Shown one piece after another: positions 1 through 64,000 of a stretch of 64,000 bases of DNA; the stretch's first letter is position 1; the number at the start of each line of letters is the position of its first letter. The stretch is from Klebsiella oxytoca (GTDB taxonomy: Bacteria; Pseudomonadota; Gammaproteobacteria; Enterobacterales; Enterobacteriaceae): positions 4,960,001 through 5,024,000 of the forward strand of contig NZ_CP046115.1 of the NCBI RefSeq assembly GCF_009707385.1, in the 5' to 3' direction. The notes under the pieces were generated by a model. It searched no databases. It was not told where the DNA came from and saw nothing but the letters and a program-made list of their open reading frames with translations. The translations under genes were made by a program, and so were the position numbers.

Positions 1-493
1 CCAGGGCCGGAATAACGGCCAGATCCTGAAACAACAGCACCGAGAAGCCCAGCTGTCCGGATTCGCTGCGGCTCATGCCTTTTTCACGCATCAGCTGCAG
101 CGCCATCGCGGTTGAAGACATCGCCAGCCCAATACCGCCAACCACCGCTGCGCGCCATGAAAAGTCGCTCAGCATGAGCAAAGCGCCAAGAATGAGCGCG
201 CTGAAAGCGACCTGCGCGGCCCCCACGCCGAAAATTGAGCTTCTCAGTCGCCAGAGCTTGGACGGGTTCAGCTCCAGCCCGATGATAAACATCAGGAAGA
301 CGACGCCTAATTCTGAAAAGTGAAGAATTTCCTCAACATCGCTGATGAATCCTAATCCCCATGGGCCGATGGCGATACCGGCCAGCAGATACCCCAGCAC
401 GGCCCCAATCCCCAGCCTTGCCGCCAGCGGCACCGCCACCACGGCGGCAAACAGAAATAACACCCCGGCCAGCAGTAAATCAGCTCCCGCCAT
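1..493 (-). CDS. kefB: Glutathione-regulated K+/H+ antiporter KefB, N-terminal part (cut by window edge)
   Basis: Inner-membrane CPA2-type antiporter that exports potassium and acidifies the cytoplasm to protect against electrophiles. Glutathione gates it and the ancillary protein KefG activates it. About 164 N-terminal residues are visible. They form a run of hydrophobic helices, including [20 protein letters not shown] near residue 13 and [17 protein letters not shown] near residue 60, the latter typical of CPA2 transporters. The C-terminal TrkA-N/NAD-binding part lies outside the window. The ATG at 493 overlaps the end of kefG by 14 bases, which suggests translational coupling. The near identity with the E. 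coli KefB N-terminus that I recall makes the call firm. Confidence 0.95.
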
Positions 494-1040
494 TTGAGCC
501 TCCTGCGCTGATAGGGTGACTTAACCAGTCTCGATACGCACGAGCGCGGCTTTTCAGGTCTTCAGGTGATTGTCGTCGCGCCCAGTAGACAATAATTGGG
601 CTCATCCAGTGCATGCGGCACATACCGGCGGTCAGTTCAAAAGGACGAAGAATGTCATTCATCGGATAACGATGGGCATCGCGACGGTAGGCGCTCTCAG
701 GCTCGCCGGTGGTTATCACGCTACGCCAGTACTTTCCCGCCAGCTGATTCCCTCCCGCTCCGCTGGCAAATCCGCGGCTTAAAACCCTATCCAGCCACTC
801 TTTCATCAACGCCGGACAGCTCCAGGTATAGAGCGGGTGCTGGAAAACAATCACCTCGTGCTGGCGCAGGAGCTCCTGCTCCCAGGCGATATCAATAAAA
901 AAATCCGGATAGTGCGCGTAAAGATCGTGCACGGTCACATTCGACAACTGTAAGGCCGGTTCAAGCAAAACCCGGTTGGCCACGGAATCCTGAGATTCTG
1001 GGTGGGCATACAGCAGCAAAACTTTCGCTGTCTGAGACAT
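480..1040 (-). CDS. kefG: KefG, quinone-reductase-like ancillary protein of KefB
   Basis: A 186-residue flavodoxin-fold (NAD(P)H:quinone oxidoreductase type) protein that binds KefB at the inner membrane and is needed for full antiporter activity. The motifs [16 protein letters not shown] near residue 9 and [20 protein letters not shown] near residue 75 are characteristic of the family. The frame stays open upstream to 1118. I chose the ATG at 1040 because it follows a clear ribosome site (GAGGGGAAAG) and gives the family length of about 184. The gene heads a leftward kefG-kefB operon and is divergent from yheS. Confidence 0.95.
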
Positions 1041-1215
1041 CTTTCCCCTCCCGAACGTCTTCTGGCGGCCTGTGCAGCGGCTGCGTCCCGACGCAACCAG
1101 AATGACTTTGTGTATCATCTTCGTTTTGGGCTACCATTGCGGCCCGGTTGAGCGATTCGCTCCACACTACATTATCATAATGACAAATTAACATAGTCAG
1201 AACATACGGCGCCTT

Positions 1216-3120
1216 ATGATTGTTTTCTCCTCGTTACAAATTCGTCGCGGCGTACGCGTCCTGCTGGATAACGCTACCGCCACTATCAACCCAGGGCAAA
1301 AAGTCGGCCTGGTGGGTAAAAACGGCTGCGGTAAATCCACCCTGCTTTCGCTTTTGAAAAACGAGATTAGCGCCGACGGCGGCTCGATGACCTTCCCCGG
1401 CAGCTGGCAGCTGGCGTGGGTTAATCAGGAAACCCCTGCGCTACCGCAGCCGGCTATTGACTATGTTATTGACGGCGATCGCGAATTTCGCAAGCTGGAG
1501 GCCGATTTACGGGAGGCCAACGAACGCAACGATGGTCATGCCATCGCGACGGTACACGGCAAGCTGGACGCCATCGACGCCTGGACTATACGCTCTCGTG
1601 CGGCCAGCCTTCTCCACGGTCTGGGTTTCAGCAACGAACAGCTGGAAAGACCGGTGAGCGATTTTTCCGGAGGCTGGCGTATGCGCCTTAACCTCGCTCA
1701 GGCGCTCATTTGCCGTTCCGACCTGCTGCTGCTTGATGAACCGACTAACCACCTGGACCTTGATGCGGTCATCTGGCTGGAGAAATGGCTTAAAGGCTAT
1801 ACCGGCACGCTGATCCTGATTTCCCACGATCGCGATTTCCTTGACCCGATCGTCGATAAAATTATTCATATCGAACAGCAAACCATGTTCGAGTACACCG
1901 GCAACTACAGTTCGTTTGAAATCCAGCGCGCAACCCGCCTTTCTCAACAGCAAGCGATGTATGAGAGCCAGCAGCAGCGCGTCGCCCATTTGCAGAGCTA
2001 TATCGATCGTTTTCGCGCCAAGGCCACTAAAGCCAAGCAGGCGCAAAGCCGCATCAAAATGCTTGAGCGCATGGAGCTCATTGCACCAGCCCATGTCGAT
2101 AACCCGTTCCACTTCAGCTTCCGCGCGCCGGAAAGCCTGCCCAATCCGCTGCTGAAGATGGAAAAAGTCAGCGCCGGTTATGGCGAACGCGTGATCCTCG
2201 ACTCAATCAAACTGAATCTGGTTCCAGGTTCGCGGATCGGTCTGCTGGGGCGCAACGGAGCCGGTAAATCGACGCTAATTAAACTACTGGCCGGTGAGCT
2301 ACAGCCGCTGCACGGTGAAATTGGTCTGGCGAAAGGTATCAAGCTTGGCTACTTTGCCCAGCATCAGCTTGAGTTCCTGCGTGCGGACGAATCGCCGCTG
2401 CAGCATCTTGCCCGGCTGGCGCCGCAGGAGCTGGAGCAGAAGCTGCGCGACTATCTGGGCGGTTTTGGCTTCCAGAGCGATAAAGTCAACGAAGAGACAA
2501 AGCGTTTCTCCGGCGGCGAGAAAGCACGTCTGGTGCTGGCGTTAATCGTCTGGCAGCGGCCAAACCTGCTGCTGCTTGATGAACCGACTAACCACCTCGA
2601 TCTCGATATGCGCCAGGCGCTAACCGAAGCGCTCATTGATTTTGAAGGCGCGCTGGTAGTGGTTTCGCATGACCGTCATCTGATTCGCTCCACTACCGAC
2701 GATCTCTACCTGGTACACGATAGCAAAGTCGAACCTTTCGACGGCGATCTGGAAGACTACCAGCAGTGGTTAAGCGACTCGCAAAAGCAGGAAAGTCAGG
2801 CCTCTGAAGAGCCGAAAGAAAACGGCAATAGCGCCCAGGCGCGTAAAGATCAGAAACGCCGGGAAGCCGAGCTGCGTACGCAAACCCAGCCGCTGCGCAA
2901 AGAGATTGCCCGACTGGAAAAAGAGATGGAAAAGCTCAACGCACTGCTGGCGCAGGCGGAAGAGCAGCTCGGCGACAGCGAGTTGTACGATCAAAGCCGC
3001 AAAGCAGAACTCACCGCCTGTTTACAGCAACAGGCTAGCGCGAAGTCCGGGCTGGAAGAGTGTGAAATGGCCTGGCTGGATGCCCAGGAACAGCTGGAGC
3101 AAATGCTGCAGGAAGGCTAG
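1216..3120 (+). CDS. yheS: ABC-F family ATPase YheS
   Basis: A 634-residue soluble ABC-F protein with two nucleotide-binding domains and no membrane domain. Members of this family act on ribosomes; the exact role of YheS is less clear than that of EttA. Domain 1 has Walker A GKNGCGKSTL near residue 35, signature FSGGWRMRL near 150 and LLLLDEPTNHLDL near 170. Domain 2 has GRNGAGKSTL near 347, signature FSGGEKARL near 434 and another LLLLDEPTNHLDL. A charged linker lies between the domains and a Glu/Lys/Gln-rich coiled-coil tail occupies about residues 520-634. The gene is monocistronic and ends in a strong hairpin terminator. Confidence 0.95.
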   Translation: MIVFSSLQIRRGVRVLLDNATATINPGQKVGLVGKNGCGKSTLLSLLKNEISADGGSMTFPGSWQLAWVNQETPALPQPAIDYVIDGDREFRKLEADLREANERNDGHAIATVHGKLDAIDAWTIRSRAASLLHGLGFSNEQLERPVSDFSGGWRMRLNLAQALICRSDLLLLDEPTNHLDLDAVIWLEKWLKGYTGTLILISHDRDFLDPIVDKIIHIEQQTMFEYTGNYSSFEIQRATRLSQQQAMYESQQQRVAHLQSYIDRFRAKATKAKQAQSRIKMLERMELIAPAHVDNPFHFSFRAPESLPNPLLKMEKVSAGYGERVILDSIKLNLVPGSRIGLLGRNGAGKSTLIKLLAGELQPLHGEIGLAKGIKLGYFAQHQLEFLRADESPLQHLARLAPQELEQKLRDYLGGFGFQSDKVNEETKRFSGGEKARLVLALIVWQRPNLLLLDEPTNHLDLDMRQALTEALIDFEGALVVVSHDRHLIRSTTDDLYLVHDSKVEPFDGDLEDYQQWLSDSQKQESQASEEPKENGNSAQARKDQKRREAELRTQTQPLRKEIARLEKEMEKLNALLAQAEEQLGDSELYDQSRKAELTACLQQQASAKSGLEECEMAWLDAQEQLEQMLQEG

Positions 3121-3138
3121 CGGCAATATGCATCCAGC

Positions 3139-3163
3139 AAGGCGGGGAAACCCGCCTTTTTTC
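3139..3163 (+). terminator. Rho-independent terminator after yheS
   Basis: GGCGGG and CCCGCC arms around a GAAA loop are followed by a run of T, starting about 20 bases after the yheS stop codon. This separates yheS from yheT. Confidence 0.85.
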
Positions 3164-3286
3164 ATCTCTCTCCGCGGCTTTTTCACGTAACCTGCTTACC
3201 GATTAGCCGCAAGACCACATATTGGCTAACCTGCGCACTTCATGCGCGGTATAGTATGGACAAAGATTATTAATTGCTCTGGTGCT

Positions 3287-4309
3287 ATGGTTGATATCAC
3301 TCCTACAGAAATGACGCCCCCTGAAAACGACTCGCAGCAGTTTCACCCGATGCGCGGCCTGGGCAATCGTCATTTGCAAACCATGTTGCCGCGGCTAATC
3401 CGTCGCAAACTCCGTTTCACTCCCCACTGGCAGCGTCTTGAACTGCCGGATGGCGATTTTGTCGATCTCGCATGGAGTGAAGACCCTTCTCAGGCGCGCC
3501 ATAAACCTCGGTTAGTCGTTTTTCACGGCCTGGAGGGCAGCCTGCACAGCCCTTACGCGCACGGACTCATCCACGCGGCAATGCAGCGCGGATGGCTGGG
3601 CGTGGTAATGCACTTTCGCGGCTGTAGCGGCGAACCAAACCGCAATAACCGTATTTACCATTCGGGTGAAACGGAAGACGGCGCCTGGTTTTTACGCTGG
3701 CTCCAGCGCGAATACGGCGATGTCCCAACCGCAGCGGTTGGATATTCGCTCGGGGGCAATATGCTGGGCTGCCTGCTGGCAAAAGAAGGCGATGATATTC
3801 CCGTCGATGCCGCGGTTATCGTCTCGGCTCCGTTTATGCTGGAAGCCTGCAGCTCGCATATGGACAAAGGTTTCTCCCGCGTTTATCAGCGCTACTTGCT
3901 CAACCTGCTGAAAGCTAACGCCGCACGTAAACTCAAAGCCTATCCCGGCTCTCTGCCTGTCGATTTACGTCAGCTAAAAAGCATGCGCCGTATCCGCGAA
4001 TTTGACGACAGCATCACCGCCAGGATCCACGGTTTTGCCGATGCGCTGGACTATTATCGCCAGTGCAGCGCCATGCCGCGATTAAGCGATATCACTAAGC
4101 CAACGCTGATTATTCACGCGAAGGACGATCCTTTTATGGATCACCACTCAATTCCTCCGCAAGAGCAGCTGCCGGCGAACGTTGAATATCAGCTCACGGA
4201 GCACGGTGGGCACGTTGGTTTCGTCGGCGGCACGCTGCGTAAGCCGGAAATGTGGCTTGAAAAGCGCATCCCGGATTGGCTAACCCGTTGGTTAGGAGCG
4301 AAAATATGA
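3287..4309 (+). CDS. yheT: YheT, alpha/beta-hydrolase of the AB-hydrolase 4 family
   Basis: Predicted esterase or hydrolase of unknown substrate, 340 residues from the ATG at 3287, the same length as the E. coli protein. [18 protein letters not shown] near residue 18 is typical of the family. The nucleophile elbow is GYSLGG near residue 150, after an oxyanion-type stretch [18 protein letters not shown]. The acid and base parts of the triad fit [11 protein letters not shown] near 280 and TEHGGHVGF near 305. An earlier in-frame ATG at 3242 would add 15 unconserved residues. The stop overlaps yheU by four bases, so the two are co-translated. Confidence 0.92.
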
Positions 4310-4524
4310 TCATTCCCTGGCAAGATCTCGATCCCGAAACGCTGGACAATCTGATCGAAAGTTTTGTATTACGTGAAGGCACCGATTATGGTGAACATGA
4401 ACGTTCGCTGACTGATAAAGTCTCCGATGTTAAACAACAGTTGAAAAGCGGAGAAGCCGTGCTGGTGTGGTCAGAGCTGCACGAGACGGTCAACATCATG
4501 CCCCGCAAGCAGTTTCACGGCTAA
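4306..4524 (+). CDS. yheU: YheU, small UPF0270 family protein
   Basis: A 72-residue protein of the UPF0270 family with no known activity. It begins [20 protein letters not shown] and has the conserved TDYGEHE stretch near residue 27, with a mostly acidic helical composition. The ATG at 4306 overlaps the yheT stop (ATGA) and follows GGAGCG, which supports this start over the upstream in-frame ATG at 4276 inside yheT. The small downstream gap to prkB suggests a yheT-yheU-prkB transcription unit. Confidence 0.93.
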
Positions 4525-4559
4525 GGCGGCACACACTATCGTTTATCCTGGGAGTAGTT

Positions 4560-5429
4560 ATGTCTGCCAAACATCCGGTGATTGCCGTCACGGGCTCCAG
4601 CGGCGCGGGAACCACGACCACCAGCCTTGCCTTTCGCAAAATTTTCGCCCAGCTAAATCTGCATGCCGCCGAAGTAGAAGGCGATAGCTTTCACCGCTAC
4701 ACCCGTCCGGAAATGGACATGGCGATCCGTAAAACACGCGATCAGGGTAAACATATCAGCTACTTTGGCCCCGAGGCCAACGACTTCGGCCTGCTGGAAC
4801 AGACCTTTGCGGAATATGGGCTCAGCGGCAAAGGTCAGTCGCGCAAGTATTTACATACCTATGATGAAGCCGTGCCGTGGAATCAGGTTCCAGGAACCTT
4901 CACGCCCTGGCAGCCGCTGCCCGAACCAACTGACGTTCTGTTTTATGAAGGGCTGCACGGCGGCGTGGTTACGCCTCAGCATAATGTCGCTAACCATGTT
5001 GACCTGCTGGTCGGCGTGGTGCCGATCGTCAATCTTGAGTGGATCCAGAAGCTTATCCGCGACACCAGCGAACGCGGGCACTCTCGTGAGGCGGTGATGG
5101 ATTCCGTCGTCCGCTCAATGGAAGATTACATCAACTTTATCACCCCGCAGTTTTCGCGCACCCATCTCAACTTCCAGCGTGTACCGACGGTGGATACGTC
5201 CAACCCGTTTGCGGCTAAAGCCATCCCTTCGCTGGATGAAAGCTTTGTCGTCATTCACTTTCGGAATCTGAAAAATATCGATTTCCCCTGGCTGCTGGCG
5301 ATGCTGCAGGGTTCATTTATCTCACATATGAATACGCTGGTGGTTCCGGGCGGAAAAATGGGACTGGCGATGGAGCTTATTATGGCGCCGCTGGTCGAAC
5401 GGCTGATGGAAGGCAGAAAAATTAGCTAA
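4560..5429 (+). CDS. prkB: Phosphoribulokinase-like protein PrkB
   Basis: A 289-residue P-loop kinase of the phosphoribulokinase/uridine kinase superfamily. The P-loop is GSSGAGTTTTS near residue 12, followed by VEGDSFHRYTRPEMD. The protein resembles Calvin-cycle phosphoribulokinase, but its substrate in enterobacteria, which lack that cycle, is not established. The ATG at 4560 follows GGGAG with good spacing. The frame opens earlier at 4467, inside yheU, but those residues are not family-like. It is the last rightward gene before the convergent yhfA. Confidence 0.92.
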   Translation: MSAKHPVIAVTGSSGAGTTTTSLAFRKIFAQLNLHAAEVEGDSFHRYTRPEMDMAIRKTRDQGKHISYFGPEANDFGLLEQTFAEYGLSGKGQSRKYLHTYDEAVPWNQVPGTFTPWQPLPEPTDVLFYEGLHGGVVTPQHNVANHVDLLVGVVPIVNLEWIQKLIRDTSERGHSREAVMDSVVRSMEDYINFITPQFSRTHLNFQRVPTVDTSNPFAAKAIPSLDESFVVIHFRNLKNIDFPWLLAMLQGSFISHMNTLVVPGGKMGLAMELIMAPLVERLMEGRKIS

Positions 5430-5475
5430 GAAGCCAATCCCGGCAGCACGATTGCACTGCCGGGGTCCGGTCGCT

Positions 5476-5880
5476 TTACCCTTCGATGACTTCATAAGAG
5501 TGGGTAATGTTTACCGCTTTCTCCAGCATCAGCGCCACCGAGCAATATTTTTCCGCCGACAGGTCGACAGCGCGGGAAACGGCTGCATCTTTCAGCTCTT
5601 TACCGGTCACAATAAAATGCAGGTTGATATGGGTAAACAGACGCGGCGCTTCTTCGCGACGCTCAGAAGTCAGCTTAACTTCGCAGTTGGTAACGTTATG
5701 CCGACCCTTCTGCAAAATGGACACGACATCAATCGCGCTGCATCCGCCCGCCGCCATTAGCACCATTTCCATTGGGCTCGGCGCTTTATCCCCGGAATTG
5801 CCGTCCATCAGAATCTGGTGACCGGAAGCCGACTCACCGATGAAGGTTAACCCTTCAACCCACTTCACTCGCGCTTGCAT
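5476..5880 (-). CDS. yhfA: OsmC-family protein YhfA
   Basis: A 134-residue OsmC/Ohr-fold protein. The family includes thiol peroxidases, but YhfA itself has no assigned substrate. The motif MEMVLMAAGGCSAIDVVSIL near residue 37 carries the first conserved cysteine and EKYCSVALMLEKA near 110 the second, the usual OsmC pair. The frame is open upstream to 5976, but the ATG at 5880 (MQARVKWVEGLTF) gives the E. coli length. It is transcribed away from crp, and the divergent region holds the crp control sites. Confidence 0.93.
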   Translation of the reverse strand: MQARVKWVEGLTFIGESASGHQILMDGNSGDKAPSPMEMVLMAAGGCSAIDVVSILQKGRHNVTNCEVKLTSERREEAPRLFTHINLHFIVTGKELKDAAVSRAVDLSAEKYCSVALMLEKAVNITHSYEVIEG

Positions 5881-6184
5881 AAATTTAACTCCAGGTCTGT
5901 AATTTTCCTGACAGATTACGCGCACATAACATTTCTCGCAACGGAAGGCGACCTGGGTCATGCTGAAGCGAGACACCAGGAGACATGCAGCGAAAGCTAT
6001 GCTAAAACAGTCTTGATGCTACAGTAATACATTGATGTACTGCATGTATGCAGAGGAGTTCACATTACAGGCTGCAGAAAACTTTCAGCCGGATTCCCAG
6101 GTACAGGGATTCAATACGATTGCATGCCCGGATGCCGTGTTGTGTCGGCACCCGGAGATAGCTTATAACAGAGGATAACCGCGC
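5881..6184. promoter_or_regulatory. Divergent yhfA/crp control region with long crp leader
   Basis: A 304-base gene-free stretch between yhfA and crp. It strongly resembles the E. coli crp promoter region, including the segment around AAAGCTATGCTAAAACAG at about 5994-6010 and a CRP-like site at 6049-6064. In E. coli this region carries crp autoregulation, Fis sites and a divergent transcript. The last 100 bases are an untranslated crp leader, with AACAGAGGATAACC just before the start codon as ribosome site. Confidence 0.75.
6049..6064. promoter_or_regulatory. CRP-binding site (crp autoregulation)
   Basis: TGCAGAGGAGTTCACA matches the TGTGA-N6-TCACA consensus perfectly in the right half and weakly in the left. 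It lies at the position of the known autoregulatory CRP site upstream of E. coli crp. Confidence 0.65.
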
Positions 6185-6817
6185 ATGGTGCTTGGCAAAC
6201 CGCAAACAGACCCTACCCTTGAATGGTTCTTGTCTCATTGCCACATTCATAAGTACCCATCAAAGAGCACGCTGATCCACCAGGGTGAGAAAGCAGAAAC
6301 GTTGTACTACATCGTTAAAGGCTCCGTGGCTGTACTCATCAAGGATGAAGAAGGTAAAGAGATGATCCTCTCTTACCTCAACCAGGGCGATTTCATCGGT
6401 GAATTAGGCCTGTTTGAAGAAGGTCAGGAGCGTAGCGCCTGGGTACGTGCGAAAACCGCATGTGAAGTGGCCGAGATCTCCTACAAAAAATTCCGTCAGC
6501 TGATCCAGGTAAACCCGGATATCCTGATGCGTCTATCTTCGCAAATGGCACGCCGTCTGCAGGTTACATCTGAGAAAGTGGGCAACCTTGCCTTCCTCGA
6601 CGTTACCGGTCGTATCGCTCAGACGCTGCTGAATCTGGCAAAACAGCCGGATGCGATGACCCACCCGGACGGTATGCAAATTAAAATTACTCGTCAGGAA
6701 ATCGGTCAGATCGTCGGATGCTCTCGCGAGACCGTGGGTCGTATTCTGAAAATGCTGGAAGATCAAAACCTGATCTCCGCGCACGGTAAAACTATCGTCG
6801 TCTACGGTACCCGTTAA
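6185..6817 (+). CDS. crp: Cyclic AMP receptor protein (catabolite activator) CRP
   Basis: Global transcription regulator that binds cAMP and TGTGA-N6-TCACA sites. It is 210 residues long, the exact family length. The N-terminal cyclic-nucleotide domain contains [20 protein letters not shown] near residue 68, with the Glu, Arg and Ser that contact cAMP, followed by the long dimer helix. The C-terminal helix-turn-helix has [20 protein letters not shown] near residue 168, with the recognition residues Arg, Glu and Arg. It is essentially identical to E. coli CRP. It ends at a strong terminator and is followed closely by yhfK. Confidence 0.99.
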
Positions 6818-6823
6818 GTCGGT

Positions 6824-6858
6824 AAAACGGCGTATTGCCAGACAATACGCCGTTTTTG
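6824..6858 (+). terminator. Rho-independent terminator after crp
   Basis: The arms AAAACGGCGTATTG and CAATACGCCGTTTT enclose a short loop and are followed by T-rich sequence. It ends only about ten bases before the yhfK start codon. Confidence 0.9.
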
Positions 6859-6868
6859 TTTTCTCCCC

Positions 6869-10231
<3,363 letters not shown>

Positions 10232-10247
10232 TGATGGCAACTAAAAA

Positions 10248-10811
10248 TCAACGATTGAGGAAGTTTGCCAGCAGCTGATGTCCCTGCTCGCTGAGAATAC
10301 TCTCCGGATGAAACTGCACGCCTTCAAGGTCGAACTGGCGGTGGCGAATACCCATGATCTCTCCCTCTTCGCTACGGGCGGTAACCTCAAAACAGTCAGG
10401 CAGCGTTAGCGGGTCAATCAACAGGGAGTGATAGCGGGTCACGGTAAGCGGGTTATTCAGTCCACGGAATACCCCCTGACCATTATGGCTGACAGGCGAC
10501 GTTTTCCCGTGCATCACCCGAGCGGCCCGCACAATGGTTGCGCCGAAAACCTGGGCGATGGCCTGATGGCCGAGGCAAACGCCTAAGACAGGCGTTTTTC
10601 CGGAAAAGTGGCGGATCGCCGCCAGCGAAATTCCTGACTCATTTGGCGTACAGGGGCCCGGTGAAATAACGATTTTCTCTGGCGCCAGGGCAATAATTTC
10701 CGCTATCGTCAGCTCGTCATTACGCCTGACCTGTACCTCCGCCCCCAGTTCGCAGAAATACTGGTACAGGTTCCAGGTGAAAGAATCGTAGTTGTCGATA
10801 AGCAGGATCAT
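10248..10811 (-). CDS. pabA: Aminodeoxychorismate synthase glutaminase subunit PabA
   Basis: Class I glutamine amidotransferase, 187 residues. It releases ammonia from glutamine for PabB, which makes 4-amino-4-deoxychorismate in the folate (p-aminobenzoate) pathway. The nucleophile cysteine is in GVCLGHQA near residue 79 and the His-Glu pair in FHPES near 168. The oxyanion region [12 protein letters not shown] near 49 is also present. It lies between fic and argD, 32 bases after fic, in the order known from E. coli. Confidence 0.97.
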
Positions 10812-10843
10812 AGCGGCTCCGGGGAAAAAAGAACCGCGCTATT

Positions 10844-11446
10844 CTACTCAGTTTCTACAGCTTCGCTTACCACTTTGCGAAATATCATCTGCAGCGCGGA
10901 GAGGTCGCCCATTGCACCGCTCTGGTTGGCCTGGTTCCAGACATCGACAGCAATATTGCGCCAATCCAGCGTATAGCCGGCGTGGATAGCCAGTTGCTCA
11001 AAGAAAATGCGTTGTGCCATGCCGCTGCCAATACGGAAAGGATGCAGGACGTTGATCTCACAGTAATAGTGAGCGAGGCGTTCAATGAATTTATCGGTCG
11101 CCAGCCCAACCAGATAACCTTCCCCTTCAAGCTCCTGAAACAGGGCATTCCCCTCCTTTTCGATGTAGGCGAAATGGCAAAAACGGGTGTCCCCCTGATA
11201 GATATCAATTTCGCGCAGCTGCCCCGCCCAGTCGAAAATATCCTGGTAAAGCTGCCGGTGAATCGCGCAGAGATGCGGTAATCCACGGATTAGCGGCCCA
11301 AGTTCAATGGTAGCAGCCCGTAGTGCAGTCAGTTCCCACGCAGCCTGCTCAAGGCGCTGAGCCTGGCGAATGCCTAAGCGGTTACGCATGACCTTCAGGC
11401 CAGGATAAAGATAAGGATCCCGACCCTCGCCAAATTTATCGCTCAT
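10844..11446 (-). CDS. fic: Fic-domain protein Fic (AMPylator-type toxin) with non-canonical active-site motif
   Basis: A 200-residue Fic-fold protein. The family transfers AMP or related groups from nucleotides to hydroxyl residues of target proteins. The FIC motif is HPFRIGSGM at residues 135-143. The catalytic His is present, but the acidic residue that normally coordinates magnesium (HPFx[D/E]GNGR) is Ile139, and the terminal Arg is Met143. Activity may therefore be weak, altered or lost. I believe the E. coli K-12 orthologue also departs from consensus here, so this may be a family trait. The start overlaps the end of yhfG, its likely antitoxin, by 11 bases. Confidence 0.93.
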
Positions 11447-11603
11447 AGTGGCTCCTTAACGCCGCAATTCGCGCCAGGGCCTCTTCAGAGGTAAGGTTTA
11501 TCAGCGGAATATCAACGCCCTCAAGCCGTCGGCTGGCCTGAAAATTAAGGTTACGTTGATCCTCCCAAAGACGGGATTTCTGTTTTTCGGTGAGCTTTTT
11601 CAT
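11436..11603 (-). CDS. yhfG: YhfG, small Fic-inhibiting antitoxin
   Basis: A 55-residue protein beginning [18 protein letters not shown]. It contains SRRLEG at residues 24-29, fitting the [S/T]xxxE[G/N] inhibitory motif whose glutamate blocks ATP binding in class I Fic proteins. It stands immediately upstream of fic and overlaps it by 11 bases, the arrangement of the E. coli FicA/FicT pair. The ATG at 11603 follows GGGAGGTGTTAA, a strong ribosome site. Identification rests on the motif and position. Confidence 0.92.
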
Positions 11604-11679
11604 TTAACACCTCCCTGACATTTCCGCAGTTGCCACAAGTATAAGCGGCAAAAAACGATTTCGCAGGGAAGTGGGAAAT

Positions 11680-11702
11680 GCGCGGGTAAGGGCTACCCGC
11701 GC
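11680..11702 (-). terminator. Hairpin after ppiA, possible terminator
   Basis: GCGCGGGTA and TACCCGCGC form a perfect 9-bp stem with a 5-base loop just downstream of the ppiA stop codon. The tail on the minus strand (ATTTCCC) is only weakly T-rich, so termination efficiency is uncertain. Confidence 0.5.
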
Positions 11703-11709
11703 AAAATAG

Positions 11710-12279
11710 TTACGGCAGAACTTTTGCGGAAAGAATAACGATAGGTTTGGACGGTACATTTTGATACGGCCCAACGTTATGGGTCTGCACCTGAGAAATT
11801 TTGTCCGCCACGTCCATGCCTTTGACGACTTTACCAAACACCGCATAGCCAAAATCACGCTGGCCATGATCGAGGAAGGCGTTGTCCGCAATATTGATAA
11901 AGAACTGGCTGGTCGCACTATCCTGCTCCGCAGTACGCGCCATAGCGATGGTTCCGCGAGTGTTGCGCAGGCCGTTATCGGCTTCGTTTTTAATTGGCGG
12001 ATTAGGCTGCTTTTGCTGCATTTGCTCGTTAAAACCGCCGCCCTGTACCATAAAGCCCGGGATCACGCGGTGAAAAGTGGTGTTGTTGTAAAAACCGCTG
12101 TTGACGTACTTCAGGAAGTTCTCTACCGAGACAGGCGCTTTCTGGCTATTCAGCTCAAGCTCAATATTGCCCGCAGACGTGGTCAGCAAAACATGAGGAT
12201 CGCCCTTTGCCGCCATGGCCGGGGAGAATGCTGAAATGGCTAAAACGGCAGCCACCGCCGCGAGAGTTGATTTGAGCAT
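11710..12279 (-). CDS. ppiA: Periplasmic peptidyl-prolyl isomerase PpiA (cyclophilin A)
   Basis: A 189-residue cyclophilin that catalyses cis-trans isomerisation of X-Pro bonds in the periplasm. A signal peptide is clear: [18 protein letters not shown] followed by SPAMA with cleavage before AKGD. The cyclophilin core shows [15 protein letters not shown] near residue 68, holding the catalytic Arg, and [15 protein letters not shown] near 123. The upstream region contains a perfect CRP site. In E. coli ppiA is controlled by CRP and CytR. The gene is divergent from tsgA. Confidence 0.97.
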
Positions 12280-12419
12280 GGAAATTCCTTAACGGAGCAG
12301 AATAAAAAGCGAGTGCTTTGATTCTAAAGAGCCTTTGCATCCTGGGCTAGCCTTTTACCTAATTTTACTTAGCTGAAACACTTGTAACGATGTTCTGATT
12401 TATCAGCAAAATAATAAAA

Positions 12420-12435
12420 TGTGACTTATTTCACA
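12420..12435. promoter_or_regulatory. Perfect-consensus CRP site between ppiA and tsgA
   Basis: TGTGACTTATTTCACA has both five-base half sites intact with the exact 6-bp spacer. It lies about 140 bases upstream of ppiA and 120 bases upstream of tsgA, so it could serve either promoter. E. coli ppiA is known to be CRP-dependent. Confidence 0.8.
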
Positions 12436-12556
12436 TTTAAAATTGCAAATAGATCCAAATTTCACAATAAAAGTTTGATTACATCACTCCAGCGAATAAA
12501 ATCTGTCCGCCCGGCGCAGAGTCAACGCGCTTTACATTTCTATTCACAGGCCAGTC

Positions 12557-13741
12557 ATGACTAACAGCAATCGTATCAAGCTCACATGGATCAGCTTTTT
12601 CTCCTACGCCCTGACCGGCGCGTTGGTGATCGTCACCGGGATGGTGATGGGAAATATCGCAGATTATTTCCATCTGCCCGTTTCCAGTATGAGTAACACC
12701 TTTACTTTTCTTAACGCCGGTATTCTCATCTCTATCTTCCTGAACGCCTGGCTGATGGAAATTGTTCCGCTGAAAACCCAGCTTCGCTTTGGCTTTATCC
12801 TGATGATTCTGGCCGTCGCTGGTTTAATGTTCAGCCATAGCCTGGCGCTGTTTTCCGCCTCAATGTTTGTGCTGGGGCTGGTCAGCGGTATCACCATGTC
12901 GATCGGTACCTTCCTGATTACCCATATGTATGAAGGACGTCAGCGCGGCGCGCGTCTGCTGTTCACCGACTCCTTTTTTAGCATGGCGGGAATGATCTTC
13001 CCGATGCTGGCGGCTTATCTGCTGGCGCGCAGTATTGAATGGTACTGGGTTTATGCCTGTATCGGCCTGGTCTACGTGGCTATTTTCGTGCTGACCTTCG
13101 GCTGCGAATTTCCGGTGCTGGGTAAAAAAGCCCGGCAGGATAGCCAGCCGGTAGTGAAAGAAAAATGGGGTATCGGCGTACTGTTTCTCTCCATCGCCGC
13201 ACTGTGCTATATCCTCGGCCAGCTGGGCTTTATCTCATGGGTACCGGAATACGCCAAAGGACTGGGAATGAGCCTGGGCGATGCGGGTAAACTGGTGAGC
13301 GATTTCTGGATGTCGTACATGATAGGCATGTGGTCATTCAGCTTTATTCTGCGCTTCTTTGACCTGCAGCGAATTTTGACCGTACTGGCTGGCGTGGCGA
13401 CGGTGCTGATGTATCTGTTTATCAACGGTTCGCCGGAGCATATGCCGTGGTTTATCCTGAGCCTTGGCTTCTTCTCCAGCGCCATCTATACCTCGATCAT
13501 CACCCTGGGTTCACTCCAGACCAAAGTATCATCGCCGAAGCTGGTGAACTTCATTCTGACCTGCGGCACCGTGGGTACCATGTTGACCTTCGTCGTTACC
13601 GGTCCAATCGTGGCCGCCAGCGGACCGCTGGCAGCACTGCATACCGCTAACGGCCTGTACGCCGTGGTGTTTGTGATGTGTCTGATCCTCGGTTTTGTTT
13701 CCCGCCACCGCCAGAACAACGCGGCAGCGGTATCGCACTAA
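12557..13741 (+). CDS. tsgA: TsgA, major facilitator superfamily transporter
   Basis: A 394-residue inner-membrane protein of the major facilitator superfamily with about 12 hydrophobic segments and no obvious soluble domain. [20 protein letters not shown] near residue 68 and [19 protein letters not shown] near 116 hold the cytoplasmic-loop charges typical of the family. The substrate is unknown; the E. coli and Salmonella gene was named for tellurite- and selenite-related phenotypes. The stop codon overlaps that of convergent codA by three bases. Confidence 0.93.
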
Positions 13742-15060
13742 GCCTCTGGCCCCTTTGTTCCGGCAAAGGGGCTATTTCTGGTAAAGAACAGCTCCTCTCC
13801 GCCCCTGTCTGTCTGTACCCAGGTTTGCGCCAGCTGCGTCGTAGCAATCACCCTCCCCTGACGAATTGACCAACGTACCGGAACCTGGCAACGCACAGCC
13901 TCAAAGCCGTTTTCAGCGGGCAGAATCACCACGTTCGCCGTATTACCCGTCTTAATGCCGTAATCGCTCAGGCCAAACGTACGCGCGCTATTTTCCGTCA
14001 CCAGCTTAAGTCCATCGTTAATCTGCTGATAGCCCATCATCTGGCAAACGTGCAGCCCCATATGCAGCACCTGTAGCATATTACCGGTGCCCAGCGGGTA
14101 CCACGGATCAAACACATCATCATGGCCAAAACAGACGTTAATTCCCGCCGCCATCAGCTCCTTCACGCGCGTAATGCCGCGACGCTTCGGATAGTCATCA
14201 AAGCGTCCCTGAAGGTGAATATTGACCAGCGGGTTAGCGACGAAGTTAATACCGGATAGCTTTAGCAAACGGAAAAGACGCGAGGTGTAAGCACCGTTAT
14301 AGGAGTGCATAGCGGTAGTATGGCTCGCGGTAACCTGCGGCCCGATACCCTCTTTTAACGCCAGAGCCGCTACGGTTTCAACAAACCGTGACTGTTCATC
14401 GTCGATTTCATCGCAGTGAATATCCAGAGGGCGCTGATACTGTTTCGCCAGACGAAAAGCGATATGCAGGGATTCCACGCCATATTCGCGAGTAAATTCA
14501 AAATGGGGAATTGCGCCCACCACATCGGCTCCCAGACGCAGCGCCTCTTCAAGCAGAGCCTCACCATTGGGGTAGGATAAAATACCCTCTTGTGGGAAGG
14601 CGACAATCTGCAGATCTACCCACGGCGCGACTTCCTGTTTTACCTCCAGCATGGCCTTGAGCGCGGTTAGCGTAGGATCTGAAACGTCGACGTGGGTACG
14701 TACAAACTGGATACCATTGGCAATTTGCCATTTCAGCGTCTTCCACGCGCGGGCTTTAACATCCTCATGGCTCAATAAAGCCTTACGCTCCGCCCAGCGC
14801 TCAATTCCTTCAAACAGCGTTCCGGACTGATTCCAGTTCGGCTCTCCGGCGGTTTGGGTGGTATCAAGGTGAATATGCGGTTCAATAAAAGGAGGGATCG
14901 CCAGCCCACCGCGTGCATTCAGCACTTCAAAATTCTCACTGCGCGCCTCTCCCATTGGGGTGATATCCCCAAAGCGCCCCTTGTCTATCACTATCTGCCA
15001 TAGCCCTTCACGTTCGGGCAGACGAACGTTCTCAATTAACCAAAGCGGCGCTGCTGTCAT
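13738..15060 (-). CDS. codA: Cytosine deaminase CodA
   Basis: A 440-residue amidohydrolase that converts cytosine to uracil and ammonia for pyrimidine salvage. Metal-site motifs are complete: EPHIHLD near residue 70 (His-x-His), [12 protein letters not shown] near 222 (metal His and catalytic Glu), ASHTTAM near 254 and [10 protein letters not shown] near 320 (metal Asp). Similarity to E. coli CodA is close throughout. The frame opens earlier at 15171, but the ATG at 15060 gives the family N-terminus. Unlike E. coli, there is no codB permease beside it. It sits alone between tsgA and nirB. Confidence 0.93.
13749..13772 (+). terminator. Terminator-like hairpin for tsgA inside the 3' end of codA
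   Basis: GCCCCTTTG and CAAAGGGGC form a 9-bp perfect stem with a 6-base loop, followed by TATTT, eight bases after the tsgA stop. It lies within the last codons of codA. Confidence 0.5.
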
Positions 15061-15199
15061 ATCGATGACTCCCGTAATTGTTGCTGAAGTTTTGTCCAAC
15101 CCGCTGTGGGTCTCTGTTGCCAATTTTGTACATAAAAAAGGCGAAAAGGAAAAGCCAGCATTTTCCAGCACTTATAAAAATACTGACAAATCATAAACA

Positions 15200-15215
15200 T
15201 ACCACTTAAGTGGTA
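15200..15215. promoter_or_regulatory. NarL/NarP site (7-2-7) upstream of nirB
   Basis: TACCACTTAAGTGGTA is a perfect palindrome of two TACCNNT-type heptamers separated by two bases. This is the form bound by both NarL and NarP. Its centre is about 69.5 bases upstream of the predicted start point, the same place as in the E. coli nirB promoter. Confidence 0.85.
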
Positions 15216-15228
15216 GGTAAAGGTGTAA

Positions 15229-15242
15229 TTGATTTGCATCAA
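15229..15242. promoter_or_regulatory. FNR site of the nirB promoter
   Basis: TTGATTTGCATCAA is a perfect FNR consensus (TTGAT-N4-ATCAA). With the -10-like TAAGGT at 15264-15269 and a start near 15277, it sits at about -41.5, the position for a class II anaerobic activator site. Confidence 0.9.
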
Positions 15243-15300
15243 TAAGTATCGTGGCTGAATCGTTAAGGTAGGCGGTAATATAAAAGAAATCGAGGCAAAA

Positions 15301-17844
15301 ATGAGCAAAGTCAGACTCGCTATCATTGGTAATGGTATGGTCGGCCATCGCTTTATTGAGGACCTTCTTGATAAATCCGACGCCAGCCTGTTCGATATTA
15401 CCGTCTTCTGTGAAGAACCCCGTATCGCCTACGACCGCGTACACCTCTCATCCTACTTTTCCCACCACACCGCCGAAGAGCTCTCTTTGGTACGGGAGGG
15501 GTTTTATGAAAAGCACGGCGTTAAGGTGCTGGTCGGCGAACGCGCCATCACCATCAACCGTCAGGAGAAGGTTATCCACTCCAGCGCGGGCCGTACCGTA
15601 TTCTATGACAAGCTGGTCATGGCAACCGGCTCTTATCCATGGATCCCGCCGATCAAAGGTTCTGAAACGCAGGATTGTTTTGTTTATCGCACCATTGAAG
15701 ACCTCAACGCCATTGAAGCCTGCGCCCGTCGCAGCAAACGCGGCGCAGTGGTCGGCGGTGGGCTGTTAGGCCTGGAGGCCGCGGGCGCGCTGAAAAACCT
15801 CGGCGTTGAAACCCACGTCATTGAATTCGCGCCGATGCTGATGGCTGAACAGCTCGATCAGATGGGCGGCGAACAGCTACGCCGTAAAATTGAAAGCATG
15901 GGCGTGCGCGTGCACACCAGCAAAAATACCCAAGAGATCGTTCAGCAAGGTACCGAAGCGCGTAAAACCATGCGCTTCGCCGACGGCAGCGAGCTGGAAG
16001 TCGACTTCATCGTCTTTTCTACCGGTATCCGCCCGCGCGATAAGCTGGCCACCCAGTGCGGTCTGGAAGTCGCTCCGCGCGGCGGTATCGCGATCAACGA
16101 CGCCTGCCAGACCTCCGACCCGGATATCTACGCCATCGGTGAATGCGCCAGCTGGAACAACCGCGTTTACGGCCTGGTGGCCCCGGGCTATAAAATGGCC
16201 CAGGTGACCGTTGACCATATCCTCAACACCGAAAACGCCTTTGAAGGCGCGGACCTGAGCGCCAAGCTGAAGCTGCTGGGCGTTGACGTTGGCGGAATTG
16301 GCGACGCCCACGGTCACACCCCTGGCGCCCGCAGCTACGTGTACCTCGACGAAAGCAAAGAGGTCTACAAACGCCTTATCGTCAGTGAAGATAATAAAAC
16401 CCTGCTCGGCGCGGTGCTGGTGGGCGATACCAGCGATTACGGCAACCTGCTGCAGCTGGTGCTGAACGCCATCGAACTGCCGGAAAACCCGGACTCGCTA
16501 ATTCTTCCTGCGCACGCGGGCAGCGGTAAGCCGTCCATTGGCGTGGATAAGCTGCCGGATAGCGCGCAAATTTGTTCCTGCTTCGATGTCACCAAAGGCG
16601 CATTGATTGCCGCCATTAATAAAGGCTGCCACACGGTGGCGGCGCTGAAGGCGGAAACCAAAGCCGGAACCGGCTGCGGCGGCTGTATTCCGCTGGTGAC
16701 TCAGGTTCTCAACGCCGAACTGGCGAAACAGGGCATCGAAGTCAACAATAACCTGTGCGAGCACTTCGCATACTCCCGCCAGGAACTGTTCCACCTTATT
16801 CGCGTGGAAGGCATCAAAACTTTTGAAGAGCTGCTGGCGAAACACGGTAAAGGCTACGGCTGTGAAGTGTGTAAGCCGACCGTTGGCTCCCTGCTGGCCT
16901 CCTGCTGGAATGAATATATCCTCAAGCCGCAGCACACCCCGCTGCAGGATACCAACGACAATTTCCTGGCCAATATCCAGAAAGACGGTACCTACTCCGT
17001 TATTCCGCGCTCCGCGGGTGGTGAAATCACCCCGGAAGGCCTGGTAGCCGTAGGGCGTATCGCTCGTGAATTTAACCTGTACACCAAGATCACCGGTTCT
17101 CAGCGTATCGGCCTGTTCGGTGCGCAGAAAGACGACCTGCCGGAAATCTGGCGTCAGCTAATCGACGCAGGCTTCGAAACCGGTCACGCATACGCCAAAG
17201 CGCTACGGATGGCAAAAACCTGCGTAGGCAGCACTTGGTGCCGCTACGGCGTCGGCGACAGCGTCGGCTTCGGCGTGGAGCTGGAAAACCGCTACAAAGG
17301 TATCCGCACCCCACACAAAATGAAGTTTGGCGTCTCCGGCTGTACCCGTGAATGCGCCGAAGCCCAGGGCAAAGATGTCGGCATCATCGCCACGGAAAAA
17401 GGCTGGAACCTGTACGTCTGCGGCAACGGTGGCATGAAGCCTCGTCACGCGGATCTATTGGCCGCCGATCTTGATCGTGAAACGCTGATGAAATATCTCG
17501 ACCGCTTCATGATGTTCTATATCCGTACTGCCGACAAACTGACCCGTACCGCGCCGTGGCTGGATAACCTTGAAGGCGGCATCGACTACCTGAAGTCAGT
17601 GATCATCGACGACAAGCTGGGTCTGAATGAGCATCTGGAAGAAGAGATGTCCCGCCTGCGTGAAGCGGTGGTCTGCGAGTGGACGGAAACCGTTAACACG
17701 CCATCTGCCCAGGTGCGTTTCAGGCACTTCATCAACAGCGACAAGCGCGACCCGAACGTCCAGGTCGTGCCTGAACGTGAACAGCATCGTCCGGCCGCGC
17801 CGTACGAACGTATCCCGGTGACTCTGGTGGAGGAAAACGCATGA
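15301..17844 (+). CDS. nirB: NADH-dependent assimilatory-type nitrite reductase large subunit NirB
   Basis: Cytoplasmic sirohaem enzyme that reduces nitrite to ammonium with NADH during anaerobic growth, 847 residues. The N-terminal FAD/NAD part has IIGNGMVGHRFIE near residue 8 and VVGGGLLGLEAAGAL near 147. A BFD-type [2Fe-2S] region spans CSCFDVTKGALIAAI (from about 424) to TGCGGCIPL. The C-terminal sirohaem/[4Fe-4S] domain has TCVGSTWC near 640 and SGCTRECAEA near 680, giving the C-x5-C and C-x3-C ligands. FNR and NarL/P sites precede it. It overlaps nirD by four bases. Confidence 0.98.
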   Translation: MSKVRLAIIGNGMVGHRFIEDLLDKSDASLFDITVFCEEPRIAYDRVHLSSYFSHHTAEELSLVREGFYEKHGVKVLVGERAITINRQEKVIHSSAGRTVFYDKLVMATGSYPWIPPIKGSETQDCFVYRTIEDLNAIEACARRSKRGAVVGGGLLGLEAAGALKNLGVETHVIEFAPMLMAEQLDQMGGEQLRRKIESMGVRVHTSKNTQEIVQQGTEARKTMRFADGSELEVDFIVFSTGIRPRDKLATQCGLEVAPRGGIAINDACQTSDPDIYAIGECASWNNRVYGLVAPGYKMAQVTVDHILNTENAFEGADLSAKLKLLGVDVGGIGDAHGHTPGARSYVYLDESKEVYKRLIVSEDNKTLLGAVLVGDTSDYGNLLQLVLNAIELPENPDSLILPAHAGSGKPSIGVDKLPDSAQICSCFDVTKGALIAAINKGCHTVAALKAETKAGTGCGGCIPLVTQVLNAELAKQGIEVNNNLCEHFAYSRQELFHLIRVEGIKTFEELLAKHGKGYGCEVCKPTVGSLLASCWNEYILKPQHTPLQDTNDNFLANIQKDGTYSVIPRSAGGEITPEGLVAVGRIAREFNLYTKITGSQRIGLFGAQKDDLPEIWRQLIDAGFETGHAYAKALRMAKTCVGSTWCRYGVGDSVGFGVELENRYKGIRTPHKMKFGVSGCTRECAEAQGKDVGIIATEKGWNLYVCGNGGMKPRHADLLAADLDRETLMKYLDRFMMFYIRTADKLTRTAPWLDNLEGGIDYLKSVIIDDKLGLNEHLEEEMSRLREAVVCEWTETVNTPSAQVRFRHFINSDKRDPNVQVVPEREQHRPAAPYERIPVTLVEENA

Positions 17845-18167
17845 GCCAGTGGAAAAACATCTGCAAACTTGATGACATCCTGCCGGAAACCGGCGTCTGC
17901 GCGCTGTTAGGTGATAAACAGGTGGCGATTTTCCGCCCGTTTCACAGCGACCAGGTATTTGCGATCAGCAATATCGACCCGTTCTTTGAGTCCAGCGTCC
18001 TGTCACGGGGCCTGATCGCCGAGCATCAGGGCGAACTATGGGTTGCCAGCCCGCTGAAAAAACAGCGCTTCCGCCTGCGTGACGGCTTATGTATGGAAGA
18101 TGAAAGCCATTCAGTCGCGCACTATGAAGCGCGAGTGAAAGATGGCGTCGTGCAGCTACGCGGTTAA
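17841..18167 (+). CDS. nirD: Nitrite reductase small subunit NirD
   Basis: A 108-residue small subunit of the NADH-nitrite reductase, with a Rieske-like fold but without the Cys-x-His / Cys-x2-His cluster ligands, as usual for this family (VFAISNIDPF stands where the first ligand box would be). The ATG overlaps the nirB stop (ATGA), so the subunits are translationally coupled. A strong terminator follows about ten bases after the stop, so nirC transcription must come from read-through or a separate promoter. Confidence 0.97.
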   Translation: MSQWKNICKLDDILPETGVCALLGDKQVAIFRPFHSDQVFAISNIDPFFESSVLSRGLIAEHQGELWVASPLKKQRFRLRDGLCMEDESHSVAHYEARVKDGVVQLRG

Positions 18168-18176
18168 CAACTTTAC

Positions 18177-18202
18177 GGGAGGCGCAACGCCTCCCTTTTT
18201 TT
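18177..18202 (+). terminator. Rho-independent terminator between nirD and nirC
   Basis: GGGAGGCG and CGCCTCCC form an 8-bp perfect stem with a CAA loop, followed by seven T. It would attenuate nirBD transcription before nirC. Confidence 0.85.
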
Positions 18203-18234
18203 AAATTTTTTCTTCAATTGATAACACAAAATCA

Positions 18235-18345
18235 TTTGTGCTGCATCGCGAAGGCAACTGAGCGAGCCCTGGTCACCCCGGGATGAGACTCAGGGACGGG
18301 CCGAATAACGAAGGCCGCCAACAAAAAGACAGCGCAAAGGATAAA
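18235..18345 (+). other. Structured leader segment upstream of nirC, identity unknown
   Basis: The 161 bases between the nirD terminator and nirC contain ordered inverted repeats. CCCTGGTC (18267-18274) pairs with GACTCAGGG (18287-18295) with one bulged base. GGCC at 18299-18302 can pair with GGCC at 18313-18316. An A-rich single-stranded stretch then leads into AAAAGGACAATCCT at the start codon. This looks like a folded 5' leader. I could not match it to a riboswitch class I know. Confidence 0.4.
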
Positions 18346-18363
18346 GTGTAAAAGGACAATCCT

Positions 18364-19173
18364 ATGTTTACGGACACGATTAACAAGTGCGCGGCTAACG
18401 CTGCACGCATTGCACGCCTCTCAGCCAATAATCCATTCAGCTTTTGGGTTAGCTCAATGATGGCTGGCGCCTACGTCGGCATCGGCATAATTCTTATTTT
18501 CACCCTCGGAAATCTGCTCGATCCTGCCGTTCGTCCGCTGGTAATGGGAGCCACCTTTGGCATTGCGTTAACCCTGGTGATTATCGCCGGTTCTGAACTG
18601 TTTACCGGCCACACTATGTTTCTGACCCTCGGCGTAAAAGCGGGCACCATCAACCAGAGTCAGATGTGGGCGATTTTACCGCAAACCTGGGCAGGTAACT
18701 TTTTAGGTTCTGTTTTTGTGGCGCTATTGTACAACTGGGGCAGCGGCAGCCTGCTGCCGGTCGATAGCAGCCTGGTCCACACCGTCGCGCTAGCCAAAAC
18801 CAGCCAATCTGCGATGGCGCTCTTTTTCAAAGGTGCGCTATGTAACTGGCTGGTATGTCTGGCAATCTGGATGGCAATTCGTACTGAAGGCGCGGCGAAA
18901 TTTATCGCTATCTGGTGGTGCCTGCTGGCATTTATCGCCTCCGGCTATGAGCACTCGGTCGCCAACATGACGCTGTTTGCCCTCTCCTGGTTCGGCCATC
19001 ACAGCGATGCCTATACCCTGAGCGGAATTGGGCATAATTTGTTATGGGTAACACTCGGCAATACTTTGTCCGGTGTCGTATTTATGGGGTTAGGTTATTG
19101 GTATGCTACGCCGAAATCGGAGCGCCCCGTTCCGGAAAAAATTAAACAATCAGAGGCTGCAGCCAATAATTAA
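18364..19173 (+). CDS. nirC: Nitrite transporter NirC
   Basis: Formate/nitrite transporter (FNT) family channel in the inner membrane that imports nitrite for NirBD, 269 residues. Six hydrophobic segments are readable, starting with [20 protein letters not shown] near residue 27. [16 protein letters not shown] near 78 and [12 protein letters not shown] near 200 are the broken-helix and constriction regions typical of FNT channels. The ATG follows AAAAGGA with good spacing. It lies between nirD and cysG in the standard operon order, with only 11 bases to cysG. Confidence 0.97.
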
Positions 19174-19184
19174 GAGGTAATGTC

Positions 19185-20558
19185 GTGGACCATTTGCCTA
19201 TCTTTTGCCAATTACGCGATCGCGATTGCCTGTTAGTCGGCGGTGGCGATGTTGCTGAGCGTAAAGCTCGCCTGTTGCTGGATGCGGGCGCCAGATTAAC
19301 AGTCAACGCCCTGGATTTCGTACCGCAATTCCAGGTCTGGGCTGATTCGAACATGCTGACCCTGGTACAAGGCGAGTTTAATCCTGCGCTGCTGGATAAC
19401 TGCTGGCTGGCGATTGCCGCTACCGATAACGAGGCGGTGAATCAGCAGGTCAGCAGGTCAGCGGAAGAAAGGCGAATATTTTGCAACGTGGTCGATGCTC
19501 CCCAGCAGGCCAGCTTTATCATGCCGTCAATTATCGACCGCTCGCCGCTTATGGTAGCCGTCTCTTCTGGCGGCACCTCGCCGGTGCTGGCGCGCCTGCT
19601 GCGCGAAAAGCTGGAGTCGGTTCTGCCGCTACATTTAGGTCAATTGGCCCACTACGCAGGTCAGCTACGCTCCCGGGTGAAGAAACAGTTTGCCACCGTT
19701 GGCGAACGCCGCCGCTTCTGGGAGAAGCTGTTTGTTAACGACAGGCTGGCGCAGTCGCTGGCCAACGAAGACCGCCAGGCCGTGGCTGATGCTACGGAGC
19801 AGCTTCTGAACGAGCCGCTGGACCATCGTGGTGAAGTGGTGCTGGTGGGCGCAGGCCCCGGCGATGCCGGGCTGCTGACTCTTAAAGGGCTGCAGCAAAT
19901 ACAGCAGGCCGACGTCGTGGTTTATGATCGCCTGGTCTCCGACGATATTATGAACCTGGTGCGCCGCGATGCCGATCGGGTCTTCGTGGGCAAACGCTCA
20001 GGCTACCACTGCGTACCGCAGGAGGAGATTAACCAGATTCTGCTGCGCGAGGCCCAGAGCGGGAAACGGGTGGTGCGGCTGAAAGGCGGCGATCCGTTTA
20101 TCTTTGGGCGCGGCGGCGAAGAGCTGGAAACCTTGTGCCATGCCGGTATTCCTTTCTCTGTGGTACCGGGAATTACCGCGGCTTCCGGCTGCTCCGCCTA
20201 CTCAGGCATCCCTCTGACCCATCGTGATTTTGCCCAGGGCGTGCGTCTGGTCACCGGACACCTTAAAACCGGCGGCGAGCTGGACTGGGAAAACCTGGCG
20301 GTAGAAAAACAAACCCTGGTGTTCTATATGGGTCTGAACCAGGCGCCTGCCATCAGGGAAAAACTGATAGCTCACGGTATGGCGGCGGATATGCCCGCAG
20401 CTATCGTTGAGAACGGTACCGCGATAACTCAGAAAGTTGTCACCGGAACCCTGGAGCAGTTGGATATTCTGGCGAAGCAGATGGCCAGCCCGGCGCTGAT
20501 TATTGTCGGCCGAGTGGTCGGCCTGCGCGGCAAACTGAACTGGTTCTCAAACCACTAG
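19185..20558 (+). CDS. cysG: Sirohaem synthase CysG
   Basis: Fusion enzyme of 457 residues that makes sirohaem, the prosthetic group of NirB and sulphite reductase. The N-terminal dehydrogenase/ferrochelatase part has the NAD-binding [20 protein letters not shown] near residue 16 and [19 protein letters not shown] near 124. The C-terminal uroporphyrinogen III methyltransferase has [15 protein letters not shown] near 222 and [15 protein letters not shown] near 300. The start is GTG, after AAGAGGTAATGTC, as in E. coli. The cofactor enzyme is thus made from the same operon as its client NirB. Confidence 0.98.
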
Positions 20559-20591
20559 TTACTCTGACCAGGCTCAAGACAGCGCGCTTGT

Positions 20592-20625
20592 TAAAAAGCC
20601 GGATGCTTTTGCACCCGGCTTTTCA
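20592..20625. terminator. Bidirectional terminator between cysG and trpS
   Basis: AAAAGCCGG and CCGGCTTTT arms enclose a 12-base loop, with T-rich tails on both strands. It serves convergent cysG and trpS. Confidence 0.85.
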
Positions 20626-20648
20626 TTGCGCGTTAACCAGCAAATGGC

Positions 20649-21653
20649 TCAGGGTTTGGCGACAAAACCGATCGCTTCATAAACCGCTTTCAGGGTAACG
20701 GAAGCGCGAGCGCTGGCTTTCTCCGCGCCCTCTTTCATCACCTGATTCAGGAACGCCTCATCACCACGGAAACGGTGGTAACGCTCCTGCAGCTCCGTCA
20801 GCATACCGGAAACGGCGTCTGCCACTTCACCCTTCAGGTGACCATACATTTTGCCTTCAAAATGCTGCTCCAGCTCTGGAATGCTCTGACCGGTTACGGC
20901 AGAGAGGATATCCAGCAGATTGGAAACGCCCGCTTTGTTCTGGATGTCGTAGCGAACAACCGGCGGCTCGTCGGAGTCGGTAACCGCGCGTTTGATCTTC
21001 TTCACCACCGATTTCGGATCTTCCAGCAGGCCGATAACGTTGTTGCGGTTATCATCGGACTTGGACATCTTTTTAGTCGGCTCCAGCAACGACATCACGC
21101 GCGCGCCGGATTTTGGAATAAACGGCTCCGGCACTTTAAACACGTCGCCGTAGATAGCATTGAAACGCTGAGCAACATCGCGGCTCAGCTCCAGATGCTG
21201 CTTCTGGTCTTCACCGACCGGCACCTGGTTAGTCTGATACAGCAGGATGTCGGCGGCCATCAGCACCGGATAGTCAAACAGACCGGCGTTAATGTTTTCC
21301 GCATAGCGCGATGACTTGTCTTTAAACTGGGTCATGCGGCTCAGTTCGCCGAAATAGGTGTAGCAATTCAGCGCCCAGCCCAGCTGCGCATGCTCCGGGA
21401 CGTGGGACTGAACGAAAATGGTGCTTTTCTGCGGGTCGATACCGCACGCCAGGTACAGAGCAAGCGTATCCAGCGTAGCCTTACGCAGCTGCTGCGGATC
21501 CTGGCGGACAGTAATCGCATGCTGATCAACGATGCAGTAAATGCAGTGGTAATCGTCCTGCATGTTTACCCACTGACGCAGCGCACCCATGTAGTTGCCA
21601 ATGGTCAATTCACCTGAGGGCTGTGCGCCACTAAAAACGATGGGCTTAGTCAT
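20649..21653 (-). CDS. trpS: Tryptophanyl-tRNA synthetase TrpS
   Basis: Class I aminoacyl-tRNA synthetase that charges tRNA-Trp, 334 residues, the usual length. The HIGH-equivalent is TIGN in [17 protein letters not shown] near residue 17 and the KMSKS loop is [12 protein letters not shown] near 194. It is the last gene of the leftward aroK-to-trpS series, three bases after gph. In E. coli K-12 a block of frl and yhf genes follows it; here cysG is its direct neighbour. Confidence 0.98.
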
Positions 21654-21656
21654 TTT

Positions 21657-22406
21657 TTATTCCTGATTTTCACTGTACGGTAGCCCTAAAGCGGGCAAGA
21701 GTTCATTAAATTGGTCAAAGATGTCATCCGGCTCGCTCAGCGAAATCGGTTCGCCGTAGTTGTATCCGTACGTCAGACCGATTGAGTAGCAACCCGCCGC
21801 CTTCGCAGCCTGAATATCATTGCGAGAGTCGCCAACAAACAGCAGCTCTGCGGGAGCCAGACCCAGTTTCTCGGCAACCAGAAGCAGCGGTTCCGGGTGC
21901 GGTTTTTTATTTTTTACATCATCACCGCCAATAACAACGGTAAAATATTTGGCGATATCCAGCGACTCAAGAATTGGCGCGACAAATGGCGTCGGTTTAT
22001 TGGTCACCAGCGCCAGCGGCAGGCCTTGTGCGTGCAGCGCCCCCAGCGTATCGGCAACGGCTGGAAACAGAAAGCTCCCCTCCTCCGCGACTTCGCCATA
22101 ATAGCGGTCGAACAGCTTGCGCAAAATCGCCTGTTGTTCAGCCTGTGGAATATCATCGTGATCGACGGAAGGTTTACCCTGCGCGGCTCTTAGCGTCGCT
22201 CGCTCCTGACGGGCCCAGGTCAGCGCTCGCTGAATCAGAACGTCTGCGCCGTTGCCAATCCAGGTCACGACCCGCTCTTCTCCCGCCATCGGGAGTTCCA
22301 GCGCATACAGCGCGTTATCAACGGCAGCCGTCAACCCCGGCGCGCTGTCCACCAGCGTCCCATCAAGGTCAAACGCCACGCCGCGAATATTCTGTAACTT
22401 ATCCAT
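21657..22406 (-). CDS. gph: Phosphoglycolate phosphatase Gph
   Basis: HAD-superfamily phosphatase, 249 residues. It dephosphorylates 2-phosphoglycolate, for example that formed during DNA 3'-end repair. Motif I is [15 protein letters not shown] near residue 11 with both nucleophile aspartates, motif II is LVTNKPT near 131, the lysine is in [11 protein letters not shown], and motif III is [16 protein letters not shown] near 190. It overlaps rpe by 8 bases at its start and is followed by trpS after three bases, so all three are co-translated. Confidence 0.96.
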
Positions 22407-23076
22407 GGCTAACCTTAGCTAATTCACTACGCATTTGTTCGACCACTGCTTTGTAGTCCGGCTGATCGAAAATGGCCGAACCGGCAACAAACATATCCGC
22501 GCCGGCGGCAGCGATCTCAGCGATATTACTCACTTTTACGCCGCCATCGACTTCCAGACGAATGTCGTAGCCGGATTCATCAATACGGCGGCGAACCTGA
22601 CGTAGTTTATCCAGAGTGTGCGGAATAAAAGACTGGCCGCCAAAGCCCGGGTTTACAGACATCAGCAAAATGACATCCAGCTTATCCATCACGTAATCAA
22701 GATAGCTCAGCGAGGTGGCGGGGTTAAACACCAGACCAGCTTTACAGCCGTGCTCTTTAATAAGCTGCAGCGTGCGATCCACGTGTTCAGAGGCTTCCGG
22801 ATGGAAAGTAATGATGCTGGCGCCAGCCGCGGCAAAATCAGGGATGATGCGGTCAACCGGTTTGACCATCAAATGTACATCTATCGGCGCGGTGATACCG
22901 TAATTTCTCAGTGATTTCAGTACCATCGGACCAATGGTCAGATTCGGCACGTAGTGGTTGTCCATCACGTCAAAGTGCACGACATCGGCACCAGCAGCCA
23001 ACGCCCTGGCGGTATCCTCACCCAGACGGGCAAAATCAGCCGACAAAATCGAAGGGGCAATCAAATACTGCTTCAT
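22399..23076 (-). CDS. rpe: Ribulose-5-phosphate 3-epimerase Rpe
   Basis: TIM-barrel metalloenzyme of the pentose phosphate pathway, 225 residues, that interconverts ribulose 5-phosphate and xylulose 5-phosphate. Motifs are [14 protein letters not shown] near residue 7, [14 protein letters not shown] near 32 (metal His and catalytic Asp), HLMVKPVDR near 68 and [10 protein letters not shown] near 177. Of two nearby starts, the ATG at 23076 sits seven bases after AGGAG and gives the standard N-terminus MKQYLIAP. It lies 17 bases downstream of dam. Confidence 0.97.
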
Positions 23077-23093
23077 CCGCATCTCCTTGAAAT

Positions 23094-23921
23094 TTATTTG
23101 GTCTTGGGCGGACGGTACAGAGCCAGAAGCTCGTCCACCTTCTTACGTGTACCACCGTTACTGCTAATACTGCGTCGAACCTTCACAATATGCGTCTCAG
23201 CGGCATTTTTATACCACTCCTGAGTGAGCGGCGTGCGATGGTTTGAAATAAGCACTGGAATACGCTTTTTCATTAGCGATTCCGCTTTTTTAGCCAGCAG
23301 CTCCTGCTGTTCCTGGCTAAAGCTGTTCGTATGATAAGCCGTAAAATTCGCCGTTGACGACAGCGGCGCGTAAGGGGGATCGCAGTAAACCACCGAACGG
23401 TTATCTGCTCGCTTCATGCAGTCTTCATAAGACTCACAATGAAACTCGGCATGCTGCGCCTTCTCCGCAAAATGGTAGAGCTCTGCTTCGGGAAAGTAGG
23501 GCCTTTTATAGCGGCCAAACGGCACGTTAAACTCACCGCGCAGGTTGTAACGGCACAGACCGTTGTAACCATGACGGTTCAGATAAAGAAACAGCACCGC
23601 GCGACGCAGGGGTTCCTTGCTAAGGTTGAACTCATCACGTAACTGATAATACTGTTCCGCAACGTTGTTCTCTGGCGTAAACATCTCACGCGCAGCCGCT
23701 ACATATTCATCGGTTTGCAGTTTGACGATGTTATACAGACTAATCAAATCACTATTGATATCAGCGAGGATATAACGAGAAAAGTCGGTATTCAGAAATA
23801 CCGACCCGGCGCCCACGAAGGGCTCAATCAAGCAATCACCCTGCGGCAAATGCTTTTTAATATCGTCGAGCAGGGGGTATTTCCCCCCCGCCCATTTCAG
23901 AAAAGCGCGATTCTTTTTCAT
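23094..23921 (-). CDS. dam: DNA adenine methyltransferase Dam
   Basis: Orphan N6-adenine methyltransferase for GATC sites, with roles in mismatch repair, replication timing and gene control, 275 residues. The SAM-binding motif is [12 protein letters not shown] near residue 8 and the catalytic motif is DPPY in [12 protein letters not shown] near 180. [13 protein letters not shown] near 33 is the second SAM-binding stretch. The C-terminus is slightly shorter than the E. coli protein (278). It lies between damX and rpe in the standard order, 78 bases after damX. Confidence 0.97.
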
Positions 23922-23999
23922 GCTGCCTAACTAATTACACATTCTCCGGCTGTGGAGAAAGCTCCGACAGCATCCTGCGCTTCAGACTACATCGCGGCA

Positions 24000-25286
24000 T
24001 TATTTCAGATCAGACTGAACCTGATGCAGCGGTTTTGCCCACGGATTTTTTGCCTGTACATCTGCTGGCAGAGTGGCAACAGCACGTTTCGCTTCATCTT
24101 TCGAAGCGTAAATACCGCTCACCAGAACATACCAGGGCTGACCGTTACGCGTAGTCTCATAGACAACATATTTTTCCAGCTTCTCTTTCTTCGCCCAACT
24201 GTTGAGGTTGTTGTAGTTAGAAGAACTACTGAGCTGAAGAGTGTAATGGCCGGACGGCGCGGACTTCATCGAGCCGACATCACCCGCGCTTTTACCCGTA
24301 GAAGCCGCTGCTGCCGGAGCGGCAGCAGCAGTTGCTGCTGGAGCGGTAGCGGCAGTCGCAGCCGGTTTGGTCTGCGCAGTTGCGGCAGGCTTTGTCGTCT
24401 GAGCTGTTGCTGGAGCTGTGGTCGCGACGCTTTCCACGCGCTTAGGCTGAGCTGGAGCTGGCTTCGGCTGTGCTGTCGCTTTCGCCGTTGTCTGCGGTTT
24501 CGGTTCGATAACCGTATGTTTACGCTCAGCCGGACGCGTTGCCGTTGTTGCCGCTGCCGTCTGACGCTCCGTGGTGGCCTGGCGCGGGGCGGCACCATTG
24601 CGCACCGGAGCTACGGTAGCAGGTTCAGTTGGTAGAGTAGAATTTGCCACAGCGCTGTCAATCTGGCCCTGCTGCTGGGTCAGCGCGTTGTTCAGGTCGC
24701 CCTGAACTTCAACACGCTGCTGGCCTTGTGGTTCAGCGGTAGTCTGGCCCTGAGTCGGATTAGAAGCAATCGGCGGCAGGGAAACATCCTGCGGCTGCGA
24801 ATTGCTCGTCGTTGACGACTCCTGAGCTGCAGGCTGGGTGTTATTGTCCTGAGCGCCGGACAAGTTAATACTTTTCTCACCGGAAGCCGTTTGCTCGCTG
24901 GATGAGGAAGACGGTGATTTAAGCGCGGAGCCGACGCCAACGATCAGCAGTAGCAGAACGAGGATCCCCACGCCCATCATGATGTACTGACGAGATGCCG
25001 GTTTCGCTGGGGCCTTTTTACGCTTACGTGGACGACGCTCAACCTGACGCTCTGCGTCATCGCTTTCGTCAGTCTCTATTTCTTCATACTCTTCATACTG
25101 TTCTTCGTCGCGCTCACGGCGTGCTTTGCTACCGCGCGTCGGGCGACCATCGTCAGCCTCATCAAGATCGACATCATCAAAATTGATCTGCGGATCGGCA
25201 TCACGCTCTGAAGACTGACGAGAACGACCAGTACGACGATCGCTGCGATCGGCTTTCATATCGTCTTCTGGTTTTAATTCATCCAT
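24000..25286 (-). CDS. damX: DamX, SPOR-domain cell-division protein
   Basis: A 428-residue bitopic inner-membrane protein that binds septal peptidoglycan through its SPOR domain and takes part in cell division. A charged cytoplasmic region (residues 1-100) is followed by one membrane segment, [20 protein letters not shown] (101-120). Then comes a long periplasmic linker very rich in Ala, Thr, Gln and Pro, and a C-terminal SPOR domain from about 345 starting [18 protein letters not shown]. The linker has low-complexity Ala/Thr/Lys repeats that cause long spurious frames on other strands. Confidence 0.95.
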
Positions 25287-25370
25287 TTAACACCCCACTA
25301 AAAGGCTTATGCTCACGACTATTGCACGTCACCCGAAATGATAACGCCGCGCGAACGCGGCCAGACCTTC

Positions 25371-26465
25371 TTATTGTTGCGCCTGCTGCGTATCAGCAAT
25401 CGCGCCAAGAACAACATCATGCGGTACTCCGCCGCGTATCTCGCTCTTCCCTATTGCGAGGGGTAGCACCAGCCGCATCTCGCCTGCCAGCACCTTTTTG
25501 TCACGCATCATGTGGGGCAAATACGCGTCTGCTGCCATCTCCTGAGGACCACATACCGGCAAGCCAGCACGTTGCAACAGATGAATAATTCGCTGCGTAT
25601 CCTGCGGATTAAACCTTCCCAAACGCTCAGACGCATGTGCCGCCATCACCATACCGGCAGCTACCGCTTCACCATGCAGCCAATTACCGTAGCCCATTTC
25701 AGCTTCGATAGCATGACCAAAAGTATGACCAAGATTGAGTAAAGCACGTAACCCGGTTTCTCGCTCGTCGGCAGCGACAACTTCAGCTTTCAGCTCACAA
25801 CAACGACGAATACAGTACGCCATTGCTTTTTCATCCAGCGCCATCAAGGCATCGATGTTATTTTCCAGCCAGTCAAAGAATTCGCCATCAAGAATGATGC
25901 CGTACTTTATCACTTCAGCCATGCCGGAGGAGAGCTCGCGCTTCGGCAGCGTTTTGAGACAGTTGAGGTCGACAACAACGGATACCGGCTGCCAGAAGGC
26001 GCCAATCATATTTTTGCCGAGAGGATGGTTGACGGCGGTTTTGCCGCCGACCGAAGAGTCCACCTGTGACAGCAGGGTGGTTGGTACCTGGATAAAGCGC
26101 ACGCCACGCTGGTAGCTGGCAGCGGCAAATCCGGTTAAATCACCGATCACCCCACCGCCGAGCGCCACTAAAGTAGTGTCGCGGCCGTGTGGTTTTTGCA
26201 ATAGCGCAGTAAAAACGGTATCCATTACCGTCAGGCTTTTAAACTGCTCGCCGTCGGGAAGAATCACGCTATCGACTTTTATTCCCGCTTGCTCAAGTAC
26301 GGAGCGCACGGTATCCAGATAAAGCGGCGCCAGCGTTTCATTGGTGACCAGCATAACCTGGTCGCCGGATTTCAGTGGCAGGAAGGAAGCTGGATCGTTA
26401 AACAAACCAGCCGCGATGGTAATCGGGTAACTACGTTCCCCGAGAGTTACAGTAAGCCTCTCCAT
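25371..26465 (-). CDS. aroB: 3-dehydroquinate synthase AroB
   Basis: Second enzyme of the shikimate pathway, converting DAHP to 3-dehydroquinate with NAD and a divalent metal, 364 residues. [13 protein letters not shown] near residue 105 is the NAD-binding glycine stretch, followed by [20 protein letters not shown] near 125. The metal-binding His residues are in [13 protein letters not shown] near 243 and [11 protein letters not shown] near 263. It follows aroK by 54 bases and precedes damX, in the conserved order. Confidence 0.98.
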
Positions 26466-26519
26466 AACGCGACGTCCACCTCAGTTGCTTTTACTCTGAC
26501 GCACTTTATTAAGCCAGAA

Positions 26520-27041
26520 TCAGTTGCTTTCCAGCATATGAATAATCTGGTTTGCTACCACTTTCGCGCTTTGATCGTCAGTGCGGATAGTGACATCAGC
26601 AATCTCTTCATACAGCGGATTACGTTCGTCTGCCAACGCTTCCAGAACTTCGCGAGGCGGCGCATCAACTTGTAACAAAGGACGCTTTTTATCGCGCTGC
26701 GTACGGGCAAGCTGCTTTTCGATAGTTGTTTCCAGGTAGACCACCACGCCGCGGGCGGAGAGACGGTTACGCGTTTCACGGGATTTTACAGAGCCACCGC
26801 CGGTTGCCAGCACGATTCCCTGTTTTTCCGTCAACTCATTGATGATTTTTTCTTCACGGTCGCGGAAGCCGTCTTCGCCTTCTACATCAAAGACCCAACC
26901 CACATCTGCGCCAGTGCGTTTCTCAATTTCTTGATCGGAATCGTAAAATTCCATGTTGAGCTGTTGGGCTAACTGGCGCCCAATAGTGCTTTTGCCGGCA
27001 CCCATAGGCCCAACCAGAAAGATATTGCGTTTCTCTGCCAT
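26520..27041 (-). CDS. aroK: Shikimate kinase 1 AroK
   Basis: A 173-residue NMP-kinase-like enzyme that phosphorylates shikimate with ATP. Walker A is [15 protein letters not shown] near residue 11, the shikimate-binding Asp is in [13 protein letters not shown] near 32, and [11 protein letters not shown] near 79 is the substrate loop. The lid region [11 protein letters not shown] lies near 117. It heads the aroK-aroB-damX-dam unit. A 269-base gap separates it from hofQ. Confidence 0.98.
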
Positions 27042-27310
27042 TTTTTCGGTACTACTAAGACTATTCGTTAATGGTAAACCCGCTTCGCAGACACCCAGCG
27101 CAGCAGGACATGAACTGAAACCTCATATGCAATAGAGCGAGAGTCAGACTAAAAATTATCTCAATACTCCGGCTGGTTTGGCAACAGAATAAATCACCGG
27201 ACAAGAAAGGGAGGATTGATGTCGTACCCGACTCTCAAATCGGTACCCCTTGTATGCTAAATCCGTCCTCACGTCAAACACCTGAAACGTGTTTAGCATG
27301 AAAAACCCGC
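27042..27310. other. aroK-hofQ intergenic region with nested inverted repeat
   Basis: A gene-free region between hofQ and aroK that probably contains the aroK promoter. At 27254-27299 ATGCTAAA and TTTAGCAT form outer arms, and AAACAC / GTGTTT (about 27276-27294) an inner hairpin. There is no clear T run, so I call it only an inverted repeat, possibly the end of the hof transcript. Confidence 0.4.
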
Positions 27311-28552
27311 CTAATGCGCTGCCAGAATACGTGGAGTAATGAATACAACCAGTTCACGTCGTTCGTTATCCTTACCATCACGGCGAAACAGCTGACCAAG
27401 CCAGGGAATGTCGCTAAGTAGAGGAATACCATCGCGAGAAGATTTATTTTTTTGCGAAAAAATCCCCCCCAAAGCCAGGGTCTCGCCGCTTTTTACTTCA
27501 ACCTGGGTTTCAATTTCTTGTTTATCGATAGCCAGTACTTCACCATTTTCCTGCTTGAGCACCTGGCCCGGCGTATTTTCGCTAATTCGAAGTTTTAAAC
27601 GCACCCGATCTTTATATAGCACCGTCGGCGTCACCTCCATTCCCAGTACCGCTTCTTTAAACTCAACGGAGGTCGCGCCGCTTTCGCCGCTGGAAACCTG
27701 ATATGGTATCTCGCTTCCCTGCTTAATGCTGGCGGGCTGCATATGCGAAGCCAGCAATCTGGGACTGGCGATGATGTCCACCTGCTGCTTCCGCTCAAGG
27801 GCAGAAAGTTCCAGCTCTAAAAGTCGCCCGCTAATGCGGCCGATATTAAACCCAGCTCTCGTACTGGCATCCCCCACCGCCAGATTGCTGCTCAAGGTTG
27901 TCAATTTACCGGAACCCGGAGGAGTGCCGGCGTCCGCCAGGCTCCACTTAACGCCCAGTTCGCGCAGGCTGGTTTCGCTCATGGAAACAATATGCGCCGC
28001 CAGCTCAACCTGGCCCACGGGCACGTCCATTTCAAGGGCCCATGCTTTTAACGCCGGAAGATGCCGGGCATCATCACGAATTAACAGGCGGTTAGTTCGT
28101 TTATCAACCGCCAGATGCCCACGCGCACTCAGCAGTTTTTCTCCGGCTTTAACCAGCTCTTCAGCATCAGCGTAGCGTAAGGCCATGCTATGCCCCTGCA
28201 AAGGAAGATTCTGCAGACGCTTCGCTCTTTCTGCCTCAAGCTGTGCCTGCTGCGCCTTTTGCCAGGATTGAGTATGAACATACAGCACTGAGCCTTGCTG
28301 GGTCAGGGCCAGACCGGCGGTATCGATAACCGAGCGCAGCGCCTGTAGCCAGGGCACATCCTTAAGATGGAGAGATATCGTGCCGCTGACGTCCGGAGCC
28401 ACCACGAGATTTTTTTGTTTTAATTCAGCCAGGGTTTGCAATACCTGGGCTACCGGCACATCATCGACGACCAACGACATCGGTAGATCTTTTTTTGCCG
28501 CGGCTCCCATCAGCGGCAGGAGCAAAAACAGCAGGCTTATCCATCGCATCAT
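27311..28552 (-). CDS. hofQ: HofQ, secretin-like DNA-utilisation/pilus protein
   Basis: A 413-residue outer-membrane secretin homologous to PilQ/ComE of competence systems; in E. coli hof genes are tied to use of DNA as a nutrient. A signal peptide (MMRWISLLFLLLPLMGAAA) is followed by STN/secretin N0-N1 domains (VVDDVPVAQVLQTL near 28). The secretin core has IASPRLLASHMQPASIKQGS near 252 and the hallmark VEVKSGETLALGGIF near 353. Two adjacent ATG codons at 28552 and 28549 can serve as start. It overlaps hofP by 92 bases. Confidence 0.92.
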   Translation of the reverse strand: MMRWISLLFLLLPLMGAAAKKDLPMSLVVDDVPVAQVLQTLAELKQKNLVVAPDVSGTISLHLKDVPWLQALRSVIDTAGLALTQQGSVLYVHTQSWQKAQQAQLEAERAKRLQNLPLQGHSMALRYADAEELVKAGEKLLSARGHLAVDKRTNRLLIRDDARHLPALKAWALEMDVPVGQVELAAHIVSMSETSLRELGVKWSLADAGTPPGSGKLTTLSSNLAVGDASTRAGFNIGRISGRLLELELSALERKQQVDIIASPRLLASHMQPASIKQGSEIPYQVSSGESGATSVEFKEAVLGMEVTPTVLYKDRVRLKLRISENTPGQVLKQENGEVLAIDKQEIETQVEVKSGETLALGGIFSQKNKSSRDGIPLLSDIPWLGQLFRRDGKDNERRELVVFITPRILAAH

Positions 28553-28868
28553 TCTTTATTCCTTTTCGTAGCCAGACCCACTGTGCAGGTTCACACCCAG
28601 AGCCGGTTGAAATTACAATTTTCTCGGATGTCAGGAGGGTAACCCGCCAGCTGGTAGGCAACGTCTCATCTGTCCTCACGCGACGCCACTTCCCCGCGCT
28701 ATCCTGCAAGAGGCCAATCGGCATTAGCGGATCGCCGATGGCTCCGCCGTAGCGCCACTGGCTAAGCTGCGCCGTACGGCAGGTATCGGCTACTGGCTGG
28801 AACGGATCGCGTTCTTCCGCAAATAGCGGTAACGGAAAAATCAATAAACACCACCACCTACGGCGCAT
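28461..28868 (-). CDS. hofP: HofP, pilus-assembly PilP-like protein
   Basis: A 135-residue protein with an N-terminal signal-like segment (MRRRWWCLLIFPLPLFA) and the conserved region RDPFQPVADTCRTAQLSQWR near residue 20, like PilP-type periplasmic proteins that link inner-membrane pilus parts to the secretin. The last 30 residues are polar and are encoded in the 92-base overlap with hofQ, as I recall for E. coli hofP. The start overlaps hofO by 11 bases. Confidence 0.87.
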   Translation of the reverse strand: MRRRWWCLLIFPLPLFAEERDPFQPVADTCRTAQLSQWRYGGAIGDPLMPIGLLQDSAGKWRRVRTDETLPTSWRVTLLTSEKIVISTGSGCEPAQWVWLRKGIKNDAMDKPAVFAPAADGSRGKKRSTDVVGRR

Positions 28869-29298
28869 CTTCCGCCTCCAGCTGTAGAGTCAGCCGCAAA
28901 GCCTGTTTTTCCGGGTGCATTGAGAACCCGGTGATCTGCACCCCGCAGCGGGCCAGCCAGGAAAAGAGCGCTGGTACTGCCTGCCAGTTAACCGCCAGCT
29001 GCATCTCGCCTCCAGTTCCTGTCGGTCGCCAGGAGATAAGCGCCGCTCCTGCAACCGGAAGATCAACAGGAGAAAAGGCCTGCAGCCGCTCCTCATCGAT
29101 CGCGATGGCCTGCAGAGCTGCCCGCAGCGACAACAGTTTTCGCCACTGCTCCTGGGGACGCGTCGCTCGCCCCTCTTGTAATTCTGCCCGGGGCCACAGA
29201 AAGAACCCTGTCCAGGCACCGATAATAAGAACCAGAACGACAGCTATGGCGAACCGGCTTTTAGGTGCTATTAGCCAACGTTCAAGGCGTTCCTGCAT
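28858..29298 (-). CDS. hofO: HofO, PilO-like inner-membrane protein
   Basis: A 146-residue protein with one N-terminal membrane segment, FAIAVVLVLIIGAWTGFFLW near residue 16, and a periplasmic region, matching the layout of PilO/ComC-like components. Sequence conservation in this family is low, and the call rests on length, topology and position between hofN and hofP. It overlaps both neighbours (17 and 11 bases), so the hof genes appear tightly co-translated. Confidence 0.83.
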   Translation of the reverse strand: MQERLERWLIAPKSRFAIAVVLVLIIGAWTGFFLWPRAELQEGRATRPQEQWRKLLSLRAALQAIAIDEERLQAFSPVDLPVAGAALISWRPTGTGGEMQLAVNWQAVPALFSWLARCGVQITGFSMHPEKQALRLTLQLEAEDAP

Positions 29299-29821
29299 TT
29301 GCGCTCTCTCCTGTCATTGAAAAGTGAAACAACCAGCGCCCTTCGCTATCGCGCTGCGTTTCACCAGTCCTGGGAGGACGAAATCCGCCGATCTTTCTCA
29401 GCGCTTTTTCCAGCGCGGCTACCTCCTTAAGATTCAACGTTAACCCGCTCAGCAGCAGGGTATCCTGACGGTATTCCAGGTGAGTTAACCAGGCTTGCGC
29501 CGGGATAAGCGCCGCTATCCCCTGCAATCTTGTCTGCCAGGCAGCGGTTTTGTCGCGCCGCAGCAGACGCAAGCGCCTTTGTTCCTGCTGCTGTAAACTC
29601 TGACGCATGTCCCGCTCACGCTGCTGAAAAGCGCTCTCAAGCCGGCTATCCGCATTTATCTTTGCCGTATCGAGCGCGTGTTCGGCCCTGTTGTTGAACC
29701 GTGAGGCAATCAGGGCCGCAAACAGAATAAGCAGCAAACTGACGATCAGCAGCCCCGTCCTCTGCAAACGCTGCCGTCGGCGAGTTTCGCGCCAGGGAAG
29801 AAAGTTTACGAGCTGGCTCAT
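29282..29821 (-). CDS. hofN: HofN, PilN-like inner-membrane protein
   Basis: A 179-residue protein that begins MSQLVNFLPWRETRRRQR, the N-terminal NFLPWR signature by which PilN proteins contact PilM. A single membrane segment, LLIVSLLLILFAALIASRF, lies near residue 24, followed by a coiled-coil region rich in Gln, Arg and Glu (about 50-90) and a periplasmic ferredoxin-like domain. It overlaps hofM by four bases. Confidence 0.9.
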   Translation of the reverse strand: MSQLVNFLPWRETRRRQRLQRTGLLIVSLLLILFAALIASRFNNRAEHALDTAKINADSRLESAFQQRERDMRQSLQQQEQRRLRLLRRDKTAAWQTRLQGIAALIPAQAWLTHLEYRQDTLLLSGLTLNLKEVAALEKALRKIGGFRPPRTGETQRDSEGRWLFHFSMTGESANAGTP

Positions 29822-30609
29822 GAGCGACGCGCTCCCAGCGCCAGCCCCAGGGCAATGGTAAAACGCTCGCCATCGCTCGGCAGCGGAGGCTGCAGGCGAG
29901 AAATGACGCTCCAGGCGTCAAAGCTCTGCCCATCAAGCGATTCTGCGGTGCAGAGCCTGAACGCGCCGGCGTTGAGCTGTGAAACCAGGTGGGAAAAAGA
30001 GGGGACTTCGCTGCACGGACAGTATCCCCAACTATCGCTAGTTGCCCAGAGCCAGTTTGCTTCGTCACGCCACGCCAGCCCCTGAATCTCAGCGGGTAGC
30101 GAGGGGAGAAAAACGCTAAGCGCGCTGGCATCCGGAACAACGCCTACAACCCTGAGCTTCAGAAGATTTGCCAGGCGGCACAATACGTTAATATCCAACC
30201 GTTGCGCGGCGGTAACCCGCCAGCCATCGGCCGCGGTAGTTTCTGAATAGTCGACACATAGCGAAGATGCAGGCATTTCCAGCTGCTGCGACATGGCGCT
30301 GGCAATCCACGTTGCCTGCTCGCTTTCTCTTAATGAAATCTGCGGACGCGGGAGCTGTTTTTGCAACGTTCGCGCCGCCGGGAAAGCGATATACACTTGA
30401 TGTTGTAAAGGCAGCTCGCGCCGCCAGCTTTGCAGCTGCCGGGCCAGTGACTCTGCGTCCATCACCATTCCCTGCCGCACGGTGCCGGAAATTAGTGGGA
30501 TATTCCACCAGCGGCGCAGCGCCCAGCGTGAACGCTCATGTAATAATGCGACAATAGCAATATGGTCCTGCTGGATATGCATTCCTATGCGCCAGTTTCC
30601 AAAAGCCAT
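29818..30609 (-). CDS. hofM: HofM, PilM-like actin-fold protein
   Basis: A 263-residue soluble protein related to PilM/ComA, cytoplasmic actin-like partners of PilN in type IV pilus and DNA-uptake machines. It starts MAFGNWRIGMHIQQDHIAIV and has SLCVDYSETTAADGWRVTAA near residue 115 and a glycine-rich C-terminus IALGLALGARRS. The frame is open to 30633, but the ATG at 30609 matches the E. coli start. It is the first gene of hofMNOPQ and is divergent from mrcA across 117 bases, the classic pairing with the PBP1a gene. Confidence 0.9.
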   Translation of the reverse strand: MAFGNWRIGMHIQQDHIAIVALLHERSRWALRRWWNIPLISGTVRQGMVMDAESLARQLQSWRRELPLQHQVYIAFPAARTLQKQLPRPQISLRESEQATWIASAMSQQLEMPASSLCVDYSETTAADGWRVTAAQRLDINVLCRLANLLKLRVVGVVPDASALSVFLPSLPAEIQGLAWRDEANWLWATSDSWGYCPCSEVPSFSHLVSQLNAGAFRLCTAESLDGQSFDAWSVISRLQPPLPSDGERFTIALGLALGARRS

Positions 30610-30726
30610 GCTTACGATCTCCTTATCAGCCAATATGCTTCGCTATATCAATGCACCAGGCTTGCCTTTATACTACTGCGCGTTTGTTTATAAACTGCCC
30701 AATGAAAACTAAATGAGAAATCTCCG

Positions 30727-33285
30727 GTGAAGTTCGTAAAGTATCTTTTTATCCTTGCAGTCTGTTGCGTACTGCTGGGAGCAGGCTCGATTTTTGGTCT
30801 TTATAAATATATAGAGCCGCAGCTCCCCGATGTCGCAACCCTGAAGGATGTGCGCTTGCAAATCCCGATGCAGGTCTATAGCGCGGATGGCGAGCTGATC
30901 GCGCAATATGGCGAAAAGCGCCGTATTCCCGTCACGCTGCAGCAAATGCCGCCTGAGCTGATAAAAGCGTTTATCGCCACCGAGGACAGCCGCTTTTATG
31001 AGCATCATGGCGTTGACCCGGTAGGGATTTTCCGCGCCGCCAGCGTTGCGATGTTCTCCGGCCACGCTTCGCAGGGCGCCAGTACGATTACTCAGCAGCT
31101 GGCGCGTAACTTCTTTCTGAGTCCTGAAAAGACGCTGATGCGTAAGGTGAAAGAAGCCTTCCTTGCGATCCGCATTGAGCAGTTGCTCAACAAAGATGAA
31201 ATCCTTGAGCTGTACCTGAATAAAATCTATCTCGGCTACCGCGCCTACGGCGTCGGCGCCGCCGCACAGGTCTATTTCGGCAAAACGGTGGATCAGCTGA
31301 CGCTGAGCGAAATGGCGGTAATTGCGGGCTTGCCTAAAGCGCCGTCAACCTTTAACCCGCTCTATTCGATGGACCGCGCGACCGCCCGCCGCAACGTTGT
31401 TCTGTCACGAATGTTGAGCGAAGGCTATATCTCGCAGTCGCAGTACGATCAGGCGCGTAGCCAGGCTATCGACGCGAGATACCATACGCCGGAAATTGCC
31501 TTCTCATCCCCGTATCTCAGCGAAATGGTGCGTCAGGAAATGGTCAGCCGCTACGGCGAGCAGGCCTATGAAGACGGCTATCGCGTCTACACCACCATTA
31601 CGCGTAAAAATCAGCAGTCAGCCCAGCAGGCGGTGCGTAACAATGTGCTGGATTACGATATGCGCCACGGCTATCGCGGTCCGGCAAACGTCCTGTGGAA
31701 AGTGGGTGAAACGCCGTGGGATAACCAGAAAATCATCGATACGCTGAAAAAAATTCCCGGCTCCGGACCTCTCTCACCGGCGGTAATTACTTCGGCAAGC
31801 CCGCAGGAGGCCGTCGCGTTACTGAGCAACGGAACCTCGGTATCGCTGAACATGGAAGGCGTCCGTTGGGCACGTCGCTTTATCTCTGATACCCAGCAGG
31901 GCGCTACGCCGCGTAAAGTGAACGATGTAGTGCAAAGCGGACAGCAGGTCTGGGTCCGCGAGGTAGGTAACAGCTGGTGGCTATCGCAGGTGCCTGATGT
32001 CAACTCGGCGCTGGTATCGATCAACCCGCAAAACGGGGCAATCATTGCGCTGGTGGGCGGTTTCGATTTCAACCAAAGCAAGTTCAACCGCGCGACTCAG
32101 GCGCTGCGCCAGGTTGGTTCTAACATTAAGCCATTCCTGTACACCGCCGCTATGGATAAAGGTTTAACGCTGGCGAGCATGCTCAATGACGTGCCGATTT
32201 CCCGCTGGGACGCTGGTTCCGGCTCCGACTGGCGGCCCAAAAACTCACCGCCGCAGTATGCGGGTCCTATCCGCCTTCGCCAGGGATTGGGTCAATCAAA
32301 GAACGTTGTCATGGTGCGCGCGATGCGGGCCATGGGCGTGGACTACGCGGCTGAGTATCTCCAGCGTTTCGGCTTCCCGGCGCAGAATATTGTACGCACC
32401 GAATCGCTGGCGCTGGGTTCCGCGTCCTTTACGCCGCTTCAGGTGGCTCGCGGCTACTCGGTGATGGCTAACGGTGGTTTCCTGATCAGCCCCTGGTTTA
32501 TCAGCAAAATTGAGAACGATCAGGGCGGCGTCATTTTTGAAGAGCGTCCAAAAATTGCCTGCCCGGAGTGCAATATTCCGGTGATTTACGGTGATACTCC
32601 AAAATCAAATGTTCTGGAAAATAAAGATGTTGAAGACGTCGTGACCTCTGAGGAGCCGCAAAACGCCAGCGTCCCTCCGCAGCCTCAGCTTGCGCAGGCA
32701 AATCAGTCACTGGTGGCACAAAGCGGGGCTCCTGAGTATGCTCCACACGTGATCAACACGCCGCTGGCATTCCTGATTAAAAGCGCTCTCAATACCAACA
32801 TTTTTGGCGAACCTGGCTGGATGGGAACCGGCTGGCGCGCAGGCCGCGATCTGCAGCGTCACGATATCGGCGGTAAAACAGGAACTACTAACAGTTCAAA
32901 AGATGCGTGGTTCTCCGGCTATGGTCCAGGCGTTGTGACGTCAGTCTGGATTGGCTTTGATGACCACCGCCGCGATCTCGGCCGTACCACCGCCTCCGGG
33001 GCAATCAAAAATCAGATATCGGGCTATGAAGGCGGCGCAAAAAGCGCGCAGCCAGCCTGGGATGATTTTATGAAGAGAGTGCTGGAAGGCGTGCCGGAAG
33101 AGCCGCTGACGCCGCCGCCGGGAATCATTACGGTTAACATCGACCGCAGTACCGGCCAGTTGGCCAGCGGCGGCAACAGCCGCGCTGAGTACTTTATTGA
33201 GGGTACTCAGCCGACCCAGCAGGCGGTTCGTGAAGTTGGCACCACCATCACCGATGGCGGGGGCGAGACCCACGAACTGTTCTGA
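30727..33285 (+). CDS. mrcA: Penicillin-binding protein 1A (MrcA/PonA)
   Basis: Bifunctional peptidoglycan synthase of the inner membrane, 852 residues. A short cytoplasmic tail and a membrane helix (YLFILAVCCVLLGAGSIFGL near residue 6) precede the GT51 glycosyltransferase, with the catalytic Glu in ATEDSRFYEHHGVDPVGIF near 80. The transpeptidase domain has SNIKPFLYTAA (Ser-x-x-Lys) near 465, QSKNVV (Ser-x-Asn) near 523 and GGKTGTTNSS near 715. An OB-like insert lies between the two. The start codon is GTG after TCTCCG, a weak ribosome site, as in E. coli. It ends at a strong terminator. Confidence 0.97.
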   Translation: MKFVKYLFILAVCCVLLGAGSIFGLYKYIEPQLPDVATLKDVRLQIPMQVYSADGELIAQYGEKRRIPVTLQQMPPELIKAFIATEDSRFYEHHGVDPVGIFRAASVAMFSGHASQGASTITQQLARNFFLSPEKTLMRKVKEAFLAIRIEQLLNKDEILELYLNKIYLGYRAYGVGAAAQVYFGKTVDQLTLSEMAVIAGLPKAPSTFNPLYSMDRATARRNVVLSRMLSEGYISQSQYDQARSQAIDARYHTPEIAFSSPYLSEMVRQEMVSRYGEQAYEDGYRVYTTITRKNQQSAQQAVRNNVLDYDMRHGYRGPANVLWKVGETPWDNQKIIDTLKKIPGSGPLSPAVITSASPQEAVALLSNGTSVSLNMEGVRWARRFISDTQQGATPRKVNDVVQSGQQVWVREVGNSWWLSQVPDVNSALVSINPQNGAIIALVGGFDFNQSKFNRATQALRQVGSNIKPFLYTAAMDKGLTLASMLNDVPISRWDAGSGSDWRPKNSPPQYAGPIRLRQGLGQSKNVVMVRAMRAMGVDYAAEYLQRFGFPAQNIVRTESLALGSASFTPLQVARGYSVMANGGFLISPWFISKIENDQGGVIFEERPKIACPECNIPVIYGDTPKSNVLENKDVEDVVTSEEPQNASVPPQPQLAQANQSLVAQSGAPEYAPHVINTPLAFLIKSALNTNIFGEPGWMGTGWRAGRDLQRHDIGGKTGTTNSSKDAWFSGYGPGVVTSVWIGFDDHRRDLGRTTASGAIKNQISGYEGGAKSAQPAWDDFMKRVLEGVPEEPLTPPPGIITVNIDRSTGQLASGGNSRAEYFIEGTQPTQQAVREVGTTITDGGGETHELF

Positions 33286-33286
33286 C

Positions 33287-33316
33287 AAAAAAAGCGCCTG
33301 CGGGCGCTTTTTTTTG
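33287..33316 (+). terminator. Rho-independent terminator after mrcA
   Basis: AAAAGCGCC and GGGCGCTTTT form a G/C-rich stem around TGC, followed by eight T, right after the mrcA stop codon. It lies between convergent mrcA and nudE and has A/T tails on both sides. Confidence 0.85.
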
Positions 33317-33370
33317 GCTGGGGGAAATCGGTTTGTAGGTATCAACCCCGTATTCATGCGAAACGATACG

Positions 33371-33931
33371 CTACAGCCGCCCTTGAGCCTGCAGCCATTC
33401 GCGCAGCAGAAAAAGCGCGCTAACGTTACGGGCTTCGTTGAAGTCTTCTTCATCAAGCAGCGCCATCAGCTGCGACAGCGGCCAACGAACCTGCGGCAGC
33501 GGCTCTGGCTCATCGCCAGGCAGCGACTCCGGGTAAAGGTCTTCCGCCACCAGGATATTCATTTTGCTGGAAAAATAGGACGGCGCCATACTCAACTTTT
33601 TCAAAAACGTCAGTTTTCGCGCACCAAAACCCACTTCTTCTTTCAGTTCACGGTTGGCGGCCTCCAGTACGCTTTCGCCCGGATCGATCAAGCCTTTTGA
33701 AAAGCCCAGCTCATAGGACTCCGTACCAACCGCGTATTCACGAATCAAAATTATATGGGCATCGACAATTGGCACAATCATCACAGCTTCACGAGTTGAA
33801 GGCCGCATCCGTTCATACACCCGGCGTACGCCGTTGCTGAACTCAAGATCCACGCTTTCAACATTAAATAGACGCGAGCGCGCGACTGTTTCAACATTGA
33901 GAATGGTGGGTTTTTGTAATGATTTGCTCAT
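33371..33931 (-). CDS. nudE: ADP compounds hydrolase NudE (Nudix)
   Basis: A 186-residue Nudix hydrolase that cleaves ADP-linked compounds such as Ap3A, ADP-ribose and NADH. The complete Nudix box is GLIDPGESVLEAANRELKEE followed by VGF, near residue 92. The ATG at 33931 (MSKSLQKPTILNVETVARSR) is preferred over the in-frame ATG six bases upstream because it gives the E. coli N-terminus and length. It is convergent with mrcA and divergent from igaA. Confidence 0.95.
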   Translation of the reverse strand: MSKSLQKPTILNVETVARSRLFNVESVDLEFSNGVRRVYERMRPSTREAVMIVPIVDAHIILIREYAVGTESYELGFSKGLIDPGESVLEAANRELKEEVGFGARKLTFLKKLSMAPSYFSSKMNILVAEDLYPESLPGDEPEPLPQVRWPLSQLMALLDEEDFNEARNVSALFLLREWLQAQGRL

Positions 33932-34255
33932 TGTCATCGGTCTATAGTGTGATTACAGAGGTCATTGTGCGATACGCAGCACGGTTTCGGCAATTCAATT
34001 CGCCACTAATTTACATAGTTGCAACTTTTTCGTTTTAAAATCTGGTGCCACAAAGACTAAAAAGTCAATAGGTTGAATAGTATTTGAGAATATACCGATT
34101 TCTGGATTTTAACGTTTTTGATAAGGTTGTATGCTGCTGCATTGCATAATAGATTTTCCCGTATTAACAGGATAAGTGCCGATTGCGGCGGCTGTTTTAG
34201 CTTCATGATGAATGGCAACCGACGATACCAGTAAGAAAAGAATAATTATGATGGG
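33932..34255. other. nudE-igaA divergent intergenic region
   Basis: A 324-base A+T-rich gene-free stretch that must hold the promoters of nudE and of the igaA-yrfG-hslRO unit. I could not pick a convincing -35/-10 pair or a known operator. No open frame with a ribosome site is visible. Confidence 0.5.
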
Positions 34256-36391
34256 ATGGGCATGGGCACCTTTCTGATATTTTTAATAGCTCTGCTAATC
34301 TGCGCATTGCTTATCGGCTGGTGGTATCGCACGCATGCAAGACGTCGCCGCCTGCCGCTGCTGCATGCCTTTAGCGATGCCGCTACGCGCAAGCTTTCCG
34401 ACGAAGAACGCAGCGCCGTAGAAAAATACCTCGAAAGCCTCAGCCGCAGCCAGCAGCTCCCTGCGTCTGGCGCCAGCACCGCGCCGGTAAACCTGACGTT
34501 GACCGAACAGAGCGGCACCGTGTATAGCGTCACCCGCGCAATTACGCGCTACGGCATCACCACTGACGATCTCAATAAATGGCGCTATTTCCTTGATTCA
34601 GTGGAGATTCACCTGCCCCCGTTCTGGGAGCAGCATATCAATGATGAAAACAGCGTCGAATTAATCTCCACCGACAGCCTGCCTCTGGTCATTGCTCTCA
34701 ACGGCCAGACGCTAAGCGACTATCCGCAGGAATCCCAGGCGCTGGCTCTTGAAAAAGCTCCTGCGACCCAGGCATCCATCCGCGGAGAAGAGAGCGAGCA
34801 AATTGAGCTGCTCAGCATCCGCCCGGAAACGACTGAAGAACACGCGCTCAGCCGCCCGGAAGGTCTTCGCGAAGCCATTCTGGCGGTCGCTGCTTTCCTG
34901 CTGTTTTATTGCAGCCTGATAACTCCCGATGTTTTTTCTCCCTGGCTGTTGGGGGGCGGTTTAGTACTTCTGCTTGCCAGCATTTGGGGGATTTACGCGC
35001 CGCCGCGCAAAACATCGCTCCGCGAGATTCACTGTCTACGCGGCATGCCCAAACGCTGGGGGCTGTTTGGCGAAAACAATCAGGAGCATATCAACAATAT
35101 TTCTCTTGGCATCATCGACCTGATCTACCCTCGCCACTGGCAACCGTGGATTGCTCAGGATTTGGGCCAGCAGACGGATATTGATATTTATCTCAGCCGC
35201 CACGTTGTGCGCCAGGGGCGTTTCCTGTCCCTGCATGATGAAGTCAAAAACTTCCCGCTTCAGTACTGGCTTCGCAGCACAATTATCGCGCTGGGAGCGC
35301 TGCTGGTTGTTGTGATGCTGTGGGCCAGCGTCCCGCTGAATATGCCGTTTAAATTCACGCTTTCATGGCTAAAAGGCGCGCAAACTATCGAAGCCACGAC
35401 GGTAGCCCAGCTGGATAAGTCGAAAATTCGCATTGGCGATACGCTGCGTCTGAAGGGCTCGGGAATGTGCAATATCCACACGCCGGGCACCTGGACGGCA
35501 AAAGAGAATTCGCCGTTTATGCCGTTCGACTGTTCGCAAATCGTCTGGAATGATGCACCTCCCCTGCCGCTGCCGGAGTCCGATATCGTCAGTAAAGCCA
35601 CCGCGCTGATGCAGACCGTTCAACGCCAGCTCCATCCAGAATCCGCAGAGGATTCGCGAGTCAGCCCGGCCTTGCGTTCGGCTATTCAGAAATCCGGCAT
35701 GGTACTACTGGATGACTTTGGCGATATCGTCACAAAAACCAACGACCTGTGCTCTGCAAAAGACGACTGCGTTCGTTTGAAAAATGCGCTGGTTAACCTC
35801 GGTAACACTCGTAACTGGGAAACGCTGATCAAACGCGCCAGCGCGGGTAAACTTGACGGTGTCAATGTGCTGCTACGTCCGGTAAGCGCGGAATCGTTAG
35901 AAAATCTGGTCACCACCTCAACCGCTCCGTTCGTCAGCCGGGAAACCGCGCGCGCGGCTCAGGCATTAAACAGCCCGGCGCCTGGCGGTTTCCTGATTGC
36001 CAGCGATGAGGGCAGCGAGCTGGTGAATCAGCCATGGCCGAGCACTGGGTTATACGATTTCCCGGCACACCAGCAGTGGAGCGAACTACGGCGCCTCGCG
36101 GGTATGCTGATGAACACGCCGTTCCAGGCTGAAGGGATCGTCACCAGTATTTACACCGATGCCAACGGTACTCAGCATATCAACCTGCATCGTATTCCCG
36201 ATCGCACCGGGCTGTGGCGCTATCTTGGAACCACGCTACTGCTGCTGACCATGCTGGGCTGTGCGGCGTATCACGGCATCCTGGCTTTACGTCGTTATCA
36301 GCGCCATCGCCAACGTCAGGAAGAGATCCAGAAATACTACGAAAGCTGCCTGAATCCGGTTTTACTTTCCTCGCCTGACCCGCAAGAATAA
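34256..36391 (+). CDS. igaA: IgaA (YrfF), inner-membrane repressor of the Rcs phosphorelay
   Basis: A 711-residue inner-membrane protein that restrains Rcs envelope-stress signalling through RcsD; loss is lethal in wild-type Salmonella. Membrane segments are FLIFLIALLICALLIGWWYR near residue 5, a pair near 205-245 (LAVAAFLLFYCSLITP and LLGGGLVLLLASIWG), STIIALGALLVVVMLWASV near 342 and LLLLTMLGCAAYHGIL near 662. A large periplasmic domain lies between the last two and contains conserved cysteines, as in MCNIHTPGTW and DDCVRLKN. ATG codons at 34256 and 34262 are both possible; alignment favours 34262. Confidence 0.93.
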   Translation: MGMGTFLIFLIALLICALLIGWWYRTHARRRRLPLLHAFSDAATRKLSDEERSAVEKYLESLSRSQQLPASGASTAPVNLTLTEQSGTVYSVTRAITRYGITTDDLNKWRYFLDSVEIHLPPFWEQHINDENSVELISTDSLPLVIALNGQTLSDYPQESQALALEKAPATQASIRGEESEQIELLSIRPETTEEHALSRPEGLREAILAVAAFLLFYCSLITPDVFSPWLLGGGLVLLLASIWGIYAPPRKTSLREIHCLRGMPKRWGLFGENNQEHINNISLGIIDLIYPRHWQPWIAQDLGQQTDIDIYLSRHVVRQGRFLSLHDEVKNFPLQYWLRSTIIALGALLVVVMLWASVPLNMPFKFTLSWLKGAQTIEATTVAQLDKSKIRIGDTLRLKGSGMCNIHTPGTWTAKENSPFMPFDCSQIVWNDAPPLPLPESDIVSKATALMQTVQRQLHPESAEDSRVSPALRSAIQKSGMVLLDDFGDIVTKTNDLCSAKDDCVRLKNALVNLGNTRNWETLIKRASAGKLDGVNVLLRPVSAESLENLVTTSTAPFVSRETARAAQALNSPAPGGFLIASDEGSELVNQPWPSTGLYDFPAHQQWSELRRLAGMLMNTPFQAEGIVTSIYTDANGTQHINLHRIPDRTGLWRYLGTTLLLLTMLGCAAYHGILALRRYQRHRQRQEEIQKYYESCLNPVLLSSPDPQE

Positions 36392-36454
36392 ACCTCTGTG
36401 CGACGGGGTATGATACCCTGTCGCGCAATTTCCCCCCCTCGCTGGAGACTTACC

Positions 36455-37138
36455 ATGCATTTTGATATTGCCTGGCAAGAGGTTGATACCGTTCTGCTGG
36501 ATATGGACGGCACGCTGCTCGACCTCGCTTTCGACAACTACTTCTGGCAAAAACTGGTCCCGGAAACCTGGGGCGCCGCGCGGGGACTCAACCTGCAGGA
36601 AGCCAGAGACGCGATGCGTCAGGAGTATCATGCGGTACAACATACGCTAAACTGGTACTGCCTGGATTACTGGAGCGAGCGCCTGGGTTTGGATATTTGT
36701 GCGATGACCAGCGAGCAGGGGCCAAGAGCCGTGCTGCGTGAAGATACCGTGCCGTTCCTTGAGGCGCTTAAAACCAGCGGTAAGCGGCGGATTTTGCTGA
36801 CTAACGCCCATCCGCATAATCTGGCGGTGAAGCTAAAACACACCGGACTGGACGCGCACCTTGATTTATTACTTTCCACCCACACATTTGGTTATCCGAA
36901 AGAAGATCAGCGGCTGTGGCACGCTGTAGCTGAAGAAACCGGCTTCGAGGCGCGCAACACGCTCTTCGTCGATGATAACGAAGCCATTCTTGACGCGGCG
37001 GCGGAGTTTGGCATCCGCTATTGCCTGGGTATCACCAACCCCGATTCCGGACTGGCGGAAAAAAGCTACGTTCGCCATCCAGGATTAAATGATTACCGGC
37101 ATCTGATCCCCTCGCTGAGCCAACAGGAGAAGCCATGA
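36455..37138 (+). CDS. yrfG: YrfG, HAD-family nucleotidase
   Basis: A 227-residue HAD phosphatase; the E. coli protein dephosphorylates purine nucleotides. Motif I is VLLDMDGTLLDLAFDNYFWQ near residue 13, motif II LLTNAHPHNL near 115, and motif III is FVDDNEAILDAAAEFG near 172 with a preceding lysine in GYPKEDQRLW. The ATG at 36455, preceded by GCTGGAGAC, gives the family N-terminus; the frame opens earlier at 36398. It overlaps hslR by four bases. Confidence 0.94.
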   Translation: MHFDIAWQEVDTVLLDMDGTLLDLAFDNYFWQKLVPETWGAARGLNLQEARDAMRQEYHAVQHTLNWYCLDYWSERLGLDICAMTSEQGPRAVLREDTVPFLEALKTSGKRRILLTNAHPHNLAVKLKHTGLDAHLDLLLSTHTFGYPKEDQRLWHAVAEETGFEARNTLFVDDNEAILDAAAEFGIRYCLGITNPDSGLAEKSYVRHPGLNDYRHLIPSLSQQEKP

Positions 37139-37536
37139 AAGAAAAAGATGTCGAGGCCGTCAGGCTGGACAAATGGCTGTGGGCTGCCCGCATTTATAAA
37201 ACTCGTGCGCTGGCGCGCGAGATGATTGAAGGCGGAAAGGTGCACTATAACGGACAGCGCAGCAAGCCGGGGAAAGTCGTCGAACCAGGCGCCATCCTGA
37301 TGCTGCGCCAGGGCAATGACGAACGCACTATCGTGGTAAAAGGCATTACCGAACAGCGCAGACCCGCCAGTGAAGCCGTCGCGCTTTATGAAGAGACGGC
37401 TGAGAGCATCGAGAAACGCGAGAAAGTGGCGCTGGCGCGAAAAATGAACGCGTTAACCATGCCGCATCCCGACAGACGTCCGGATAAGAAAGAGCGCCGC
37501 GACCTGATGAGATTTAAACACGGCGATAGTGAATAA
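37135..37536 (+). CDS. hslR: Heat-shock ribosome-associated protein HslR (Hsp15)
   Basis: A 133-residue S4-domain RNA-binding protein that rescues stalled 50S subunits carrying peptidyl-tRNA after heat shock. The S4 domain runs from VRLDKWLWAARIYKTRALAR near residue 8 to HYNGQRSKPGKVVEPGA near 38. The C-terminal tail is strongly basic (RRPDKKERRDLMRFKHGD). The ATG overlaps the yrfG stop, and hslO follows after 24 bases, the usual heat-shock pair. Confidence 0.96.
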   Translation: MKEKDVEAVRLDKWLWAARIYKTRALAREMIEGGKVHYNGQRSKPGKVVEPGAILMLRQGNDERTIVVKGITEQRRPASEAVALYEETAESIEKREKVALARKMNALTMPHPDRRPDKKERRDLMRFKHGDSE

Positions 37537-37560
37537 CTGTGGCCCGCAAGAGAGATGATT

Positions 37561-38439
37561 ATGACTCAACACGATCAATTACACCGCTATCTGTTTGAAA
37601 ACTATGCCGTACGCGGTGAGCTGGTGACAGTTTCAGAAACTTTAGAACAGATTCTGACAAACCATAGCTATCCGCAGCCGGTGAAAACCGTGCTGGCGGA
37701 ACTGCTGGTCGCCACCAGCCTGCTGACCGCGACGCTAAAGTTCGCGGGCGATATCACCGTTCAGCTACAGGGCGATGGCCCGCTGTCGTTAGCGGTGATC
37801 AACGGCAACAATCAGCAGCAGATGCGCGGCGTCGCCCGCACGCAGGGTGAGATCCCGGAAGGGGCGGACCTGAAAACCATGGTCGGTAACGGATATCTGG
37901 TCATTACCATCTCTCCGGAAGAAGGCGAGCGCTATCAGGGCGTGGTAGGTCTTGAAGGCGATACGCTGGCAGCCTGTCTGGAAGATTATTTCCAGCGCTC
38001 CGAACAGCTGCCGACCCGCCTGATCATCCGTAGCGGCGAACACGAAGGTAAACCGATGGCCGGCGGCATGCTGCTACAGGTACTTCCGGCACAAGACGCG
38101 CAGGCGGCTGATTTCGAACATCTCAGTACGCTGACCGAAACCATCAAAGCTGAAGAGCTGTTTACCCTGCCCGCGAACGATGTGCTCTGGCGTTTGTACC
38201 ATGAAGAAGAAGTCACCGTTTACGAGCCGCAGAGCGTCGAATTTAAATGTACCTGCTCCCGCGAGCGCTGCGCCGGCGCGCTGAAAACTCTGCCGGATGA
38301 AGAGATCGACAGCATCCTCGCTGACGAAGGTGAAATTGATATGCACTGCGATTATTGCGGCAATCATTACATCTTTAATGCGATGGACATTGCCGAGATC
38401 CGCAACAACGCCTCCCCGGCTGACCCGAAGATCCATTAA
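37561..38439 (+). CDS. hslO: Redox-regulated chaperone Hsp33 (HslO)
   Basis: A 292-residue cytoplasmic holdase activated by oxidation and unfolding. The C-terminal redox switch has all four zinc cysteines: [10 protein letters not shown] near residue 229 (Cys-x-Cys) and MHCDYCGNH near 262 (Cys-x2-Cys). The linker and substrate-binding body match the family, for example [20 protein letters not shown] near residue 6. I use the ATG at 37561, as in E. coli; another in-frame ATG lies six bases upstream. A hairpin follows the stop. Confidence 0.97.
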
Positions 38440-38786
38440 TTTGCAATACGCCAGAGGCGATGTTTTATATCGCCCTGGCGTCAAGCGTTTTTCTACGCGT
38501 GATGAATCGATTCCTTAGGAAAGAGTTACGTAATTTTCTTTCAGTTAAGCGATTACATTCACATTTCTATAGTTTTTTTAATTTCTTTTTAACCATTAAG
38601 AAACATCTACCCCCACCGAAGCCCTATTTCCTGAGATAATGCCCTACGCTTCGTGACAGGAGTCACAACGTTTTTCGTAAGTCTGTAGTTTGTCGAGATA
38701 CGTAAATCTATGAGCCTGGTCGCGGTCTATACCCTGTAATAAACCCTACAATTTAAAGCAGTACATATTGGCTAAGGAGCAGTGAC
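38440..38786. promoter_or_regulatory. hslO-pckA intergenic region: hslO hairpin and pckA promoter
   Basis: A 347-base gene-free stretch. A hairpin at 38448-38481 (ACGCCAG and CTGGCGT arms with inner GGCGAT/ATCGCC) probably ends the hslO transcript. The rest is A+T-rich and holds a CRP-like site at 38652-38667 and an untranslated pckA leader of at least 60 bases, with AAGGAG eight bases before the start codon. Confidence 0.7.
38652..38667. promoter_or_regulatory. CRP site upstream of pckA
   Basis: CGTGACAGGAGTCACA differs from TGTGA-N6-TCACA at one base. The E. coli pckA gene is cAMP-CRP dependent, and the site lies 120 bases before the start codon. Confidence 0.7.
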
Positions 38787-40406
38787 ATGCGCGTTAATAG
38801 TTTAACCCCGCAGGATCTCAAGGCTTATGGTATCAATGACGTCCAGGATATCGTCCATAACCCCAGCTACGATACTCTGTATCAGGAAGAGCTCGCCCCT
38901 AATCTGGAAGGTTATGAACGTGGCGTGTTAACAAATCTTGGTGCAATCGCCGTAGATACCGGTATTTTTACCGGCCGTTCTCCAAAAGATAAATATATCG
39001 TTCGTGACGACACTACCCGCGATACCGTGTGGTGGGCCGATAAAGGCAAAGGTAAGAACGACAACAAGCCGCTCTCAGAAGAAACCTGGCAGCACCTGAA
39101 GGGTCTGGTCACCCGCCAGCTCTCCGGTAAACGTCTGTTTATCGTTGATGCCTTCTGCGGCGCCAACGCCGACACCCGCCTGAGCGTCCGCTTTATTACC
39201 GAAGTCGCCTGGCAGGCGCATTTCGTGAAGAACATGTTTATTCGCCCGAGCGATGAAGAGCTGGCAAACTTTAAACCAGATTTCATCGTGATGAACGGCG
39301 CCAAATGCACTAACCCGCAGTGGAAAGAGCAGGGCCTGAACTCTGAGAACTTCATCGCTTTCAACCTGACCGAGCGCATCCAGCTAATCGGCGGAACCTG
39401 GTACGGCGGCGAAATGAAAAAGGGGATGTTCTCCATCATGAACTACCTGCTGCCGCTGCAGGGTATCGCCTCTATGCACTGCTCCGCCAACGTCGGGGAA
39501 AAAGAGGATGTCGCCATCTTCTTCGGCCTTTCCGGCACCGGCAAAACCACGCTATCCACCGACCCGAAACGCCGCCTGATTGGCGATGACGAACACGGTT
39601 GGGATGATGACGGGGTGTTTAACTTCGAAGGCGGCTGCTACGCGAAAACCATTAAGCTTTCCGAAGCCGCAGAGCCGGATATTTACCATGCGATTCGCCG
39701 CGATGCATTGCTGGAGAACGTCGTGGTGCTGGCCGATGGTACTATCGACTTTAACGACGGTTCGAAGACCGAAAACACCCGCGTCTCCTATCCGATCAAC
39801 CATATCGAGAACATCGTTAAGCCGATCTCCAAAGCGGGACACGCCACCAAGGTTATCTTCCTGACCGCCGACGCATTTGGCGTCCTGCCGCCGGTTTCTC
39901 GCCTGACCGCCGATCAGACCCAGTACCACTTCCTGTCTGGCTTCACCGCCAAACTGGCCGGTACCGAGCGTGGAGTCACTGAGCCAACGCCGACCTTCTC
40001 CGCCTGCTTCGGCGCCGCGTTCCTGTCGCTGCATCCAACGCAATACGCAGAAGTGCTGGTGAAACGTATGCAGGCTTCCGGCGCGCAGGCCTATCTGGTT
40101 AACACCGGCTGGAACGGCACCGGTAAACGTATCTCGATCAAAGATACCCGCGCTATCATCGATGCGATCCTTGATGGCTCGCTGGACAATGCAGAAACCT
40201 TCACTTTGCCGATGTTTGAGCTGCAGATCCCAACGGCGCTGCCGGGCGTGGATACCCATATCCTCGATCCACGCAACACCTACGGCTCGCCAGAGCAGTG
40301 GCAGGAGAAAGCCGAGCAGCTGGCGAAGCTGTTTATTGAGAACTTCGAGAAGTACACCGATACGCCTGCGGGCGCAGCGCTGGTAGCCGCGGGGCCAAAA
40401 CTCTAA
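38787..40406 (+). CDS. pckA: Phosphoenolpyruvate carboxykinase (ATP) PckA
   Basis: Gluconeogenic enzyme that converts oxaloacetate and ATP to phosphoenolpyruvate, 539 residues. The P-loop is [20 protein letters not shown] near residue 248, the metal/substrate region [20 protein letters not shown] near 268, and the PEPCK signature is present around [19 protein letters not shown] near 116. The CRP site upstream fits carbon-source control. In E. coli its downstream neighbour is envZ; here malQ follows directly. Confidence 0.98.
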
Positions 40407-40423
40407 GCGGATTATCAGAAATG

Positions 40424-40457
40424 AAAAAGCCGGGAATCGCTTCCCGGCTTTTTTTAT
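40424..40457. terminator. Bidirectional terminator between pckA and malQ
   Basis: AAAAAGCCGGGAA and TTCCCGGCTTTTT arms form a perfect stem with a short loop and T runs on both strands. It ends convergent pckA and malQ. Confidence 0.9.
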
Positions 40458-40467
40458 AAACTGCAAA

Positions 40468-42561
40468 TCAGGCTGACTTCTTCTTACCTGCCGCCTTACG
40501 CCGCTTATCCAGATCCTTAATCAGCTTATTCACCTGCTCATCGGCAAACATCGCCTCAAGCGTGGTGGAAAGCTTACGACGCCAGTTTGGATACTCCGTA
40601 CTGGTTCCAGGAATATTGACCGGCGCGGCCATTTCCAGCCAATCCTCCGGCTGCAGGCCCAGCAGCGCGCTGTTGCTGTCGGCAATATAGCGTTGCATTC
40701 CGCGATTCAGGGTGGACGTCATCGCCATCAGCGACGCTTTATGCCCGGTACGTTTCGGCAGGCAACCATAGCGGTGCAGAGCGTCCAGTAGCCCCTGTTT
40801 CGCCAGTTCGCGATCCTGATACAACCCACGCAGCACTACCTCATCCGGATACAGGCCCAGCGTTTTACCCAGCGTCAGGTCGCCGCTTTCCCAGTAGCCG
40901 CGCAGCGTTGGCAGGTCATGCGTCGTTGCCACAGCCATTGATTGCTCCGGATACGCCTTCGGCGCACGGAAATTCTTCTCGTGGTCATTTTCGAAATAGA
41001 GCACTTTATAGGAGTAAACGCCGCTTTTACGCAGCTTACCGACGATCTCAACCGGTACGGTCCCCAGATCCTCACCGATCACCATACAGCGATGACGCTT
41101 ACTCTCCAGCGCCAGAATCGACAGTAGATCATCCACTGGATACTGCACATAGGCACCGTGATCGGCCGTTTCACCGTATGGGATCCACCACAGACGCAGT
41201 ACCGACATCACGTGATCGATGCGCAGCGCGCCGCAGTTTTGCATGTTAGCGCGCAGCAGCTCGACAAACGGCTCATAGGCGCGCGCCACGATAATATGCG
41301 GATCCATCGGCGGCAGGCCCCAGTTCTGTCCCAGAGGGCCGAGGATATCCGGCGGCGCGCCGACGGAGGCTTTCAGGCAGTACAGCTCGCGATCGCACCA
41401 GGTCTCAGCCCCGCCTTCCGCGACGCCGACCGCCAGGTCACGATACAGGCCAATCGGCATGGCATCGTTCTGGCTGGTATGCCAGCACTCAGCAAACTGT
41501 GTATAAGCAAGCCATTGCAGCCACAGATAAAAATTCACCTCGTCGGCATGTTCGGTACAGAACGCTTTAACTTCCGGGCTATCGGTATCCCGGTAGGCTT
41601 CAGGCCAGGCAGGCCAGCCCCAGCGCATCGGATCCTGCTTAACCTGCCAGGCGTGCAGCGCGTCAAACGCCGCCTGCCAGTACAGGCTTTCGCCCTCGCG
41701 CGACACAAACTGGCGAAATTCTGCCGTCGTTTCATCGTTACGCGCGGAAAAGCTTTTCCAGGCCATACGCAGCGCGGTGAGCTTGAGGGCCGTGACGGCG
41801 GTATAGTCAACATCATCGGTCTGGCGTGCGGCCAGTAAAGCCTGCTGTGTGGCCGGTGATTGCCACCATTTCTGCGCTTCTTTGCTGTGACGGAAATCTT
41901 CTACCGCATTGACGTCAATATAGATAACGTTGAGCCAGCGGCGCGAAGAGGGGCTGTAGGGGCTGGCACTCTCCGGATTAGCCGGGTAAAGCGCGTGAAT
42001 CGGGTTAAGCCCAATGAACGAGCCGCCGCGGCGGGCGATTTCCGGCAGCATCGCGCGTAAATCACCGAAATCGCCTATTCCCCAGTTTTTCTCCGAGCGC
42101 AGCGTATACAGCTGTACGCAGGTTCCCCATAGCTTCTTGCCATCCTTCAGCGCCTGCGGTTCATAGCAGCGCGCAGGAGCAATAATAGTCCGGCAGTGCC
42201 AGCGATCGCCGTCCTGGGTCAGGGTCAGCGTGTGGTACCCTTCCGGTAATCTTGCAGGCAGCGACAGCGTTTCACCGCCGCGCGCCTGGCCCTGATACTG
42301 TTTCCCTTCTTCAGTGGTGAGGATCCAGTGGAACTCCCCCTGGCCCGCCACCGGCAGAGACATCTTTTTGCCATGGGTGAATACCTGCACCACAGGCAGC
42401 GGGTTAACCGCCACCTTTGTGGCGGCTGTTGTACGATGCATCGCATCCAGCAGACGCTGCTTGGTCGCCGCAGCAATAGACTGCGGCTTCCCGTGCGCGT
42501 TGATGTAGCTTGGGCTTATTCCCGCCGCCAGGGCAGCGTTATCAAGGCGTTTAGTCTCCAT
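40468..42561 (-). CDS. malQ: 4-alpha-glucanotransferase (amylomaltase) MalQ
   Basis: GH77 enzyme of the maltose system, 697 residues, that disproportionates maltodextrins and releases glucose. Typical motifs: GSFIGLNPIHALYP near residue 184, LRIDHVMSVLRLWWIPYGET near 444 (nucleophile Asp), VIGEDLGTVPVEIVGKLRKS near 495 (acid/base Glu) and ATTHDLPTLRGYW near 545 (transition-state Asp). The C-terminal tail is Lys/Ala-rich. It lies 10 bases after malP in the malPQ operon, under MalT control. Confidence 0.97.
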   Translation of the reverse strand: METKRLDNAALAAGISPSYINAHGKPQSIAAATKQRLLDAMHRTTAATKVAVNPLPVVQVFTHGKKMSLPVAGQGEFHWILTTEEGKQYQGQARGGETLSLPARLPEGYHTLTLTQDGDRWHCRTIIAPARCYEPQALKDGKKLWGTCVQLYTLRSEKNWGIGDFGDLRAMLPEIARRGGSFIGLNPIHALYPANPESASPYSPSSRRWLNVIYIDVNAVEDFRHSKEAQKWWQSPATQQALLAARQTDDVDYTAVTALKLTALRMAWKSFSARNDETTAEFRQFVSREGESLYWQAAFDALHAWQVKQDPMRWGWPAWPEAYRDTDSPEVKAFCTEHADEVNFYLWLQWLAYTQFAECWHTSQNDAMPIGLYRDLAVGVAEGGAETWCDRELYCLKASVGAPPDILGPLGQNWGLPPMDPHIIVARAYEPFVELLRANMQNCGALRIDHVMSVLRLWWIPYGETADHGAYVQYPVDDLLSILALESKRHRCMVIGEDLGTVPVEIVGKLRKSGVYSYKVLYFENDHEKNFRAPKAYPEQSMAVATTHDLPTLRGYWESGDLTLGKTLGLYPDEVVLRGLYQDRELAKQGLLDALHRYGCLPKRTGHKASLMAMTSTLNRGMQRYIADSNSALLGLQPEDWLEMAAPVNIPGTSTEYPNWRRKLSTTLEAMFADEQVNKLIKDLDKRRKAAGKKKSA

Positions 42562-42571
42562 AGGCCTGTCC

Positions 42572-44962
42572 TTAGCGTTTTGCCTGCCAGATACGTTGCT
42601 GATAATCGCGAATCGAGCGGTCGGAGCTGAACATGCCGCAGCGCGCGGTATTCAGAATCGTCGCGCGAGTCCAGGCTTCCTGGTCGCGATACAGCTCGTC
42701 AACCTGCTTCTGCGCCGCCACGTAGGCTTCGAAATCCGCCAGCACCAGGTACGGGTCACCGCCTTTCAGCAGACTGTGCAGCATCTGGTCGAAAGCATGT
42801 TTATCGCCATCGCTGTATTTACCGCTTTCCAGCTCTTTCAGCACCGCATCCAGCAGCTTGTCTTTCTTACGCCATTTCAGCGGATCGTAGCCTTTGGCCT
42901 TCAGCGCTTTCACTTCTTCTACGGTATGACCGAAGATAAAGATGTTCTCTTCGCCCACCTGCTCAGCAATTTCAACGTTGGCGCCGTCGAGAGTACCCAC
43001 GGTCAGCGCGCCGTTCAGCGCCAGCTTCATGTTGCCGGTACCGGAGGCTTCTTTGCCCGCCGTGGAGATCTGCTCGGAGACATCCGCCGCCGGGATCAGC
43101 ATTTCCGCCGCCGACACGCAGTAGTCCGGCAGGAACACCACTTTGAGCTTATCGCCTACCAGCGGATCGTTATTGATCGCCGCGGCAACCTTATTGATCG
43201 CCCAGATAATATTCTTCGCCAGGTAGTAGCCCGGAGCCGCCTTCGCGCCAAACAGGAAGACGCGCGGTACGCGGTCCGCCTGCGGATTCTCGCGAATTTC
43301 TTTATACTGCGCGAGGATATTCAGCAGGTTAAGGTGCTGACGTTTGTACTCGTGCAGACGCTTAATCTGGATATCGAAAATCGCCTGCGGGTTAATCTCG
43401 ATACCGGTGCGCCGCTTCACAAACTCCGCCAGGCGAACCTTGTTGGCCAGCTTAATCTCGCGATACGTCTGACGGAACTTCGCGTCGTCAGCATATTTTT
43501 CGAGGTTGATCAGCTGATCGAGGTCGTTGGCCCACTCTTTCTTCAGCGTCTTATCCAGCAGCGCGGCCAGAGCCGGGTTGCACTGTTTGATCCAGCGGCG
43601 CGGAGTAATGCCGTTGGTGACGTTATGGAATTTATTCGGCCACAGCTGGTGATATTCCGGGAACAGATCTTTCACCACCAGGTCGGAGTGCAGCGCGGCA
43701 ACGCCGTTAACCGCAAAGCCGCTCACCACGCACATGTTCGCCATACGAACCTGTTTGTCGTGCACCACCGCCAGTTTCGCCCACACCTGCTTGTCGCCCG
43801 GCCAGGTTTTATCCACCAGCTTTTTAAATCTGTCGTTAATCTCTTTGATTATCTGCATGTGGCGCGGCAGCAATGCTCTCACCAGCTTCTCATCCCAGCA
43901 CTCCAGCGCTTCCGGCATCAGAGTGTGGTTAGTATAGGCAAAGGTTTTGCTGGTAATCGCCCAGGCGTCGTCCCAGCTCAGCTGATGCTCATCGATCAGC
44001 ACGCGCAGCAGTTCCGGAATCGCAATTGTCGGGTGGGTATCGTTCAGCTGAATGACTTCGTAATCCGCCAGTTCGGCCAGCTTACGGCCCGCCAGATGAT
44101 GGCGACGCAGAATATCGGCAATCGAACAGGCGCACTGGAAGTACTGCTGCATCAGACGCAGTTTTTTGCCCGCCTGATGGTTATCGTTCGGATAGAGGAC
44201 TTTAGTCAGCTTTTCGGCATCAATACCCTGCTGTTCGGCACGCAGGAAATCGCCGTCGTTGAATTTGGTCAGGTTAAACGGATGCGCATGTTTGGCCTGC
44301 CACAGACGCAGCGGCTGGGCCACGTTGTTGCGATAGCCCAGCACCGGCAGATCCCAGGCTTCGCCGGTAATCACAAATGCCGGTACCCATTCACCGCTTT
44401 TGGTCACTTTACCGCCGAGGCCAACCTGCACGTCCAACGCTTCATTATGACGGAACCACGGATAGCTGCTGCGCCCCCAGTCATCCGGCGCTTCCATCTG
44501 TTGACCGTCAGCAAAAGACTGGCGGAACAGACCGTACTGGTAGTTCAGGCCGTAGCCGGTCGCCGACTGACCAACGGTTGCCATTGAATCCAGGAAACAC
44601 GCCGCCAGACGGCCCAGACCACCGTTGCCCAGACCCGGGTCGATTTCCTCTTCCAGCAGGTCGGTCAGGTTAACGTCATGCGTCTGAAGTTCATCGCTCA
44701 CCTGCTGATACCAGCCAAGGTTGAGCAAATTGTTGCCGGTCAGGCGACCAATCAAAAACTCCATTGAAATATAGTTTACGTGACGCTGCCCTTCGGTCGC
44801 TTTTACAACCGGTTGAGCTGACAACAGCTCAGACAACGCACCGCTAACGGCACGCCACCACTGACGCTGGGTCATCTCGGAAGCTGACTGTAAACCGAAA
44901 TGCTGCCACTGACGCGTCAGTGCAGCCTGAAACTGAGCTTTGTTAAAAGAAGTCTGTGACAT
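42572..44962 (-). CDS. malP: Maltodextrin phosphorylase MalP
   Basis: GT35 PLP enzyme that releases glucose-1-phosphate from maltodextrins, 796 residues. The PLP lysine lies in [20 protein letters not shown] near residue 640. [20 protein letters not shown] near 105, [16 protein letters not shown] near 310 and [12 protein letters not shown] near 530 are standard phosphorylase motifs. It is a paralogue of glgP in this window, about 20 residues shorter and without the extended N-terminus used for glycogen control. MalT boxes lie upstream. Confidence 0.97.
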
Positions 44963-45024
44963 AAGAAATCCGGGTCCTTTACTAAAACGTTAGCGTTAGT
45001 GTGCCGACCTCCCGGAGTCACGTC

Positions 45025-45068
45025 CTCATCCCGCCAGGGATTAGCCGGGGAGGAGTAGCAGGGATGAG
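45025..45068. promoter_or_regulatory. MalT-box cluster for malPQ
   Basis: GGGGAGGAG (45047-45055) and GGGATGAG (45061-45068) on the plus strand are direct repeats of the GGGGA(T/G)GAGG core of MalT boxes. CTCATCCC (45025-45032) is an inverted copy. The set lies 60-105 bases upstream of malP. Confidence 0.7.
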
Positions 45069-45441
45069 CGAAAAGTGTGATCCTGGCCACTATTGCGATA
45101 GCTTACCGGCAAAATTATGCTGCAAAATTCACCACACCGGAACAACAAATCGTCACCGCTTGCCGCCTGAACTTTGTTACAAGCCGCGACGGTGAAAGTA
45201 CGCAAAATTCCTTTTTGTAAATATGACAAAATAAAAGTAAATATCCGCAGAATATACGGTCTTTAATGCGGAAATAGCTCAAAAAGATGACTTATAAGAA
45301 TTCACTGATAATATTTTAATAAAAACAAACAGCTACTAGTTTTGAAAAAAAAGATTGTCTTCTTATGTCTAAATTTTCTGCTAGCCCAGTAACCGCGCCA
45401 GCTGACACCCATTTCTATGAATTTCGCTCCATATCCAAAAT

Positions 45442-45457
45442 TGTGACATAGAGCAAA
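45442..45457. promoter_or_regulatory. CRP site of the malT promoter
   Basis: TGTGACATAGAGCAAA has a perfect left half and a weaker right half. It lies within sequence closely resembling the E. coli malT promoter, where CRP is required for activity. Confidence 0.75.
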
Positions 45458-45580
45458 TTCAAGAGCATAAAACTCGGACATAACTTGCAATAAAATTCAT
45501 TATGGCCGACCTTATTGGGTATTAATTACGAAGCGCAAAAAAATTCGCAATCCCTCCCTTGCACAGCGAAATGAAGAACT

Positions 45581-48286
45581 ATGTTGATTCCGTCTAAATT
45601 AAGTCGTCCGGTCCGCCTTGAACACACTGTGGTTCGTGAGCGACTACTGGCGAAACTTTCCGGCGCGAACAATTATCGTCTCGCGTTGGTCACCAGCCCG
45701 GCTGGATACGGTAAGACCACGCTCGTTTCTCAATGGGCGGCGGGGAAAACTGACCTTGGCTGGTTCTCACTGGATGAAGGCGATAACCAACAAGAGCGTT
45801 TTTCCAGCTATCTTATCGCCGCGATTCAACAGGCTACCGGCGGTCACTGTGCAGCCAGCGAAGCCATGGTGCAAAAGCGCCAGTACGCCAGTCTACCTTC
45901 CCTCTTTGCACAACTGTTTATCGAGCTGGCCGACTGGCAGCGCCCGCTGTACCTGGTGATTGATGATTACCATCTAATCAGCAATCCGGTTATTCATGAT
46001 GCAATGCGCTTCTTCCTCCGCCATCAGCCGGAAAATATGACGCTGGTAGTTCTGTCGCGTAATCTGCCGCAGTTGGGTATCGCCAATCTGCGGGTACGCG
46101 ATCAGCTACTGGAAATTGGCAGTCAACAGCTGGCTTTTACCCATCAGGAAGCCAAACAGTTTTTCGACTGTCGTCTTAGCTCGCCCATCGAAGCAGACGA
46201 CAGTAAAAGGCTATGCGACGATGTCGCCGGCTGGGCCACCGCGCTGCAGCTAATTGCCCTCTCAGCGCGTCAGAACAATACCTCCGCCCATCACTCCGCC
46301 CGCCGACTGGCCGGGATTAACGCCAGCCATCTTTCGGACTATCTGGTTGATGAGGTGCTGGATAACGTTGATTCGCGGACGCGTAATTTCCTGCTGAAAA
46401 GCTCGCTGCTTCGCTCGATGAACGATGCGCTCATCGTCCGCGTTACCGGCGAAGAGAATGGTCAGATGCAGCTGGAGGAAATTGAACGTCAGGGGCTATT
46501 CCTGCAGCGAATGGACGACTCCGGCGAGTGGTTCCGCTACCATCCGCTATTCGGTAACTTCCTGCGCCAGCGCTGCCAGTGGGAGCTGGCGGCTGAGCTA
46601 CCGGAAATTCACCGTGCGGCGGCAGAGAGCTGGATGGCGCAAGGCTTCCCGACGGAGGCTATTCACCACGCCCTCGCGGCGGGCGACGCCAAAATGCTGC
46701 GCGATATTCTGCTTAACCACGCGTGGGGGTTATTTAACCACAGCGAACTGAGTTTGCTGGAACAGTCCCTCGCCGCGCTGCCGTGGTCAAACCTGCTGGA
46801 AAATCCGCGCTTAATACTGCTGCAGGCCTGGCTAATGCAAAGCCAGCACCGCTATAGCGAAGTGAATACCCTGCTGGCGCGCGCCGAGCAGGAGATGGAC
46901 GCGGAAATGGATACCGCCATGCACGGCGATTTCAACGCTCTGCGTGCTCAGGTGGCGATTAACGCCGGGGATCAGGACGAAGCCGAACGCCTGGCGATGG
47001 TCGCCCTTGATGAACTACCGCTGGCCAGCTACTACAGCCGTATCGTTGCAACCTCCGTGCACGGTGAAGTGCTGCACTGTAAAGGCCAGCTGAGTAAATC
47101 GCTGGCGGTCATGCAGCAGACGGAACAGATGGCCCGCCGCCATGATGTCTGGCACTACGCGCTATGGAGCATGATCCAGCAAAGCGAAATTCTTTTTGCG
47201 CAGGGTTTCCTGCAGGCAGCATGGGAAATTCAGGAAAAAGCTTTCCAGCTCATCCGCGAACAGCATCTTGAACAGCTGCCGATGCATGAATTCCTGCTGC
47301 GTATTCGCTCCCAGCTACTGTGGGCCTGGGCGCGGCTGGACGAAGCGGAAACCTCCGCGCGCAGCGGTATGAACGTGCTTTCGTCCTATCAGCCGCAGCA
47401 GCAGCTACAGTGCCTGACGCTGATGGTGCAGTGCTCGCTGGCGCGCGGCGATCTGGATAATGCCCGCAGCCATTTAAATCGCCTCGAAAACCTGCTTGGC
47501 AACGGCCACTACCATAGCGACTGGGTGTCCAATGCCGATAAAGTGAGGGTAATTTACTGGCAGATGATCGGCGACAAAGCTGCCGCGGCAAACTGGCTAC
47601 GCCAGACGCCGAAACCAGAATTTGCCAATAACCACTTTCTACAGAGCCAGTGGCGTAATATCGCCCGCGCGCAGATCCTGCTCGGCGATTTTGATTCCGC
47701 TGAAATGGTTCTCGAAGAGCTAAACGACAATGCCCGCTCGCTGCGTTTGATGAGCGATCTCAACCGCAACCTGCTGCTGCTCAACCAGCTCTACTGGCAG
47801 GCGGGGCGTAAGAGCGAAGCGCAAAAAGCGCTGCTGGAAGCCCTCACCCTCGCCAACCGCACCGGTTTTATCAACCATTTTGTGATCGAAGGTGAAGCGA
47901 TGGCGCAGCAGCTACGCCAGCTGATTCAGCTCAATACGCTGCCGGAGCTGGAGCAGCACCGCGCCCAGCGTATTCTGCGCGATATTAACCAGCATCACCG
48001 GCATAAATTCGCCCACTTTGACGAGAGCTTCGTCGAAAAGCTGCTGAATCATCCGGAAGTGCCGGAGCTGATCCGCACCAGCCCGCTAACTCAGCGCGAA
48101 TGGCAGGTACTCGGACTTATCTATTCCGGCTACAGCAACGAGCAAATCGCCGGCGAGCTGGATGTCGCCGCCACCACCATCAAAACGCACATTCGCAATT
48201 TGTATCAGAAGCTGGGCGTGGCCCACCGTCAGGATGCCGTTCAGCATGCCCAGCGGCTGCTTAAGATGATGGGGTACGGGGTTTAA
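45581..48286 (+). CDS. malT: Maltose regulon activator MalT
   Basis: A 901-residue STAND-class signal ATPase that activates mal genes when bound to ATP and maltotriose. The P-loop is [15 protein letters not shown] near residue 38 and the Walker-B-like [13 protein letters not shown] near 124. The central part is alpha-helical with TPR-like repeats (sensor domain, about 440-800). The C-terminal LuxR-type helix-turn-helix has [20 protein letters not shown] near 832 and [17 protein letters not shown] near 862. Its 3' end overlaps rtcA by four bases. Confidence 0.97.
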
Positions 48287-49302
48287 CTCCGTACCTGAAT
48301 AAGATAGCCGTCGTCGAGCGGCTCGCGGATAAATCTCACCGGCAGAAACTGCTCGACCACCGCGATATTCGTCAGCAGATGCGCTGAGGTTTTCGCCACG
48401 GTAAAAGCGCCTTCCCCCGCCAGCGCCAGCGGTAAAATCAGCTGATCGGCCAGATATTCCCCTACCGCCGCCGTACTTGCCAGATAGCGCGTTGCCTCCG
48501 TTGCCAGCTGGTGCGCGACATTTTCGGCGCTCACGCCTTTGGCGCCAAAGGCAATAAACAATTCCGTGAGATGTTCGCACTCAATGGTCAGTGACAGCGA
48601 GTTTCCCGGCCCGGCTCCGCCTTCCAGCACCTGAACCTTTCTCTCCGCCAGCGGCAGCCAGGACTCCAGCGCTATCACTTCACGCTCGCCGACGTGGTAA
48701 GGAACAGCAGCCAGCAGCGCTTCGGCTGTTATAGCCACCGTTTCACCACGCGTAATCAGCTGTAGTCCGCTCAACGACGCGACCGGCTCTACTTGCGCCA
48801 GTACCGCGCCGCCGCCTGCCGGATAGAAACCGTGGCGCAGCAACGAGGTTTGCTGGTTTATTCCCATCTTCGCCAGCAGCGGTTCCCAGACGCGGCAAAT
48901 AAAATCCGCGCTGGGAGCTGACTGATTATGCGTCCCACCGCTGACTTCCACGCGGGCCGGGCTATCGGCAAACCACAGCGCAGGTAAAATCGTTTGTAGC
49001 ACCAGCATGCAGCTGCCCGCACTGCCAATAGCAAATTTATACGCGCCGCCGTGAACTCTTCCCGGCACAAAATGCAGCCGCTGCGAGCCCAGCTCACCGC
49101 CGCTCACTTCGGCGCTACAGATTTCGGCTGCCGCCCGCACCGCCGTAAGATGCTGGCGCAGAAGACCCGGTTTGGCGCGACCGGCACGAATGCCGGTAAT
49201 TTCAAACGGCTGTCCGGTTATCATCGACAGGCTCAGCGCCGAGCGCAAAATCTGCCCGCCGCCTTCCCCCTGCGCACCGTCCAGCGTAATCATCCTTTTC
49301 AT
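48283..49302 (-). CDS. rtcA: RNA 3'-terminal phosphate cyclase RtcA
   Basis: ATP-dependent enzyme of 339 residues that converts RNA 3'-phosphate ends to 2',3'-cyclic phosphates through adenylylated enzyme. [20 protein letters not shown] near residue 8 and [13 protein letters not shown] near 39 are the family signature. HGFYPAGGG near 158 is also diagnostic. The catalytic histidine fits [14 protein letters not shown] near 309. The middle third (about 175-250) is less like E. coli than the rest. It is the last gene of the rsr-rtcBA unit, six bases after rtcB. Confidence 0.96.
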
Positions 49303-49308
49303 TTTTGG

Positions 49309-50523
49309 TTATCCTTTAACGCACACCACCTGACGCAGGGTATGCACAATTTCCACCAGATCCGATTGCGCGGCCATCACCGCGTCAATGTCCTTATAGG
49401 CCATCGGTATCTCATCGATAACGTCCGCATCTTTACGACATTCCACATGCGCGGTGGCGCGAATCTGATCGGCGACGCTAAACAGCTTTTTCGCTTTAGT
49501 ACGGCTCATGACGCGCCCGGCGCCGTGGCTGCATGAACAGAACGACTCTTCGTTACCCAATCCGCGCACAATAAAGCTTTTCGCCCCCATGGATCCCGGA
49601 ATAATACCGTACTGACCGCGCTGCGCGGATACTGCGCCTTTACGGGTTACAAAGATCTCTTCACCAAAGTGCTGCTCTTTTTGCACATAGTTATGGTGAC
49701 AGTTAATTGCCTCGCTCATCAAGGTAAAGGGCTTAGTGATGATTTTTCGCAGCGCCAGCAGCACGTTTTCCAGCATCGCTTCACGGTTGGCGCGCGCATA
49801 ATCCTGCGCCCAGCCGACAGCCCGAACGTAATCAGCAAAATGCTCGCTGCCCTCAGAGAAATAAGCCAGATCGCGCGAGGGTAAGTTAGCAATATGCTGC
49901 TGCATATCTTTTTGGGCCATTTCAATGAAATAGCTACCAATAGCGTTACCAATACCGCGCGAACCAGAGTGCAGCATTACCCATACCTGCTGCGCCTCAT
50001 CGAGGCAGATTTCGATAAAGTGGTTACCGGTACCCAGCGTTCCCAGGTGCTTATAGTTATTAGTGTTAAGGAAACGCGGATATTTGCTCGTTAACCACTG
50101 GAACTCCGCGTGCAGCGTTGCCCAGTGCGCATCAACGTTCGCAGGCGGATTTTCCCATGCCCCCGCATCACGACGTCCCCGTCCGGTCGTCCGTCCGTGC
50201 GGCACGGCGGCTTCAATCGCACTACGCAGTTCAGCCAGGTTGTCCGGAAGATCCGCCGCCGTTAAGCTGGTGCGCAGCGCGTTCATTCCGCAGCCAATAT
50301 CCACGCCAACCGCCGCCGGGATAATCGCACCCCGCGTTGGGATCACGCTGCCGATAGTCGAGCCTTTTCCGAGATGCACATCGGGCATAACGGCAACGTG
50401 GTTGAAAATAAAAGGCATTTTTGCCGTATTGATCAGCTGCTGACGCGCGTCGTCTTCCACAGGCACGCCTTTAGTCCACATTTTTATCGGGGCGTTCTGG
50501 GTGGTCATTAATTCATAACTCAT
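49309..50523 (-). CDS. rtcB: RNA-splicing ligase RtcB
   Basis: A 404-residue GTP- and Mn-dependent ligase that joins RNA 3'-phosphate or 2',3'-cyclic phosphate ends to 5'-hydroxyl ends. Metal-site and catalytic motifs are present: GVDIGCGMNALR near residue 73 (metal Cys), GTLGTGNHFIEI near 163, and the guanylylated His in SCSHGAGRVMSRTKAKKLFS near 330. It stands between the Y-like RNA cluster and rtcA. In E. coli rtcBA is sigma-54 dependent and controlled by RtcR, and the promoter seen here lies upstream of rsr. Confidence 0.98.
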   Translation of the reverse strand: MSYELMTTQNAPIKMWTKGVPVEDDARQQLINTAKMPFIFNHVAVMPDVHLGKGSTIGSVIPTRGAIIPAAVGVDIGCGMNALRTSLTAADLPDNLAELRSAIEAAVPHGRTTGRGRRDAGAWENPPANVDAHWATLHAEFQWLTSKYPRFLNTNNYKHLGTLGTGNHFIEICLDEAQQVWVMLHSGSRGIGNAIGSYFIEMAQKDMQQHIANLPSRDLAYFSEGSEHFADYVRAVGWAQDYARANREAMLENVLLALRKIITKPFTLMSEAINCHHNYVQKEQHFGEEIFVTRKGAVSAQRGQYGIIPGSMGAKSFIVRGLGNEESFCSCSHGAGRVMSRTKAKKLFSVADQIRATAHVECRKDADVIDEIPMAYKDIDAVMAAQSDLVEIVHTLRQVVCVKG

Positions 50524-50550
50524 TGTCTTTTCTCATTTTATTAATAGGGT

Positions 50551-50672
50551 GGCGACAAGTTTTATGGCGGATCGTTATCAGTATGCTCTATCTGATTGAG
50601 CTACAGAGGCTGGCTCCGGCAGGATTTGCACCTGCAACCTTACTGTCCCATGTAGATTCGCCGGCATTCGCC
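50551..50672 (-). ncRNA. Y-like RNA with tRNA mimic module (distal copy, next to rtcB)
   Basis: About 122 nt on the minus strand. A terminal stem GGCGA/TCGCC continues as CGAATGCCGG opposite CC...TTGTCG, the same core as the two other elements. On top sits a tRNA-like module: T arm with stem GCAGG/CCTGC (619-623 with 631-635, last three digits) and loop TGCAAAT; acceptor-like stem CGGAG/CTCTG closed by a 5-base loop; U8-A9-like TA; and D arm GCTC/GAGC at 50585-50601. This matches YrlA-type bacterial Y RNAs bound by Rsr. The ends are inferred from pairing only. Confidence 0.78.
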
Positions 50673-50682
50673 AGAACAGGGT

Positions 50683-50802
50683 GGCACGACAAAAAGAGGT
50701 GGATCGGCCTGCTCTACCTCTGAGCTACGGAGTCAGACTCCGGCAGGACTCGAACCTGCGACCTGGACCATCATAGGGTGTAGATCCACCAGCATTCGTG
50801 CC
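50683..50802 (-). ncRNA. Y-like RNA with tRNA mimic module (middle copy, YrlA-type)
   Basis: About 120 nt on the minus strand, the best formed of three. The stem GGCACGA/TCGTGCC and GGTGGATC/GATCCACC flank an internal loop with ATGCT opposite TCTTTTTG. The tRNA-like part has T arm GCAGG/CCTGC with the canonical loop TTCGAGT (50743-50759), acceptor-like CGGAGT/ACTCCG (50728-50742) capped by three bases, TA as positions 8-9, and D arm GCTC-AGAGGTA-GAGC (50711-50725). There is no anticodon arm; the Ro-type stem takes its place. The order is T arm, acceptor, D arm, as in known YrlA RNAs. Confidence 0.85.
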
Positions 50803-50812
50803 TTCAGCGCCG

Positions 50813-50876
50813 CGCGACAAATTCATAGCCGGGATGATACGCATCGGGAAAGATGTAATCCCGGCCAGCATTCGCG
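50813..50876 (-). ncRNA. Minimal Y-like RNA element lacking the tRNA module (next to rsr)
   Basis: About 64 nt on the minus strand. CGCGA/TCGCG and GCCGGGAT/ATCCCGGC stems flank the same CGAATGCTGG ... TTGTCG core as the two neighbours, but the apical part is only a loop of about 20 nt. It could be a separate short Y RNA (Salmonella has two Y RNAs, YrlA and YrlB, near rsr) or a processing or structural element of the rsr transcript. The 5' end is uncertain because it begins within about 15 bases of the rsr stop codon. Confidence 0.65.
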
Positions 50877-50889
50877 TCGCGCTGAATAC

Positions 50890-52458
50890 TCATTGCAGCG
50901 TCACGGACCCGATTTCCTCGAGCCAGTGCGCGCTGCCGTAGCGACCGTTAACAAAGTTATCAATCACCGTAAACACCTCGTCGCTAAAACCGCCGACGTT
51001 CAAAATATCGTCCCGCTCCGCCGCCTGGGTGGTGCCGTAAGGCAGCAGATCGATACACACCAGGCGAGCCTGCGGGTTGCGTTTTTTTAGCGCGGCCCAG
51101 CACTCCATAGTTGCGGTCGAGCCATGGCGCGACTTATCAATCCAGGATTCGTTATCCGACACCATGATCACCAGATCCACCCGCGCCCGCTCGGCCAGCA
51201 GCTTGCGCAGCGGCGCGGAGCAGTTGGTGCCGCCGCCGCCGACCGCCGCCAGCTTCTGCGCGTTGCGCATCACCGACTGCCAGGGGTCGAGCGCGACGTT
51301 TACCACATCGCATTCGAACGGCAGCACCCGGGCCTGCGAATGATTACGCAGCACGGCGGCAGCAATCAGCCCGGCCACGTCCACGCAGCGAATTTTGCTG
51401 GTTGCTCCCTGACGATAGCCGGTTATCGATGAGCTCATCGACCCCGATACGTCCGGGCAGACCACCACGTTGCCGCGCAGCTGCGGAACGTTCTCCAGCG
51501 CAAACTCCATCGCGTGTTCTAAAGCATTGCCGATCGCCTGCGGCACGCCGCTTTGCAGGTTGCTCCACGCAGACAGCAGCTGATAGGGATAAACTCTGGC
51601 CTGACGCACCTGCTCCCTGTCCGCCAGCCGCTTCGCCACGCGGGAGGTCAGATCTGCATTCTCAAAAACGCCGTGACGCGCCAGAGTATTCAAATTCATT
51701 CGTAGCGTTTGCCAGCTCATCCGCTGTGCCAGCTGCGCCCACTGTTCAGCACTCAGCGGCAAGTGGGTCAGCAGTAAAAACGGCACATCGGGCAGCGCCG
51801 CGCCATTCACCCCTTCGCGAAACGCCAGCAGCGCGCGCGTTTTCTCCGGCAACAGCGCTTTGTCGCAAGGCTTACCGATTAGCCAGGCGAAAAAAGCCTC
51901 CTGCCATGCAGCCTGCGGACGCGGGTGAACCATTTTGACAACATCCGCGAGAGACGGAGAGTTGCCTGGCGAGGCCTGTAATAAACGCTCTTCGCTGGCT
52001 TCCTGCAGCCAACGCTGGACCAGCTTCTTCGGCCGGGTACCCAGCGAACGCCGCCCGGTGACGCCGCTACGCAGTATCTGCACAAAGTTACGCAGCATCC
52101 GACCGTTGTTAATCACCCGCGCAAACACCAGCGGTAGCAGAGCCGAGCCGCGCGCCGCAAGTAAGGCAGTTAACAGCGCGGGCATATCCTTCATCATTCC
52201 CCGCTCGCGACCATAAATCGCCAGCTGGGCCAAAAAGAGATCGTCGACATCCTGCGCAATAACCAGTACATCATCCAGCTGCGCCTGAGCGCTGGCATAA
52301 AAGGTTTCGTTCATGCAGCCGGTCATGACCATCTGCGCTAAGCGATGACGCGGACTTAAGGCAAAAGCCGCCGCGCATTGGTGATTTTGCGTATCGGCCA
52401 GCGGTGCATTCCGTAACAATGAACGGAACAAAAGTGGATTAGCCATCTGTTTTCCCAT
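50890..52458 (-). CDS. rsr: Rsr, bacterial Ro60 orthologue (TROVE-module RNA-binding protein)
   Basis: A 522-residue ring-shaped RNA-binding protein that holds Y RNAs and, with nucleases such as PNPase, works in RNA processing and decay. The N-terminal two thirds form the helical TROVE/HEAT ring. The C-terminal von Willebrand A domain has a full metal site: DVSGSMSSS near residue 342, the Thr in GGGGTNCSAPL near 412, and MVSDNESW near 435. The frame is open to 52518. The start at 52458 is chosen because the sigma-54 promoter implies transcription from about 52475, ruling out upstream ATGs; 52446 is the alternative. Confidence 0.92.
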   Translation of the reverse strand: MGKQMANPLLFRSLLRNAPLADTQNHQCAAAFALSPRHRLAQMVMTGCMNETFYASAQAQLDDVLVIAQDVDDLFLAQLAIYGRERGMMKDMPALLTALLAARGSALLPLVFARVINNGRMLRNFVQILRSGVTGRRSLGTRPKKLVQRWLQEASEERLLQASPGNSPSLADVVKMVHPRPQAAWQEAFFAWLIGKPCDKALLPEKTRALLAFREGVNGAALPDVPFLLLTHLPLSAEQWAQLAQRMSWQTLRMNLNTLARHGVFENADLTSRVAKRLADREQVRQARVYPYQLLSAWSNLQSGVPQAIGNALEHAMEFALENVPQLRGNVVVCPDVSGSMSSSITGYRQGATSKIRCVDVAGLIAAAVLRNHSQARVLPFECDVVNVALDPWQSVMRNAQKLAAVGGGGTNCSAPLRKLLAERARVDLVIMVSDNESWIDKSRHGSTATMECWAALKKRNPQARLVCIDLLPYGTTQAAERDDILNVGGFSDEVFTVIDNFVNGRYGSAHWLEEIGSVTLQ

Positions 52459-52485
52459 TTCCGTTATTCTCCATGCCATAGCTAT

Positions 52486-52501
52486 TGCAACCGGCGTGCC
52501 A
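52486..52501 (-). promoter_or_regulatory. Sigma-54 promoter of rsr-Y RNA-rtcBA
   Basis: Read on the minus strand, TGGCACGCCGGTTGCA matches TGGCACG-N4-TTGC(A/T) with no mismatch. The expected transcript start is near 52475, 17 bases before the rsr start codon, with GGAG in between. The divergent gene rtcR encodes a sigma-54 activator. Confidence 0.92.
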
Positions 52502-52590
52502 GAAATTAAATAAATCATTAACCATATGATTTTAATGAGTTAATAATTTTTATGTGCATCAGGTCGAAAAAGTCACTGCATGAGAAAAGC

Positions 52591-52620
52591 TAAAAGGCGA
52601 TAATTAAATATCGTCTTTTA
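52591..52620. promoter_or_regulatory. 30-bp imperfect palindrome, candidate RtcR activator site
   Basis: Arms TAAAAGGCGATA (52591-52602) and TATCGTCTTTTA (52609-52620) are complementary at 11 of 12 positions around ATTAAA. The centre is about 130 bases upstream of the predicted rsr start point, a usual distance for a sigma-54 enhancer, and 15 bases before rtcR. It could also be a hairpin in the rtcR leader. Confidence 0.5.
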
Positions 52621-52634
52621 TAAGGAAATCTAAG

Positions 52635-54233
52635 ATGCGTAAAACGGTGGCTTTCGGTTTTGTCGGTACGGTACTGGATTACGTTGGCCGCGGCAGCCAG
52701 CGCTGGGAAAAATGGCGGCCAACCTTATGCCTGTGCCAGCAGGAAACATTGGTCGTTCATCGCCTTGAGCTGCTGTACGACGCCCGTTCGCGCGGCTTGT
52801 TTGAAACCTTAAAGCAGGATATCGCCAGCGTCTCGCCGGAAACGGAGGTCATCGGCGTCGAGATAACCATCCGCAATCCGTGGGATTTCGAAGAGGTTTA
52901 CGCCTGCCTGCACGATTTCGCCCGCAGCCATACGTTCCATCCGGAAGATGAAGACTATCTGATTCATATTACTACCGGCACTCACGTGGCGCAGATCTGC
53001 TGGTTCCTGCTGGCCGAAGCGCGCTATCTCCCGGCACGGTTAGCGCAAACCTCACCGCCGCACAAGAAAGATAAGCCGCACAGCTCCGGCGGCATAACAA
53101 TCATTGATCTCGACCTCAGCCGTTATAACAACATCGCCAGCCGCTTTGCCCAGGAACGGGAAGAAACGCTTAACTTTCTGAAATCCGGCATCGAAACCCG
53201 TAACCAGCGTTTCAATCGGATGATTGAGCAAATCGAGCGCGTCGCGATACGTTCCCGCTCCCCCATCCTGCTCAACGGTCCCACTGGCGCAGGGAAATCG
53301 TTTCTCGCCCGCCGCATCTATGAGTTAAAGCTGGCGCGCCATCAGTTTAACGGCCCGTTTGTCGAAGTGAACTGCGCGACTCTGCGCGGCGATACCGCGA
53401 TGTCGACGTTATTTGGCCATGTCAAAGGCGCCTTTACCGGCGCGCGGGAGGAGCGGGCCGGTCTGCTGCGCAGCGCGAACGGGGGGATGCTTTTTCTCGA
53501 CGAGATTGGCGAGCTGGGCGCGGATGAACAGGCGATGCTGCTTAAGGCCATTGAAGAACAACGCTTTTATCCCTTCGGCAGCGACCAGCAGGTTAGCAGC
53601 GATTTTCAGCTCATCGCCGGAACCGTGCGCGATTTGCGCCAGCTGGTTGCCAATGGTCAGTTCCGCGAGGACCTGTACGCGCGTATCAATCTGTGGACCT
53701 TTGAACTACCCGGCCTGCGCCAGCGGCAGGAAGATATCGAGCCGAATCTCGATTATGAAATTGAGCGTCACGCCGCGCTAACCGGCGACAGCGTACGTTT
53801 CAATACCGAAGCGCGCCGCGCGTGGCTGACATTCGCCACCTCGCCGCAGGCGTCGTGGAACGGCAATTTCCGCGAGCTTTCAGCCAGCGTCACCCGCATG
53901 GCAACCCTGGCGGAAAACGGTCGCATTACGGTAAATACGGTAGAGGATGAGATTGAGCGTCTACGCTACAGCTGGAATGATAACCGCCCTTCAGTGCTCG
54001 ATACGCTCTTAGGGGCGGAGGCGGAAAATATCGATCTGTTCGACCGTTTGCATCTGCAGAACGTCATTGCCGTATGCCAGCAGGCTAAAACCATTTCCGA
54101 TGCCGGACGTCAGCTCTTTAACGTCTCGCGCCTCGGCAAAGCCACCGTCAACGACGCGGACCGGCTGCGTAAGTATCTGGCGCGCTTTGGCCTGAGCTGG
54201 GAAACGCTGAAAAATCAGCACAGCTCCAGCTGA
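52635..54233 (+). CDS. rtcR: RtcR, sigma-54-dependent activator of the RNA-repair operon
   Basis: A 532-residue bacterial enhancer-binding protein. The N-terminal CARF-type domain (about 1-180) is thought to sense an RNA-derived ligand; VGTVLDY near residue 10 and IHITTGTHVAQICWFLL near 111 fit its nucleotide-binding loops. The AAA+ domain has Walker A GPTGAGKSFLARR near 215, the sigma-54 contact loop GAFTGA near 264, and Walker B GGMLFLDEIGELGADEQAML near 281. A helix-turn-helix region ends the protein. It is divergent from rsr and convergent with glpR (19-base overlap). Confidence 0.96.
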   Translation: MRKTVAFGFVGTVLDYVGRGSQRWEKWRPTLCLCQQETLVVHRLELLYDARSRGLFETLKQDIASVSPETEVIGVEITIRNPWDFEEVYACLHDFARSHTFHPEDEDYLIHITTGTHVAQICWFLLAEARYLPARLAQTSPPHKKDKPHSSGGITIIDLDLSRYNNIASRFAQEREETLNFLKSGIETRNQRFNRMIEQIERVAIRSRSPILLNGPTGAGKSFLARRIYELKLARHQFNGPFVEVNCATLRGDTAMSTLFGHVKGAFTGAREERAGLLRSANGGMLFLDEIGELGADEQAMLLKAIEEQRFYPFGSDQQVSSDFQLIAGTVRDLRQLVANGQFREDLYARINLWTFELPGLRQRQEDIEPNLDYEIERHAALTGDSVRFNTEARRAWLTFATSPQASWNGNFRELSASVTRMATLAENGRITVNTVEDEIERLRYSWNDNRPSVLDTLLGAEAENIDLFDRLHLQNVIAVCQQAKTISDAGRQLFNVSRLGKATVNDADRLRKYLARFGLSWETLKNQHSSS

Positions 54234-54973
54234 AGGTTGTTATCAGTAATCACCTTAAGTATGCCCGCGGGCGGCATCACATCGGTGTACACCGCATCGA
54301 CCATGCTGATGCTGCCCATGTTCACCATCGCATTGCGGCCAAATTTAGAATGATCAACAACCAGCATTACGTGGCGCGAGTTTTCAATAATCGCCCGCTT
54401 GGTGCGCACTTCATGGTAGTCAAACTCCAGCAGCGAGCCATCGCTATCAATGCCGCTAATGCCGAGAATGCCGAAATCGAGGCGGAACTGGGAGATAAAA
54501 TCGAGGGTGGCTTCACCGATAATGCCGCCATCCCGGCTGCGCAGCTCGCCGCCGGCCAGAATGATACGGAAGTCCTCTTTCGCCATAAGCGTGTTGGCGA
54601 CGTTGAGGTTATTGGTGACGATGCGCAGATCGTTATGGTTGAGCAGCGCATGCGCGACCGCTTCCGGCGTGGTGCCGATATCGATAAACAGCGTCGCGCC
54701 GTCCGGAATTTCGCTGGCTACCTTGCGGGCAATGCGCTCTTTTTCCTGGGTCTGAGTCGATTTCCTGTCGTGCCAGGAGGTGTTCACCGAGCTGGAAGGC
54801 AGCGCGGCGCCGCCGTGGTGGCGGAGAATCATTTTCTGATCGGCTAAATCATTCAGATCGCGACGAATGGTCTGCGGGCTGACGGCAAATTGTTCGACCA
54901 GCTCTTCGGTGCTGACGTATCCCTGTTTCTTTACCAGCTCGATAATCGCGTCATGACGTTGTGTTTGTTTCAT
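54215..54973 (-). CDS. glpR: Glycerol-3-phosphate regulon repressor GlpR
   Basis: DeoR-family repressor of the glp regulon, 252 residues, released by glycerol-3-phosphate. The N-terminal helix-turn-helix is YVSTEELVEQFAVSPQTIRR near residue 19. The C-terminal sugar-phosphate-binding part has FIDIGTTPEAVAHALL near 94 and LAGGELRSRDGGIIGE near 140. The ATG at 54973 gives MKQTQRHDAI, the family start; the frame opens earlier at 55027. It is the last gene of glpE-glpG-glpR and overlaps rtcR tail to tail. Confidence 0.97.
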   Translation of the reverse strand: MKQTQRHDAIIELVKKQGYVSTEELVEQFAVSPQTIRRDLNDLADQKMILRHHGGAALPSSSVNTSWHDRKSTQTQEKERIARKVASEIPDGATLFIDIGTTPEAVAHALLNHNDLRIVTNNLNVANTLMAKEDFRIILAGGELRSRDGGIIGEATLDFISQFRLDFGILGISGIDSDGSLLEFDYHEVRTKRAIIENSRHVMLVVDHSKFGRNAMVNMGSISMVDAVYTDVMPPAGILKVITDNNLQLELC

Positions 54974-54992
54974 GAAATATCCCTGGGAACCT

Positions 54993-55823
54993 CTACGTTC
55001 GTTTTCGCACATTCTGCGTATCAACAAACGCCATCGCCAGCCCGGTCACCAGACCAGCCACGTGTGCGCCATTCGCAATCGACATGCCGAAAACATCAAA
55101 CCATCCAGCAATTAACCATACTAAAGAGAAGAGTATCAAGCCGCGCTGTAAATAAATGCCGCTCTGGGGATCGCGCTCGCCTCGTAGCCAGACATAGCCC
55201 ATCAGCGCATAGACCACACCGGAGAGACCGCCAAACCACGGGCCGCTAAACTGATGCTGAACAAAGCCGCTCAGCAAGGCGCTGATTACGGTAATCACCA
55301 CCAGCTTGCCGCTGCCAATGCGCTTTTCTACCGCCCCGCCGAGATACCACCACCATAGCAGGTTAAACAGAATATGCATCAGCGAGAAGTGCATGAGCGC
55401 ATGGCTAAAGTAGCGCCAGACTTCAAATTTCAACGAAGGATCGTAGGGCCAGGCCAGCAGCAGCATGACCGGTTGGTCGCCAAGAACCGTTTGTAGGACA
55501 AAGACGGCGATGCAGGCGAAGAGTACTCCCCAGGTTACCGGCCCGGCGTTACGGCGAAGCGTCGCTAAAAAGGGGAAACGCTGATAGTGCAGCCCGCTGT
55601 TGGTCTGCCCCGCCTGCCAGCTGGCGGCGAGGTAACGCGGATCGGCAGGATTCTCCAGGAAGCGGGCCAGCTCGGCCTGCACGCGTCCGGCCTGGCTCTC
55701 ATCAGCCAGCCAGATATCGCTCTGCGTATGCTGCTGAATAGTCAGAATAATTCCCTGCGTCGCCATATAATCGACAAACGCCTGGGCCACGCGCGGGTTG
55801 GCAAAAGAGGTGATCATTAACAT
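54993..55823 (-). CDS. glpG: Rhomboid intramembrane protease GlpG
   Basis: A 276-residue inner-membrane serine protease. The cytoplasmic N-terminal domain (1-90) precedes six membrane helices. The catalytic Ser is in [16 protein letters not shown] near residue 201 (GxSG) and the His in [15 protein letters not shown] near 254. [20 protein letters not shown] near 141 holds the conserved HxxxN and Trp-rich stretch. It lies between glpE and glpR with a 19-base gap to glpR. Confidence 0.97.
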
Positions 55824-55882
55824 GCAGCGGATCGCTTATTCCACACAAAGGGAGATATTATAGCCACAACTCGCGCTAACGC

Positions 55883-56212
55883 CTAAAGCGCGCCGTGCGC
55901 GACTTCCGCCGGAAAATGCCGGTGCCAGGCGTCAAAGCCGCCATCCACGCTGTAAACTTTATCGTAGCCCTGCTGCAAAAGGTACTGCGCAGCGCCTTTG
56001 CTGCTATTACCGTGGTAGCACATCACCATGACCGCCGTATCAAAATCGTTATCTCGCATAAACGCGCCCAGCGTATCGTTAGTCAGATGAAAGGCACCCG
56101 GCGTATGGCCCATTGCAAAACTTTGCGGGTCGCGGATATCCACCAGCACCGCCGTCTGCTGATGCATCTTCTGGTGGGCTTCTTCTACGTTAATACATTC
56201 AAAGTGATCCAT
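55883..56212 (-). CDS. glpE: Thiosulphate sulphurtransferase GlpE
   Basis: Single-domain rhodanese of 109 residues in the cytoplasm, moving sulphur from thiosulphate to cyanide or thioredoxin. The active-site loop is [17 protein letters not shown] near residue 63, with the catalytic Cys65. [20 protein letters not shown] near 23 is the rhodanese signature. It is the first gene of the leftward glpEGR unit, divergent from glpD. Confidence 0.97.
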
Positions 56213-56310
56213 AAGTTCTCTTCTTTATCGACTCTTTATCGACAGGCTGCGGCGAAACGCCCCGGATTTTAGCGCCTAGTGTACAGCCTGGCGCTAAATA
56301 AACGCCAATA

Positions 56311-56326
56311 TGTTACACGCATCACT
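56311..56326. promoter_or_regulatory. CRP-like site upstream of glpD
   Basis: TGTTACACGCATCACT resembles TGTGA-N6-TCACA with one mismatch in each half. It lies at the place of the CRP site in E. coli glpD, 100 bases before the start codon. Confidence 0.6.
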
Positions 56327-56370
56327 CTGAAATGTTTTTTTGATGTTACCAAGAGCGCGATCTTTTGCTA

Positions 56371-56410
56371 TATTGAGCGATATCGAACATTTATGAGCTT
56401 AAACGAAAGT
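56371..56410. promoter_or_regulatory. Tandem GlpR operators of glpD
   Basis: TATTGAGCGATATCGAACAT (56371-56390) and the adjoining TTATGAGCTTAAACGAAAGT are arranged like the paired GlpR operators of E. coli glpD, whose half sites contain TCGAACA and ACGAAA. They sit just upstream of and across the expected transcript start. Confidence 0.65.
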
Positions 56411-56426
56411 GTAAGAGGTAGCGAGC

Positions 56427-57935
56427 GTGGAAACCAAAGATCTGATTGTGATAGGGGGAGGCATCAACGGTGCCGGTATCGCGGCAGACGCCGCAGGGCG
56501 TGGTTTATCCGTGCTGATGCTGGAGGCCAGCGATCTGGCATGCGCCACCTCCAGCGCCAGCTCAAAGCTGATCCACGGCGGGCTGCGCTACCTTGAGCAC
56601 TACGAATTCCGCCTGGTGAGCGAAGCGCTGGCCGAACGTGAGGTCTTGTTAAAAATGGCCCCGCATATCGCCTTTCCGATGCGCTTTCGTTTACCTCATC
56701 GCCCACACCTGCGCCCGGCGTGGATGATCCGCATTGGTCTGTTTATGTACGATCATCTTGGCAAGCGCACCAGCTTACCAGGCTCAACCGGGTTGCGTTT
56801 TGGCACAGAGTCAGTACTTAAACCTGAAATTGTGCGCGGTTTCGAATATTCCGACTGCTGGGTTGACGATGCACGCCTGGTGCTGGCCAACGCCCAGATG
56901 GTGGTGCGTAAAGGTGGAGAAGTCCGCACGCGAACCCGCGCCATCTCGGCAAAACGTGAAAATGGTTTATGGGTCGTCGAAGCGGAAGACATAGATAGCG
57001 GCGAGAAGTTTACCTGGCAGGCGCGTGGCCTGGTCAATGCTACCGGCCCGTGGGTCAAACAGTTCTTCGACGAAGGGATGCACCTGCGTTCACCTTATGG
57101 TATTCGCCTGATAAAGGGCAGCCATATTGTCGTGCCGCGCGTGCATACCCAAAAGCAGGCCTACATTCTGCAAAATGAAGACAAACGCATTGTGTTCGTG
57201 ATCCCGTGGATGGATGAGTTCTCCATCATCGGCACCACCGACGTTGAATATCAAGGCGATCCGAAAGCCGTAGCAATCGACGACAAAGAGGTTAACTACC
57301 TGCTGAACGTCTACAACGCGCACTTTAAAAAGACGCTCACCCGCGACGACATTGTCTGGACCTACTCCGGCGTGCGCCCGCTGTGCGACGATGAATCCGA
57401 TTCGCCGCAGGCCATCACCCGTGATTACACTCTTGATATCCACGATGAAAACGGCCAGGCGCCGCTGCTGTCGGTATTTGGCGGTAAACTCACGACCTAC
57501 CGCAAGCTGGCCGAGCACGCGCTGGAGAAACTGACGCCCTACTATAAAGGTATTGGCCCGGCATGGACTAAAACCGCGGTACTACCCGGCGGTGATATCG
57601 GCGGCGACCGTGACGACTACGCGGCTAAGCTGCGCCGTCGCTTCTCATTTATCAGCGAGTCCATGGCCCGCCACTATGCGCGGACTTACGGCAGCAATAG
57701 CGAATGGATCCTCGGCGAAGCGACTTCGGTTGCCGAACTGGGAGAGGATTTCGGCCATGAGTTTTACGAAGCCGAGCTGCGTTATCTTGTTGAACATGAA
57801 TGGGTTCGCTCACTGGATGATGCAATCTGGCGGCGGACTAAGCAGGGAATGTGGCTGACGGCAGAACAGCAGACCCGTATCAGCGAATGGCTGGCGCAGC
57901 ACGCGGGAAAGTCTGAACTGTCGCTGGCGTCATAA
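56427..57935 (+). CDS. glpD: Aerobic glycerol-3-phosphate dehydrogenase GlpD
   Basis: FAD flavoprotein attached to the inner membrane, 502 residues, that oxidises glycerol-3-phosphate to dihydroxyacetone phosphate and reduces quinone. The FAD-binding site is VIGGGINGAGIAADAAGRGL near residue 8. ATSSASSKLIHGGLRYLEHY near 39 and FGGKLTTYRKLAEHALEKL near 352 are hallmark motifs. The start codon is GTG, after AAGAGGTAGCGAGC. Operators and a CRP site are upstream, and a bidirectional terminator follows. Confidence 0.98.
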   Translation: METKDLIVIGGGINGAGIAADAAGRGLSVLMLEASDLACATSSASSKLIHGGLRYLEHYEFRLVSEALAEREVLLKMAPHIAFPMRFRLPHRPHLRPAWMIRIGLFMYDHLGKRTSLPGSTGLRFGTESVLKPEIVRGFEYSDCWVDDARLVLANAQMVVRKGGEVRTRTRAISAKRENGLWVVEAEDIDSGEKFTWQARGLVNATGPWVKQFFDEGMHLRSPYGIRLIKGSHIVVPRVHTQKQAYILQNEDKRIVFVIPWMDEFSIIGTTDVEYQGDPKAVAIDDKEVNYLLNVYNAHFKKTLTRDDIVWTYSGVRPLCDDESDSPQAITRDYTLDIHDENGQAPLLSVFGGKLTTYRKLAEHALEKLTPYYKGIGPAWTKTAVLPGGDIGGDRDDYAAKLRRRFSFISESMARHYARTYGSNSEWILGEATSVAELGEDFGHEFYEAELRYLVEHEWVRSLDDAIWRRTKQGMWLTAEQQTRISEWLAQHAGKSELSLAS

Positions 57936-57963
57936 AGCCGGATTCGACAATCTTCCGCAGATA

Positions 57964-57996
57964 AAAAACGGGGCCCGCAAGCGGGCCCCGTTTTTG
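57964..57996. terminator. Bidirectional terminator between glpD and glgP
   Basis: AAAACGGGGCCCGC and GCGGGCCCCGTTTT form a perfect G/C-rich stem with an AA loop and T runs on both strands. It serves glpD and convergent glgP. Confidence 0.92.
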
Positions 57997-58007
57997 TGCT
58001 TCGCGCG

Positions 58008-60470
<2,463 letters not shown>

Positions 60471-61904
60471 TTACAGCAAGCGTTGATAAAGTTCGCGGTA
60501 AGAATTTGCGGCAACCTGCCAGCTAAAATCCATGTTCATCGCCTGCCGCTGGACGTAACGCCAGAGCGACGGACGCGACCACAATACGAATGTGCGTCGA
60601 ATCGCCCGCAGCAGCGACAGGGCATTACTATCTTCAAAAACGAATCCGGTAGCCAGACCGTCGGCGAGATTCTCCAGCGAGCAGTCGGAAACGGTGTCCG
60701 CCAGACCGCCGGTACGCCGCACGAGCGGTAGCGTGCCGTATTTCAGACCATACAGCTGCGTTAAGCCGCACGGTTCAAAACGGCTGGGTACCAGAATCAC
60801 ATCGGCGCCGCCCATAATGCGGTGGGAAAAGGCTTCATGGTAGCCAATCTGTACGCCAACCTTGCCTGGATGCTCAGCGGCGGCCGCAAGGAACCCCTCC
60901 TGCAGCACCGGATCGCCCGCGCCCAGCAGCGCCAGCTGGCCACCCTGTTCAAGCAGACCCGGCAGCGCTTCAAGCACCAGATCCAGCCCTTTCTGGCTGG
61001 TCAGGCGGCTGACAACGGCAAATAGCGGCGCTTTGTCATCCACCTTAAGTCCCATGGCGATTTGCAGCTGGCGTTTGTTCTCCGCTTTTTCTTCCAGCCG
61101 ATCGCGATCATAGCGTGTTGCCAGCAGCAGATCGCTTTCCGGATTCCAGATCCGGTCATCGACTCCATTGAGGATCCCGGAGAGACGTCCCTCGTGCTGG
61201 CGCTGGCGCAGCAGCCCTTCCATCCCATAAGCAAACTGCGGCTCGGTTATCTCGCGGGCATAGGTCGGGCTGACCGCCGTAATATGATCGGCGTAGTAGA
61301 GACCCGCCTTCAGAAAAGAGATTTGGCCGTTAAACTCCAGGCCATGAACGTTATAGAACGACCACGGCAGTTCAATGTCGTTCATATGCCACGAATAGAA
61401 CATCCCCTGGTAAGCCAGGTTATGCACCGTAAAAACCGACTTCGCCGGGTGGCCGCGTGCCGCCAGATAAGCAGGCGTCAGCCCCGCATGCCAGTCGTGG
61501 GCGTGAACCACGTCAGGACGCCAGAAAGGATCCAGCCCGCAGGCCATTTCGCTTCCGACCCAACCCAGCAGCGCAAAGCGCAGCACGTTATCGGTATAGG
61601 CATGCTGATTAGTGTCGTGATAAGGGCTCCCTGGGCGATCGTAGAGATGAGGGGCATCAATCAAATAGATGCCCACGCCGTTAAAGTGGCCAAACAGCAG
61701 CGTAATACGCCCGGCAAAAGTCTCCCGGCGCGTCACAACCTGCGCATCCGTCACGCCGCGACGGATATCAGGAAACGCTGGCAGCAGAACGCGCGTGTCG
61801 ACGCCACCTGCAATTTGCGCTGCCGGTAGCGCGCCGATCACATCCGCCAGGCCACCGGTTTTTAACAGCGGGAACATCTCTGAACATACATGTAATACCT
61901 GCAT
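60471..61904 (-). CDS. glgA: Glycogen synthase GlgA
   Basis: GT5 glucosyltransferase that extends alpha-1,4-glucan from ADP-glucose, 477 residues. The N-terminal ADP-glucose loop is [13 protein letters not shown] near residue 15. [17 protein letters not shown] near 130 and the C-terminal active-site stretch [20 protein letters not shown] near 374, with its catalytic glutamate, are characteristic. The start codon touches the glgC stop (one-base overlap), so synthesis of ADP-glucose pyrophosphorylase and synthase is coupled. Confidence 0.98.
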
Positions 61905-63199
61905 TAGCGCTCCTGTGGGTACCCCAATTTCCGCAGCATGTCGCGGGTGACCAGCACGATACCTTCCTCCGAGCGGTAGAAACGACGTGCGTCCTCTTCC
62001 GCGTTCTCACCAATAACCATACCTTCCGGGATTACGCAGGCGCGGTCAATAATGCAGCGACGCAGGCGGCACGAACGGCCAACCCAAACCTCTGGCAACA
62101 AGACGGCCGAATCAATATTACAGAACGAATTCACCCGCACGCGCGGGAACAGCACCGACTGCACTACCACCGAGCCGGAGATAATACATCCGCCGGAAAC
62201 CAGTGAGTTCAGGGTCATTCCGTGGCTGCCCGAGCGGTCCTGAACGAATTTGGCCGGCGGTAAAGGCTCCATATGGGTGCGGATCGGCCAGTTCTGGTCG
62301 TACATGTCGAGTTCCGGGGTTACCGAAGCCAGGTCGAGGTTGGCTTTCCAGTATGCTTCCAGGGTCCCGACATCGCGCCAGTAGGGCTCTGACTGCGGAT
62401 CGGACTGCACGCAGGAGAGTGGGAAAGGATGTGCATATGCCATGCCAGCTTTGGTGATTTTCGGAATAATGTCTTTACCAAAATCGTGGCTGGAGTTTTC
62501 ATCGCTGTCGTCGTCTTCCAGAAGCTCATAAAGATAATCAGCATCAAAGACATAGATACCCATACTCGCCAGCGATTTGCTGGCATCTCCCGGCATCGCC
62601 GGAGGGTTAGCCGGTTTTTCGACGAAATCGATAATTTTATCGGTCTCATCCACCGCCATCACCCCGAACGCCCGCGCCTCTTCAATAGGCACCGGCATAC
62701 AGGCAACGGTGCAACGCGCGCCTTTTTCGACGTGATCGATAAGCATGCGCGAGTAGTCTTGCTTGTAAATATGGTCACCGGCGAGGATAACAACATACTC
62801 CGCCTTGTAGCGACGAATAATATCGAGGTTCTGCGTCACCGCATCCGCCGTGCCGCGGTACCAGTTTTCCCCCTGCATTCTTTGCTGAGCGGGCAGCAGG
62901 TCCACAAACTCGTTCATCTCTTCATTGAAGAACGACCAGCCGCGCTGGATATGCTGCACCAGAGTATGCGATTGATACTGGGTGATGACGCCGATACGAC
63001 GAATACCTGAGTTAATACAGTTAGATAACGCAAAATCGATAATACGGAACTTACCGCCAAAATGGACAGCAGGTTTCGCGCGTTTATTGGTCAGATCTTT
63101 CAGACGGGTACCACGTCCCCCGGCAAGGATCAGCGCAACGGATTTGATCGGCAACTGACGCGCCAGCATCAACGGATCGTTCTTTTCTACCCCAACCAT
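61904..63199 (-). CDS. glgC: Glucose-1-phosphate adenylyltransferase GlgC
   Basis: Allosteric ADP-glucose pyrophosphorylase, the committed step of glycogen synthesis, 431 residues. The nucleotide-binding motif is [20 protein letters not shown] near residue 23, with the activator-site lysine in the same region. [13 protein letters not shown] near 115, [13 protein letters not shown] near 193 and the C-terminal beta-helix ([20 protein letters not shown]) are present. The ATG at 63199 sits after AGGAGTTAATT. The frame continues upstream for 34 codons across the glgX-glgC spacer without a good ribosome site. Confidence 0.98.
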
Positions 63200-63279
63200 A
63201 ATTAACTCCTTTTTTACTCCCCAGCTTGCCTGCCCTTCTCGCCGCGTCGTCGCTTCGAGTCCAACCGGAAGCCCCGAGG

Positions 63280-64000
63280 TTACGACCTTTGAAATACGCA
63301 CACTCCGTGCGCGGGCCCATGCCAGACAGCCATAGTGACCGGATTATCCTCTCCGGCGAAAGGTGGAATGGCTCGCCATTCCCCCGCAGGTAAAGCCATC
63401 TCTGCCACCTCGGCGGTGGCGTTGAGCGCCAGCAGCCAGCGATCGGACAATACGATCTGCAAACGCGGCGCACCGTGCTGCCATTCATCGACAGATAGCG
63501 GCTGTGCATATTGGTTTAACCAGCGAACGCTGCCGTCTCCCTCCTGCCACCAGCGATTCTCGGTTAAAGCCGGAATACGCTGGCGCAGATGAATTAACGC
63601 GGCGGTGAACGCGGTCAACCCGCGGTTAGTATGGTTCCAGTCCAGCCAGGTCAACGCATTATCCTGACAGTAAGCATTATTGTTGCCATGCTGGCTGTGA
63701 CCATGTTCGTCACCCGCCAGCAGCATCGGCGTTCCCTGCGCCAGTAGTAGCGTCGCCAACAGGGCGTGAACGCTGGCACGGCGCCGTTCAATTACAGCAA
63801 GACTCCCTTCTAAACCTTCTATTCCATGATTGTTACTGTAGTTATTGTTAGTCCCATCGCGATTCTCCTCCCCGTTTGCCTCATTGTGTTTCTGATTGAA
63901 ACAAACGCAGTCGCGCAGGGTAAAACCATCATGCGCGGTGACCAGGTTAACCGCCGCCGCCGGCTCTCTTCCGTTACGCTGAAAAACGTCGCTGGAAGCG
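63280..64000 (-). CDS. glgX: Glycogen debranching enzyme GlgX, C-terminal part (cut by window edge)
   Basis: GH13 isoamylase-type enzyme that removes the short branches left by phosphorylase. About 239 C-terminal residues are visible. They include [18 protein letters not shown] at the upstream side (the region of the transition-state Asp), [40 protein letters not shown] and a C-terminal beta domain ending GVCVFQRS. The frame stays open to the window edge. An 80-base spacer separates it from glgC. Confidence 0.96.

Follow-up and report, generated by a model that had tools for sequence, protein, structure and literature searches.

A YrlA-type Y RNA of Klebsiella oxytoca that looks like a permuted tRNA with an anticodon-like arm

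Y RNA-like elements encoded beside the gene of the Ro60-like protein Rsr raise the question of how much of a tRNA such an RNA contains, and what a tRNA-like body would be used for. The question is addressed here for a stretch of 64,000 nt of Klebsiella oxytoca (NZ_CP046115.1, positions 4,960,001 to 5,024,000), called the window below, in which a preliminary description had placed three minus-strand elements between rsr and rtcB, inside a sigma-54 operon with an RNA ligase. Three elements are present, within slightly wider bounds (50546-50883), and they comprise one YrlB-type element and two YrlA-type elements, copies a and c. The operon is supported by a sigma-54 site and by Pfam matches of RtcB and its neighbours, Rsr (TROVE and Ro60 vWA), RtcA and the divergent RtcR. 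The locus is composed as follows.

48283..49302, minus strand: rtcA, RNA 3'-phosphate cyclase (Pfam RTC, 267.5 bits)
49309..50523, minus strand: rtcB, RNA ligase (Pfam RtcB, 446 bits)
50546..50674, minus strand: YrlA-like copy c, class L (RF02553, 68.2 bits, E 1e-15)
50680..50802, minus strand: YrlA copy a, class S (RF02553, 78.1 bits, E 1.5e-18)
50806..50883, minus strand: YrlB-type Y RNA without tRNA-like module (RF02565; fold z-score -3.0)
50890..52518, minus strand: rsr, Ro60-like protein, open reading frame as listed (Pfam vWA_Ro60 67.3 bits, TROVE 31.2 bits)
52486..52501, minus strand: sigma-54 type promoter TGGCACGCCGGTTGCA ahead of rsr (TGGCAC-N5-TTGCW, zero mismatches)
52635..54233, plus strand: rtcR, sigma-54 activator (NCBIfam RtcR, 836.5 bits, cut-off 650)

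The TROVE and vWA domains of Rsr both exceed their Pfam cut-offs. The protein scores 70.2 bits against the NCBIfam Rsr equivalog NF041674, below the cut-off of 900, and is 91% identical to Rsr of K. spallanzanii. The true start of rsr is probably not the listed 52518 but 52446, the ATG of residue 25, since many relatives align only from residues 22-25 (some from residues 4-20) and since the sigma-54 site falls within the 5' extension of the listed frame. This site, TGGCAC-N5-TTGCA at 52501-52486 on the minus strand, is the only perfect fit to the consensus in the window; when up to two mismatches are allowed, 31 sites are counted across the window versus 41 expected, which is not above chance.

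The Rfam search, performed in E-value mode over 381 bases, gave three matches, in order from rsr YrlB, YrlA and YrlA, of which only copy a passes its curated cut-off (69). The first element covers the full RF02565 model with 94.5 bits (E 6.1e-22), misses the cut-off of 97 by 2.5 bits and is therefore termed YrlB-like, and copy c misses the YrlA cut-off by 0.8 bits. With the covariance model R1, built in this work, copy c scores 99.4 bits, being itself a member of the building set of R1. Copies a and c, both encoded beside rsr, have the core CGAATGC..GG / TTGTCG together with D, T and acceptor arms. Covariation was assessed in 25 YrlA-type elements from 12 genomes, both window copies included: the proposed structure pairs 92.6% of 725 cells (78.4% when shuffled, at most 44.4% with slid partners), and 105 cells are altered on both sides versus 32.3 in shuffled alignments, while further pair types, alone among five measures, had no excess in these 25 elements (35 versus 35.5). 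The earlier reading of the elements as Y RNAs of the YrlA class that imitate tRNA is upheld by the Rfam matches and by this covariation among relatives.

The part missing from that reading is found in the 20-nt linker of copy a, 13 letters of which are left as an insert by the Rfam YrlA model. The linker reads as a 3-bp stem around exactly seven loop letters with U33 and A37, followed by two pairs that match tRNA positions 27-28/42-43 and then by a five-letter variable loop. In tRNA numbering, copy a contains the parts listed here.

50767..50779, minus strand: anticodon-like hairpin ACC-CUAUGAU-GGU (29-41), loop at 50770-50776
50765..50766, minus strand: CC (42-43), pairing with GG at 50708-50709 (27-28)
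50760..50764, minus strand: variable-loop-like AGGUC (44-48), its C48 matching G15 of the D loop
50743..50759, minus strand: T arm with loop TTCGAGT, supported by pair counts
50728..50742, minus strand: fused acceptor strands, 7 + 1 + 7 nt, complementary in 7/7 positions
50711..50725, minus strand: D arm, placed by pair counts

The order of these parts is permuted relative to tRNA, and the acceptor strands are joined through a single nucleotide; neither copy a nor copy c encodes CCA. The 2 + 3 pairs make up a 5-bp anticodon stem, so that the Ro stem would enter between nucleotides 28 and 29. Judged by its sequence, this class of YrlA (class S) thus resembles an entire class I tRNA in circularly permuted order, its acceptor end sealed and the Ro stem inserted in the anticodon stem. 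The hairpin is not in the minimum-energy fold of copy a: its pair probability in silico is 0.26, and forcing it costs 0.6 kcal/mol.

The case for the hairpin is comparative. Class S was defined as the YrlA elements with linkers of 19-21 nt (n = 71), a length cut set after the linkers had been seen, and the pattern of 3 nt, 7 nt, 3 complementary nt and 2 nt, usually followed by a five-letter variable loop, was read from the stretches between Ro stem and T arm. The model by which the elements were found includes class S copies in its training set and sets no pairs in the linker. Three Watson-Crick pairs around exactly 7 nt occur in 65/71 elements, compared with a mean of 8 and a maximum of 18 for shuffled linkers; loops of 4, 5, 6, 8, 9, 10 or 11 nt fit at most four of the 71. 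When 3' strands were re-dealt among elements, a mean of 16.5 (maximum 26) fitted versus the observed 48/53, and a mean of 6.7 (maximum 12) versus 17/18. The combination Y32-U33-R37 is present in 57/71 (shuffled mean 6.3, maximum 16), and the two letters after A26 allow 27-28/42-43 pairing in 68/71 (shuffled mean 32, maximum 44). Among the 65 hairpins, position 32 is C in 56, position 33 is T in 61 and position 37 is A in 57, with positions 34-36 variable. By comparison, the class therefore has an anticodon loop of 7 nt that carries U33 and R37 and sits on a covarying stem; the window copy reads CUAUGAU.

Covariation of the five-pair stem in a MAFFT alignment, in which the 21-nt rows are out of register, scored 0.528 versus 0.127 for shuffled and at most 0.165 for slid alignments. 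Two of the five measures on this alignment gave no clear excess, namely pairs with two-sided changes (4 versus 3.9 shuffled) and further pair types (10 versus 8.3, a value reached by 60/500 shuffles), and pair 29-41 has no two-sided change within the common register. Nine fully paired stem types exist; mapped on a tree of 61 Rsr proteins they require a minimum of 22 changes, often an A-U to C-G swap at 31-39; the window has ACC/GGU where its two nearest relatives have AUC/GAU. Genomes found later served as a check on the length cut chosen post hoc: 6/9 class S-length linkers fit (5/8 among those new to the set). The hairpin is lacking in 6/71 elements and in 3/9 of the later set. Folding energy alone does not select it, as it belongs to the minimum-energy fold of 14/65 elements and has a median forcing cost of 0.9 kcal/mol. 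The 61 hairpin-bearing loci include 37 of Burkholderiales, 3 of Neisseriales, 2 of further Betaproteobacteria, 2 each of Enterobacterales, Pseudomonadales and Moraxellales, and 1 each of Lysobacterales and Hyphomicrobiales, with 11 unplaced.

Two further approaches to the arm were abandoned. ARAGORN was positive on 70/70 rotated elements, and it says nothing on the anticodon arm because controls with shuffled hairpins (59-64/70) or shifted junctions (56-70/70) were nearly as positive; unrotated, it reports no tRNA gene in any of the 71 class S elements and no unpermuted tRNA gene in the window. Imitation of particular tRNAs was rejected, as 12/65 loops equal real tRNA loops (74 tRNA genes with 25 anticodons in 14 loci) versus 9.1 expected with columns shuffled.

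Copy c has a different connection to the Ro stem. Its features are as follows.

50641..50645, minus strand: CAGUA (39-43), pairing in 5/5 positions with UACUG at 50579-50583 (27-31)
50604..50635, minus strand: T arm and fused acceptor strands
50585..50601, minus strand: D arm, placed by pair counts

Here a 5-bp anticodon stem is opened in its loop, which is the point of entry of the Ro stem. Class L, in which copy c is included (linkers of 13-18 nt), has full 27-31/39-43 pairing in 18/27 elements, compared with a mean of 2.2 and a maximum of 7 when mispaired, and a stem of this type is possible in none of the 71 class S elements; the remaining 31 elements with T and D arms have linkers of 6-11 nt. 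Copy c has the T loop TGCAAAT, the D loop AATCAGATA and acceptor strands that pair in 6 of 7 positions, and folding energy gives it no advantage over shuffled sequence (z-score -0.19). The tRNA core is well kept among the 129 elements with readable linkers: the 15-48 Levitt pair (G-C or A-U) is present in 122 (shuffled mean 79, maximum 95), the T loop begins with TTCGA in 116, TTCAA in 10 and TGCAA in 3, and the D loop has GG in 126. The three TGCAA elements, with G at 55, are the three without D-loop GG, and all read CAGATA; they are copy c (50546-50674, minus strand), its ortholog in the relative G297 (L118, 5395-5523) and an unrelated element of a Desulfuromonas bin (L049, 8686-8819). In tRNA, positions 18 and 55 touch, and the coincidence of G55 with loss of the D-loop GG indicates a joint change of the two in each of two lineages. 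Copy c is diverged rather than plainly decayed, and it lacks U55, the target of TruB, which with DusA stands for the tRNA modifications expected of a YrlA RNA. The earlier statements on these modules are thus in need of amendment. A TTCRANY-like T loop holds for copy a and does not hold for copy c, and replacement of the anticodon arm by the Ro stem is only part of the picture, as copy a keeps an anticodon-like arm and copy c a 5-bp anticodon stem.

Circularly permuted tRNA genes, in which the 3' half lies upstream of the 5' half, exist in red algae and archaea. In YrlA the 3' half likewise precedes the 5' half, and the differences are that the acceptor end is closed, that encoded CCA is rare and that the termini carry the Ro stem. 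The YrlA of RF02553 and of the structure 6CU1 shares Ro stem, T arm, acceptor hairpin and D arm with the window copies. The paper on 6CU1 is said to describe a tRNA-like fold with no free CCA end and a kink in the stem equivalent to the anticodon stem. Class S differs from both in that the Ro stem joins between nucleotides 28 and 29 and the arm is not replaced. The crystal structure is named in a legend of PMC8394870. Neither the Rfam YrlA model, for which the anticodon-like arm suggests a correction, nor the available text has this arm, the text covering parts of PMC7790460, PMC9879122, PMC4987338, PMC8394870, PMC4726728, PMC9569102, PMC10562873, PMC8058203, PMC11277228 and PMC12282133; the arm may already be in print. 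The best described relative is the rsr-yrlBA-rtcBA operon of Salmonella Typhimurium, which, in the available parts of the reports, has the same order of RtcR, sigma-54 promoter, rsr, YrlB, YrlA, rtcB and rtcA (PMC7790460, PMC9879122); in comparison, the K. oxytoca window has a second YrlA-like copy.

Copy a, and with it class S, quite probably acts as a tRNA-body handle that tethers a client protein to Rsr, a proposal that takes its structure from sequence comparison. The operon would make Rsr and three Y RNAs, presumably expressed as separate RNAs, and the Ro stem of each (CGAATGC / TTGTCG) would bind Rsr in K. oxytoca, as is reported for Salmonella Yrl RNAs. Copy a would present, in this order, anticodon arm, variable loop, T arm, self-closed acceptor stem and D arm, opened inside the anticodon stem at the point where the Ro stem is attached. 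Since a free CCA end is missing, neither charging nor a role in translation is expected of it. A whole tRNA body that combines a generic anticodon loop with a sealed acceptor end would suit as a handle for proteins that recognise tRNAs in their entirety; such a handle would hold a protein reading the tRNA body, anticodon arm included, at Rsr during tRNA damage. The anticodon-bearing class would add to the candidate clients a tRNA-cutting, tRNA-modifying or repair enzyme, and the client is possibly an anticodon-loop enzyme. Copy c would be a second, diverged handle with an anticodon stem and no closed loop, and YrlB would contribute no tRNA-like module. According to the available parts of the sources, PNPase associates with Rsr and YrlA and is a known partner (PMC8394870, PMC4987338, PMC9879122), and the Salmonella operon responds to tRNA cleavage (PMC7790460). 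The Deinococcus Rsr-Y RNA-PNPase complex RYPER, as described in the available text (PMC8394870, PMC4726728), is a precedent for a Y RNA that tethers Rsr to another protein; in comparison, the class S handle would be a whole tRNA, and its client in the window is a conjecture.

The same loop could alternatively be bait for the ribonucleases whose cuts in tRNA anticodon loops induce the operon: they would bind the RNA or cleave it to leave a 2',3'-cyclic phosphate, sensed by RtcR and resealed by RtcB, and either event would protect tRNAs or set the response. That U33 and A37 are kept while 34-36 vary, and that the acceptor end is sealed, would suit such a decoy or sensor, but real tRNA loops are not over-represented among the elements, and this alternative is considered unlikely. 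As it overlaps with the handle, the likelihoods of the two do not sum to one. The general version, a widespread Rsr-bound Y RNA class of uncharged permuted tRNAs whose generic loop is bait or reporter for anticodon nucleases, coupling RtcR sensing, RtcB/RtcA repair and decoy, is doubtful as well. A genome that we take to be Salmonella LT2 (L029, also G260) itself holds a pair of YrlA matches in its rsr-rtcB gap (108.4 and 72.8 bits, types b and a), with linkers of 17 and 7 nt, none of class S length, and the 17-nt linker of its a copy is without the class S hairpin. YrlA fragments were not detected in Salmonella, as stated in the available part of PMC7790460, which gives no support for a decoy; because the presumed LT2 genome has no linker of class S length, this experiment may not test class S, and the absence of fragments may reflect a species whose copies are without the anticodon arm. 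If one class has an intact arm, it can be asked by direct experiment whether YrlA meets repair enzymes or anticodon nucleases.

Whether the arm has any tRNA meaning, or has merely been inherited, bears on the handle in another way. The linker hairpin might be a protein-binding sequence motif without such meaning, since its pairs number only three and are not favoured energetically; the 7-nt loop, Y32-U33-R37, the five-letter variable loop and the 27-28/42-43 pairs all stand at tRNA positions, which makes a plain motif improbable. YrlA might also be a relic of the junction of two tandem tRNA genes, consisting of the T arm and acceptor of one gene and the acceptor and D arm of the next, the anticodon arm being an inherited remainder that drifts. 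In the window's own genome (G000), the next three YrlA matches (L003, L004 and L005; RF02553 43.8, 41.3 and 30.8 bits) lie at tandem same-anticodon junctions of Lys, Gly and Val tRNA genes, and N-CCA stands at the start of the acceptor loop in 7/126 elements, four from one clade, a number on which encoded CCA was rejected as a general feature. Three pairs that persist through 22 tree changes, together with a 7-nt loop with U33 and A37, are not what drift would be expected to leave, and the relic reading is accordingly held with little confidence. Origin and present function are nevertheless separable, and an origin from a tRNA junction may well be true: the anticodon-arm reading yields this simple hypothesis of descent, which would account both for the succession of T arm, two acceptor strands and D arm and for the N-CCA that some relatives have in the acceptor loop. 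A last alternative, an unpermuted tRNA fold that joins the copy a D arm to the copy c T arm in the transcript and guides processing, is very improbable. An Rfam RF00005 match (50734-50611, 36.9 bits, cut-off 29) agrees with it, as does pairing of the acceptor strands of neighbouring copies in 5-6 of 7 positions in the window and five close genomes; in five other genomes neighbouring copies pair in only 1-2 of 7, whereas within each copy the strands pair in 5 to 7 of 7 positions in all 25 elements. This fold is thus largely refuted by unconserved cross-copy pairing, and the RF00005 match is explained by the similarity of the copies.

Both kinds of match have a bearing on annotation. Tandem tRNA junctions are a source of false YrlA calls, and the false positive RF00005 call across two YrlA copies (50611-50734, minus strand) may recur at other tandem YrlA pairs.

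The array of elements had been called a rich arrangement, and this is not borne out, since at least three elements lie in the rsr-rtcB gap of 63/90 related loci (82/90 with at least one element having T and D arms); the arrangement is ordinary. The model R1, built from 25 elements, was run over 93 sources, and 276 of its 298 matches were kept, 8 in the duplicate loci L103, L107 and L120 and 14 outside the rsr-rtcB gap, many of them in tRNA arrays, being dropped. The 276 elements are distributed over 90 loci as one in 9 loci, two in 18, three in 31, four in 24, five in 7 and seven in 1. From 419 Rsr relatives the best were taken as the 80 named loci, and distant taxa are consequently under-sampled. 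By our own parser a T arm is present in 227 elements and both T and D arms in 131, of which 129 have a readable CTAC-like mark (linkers of 19-21 nt in 71, 13-18 in 27 and 6-11 in 31). Among 93 loci, some of whose stretches end at contig ends, rtcB is downstream of rsr in 86 and a divergent rtcR upstream in 84.

Tandem copies are the rule among those kin of the window that have YrlA. The family survey (295 genomes) found YrlA in 9, with 2, 2, 3, 2, 1, 2, 2, 2 and 2 matches, the genus survey (20 genomes) in 4, with 2, 3, 2 and 2, and the order survey, among the 394 genomes drawn, in the window's own genome only. The element types a, b, c, d and e are 82-91% identical on average across genomes and 57% (maximum 64%) between types within a genome, and the copies are therefore separate, conserved lines; the window has types a and c, and the relative G297 has a, b and c. 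No match was obtained by blastn against E. coli genomes. The plasmid search gave one short match, on a Xanthomonas sacchari plasmid with the same kind of operon, and the phage search gave four records, two of them short unannotated pieces resembling host DNA.

Some individual records are of interest in their own right. The 2.2-kb 'Salmonella phage' record L110 contains part of such an operon (the rsr end, rtcB and elements of both the YrlB and the YrlA kind), and is for this reason probably mislabelled host DNA. In Enterococcus phage EfsSzw-1 (L139, 2501-2561) a YrlA-like stretch lies about 280 nt ahead of a gene for a DUF2828 protein, possibly forming a phage Rsr/Y RNA pair. The Labrys stretch L087 (7610-8682) has seven tandem Y RNA-like matches after rsr, the weakest with E 0.023, and rtcB was not found in it. 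In five loci (L022, L024, L026, L027 and L028) the first YrlA has a second hairpin, GGATG-CTTG-CATCC, just after the D arm, and the next element keeps only the T arm together with a short acceptor-like hairpin.
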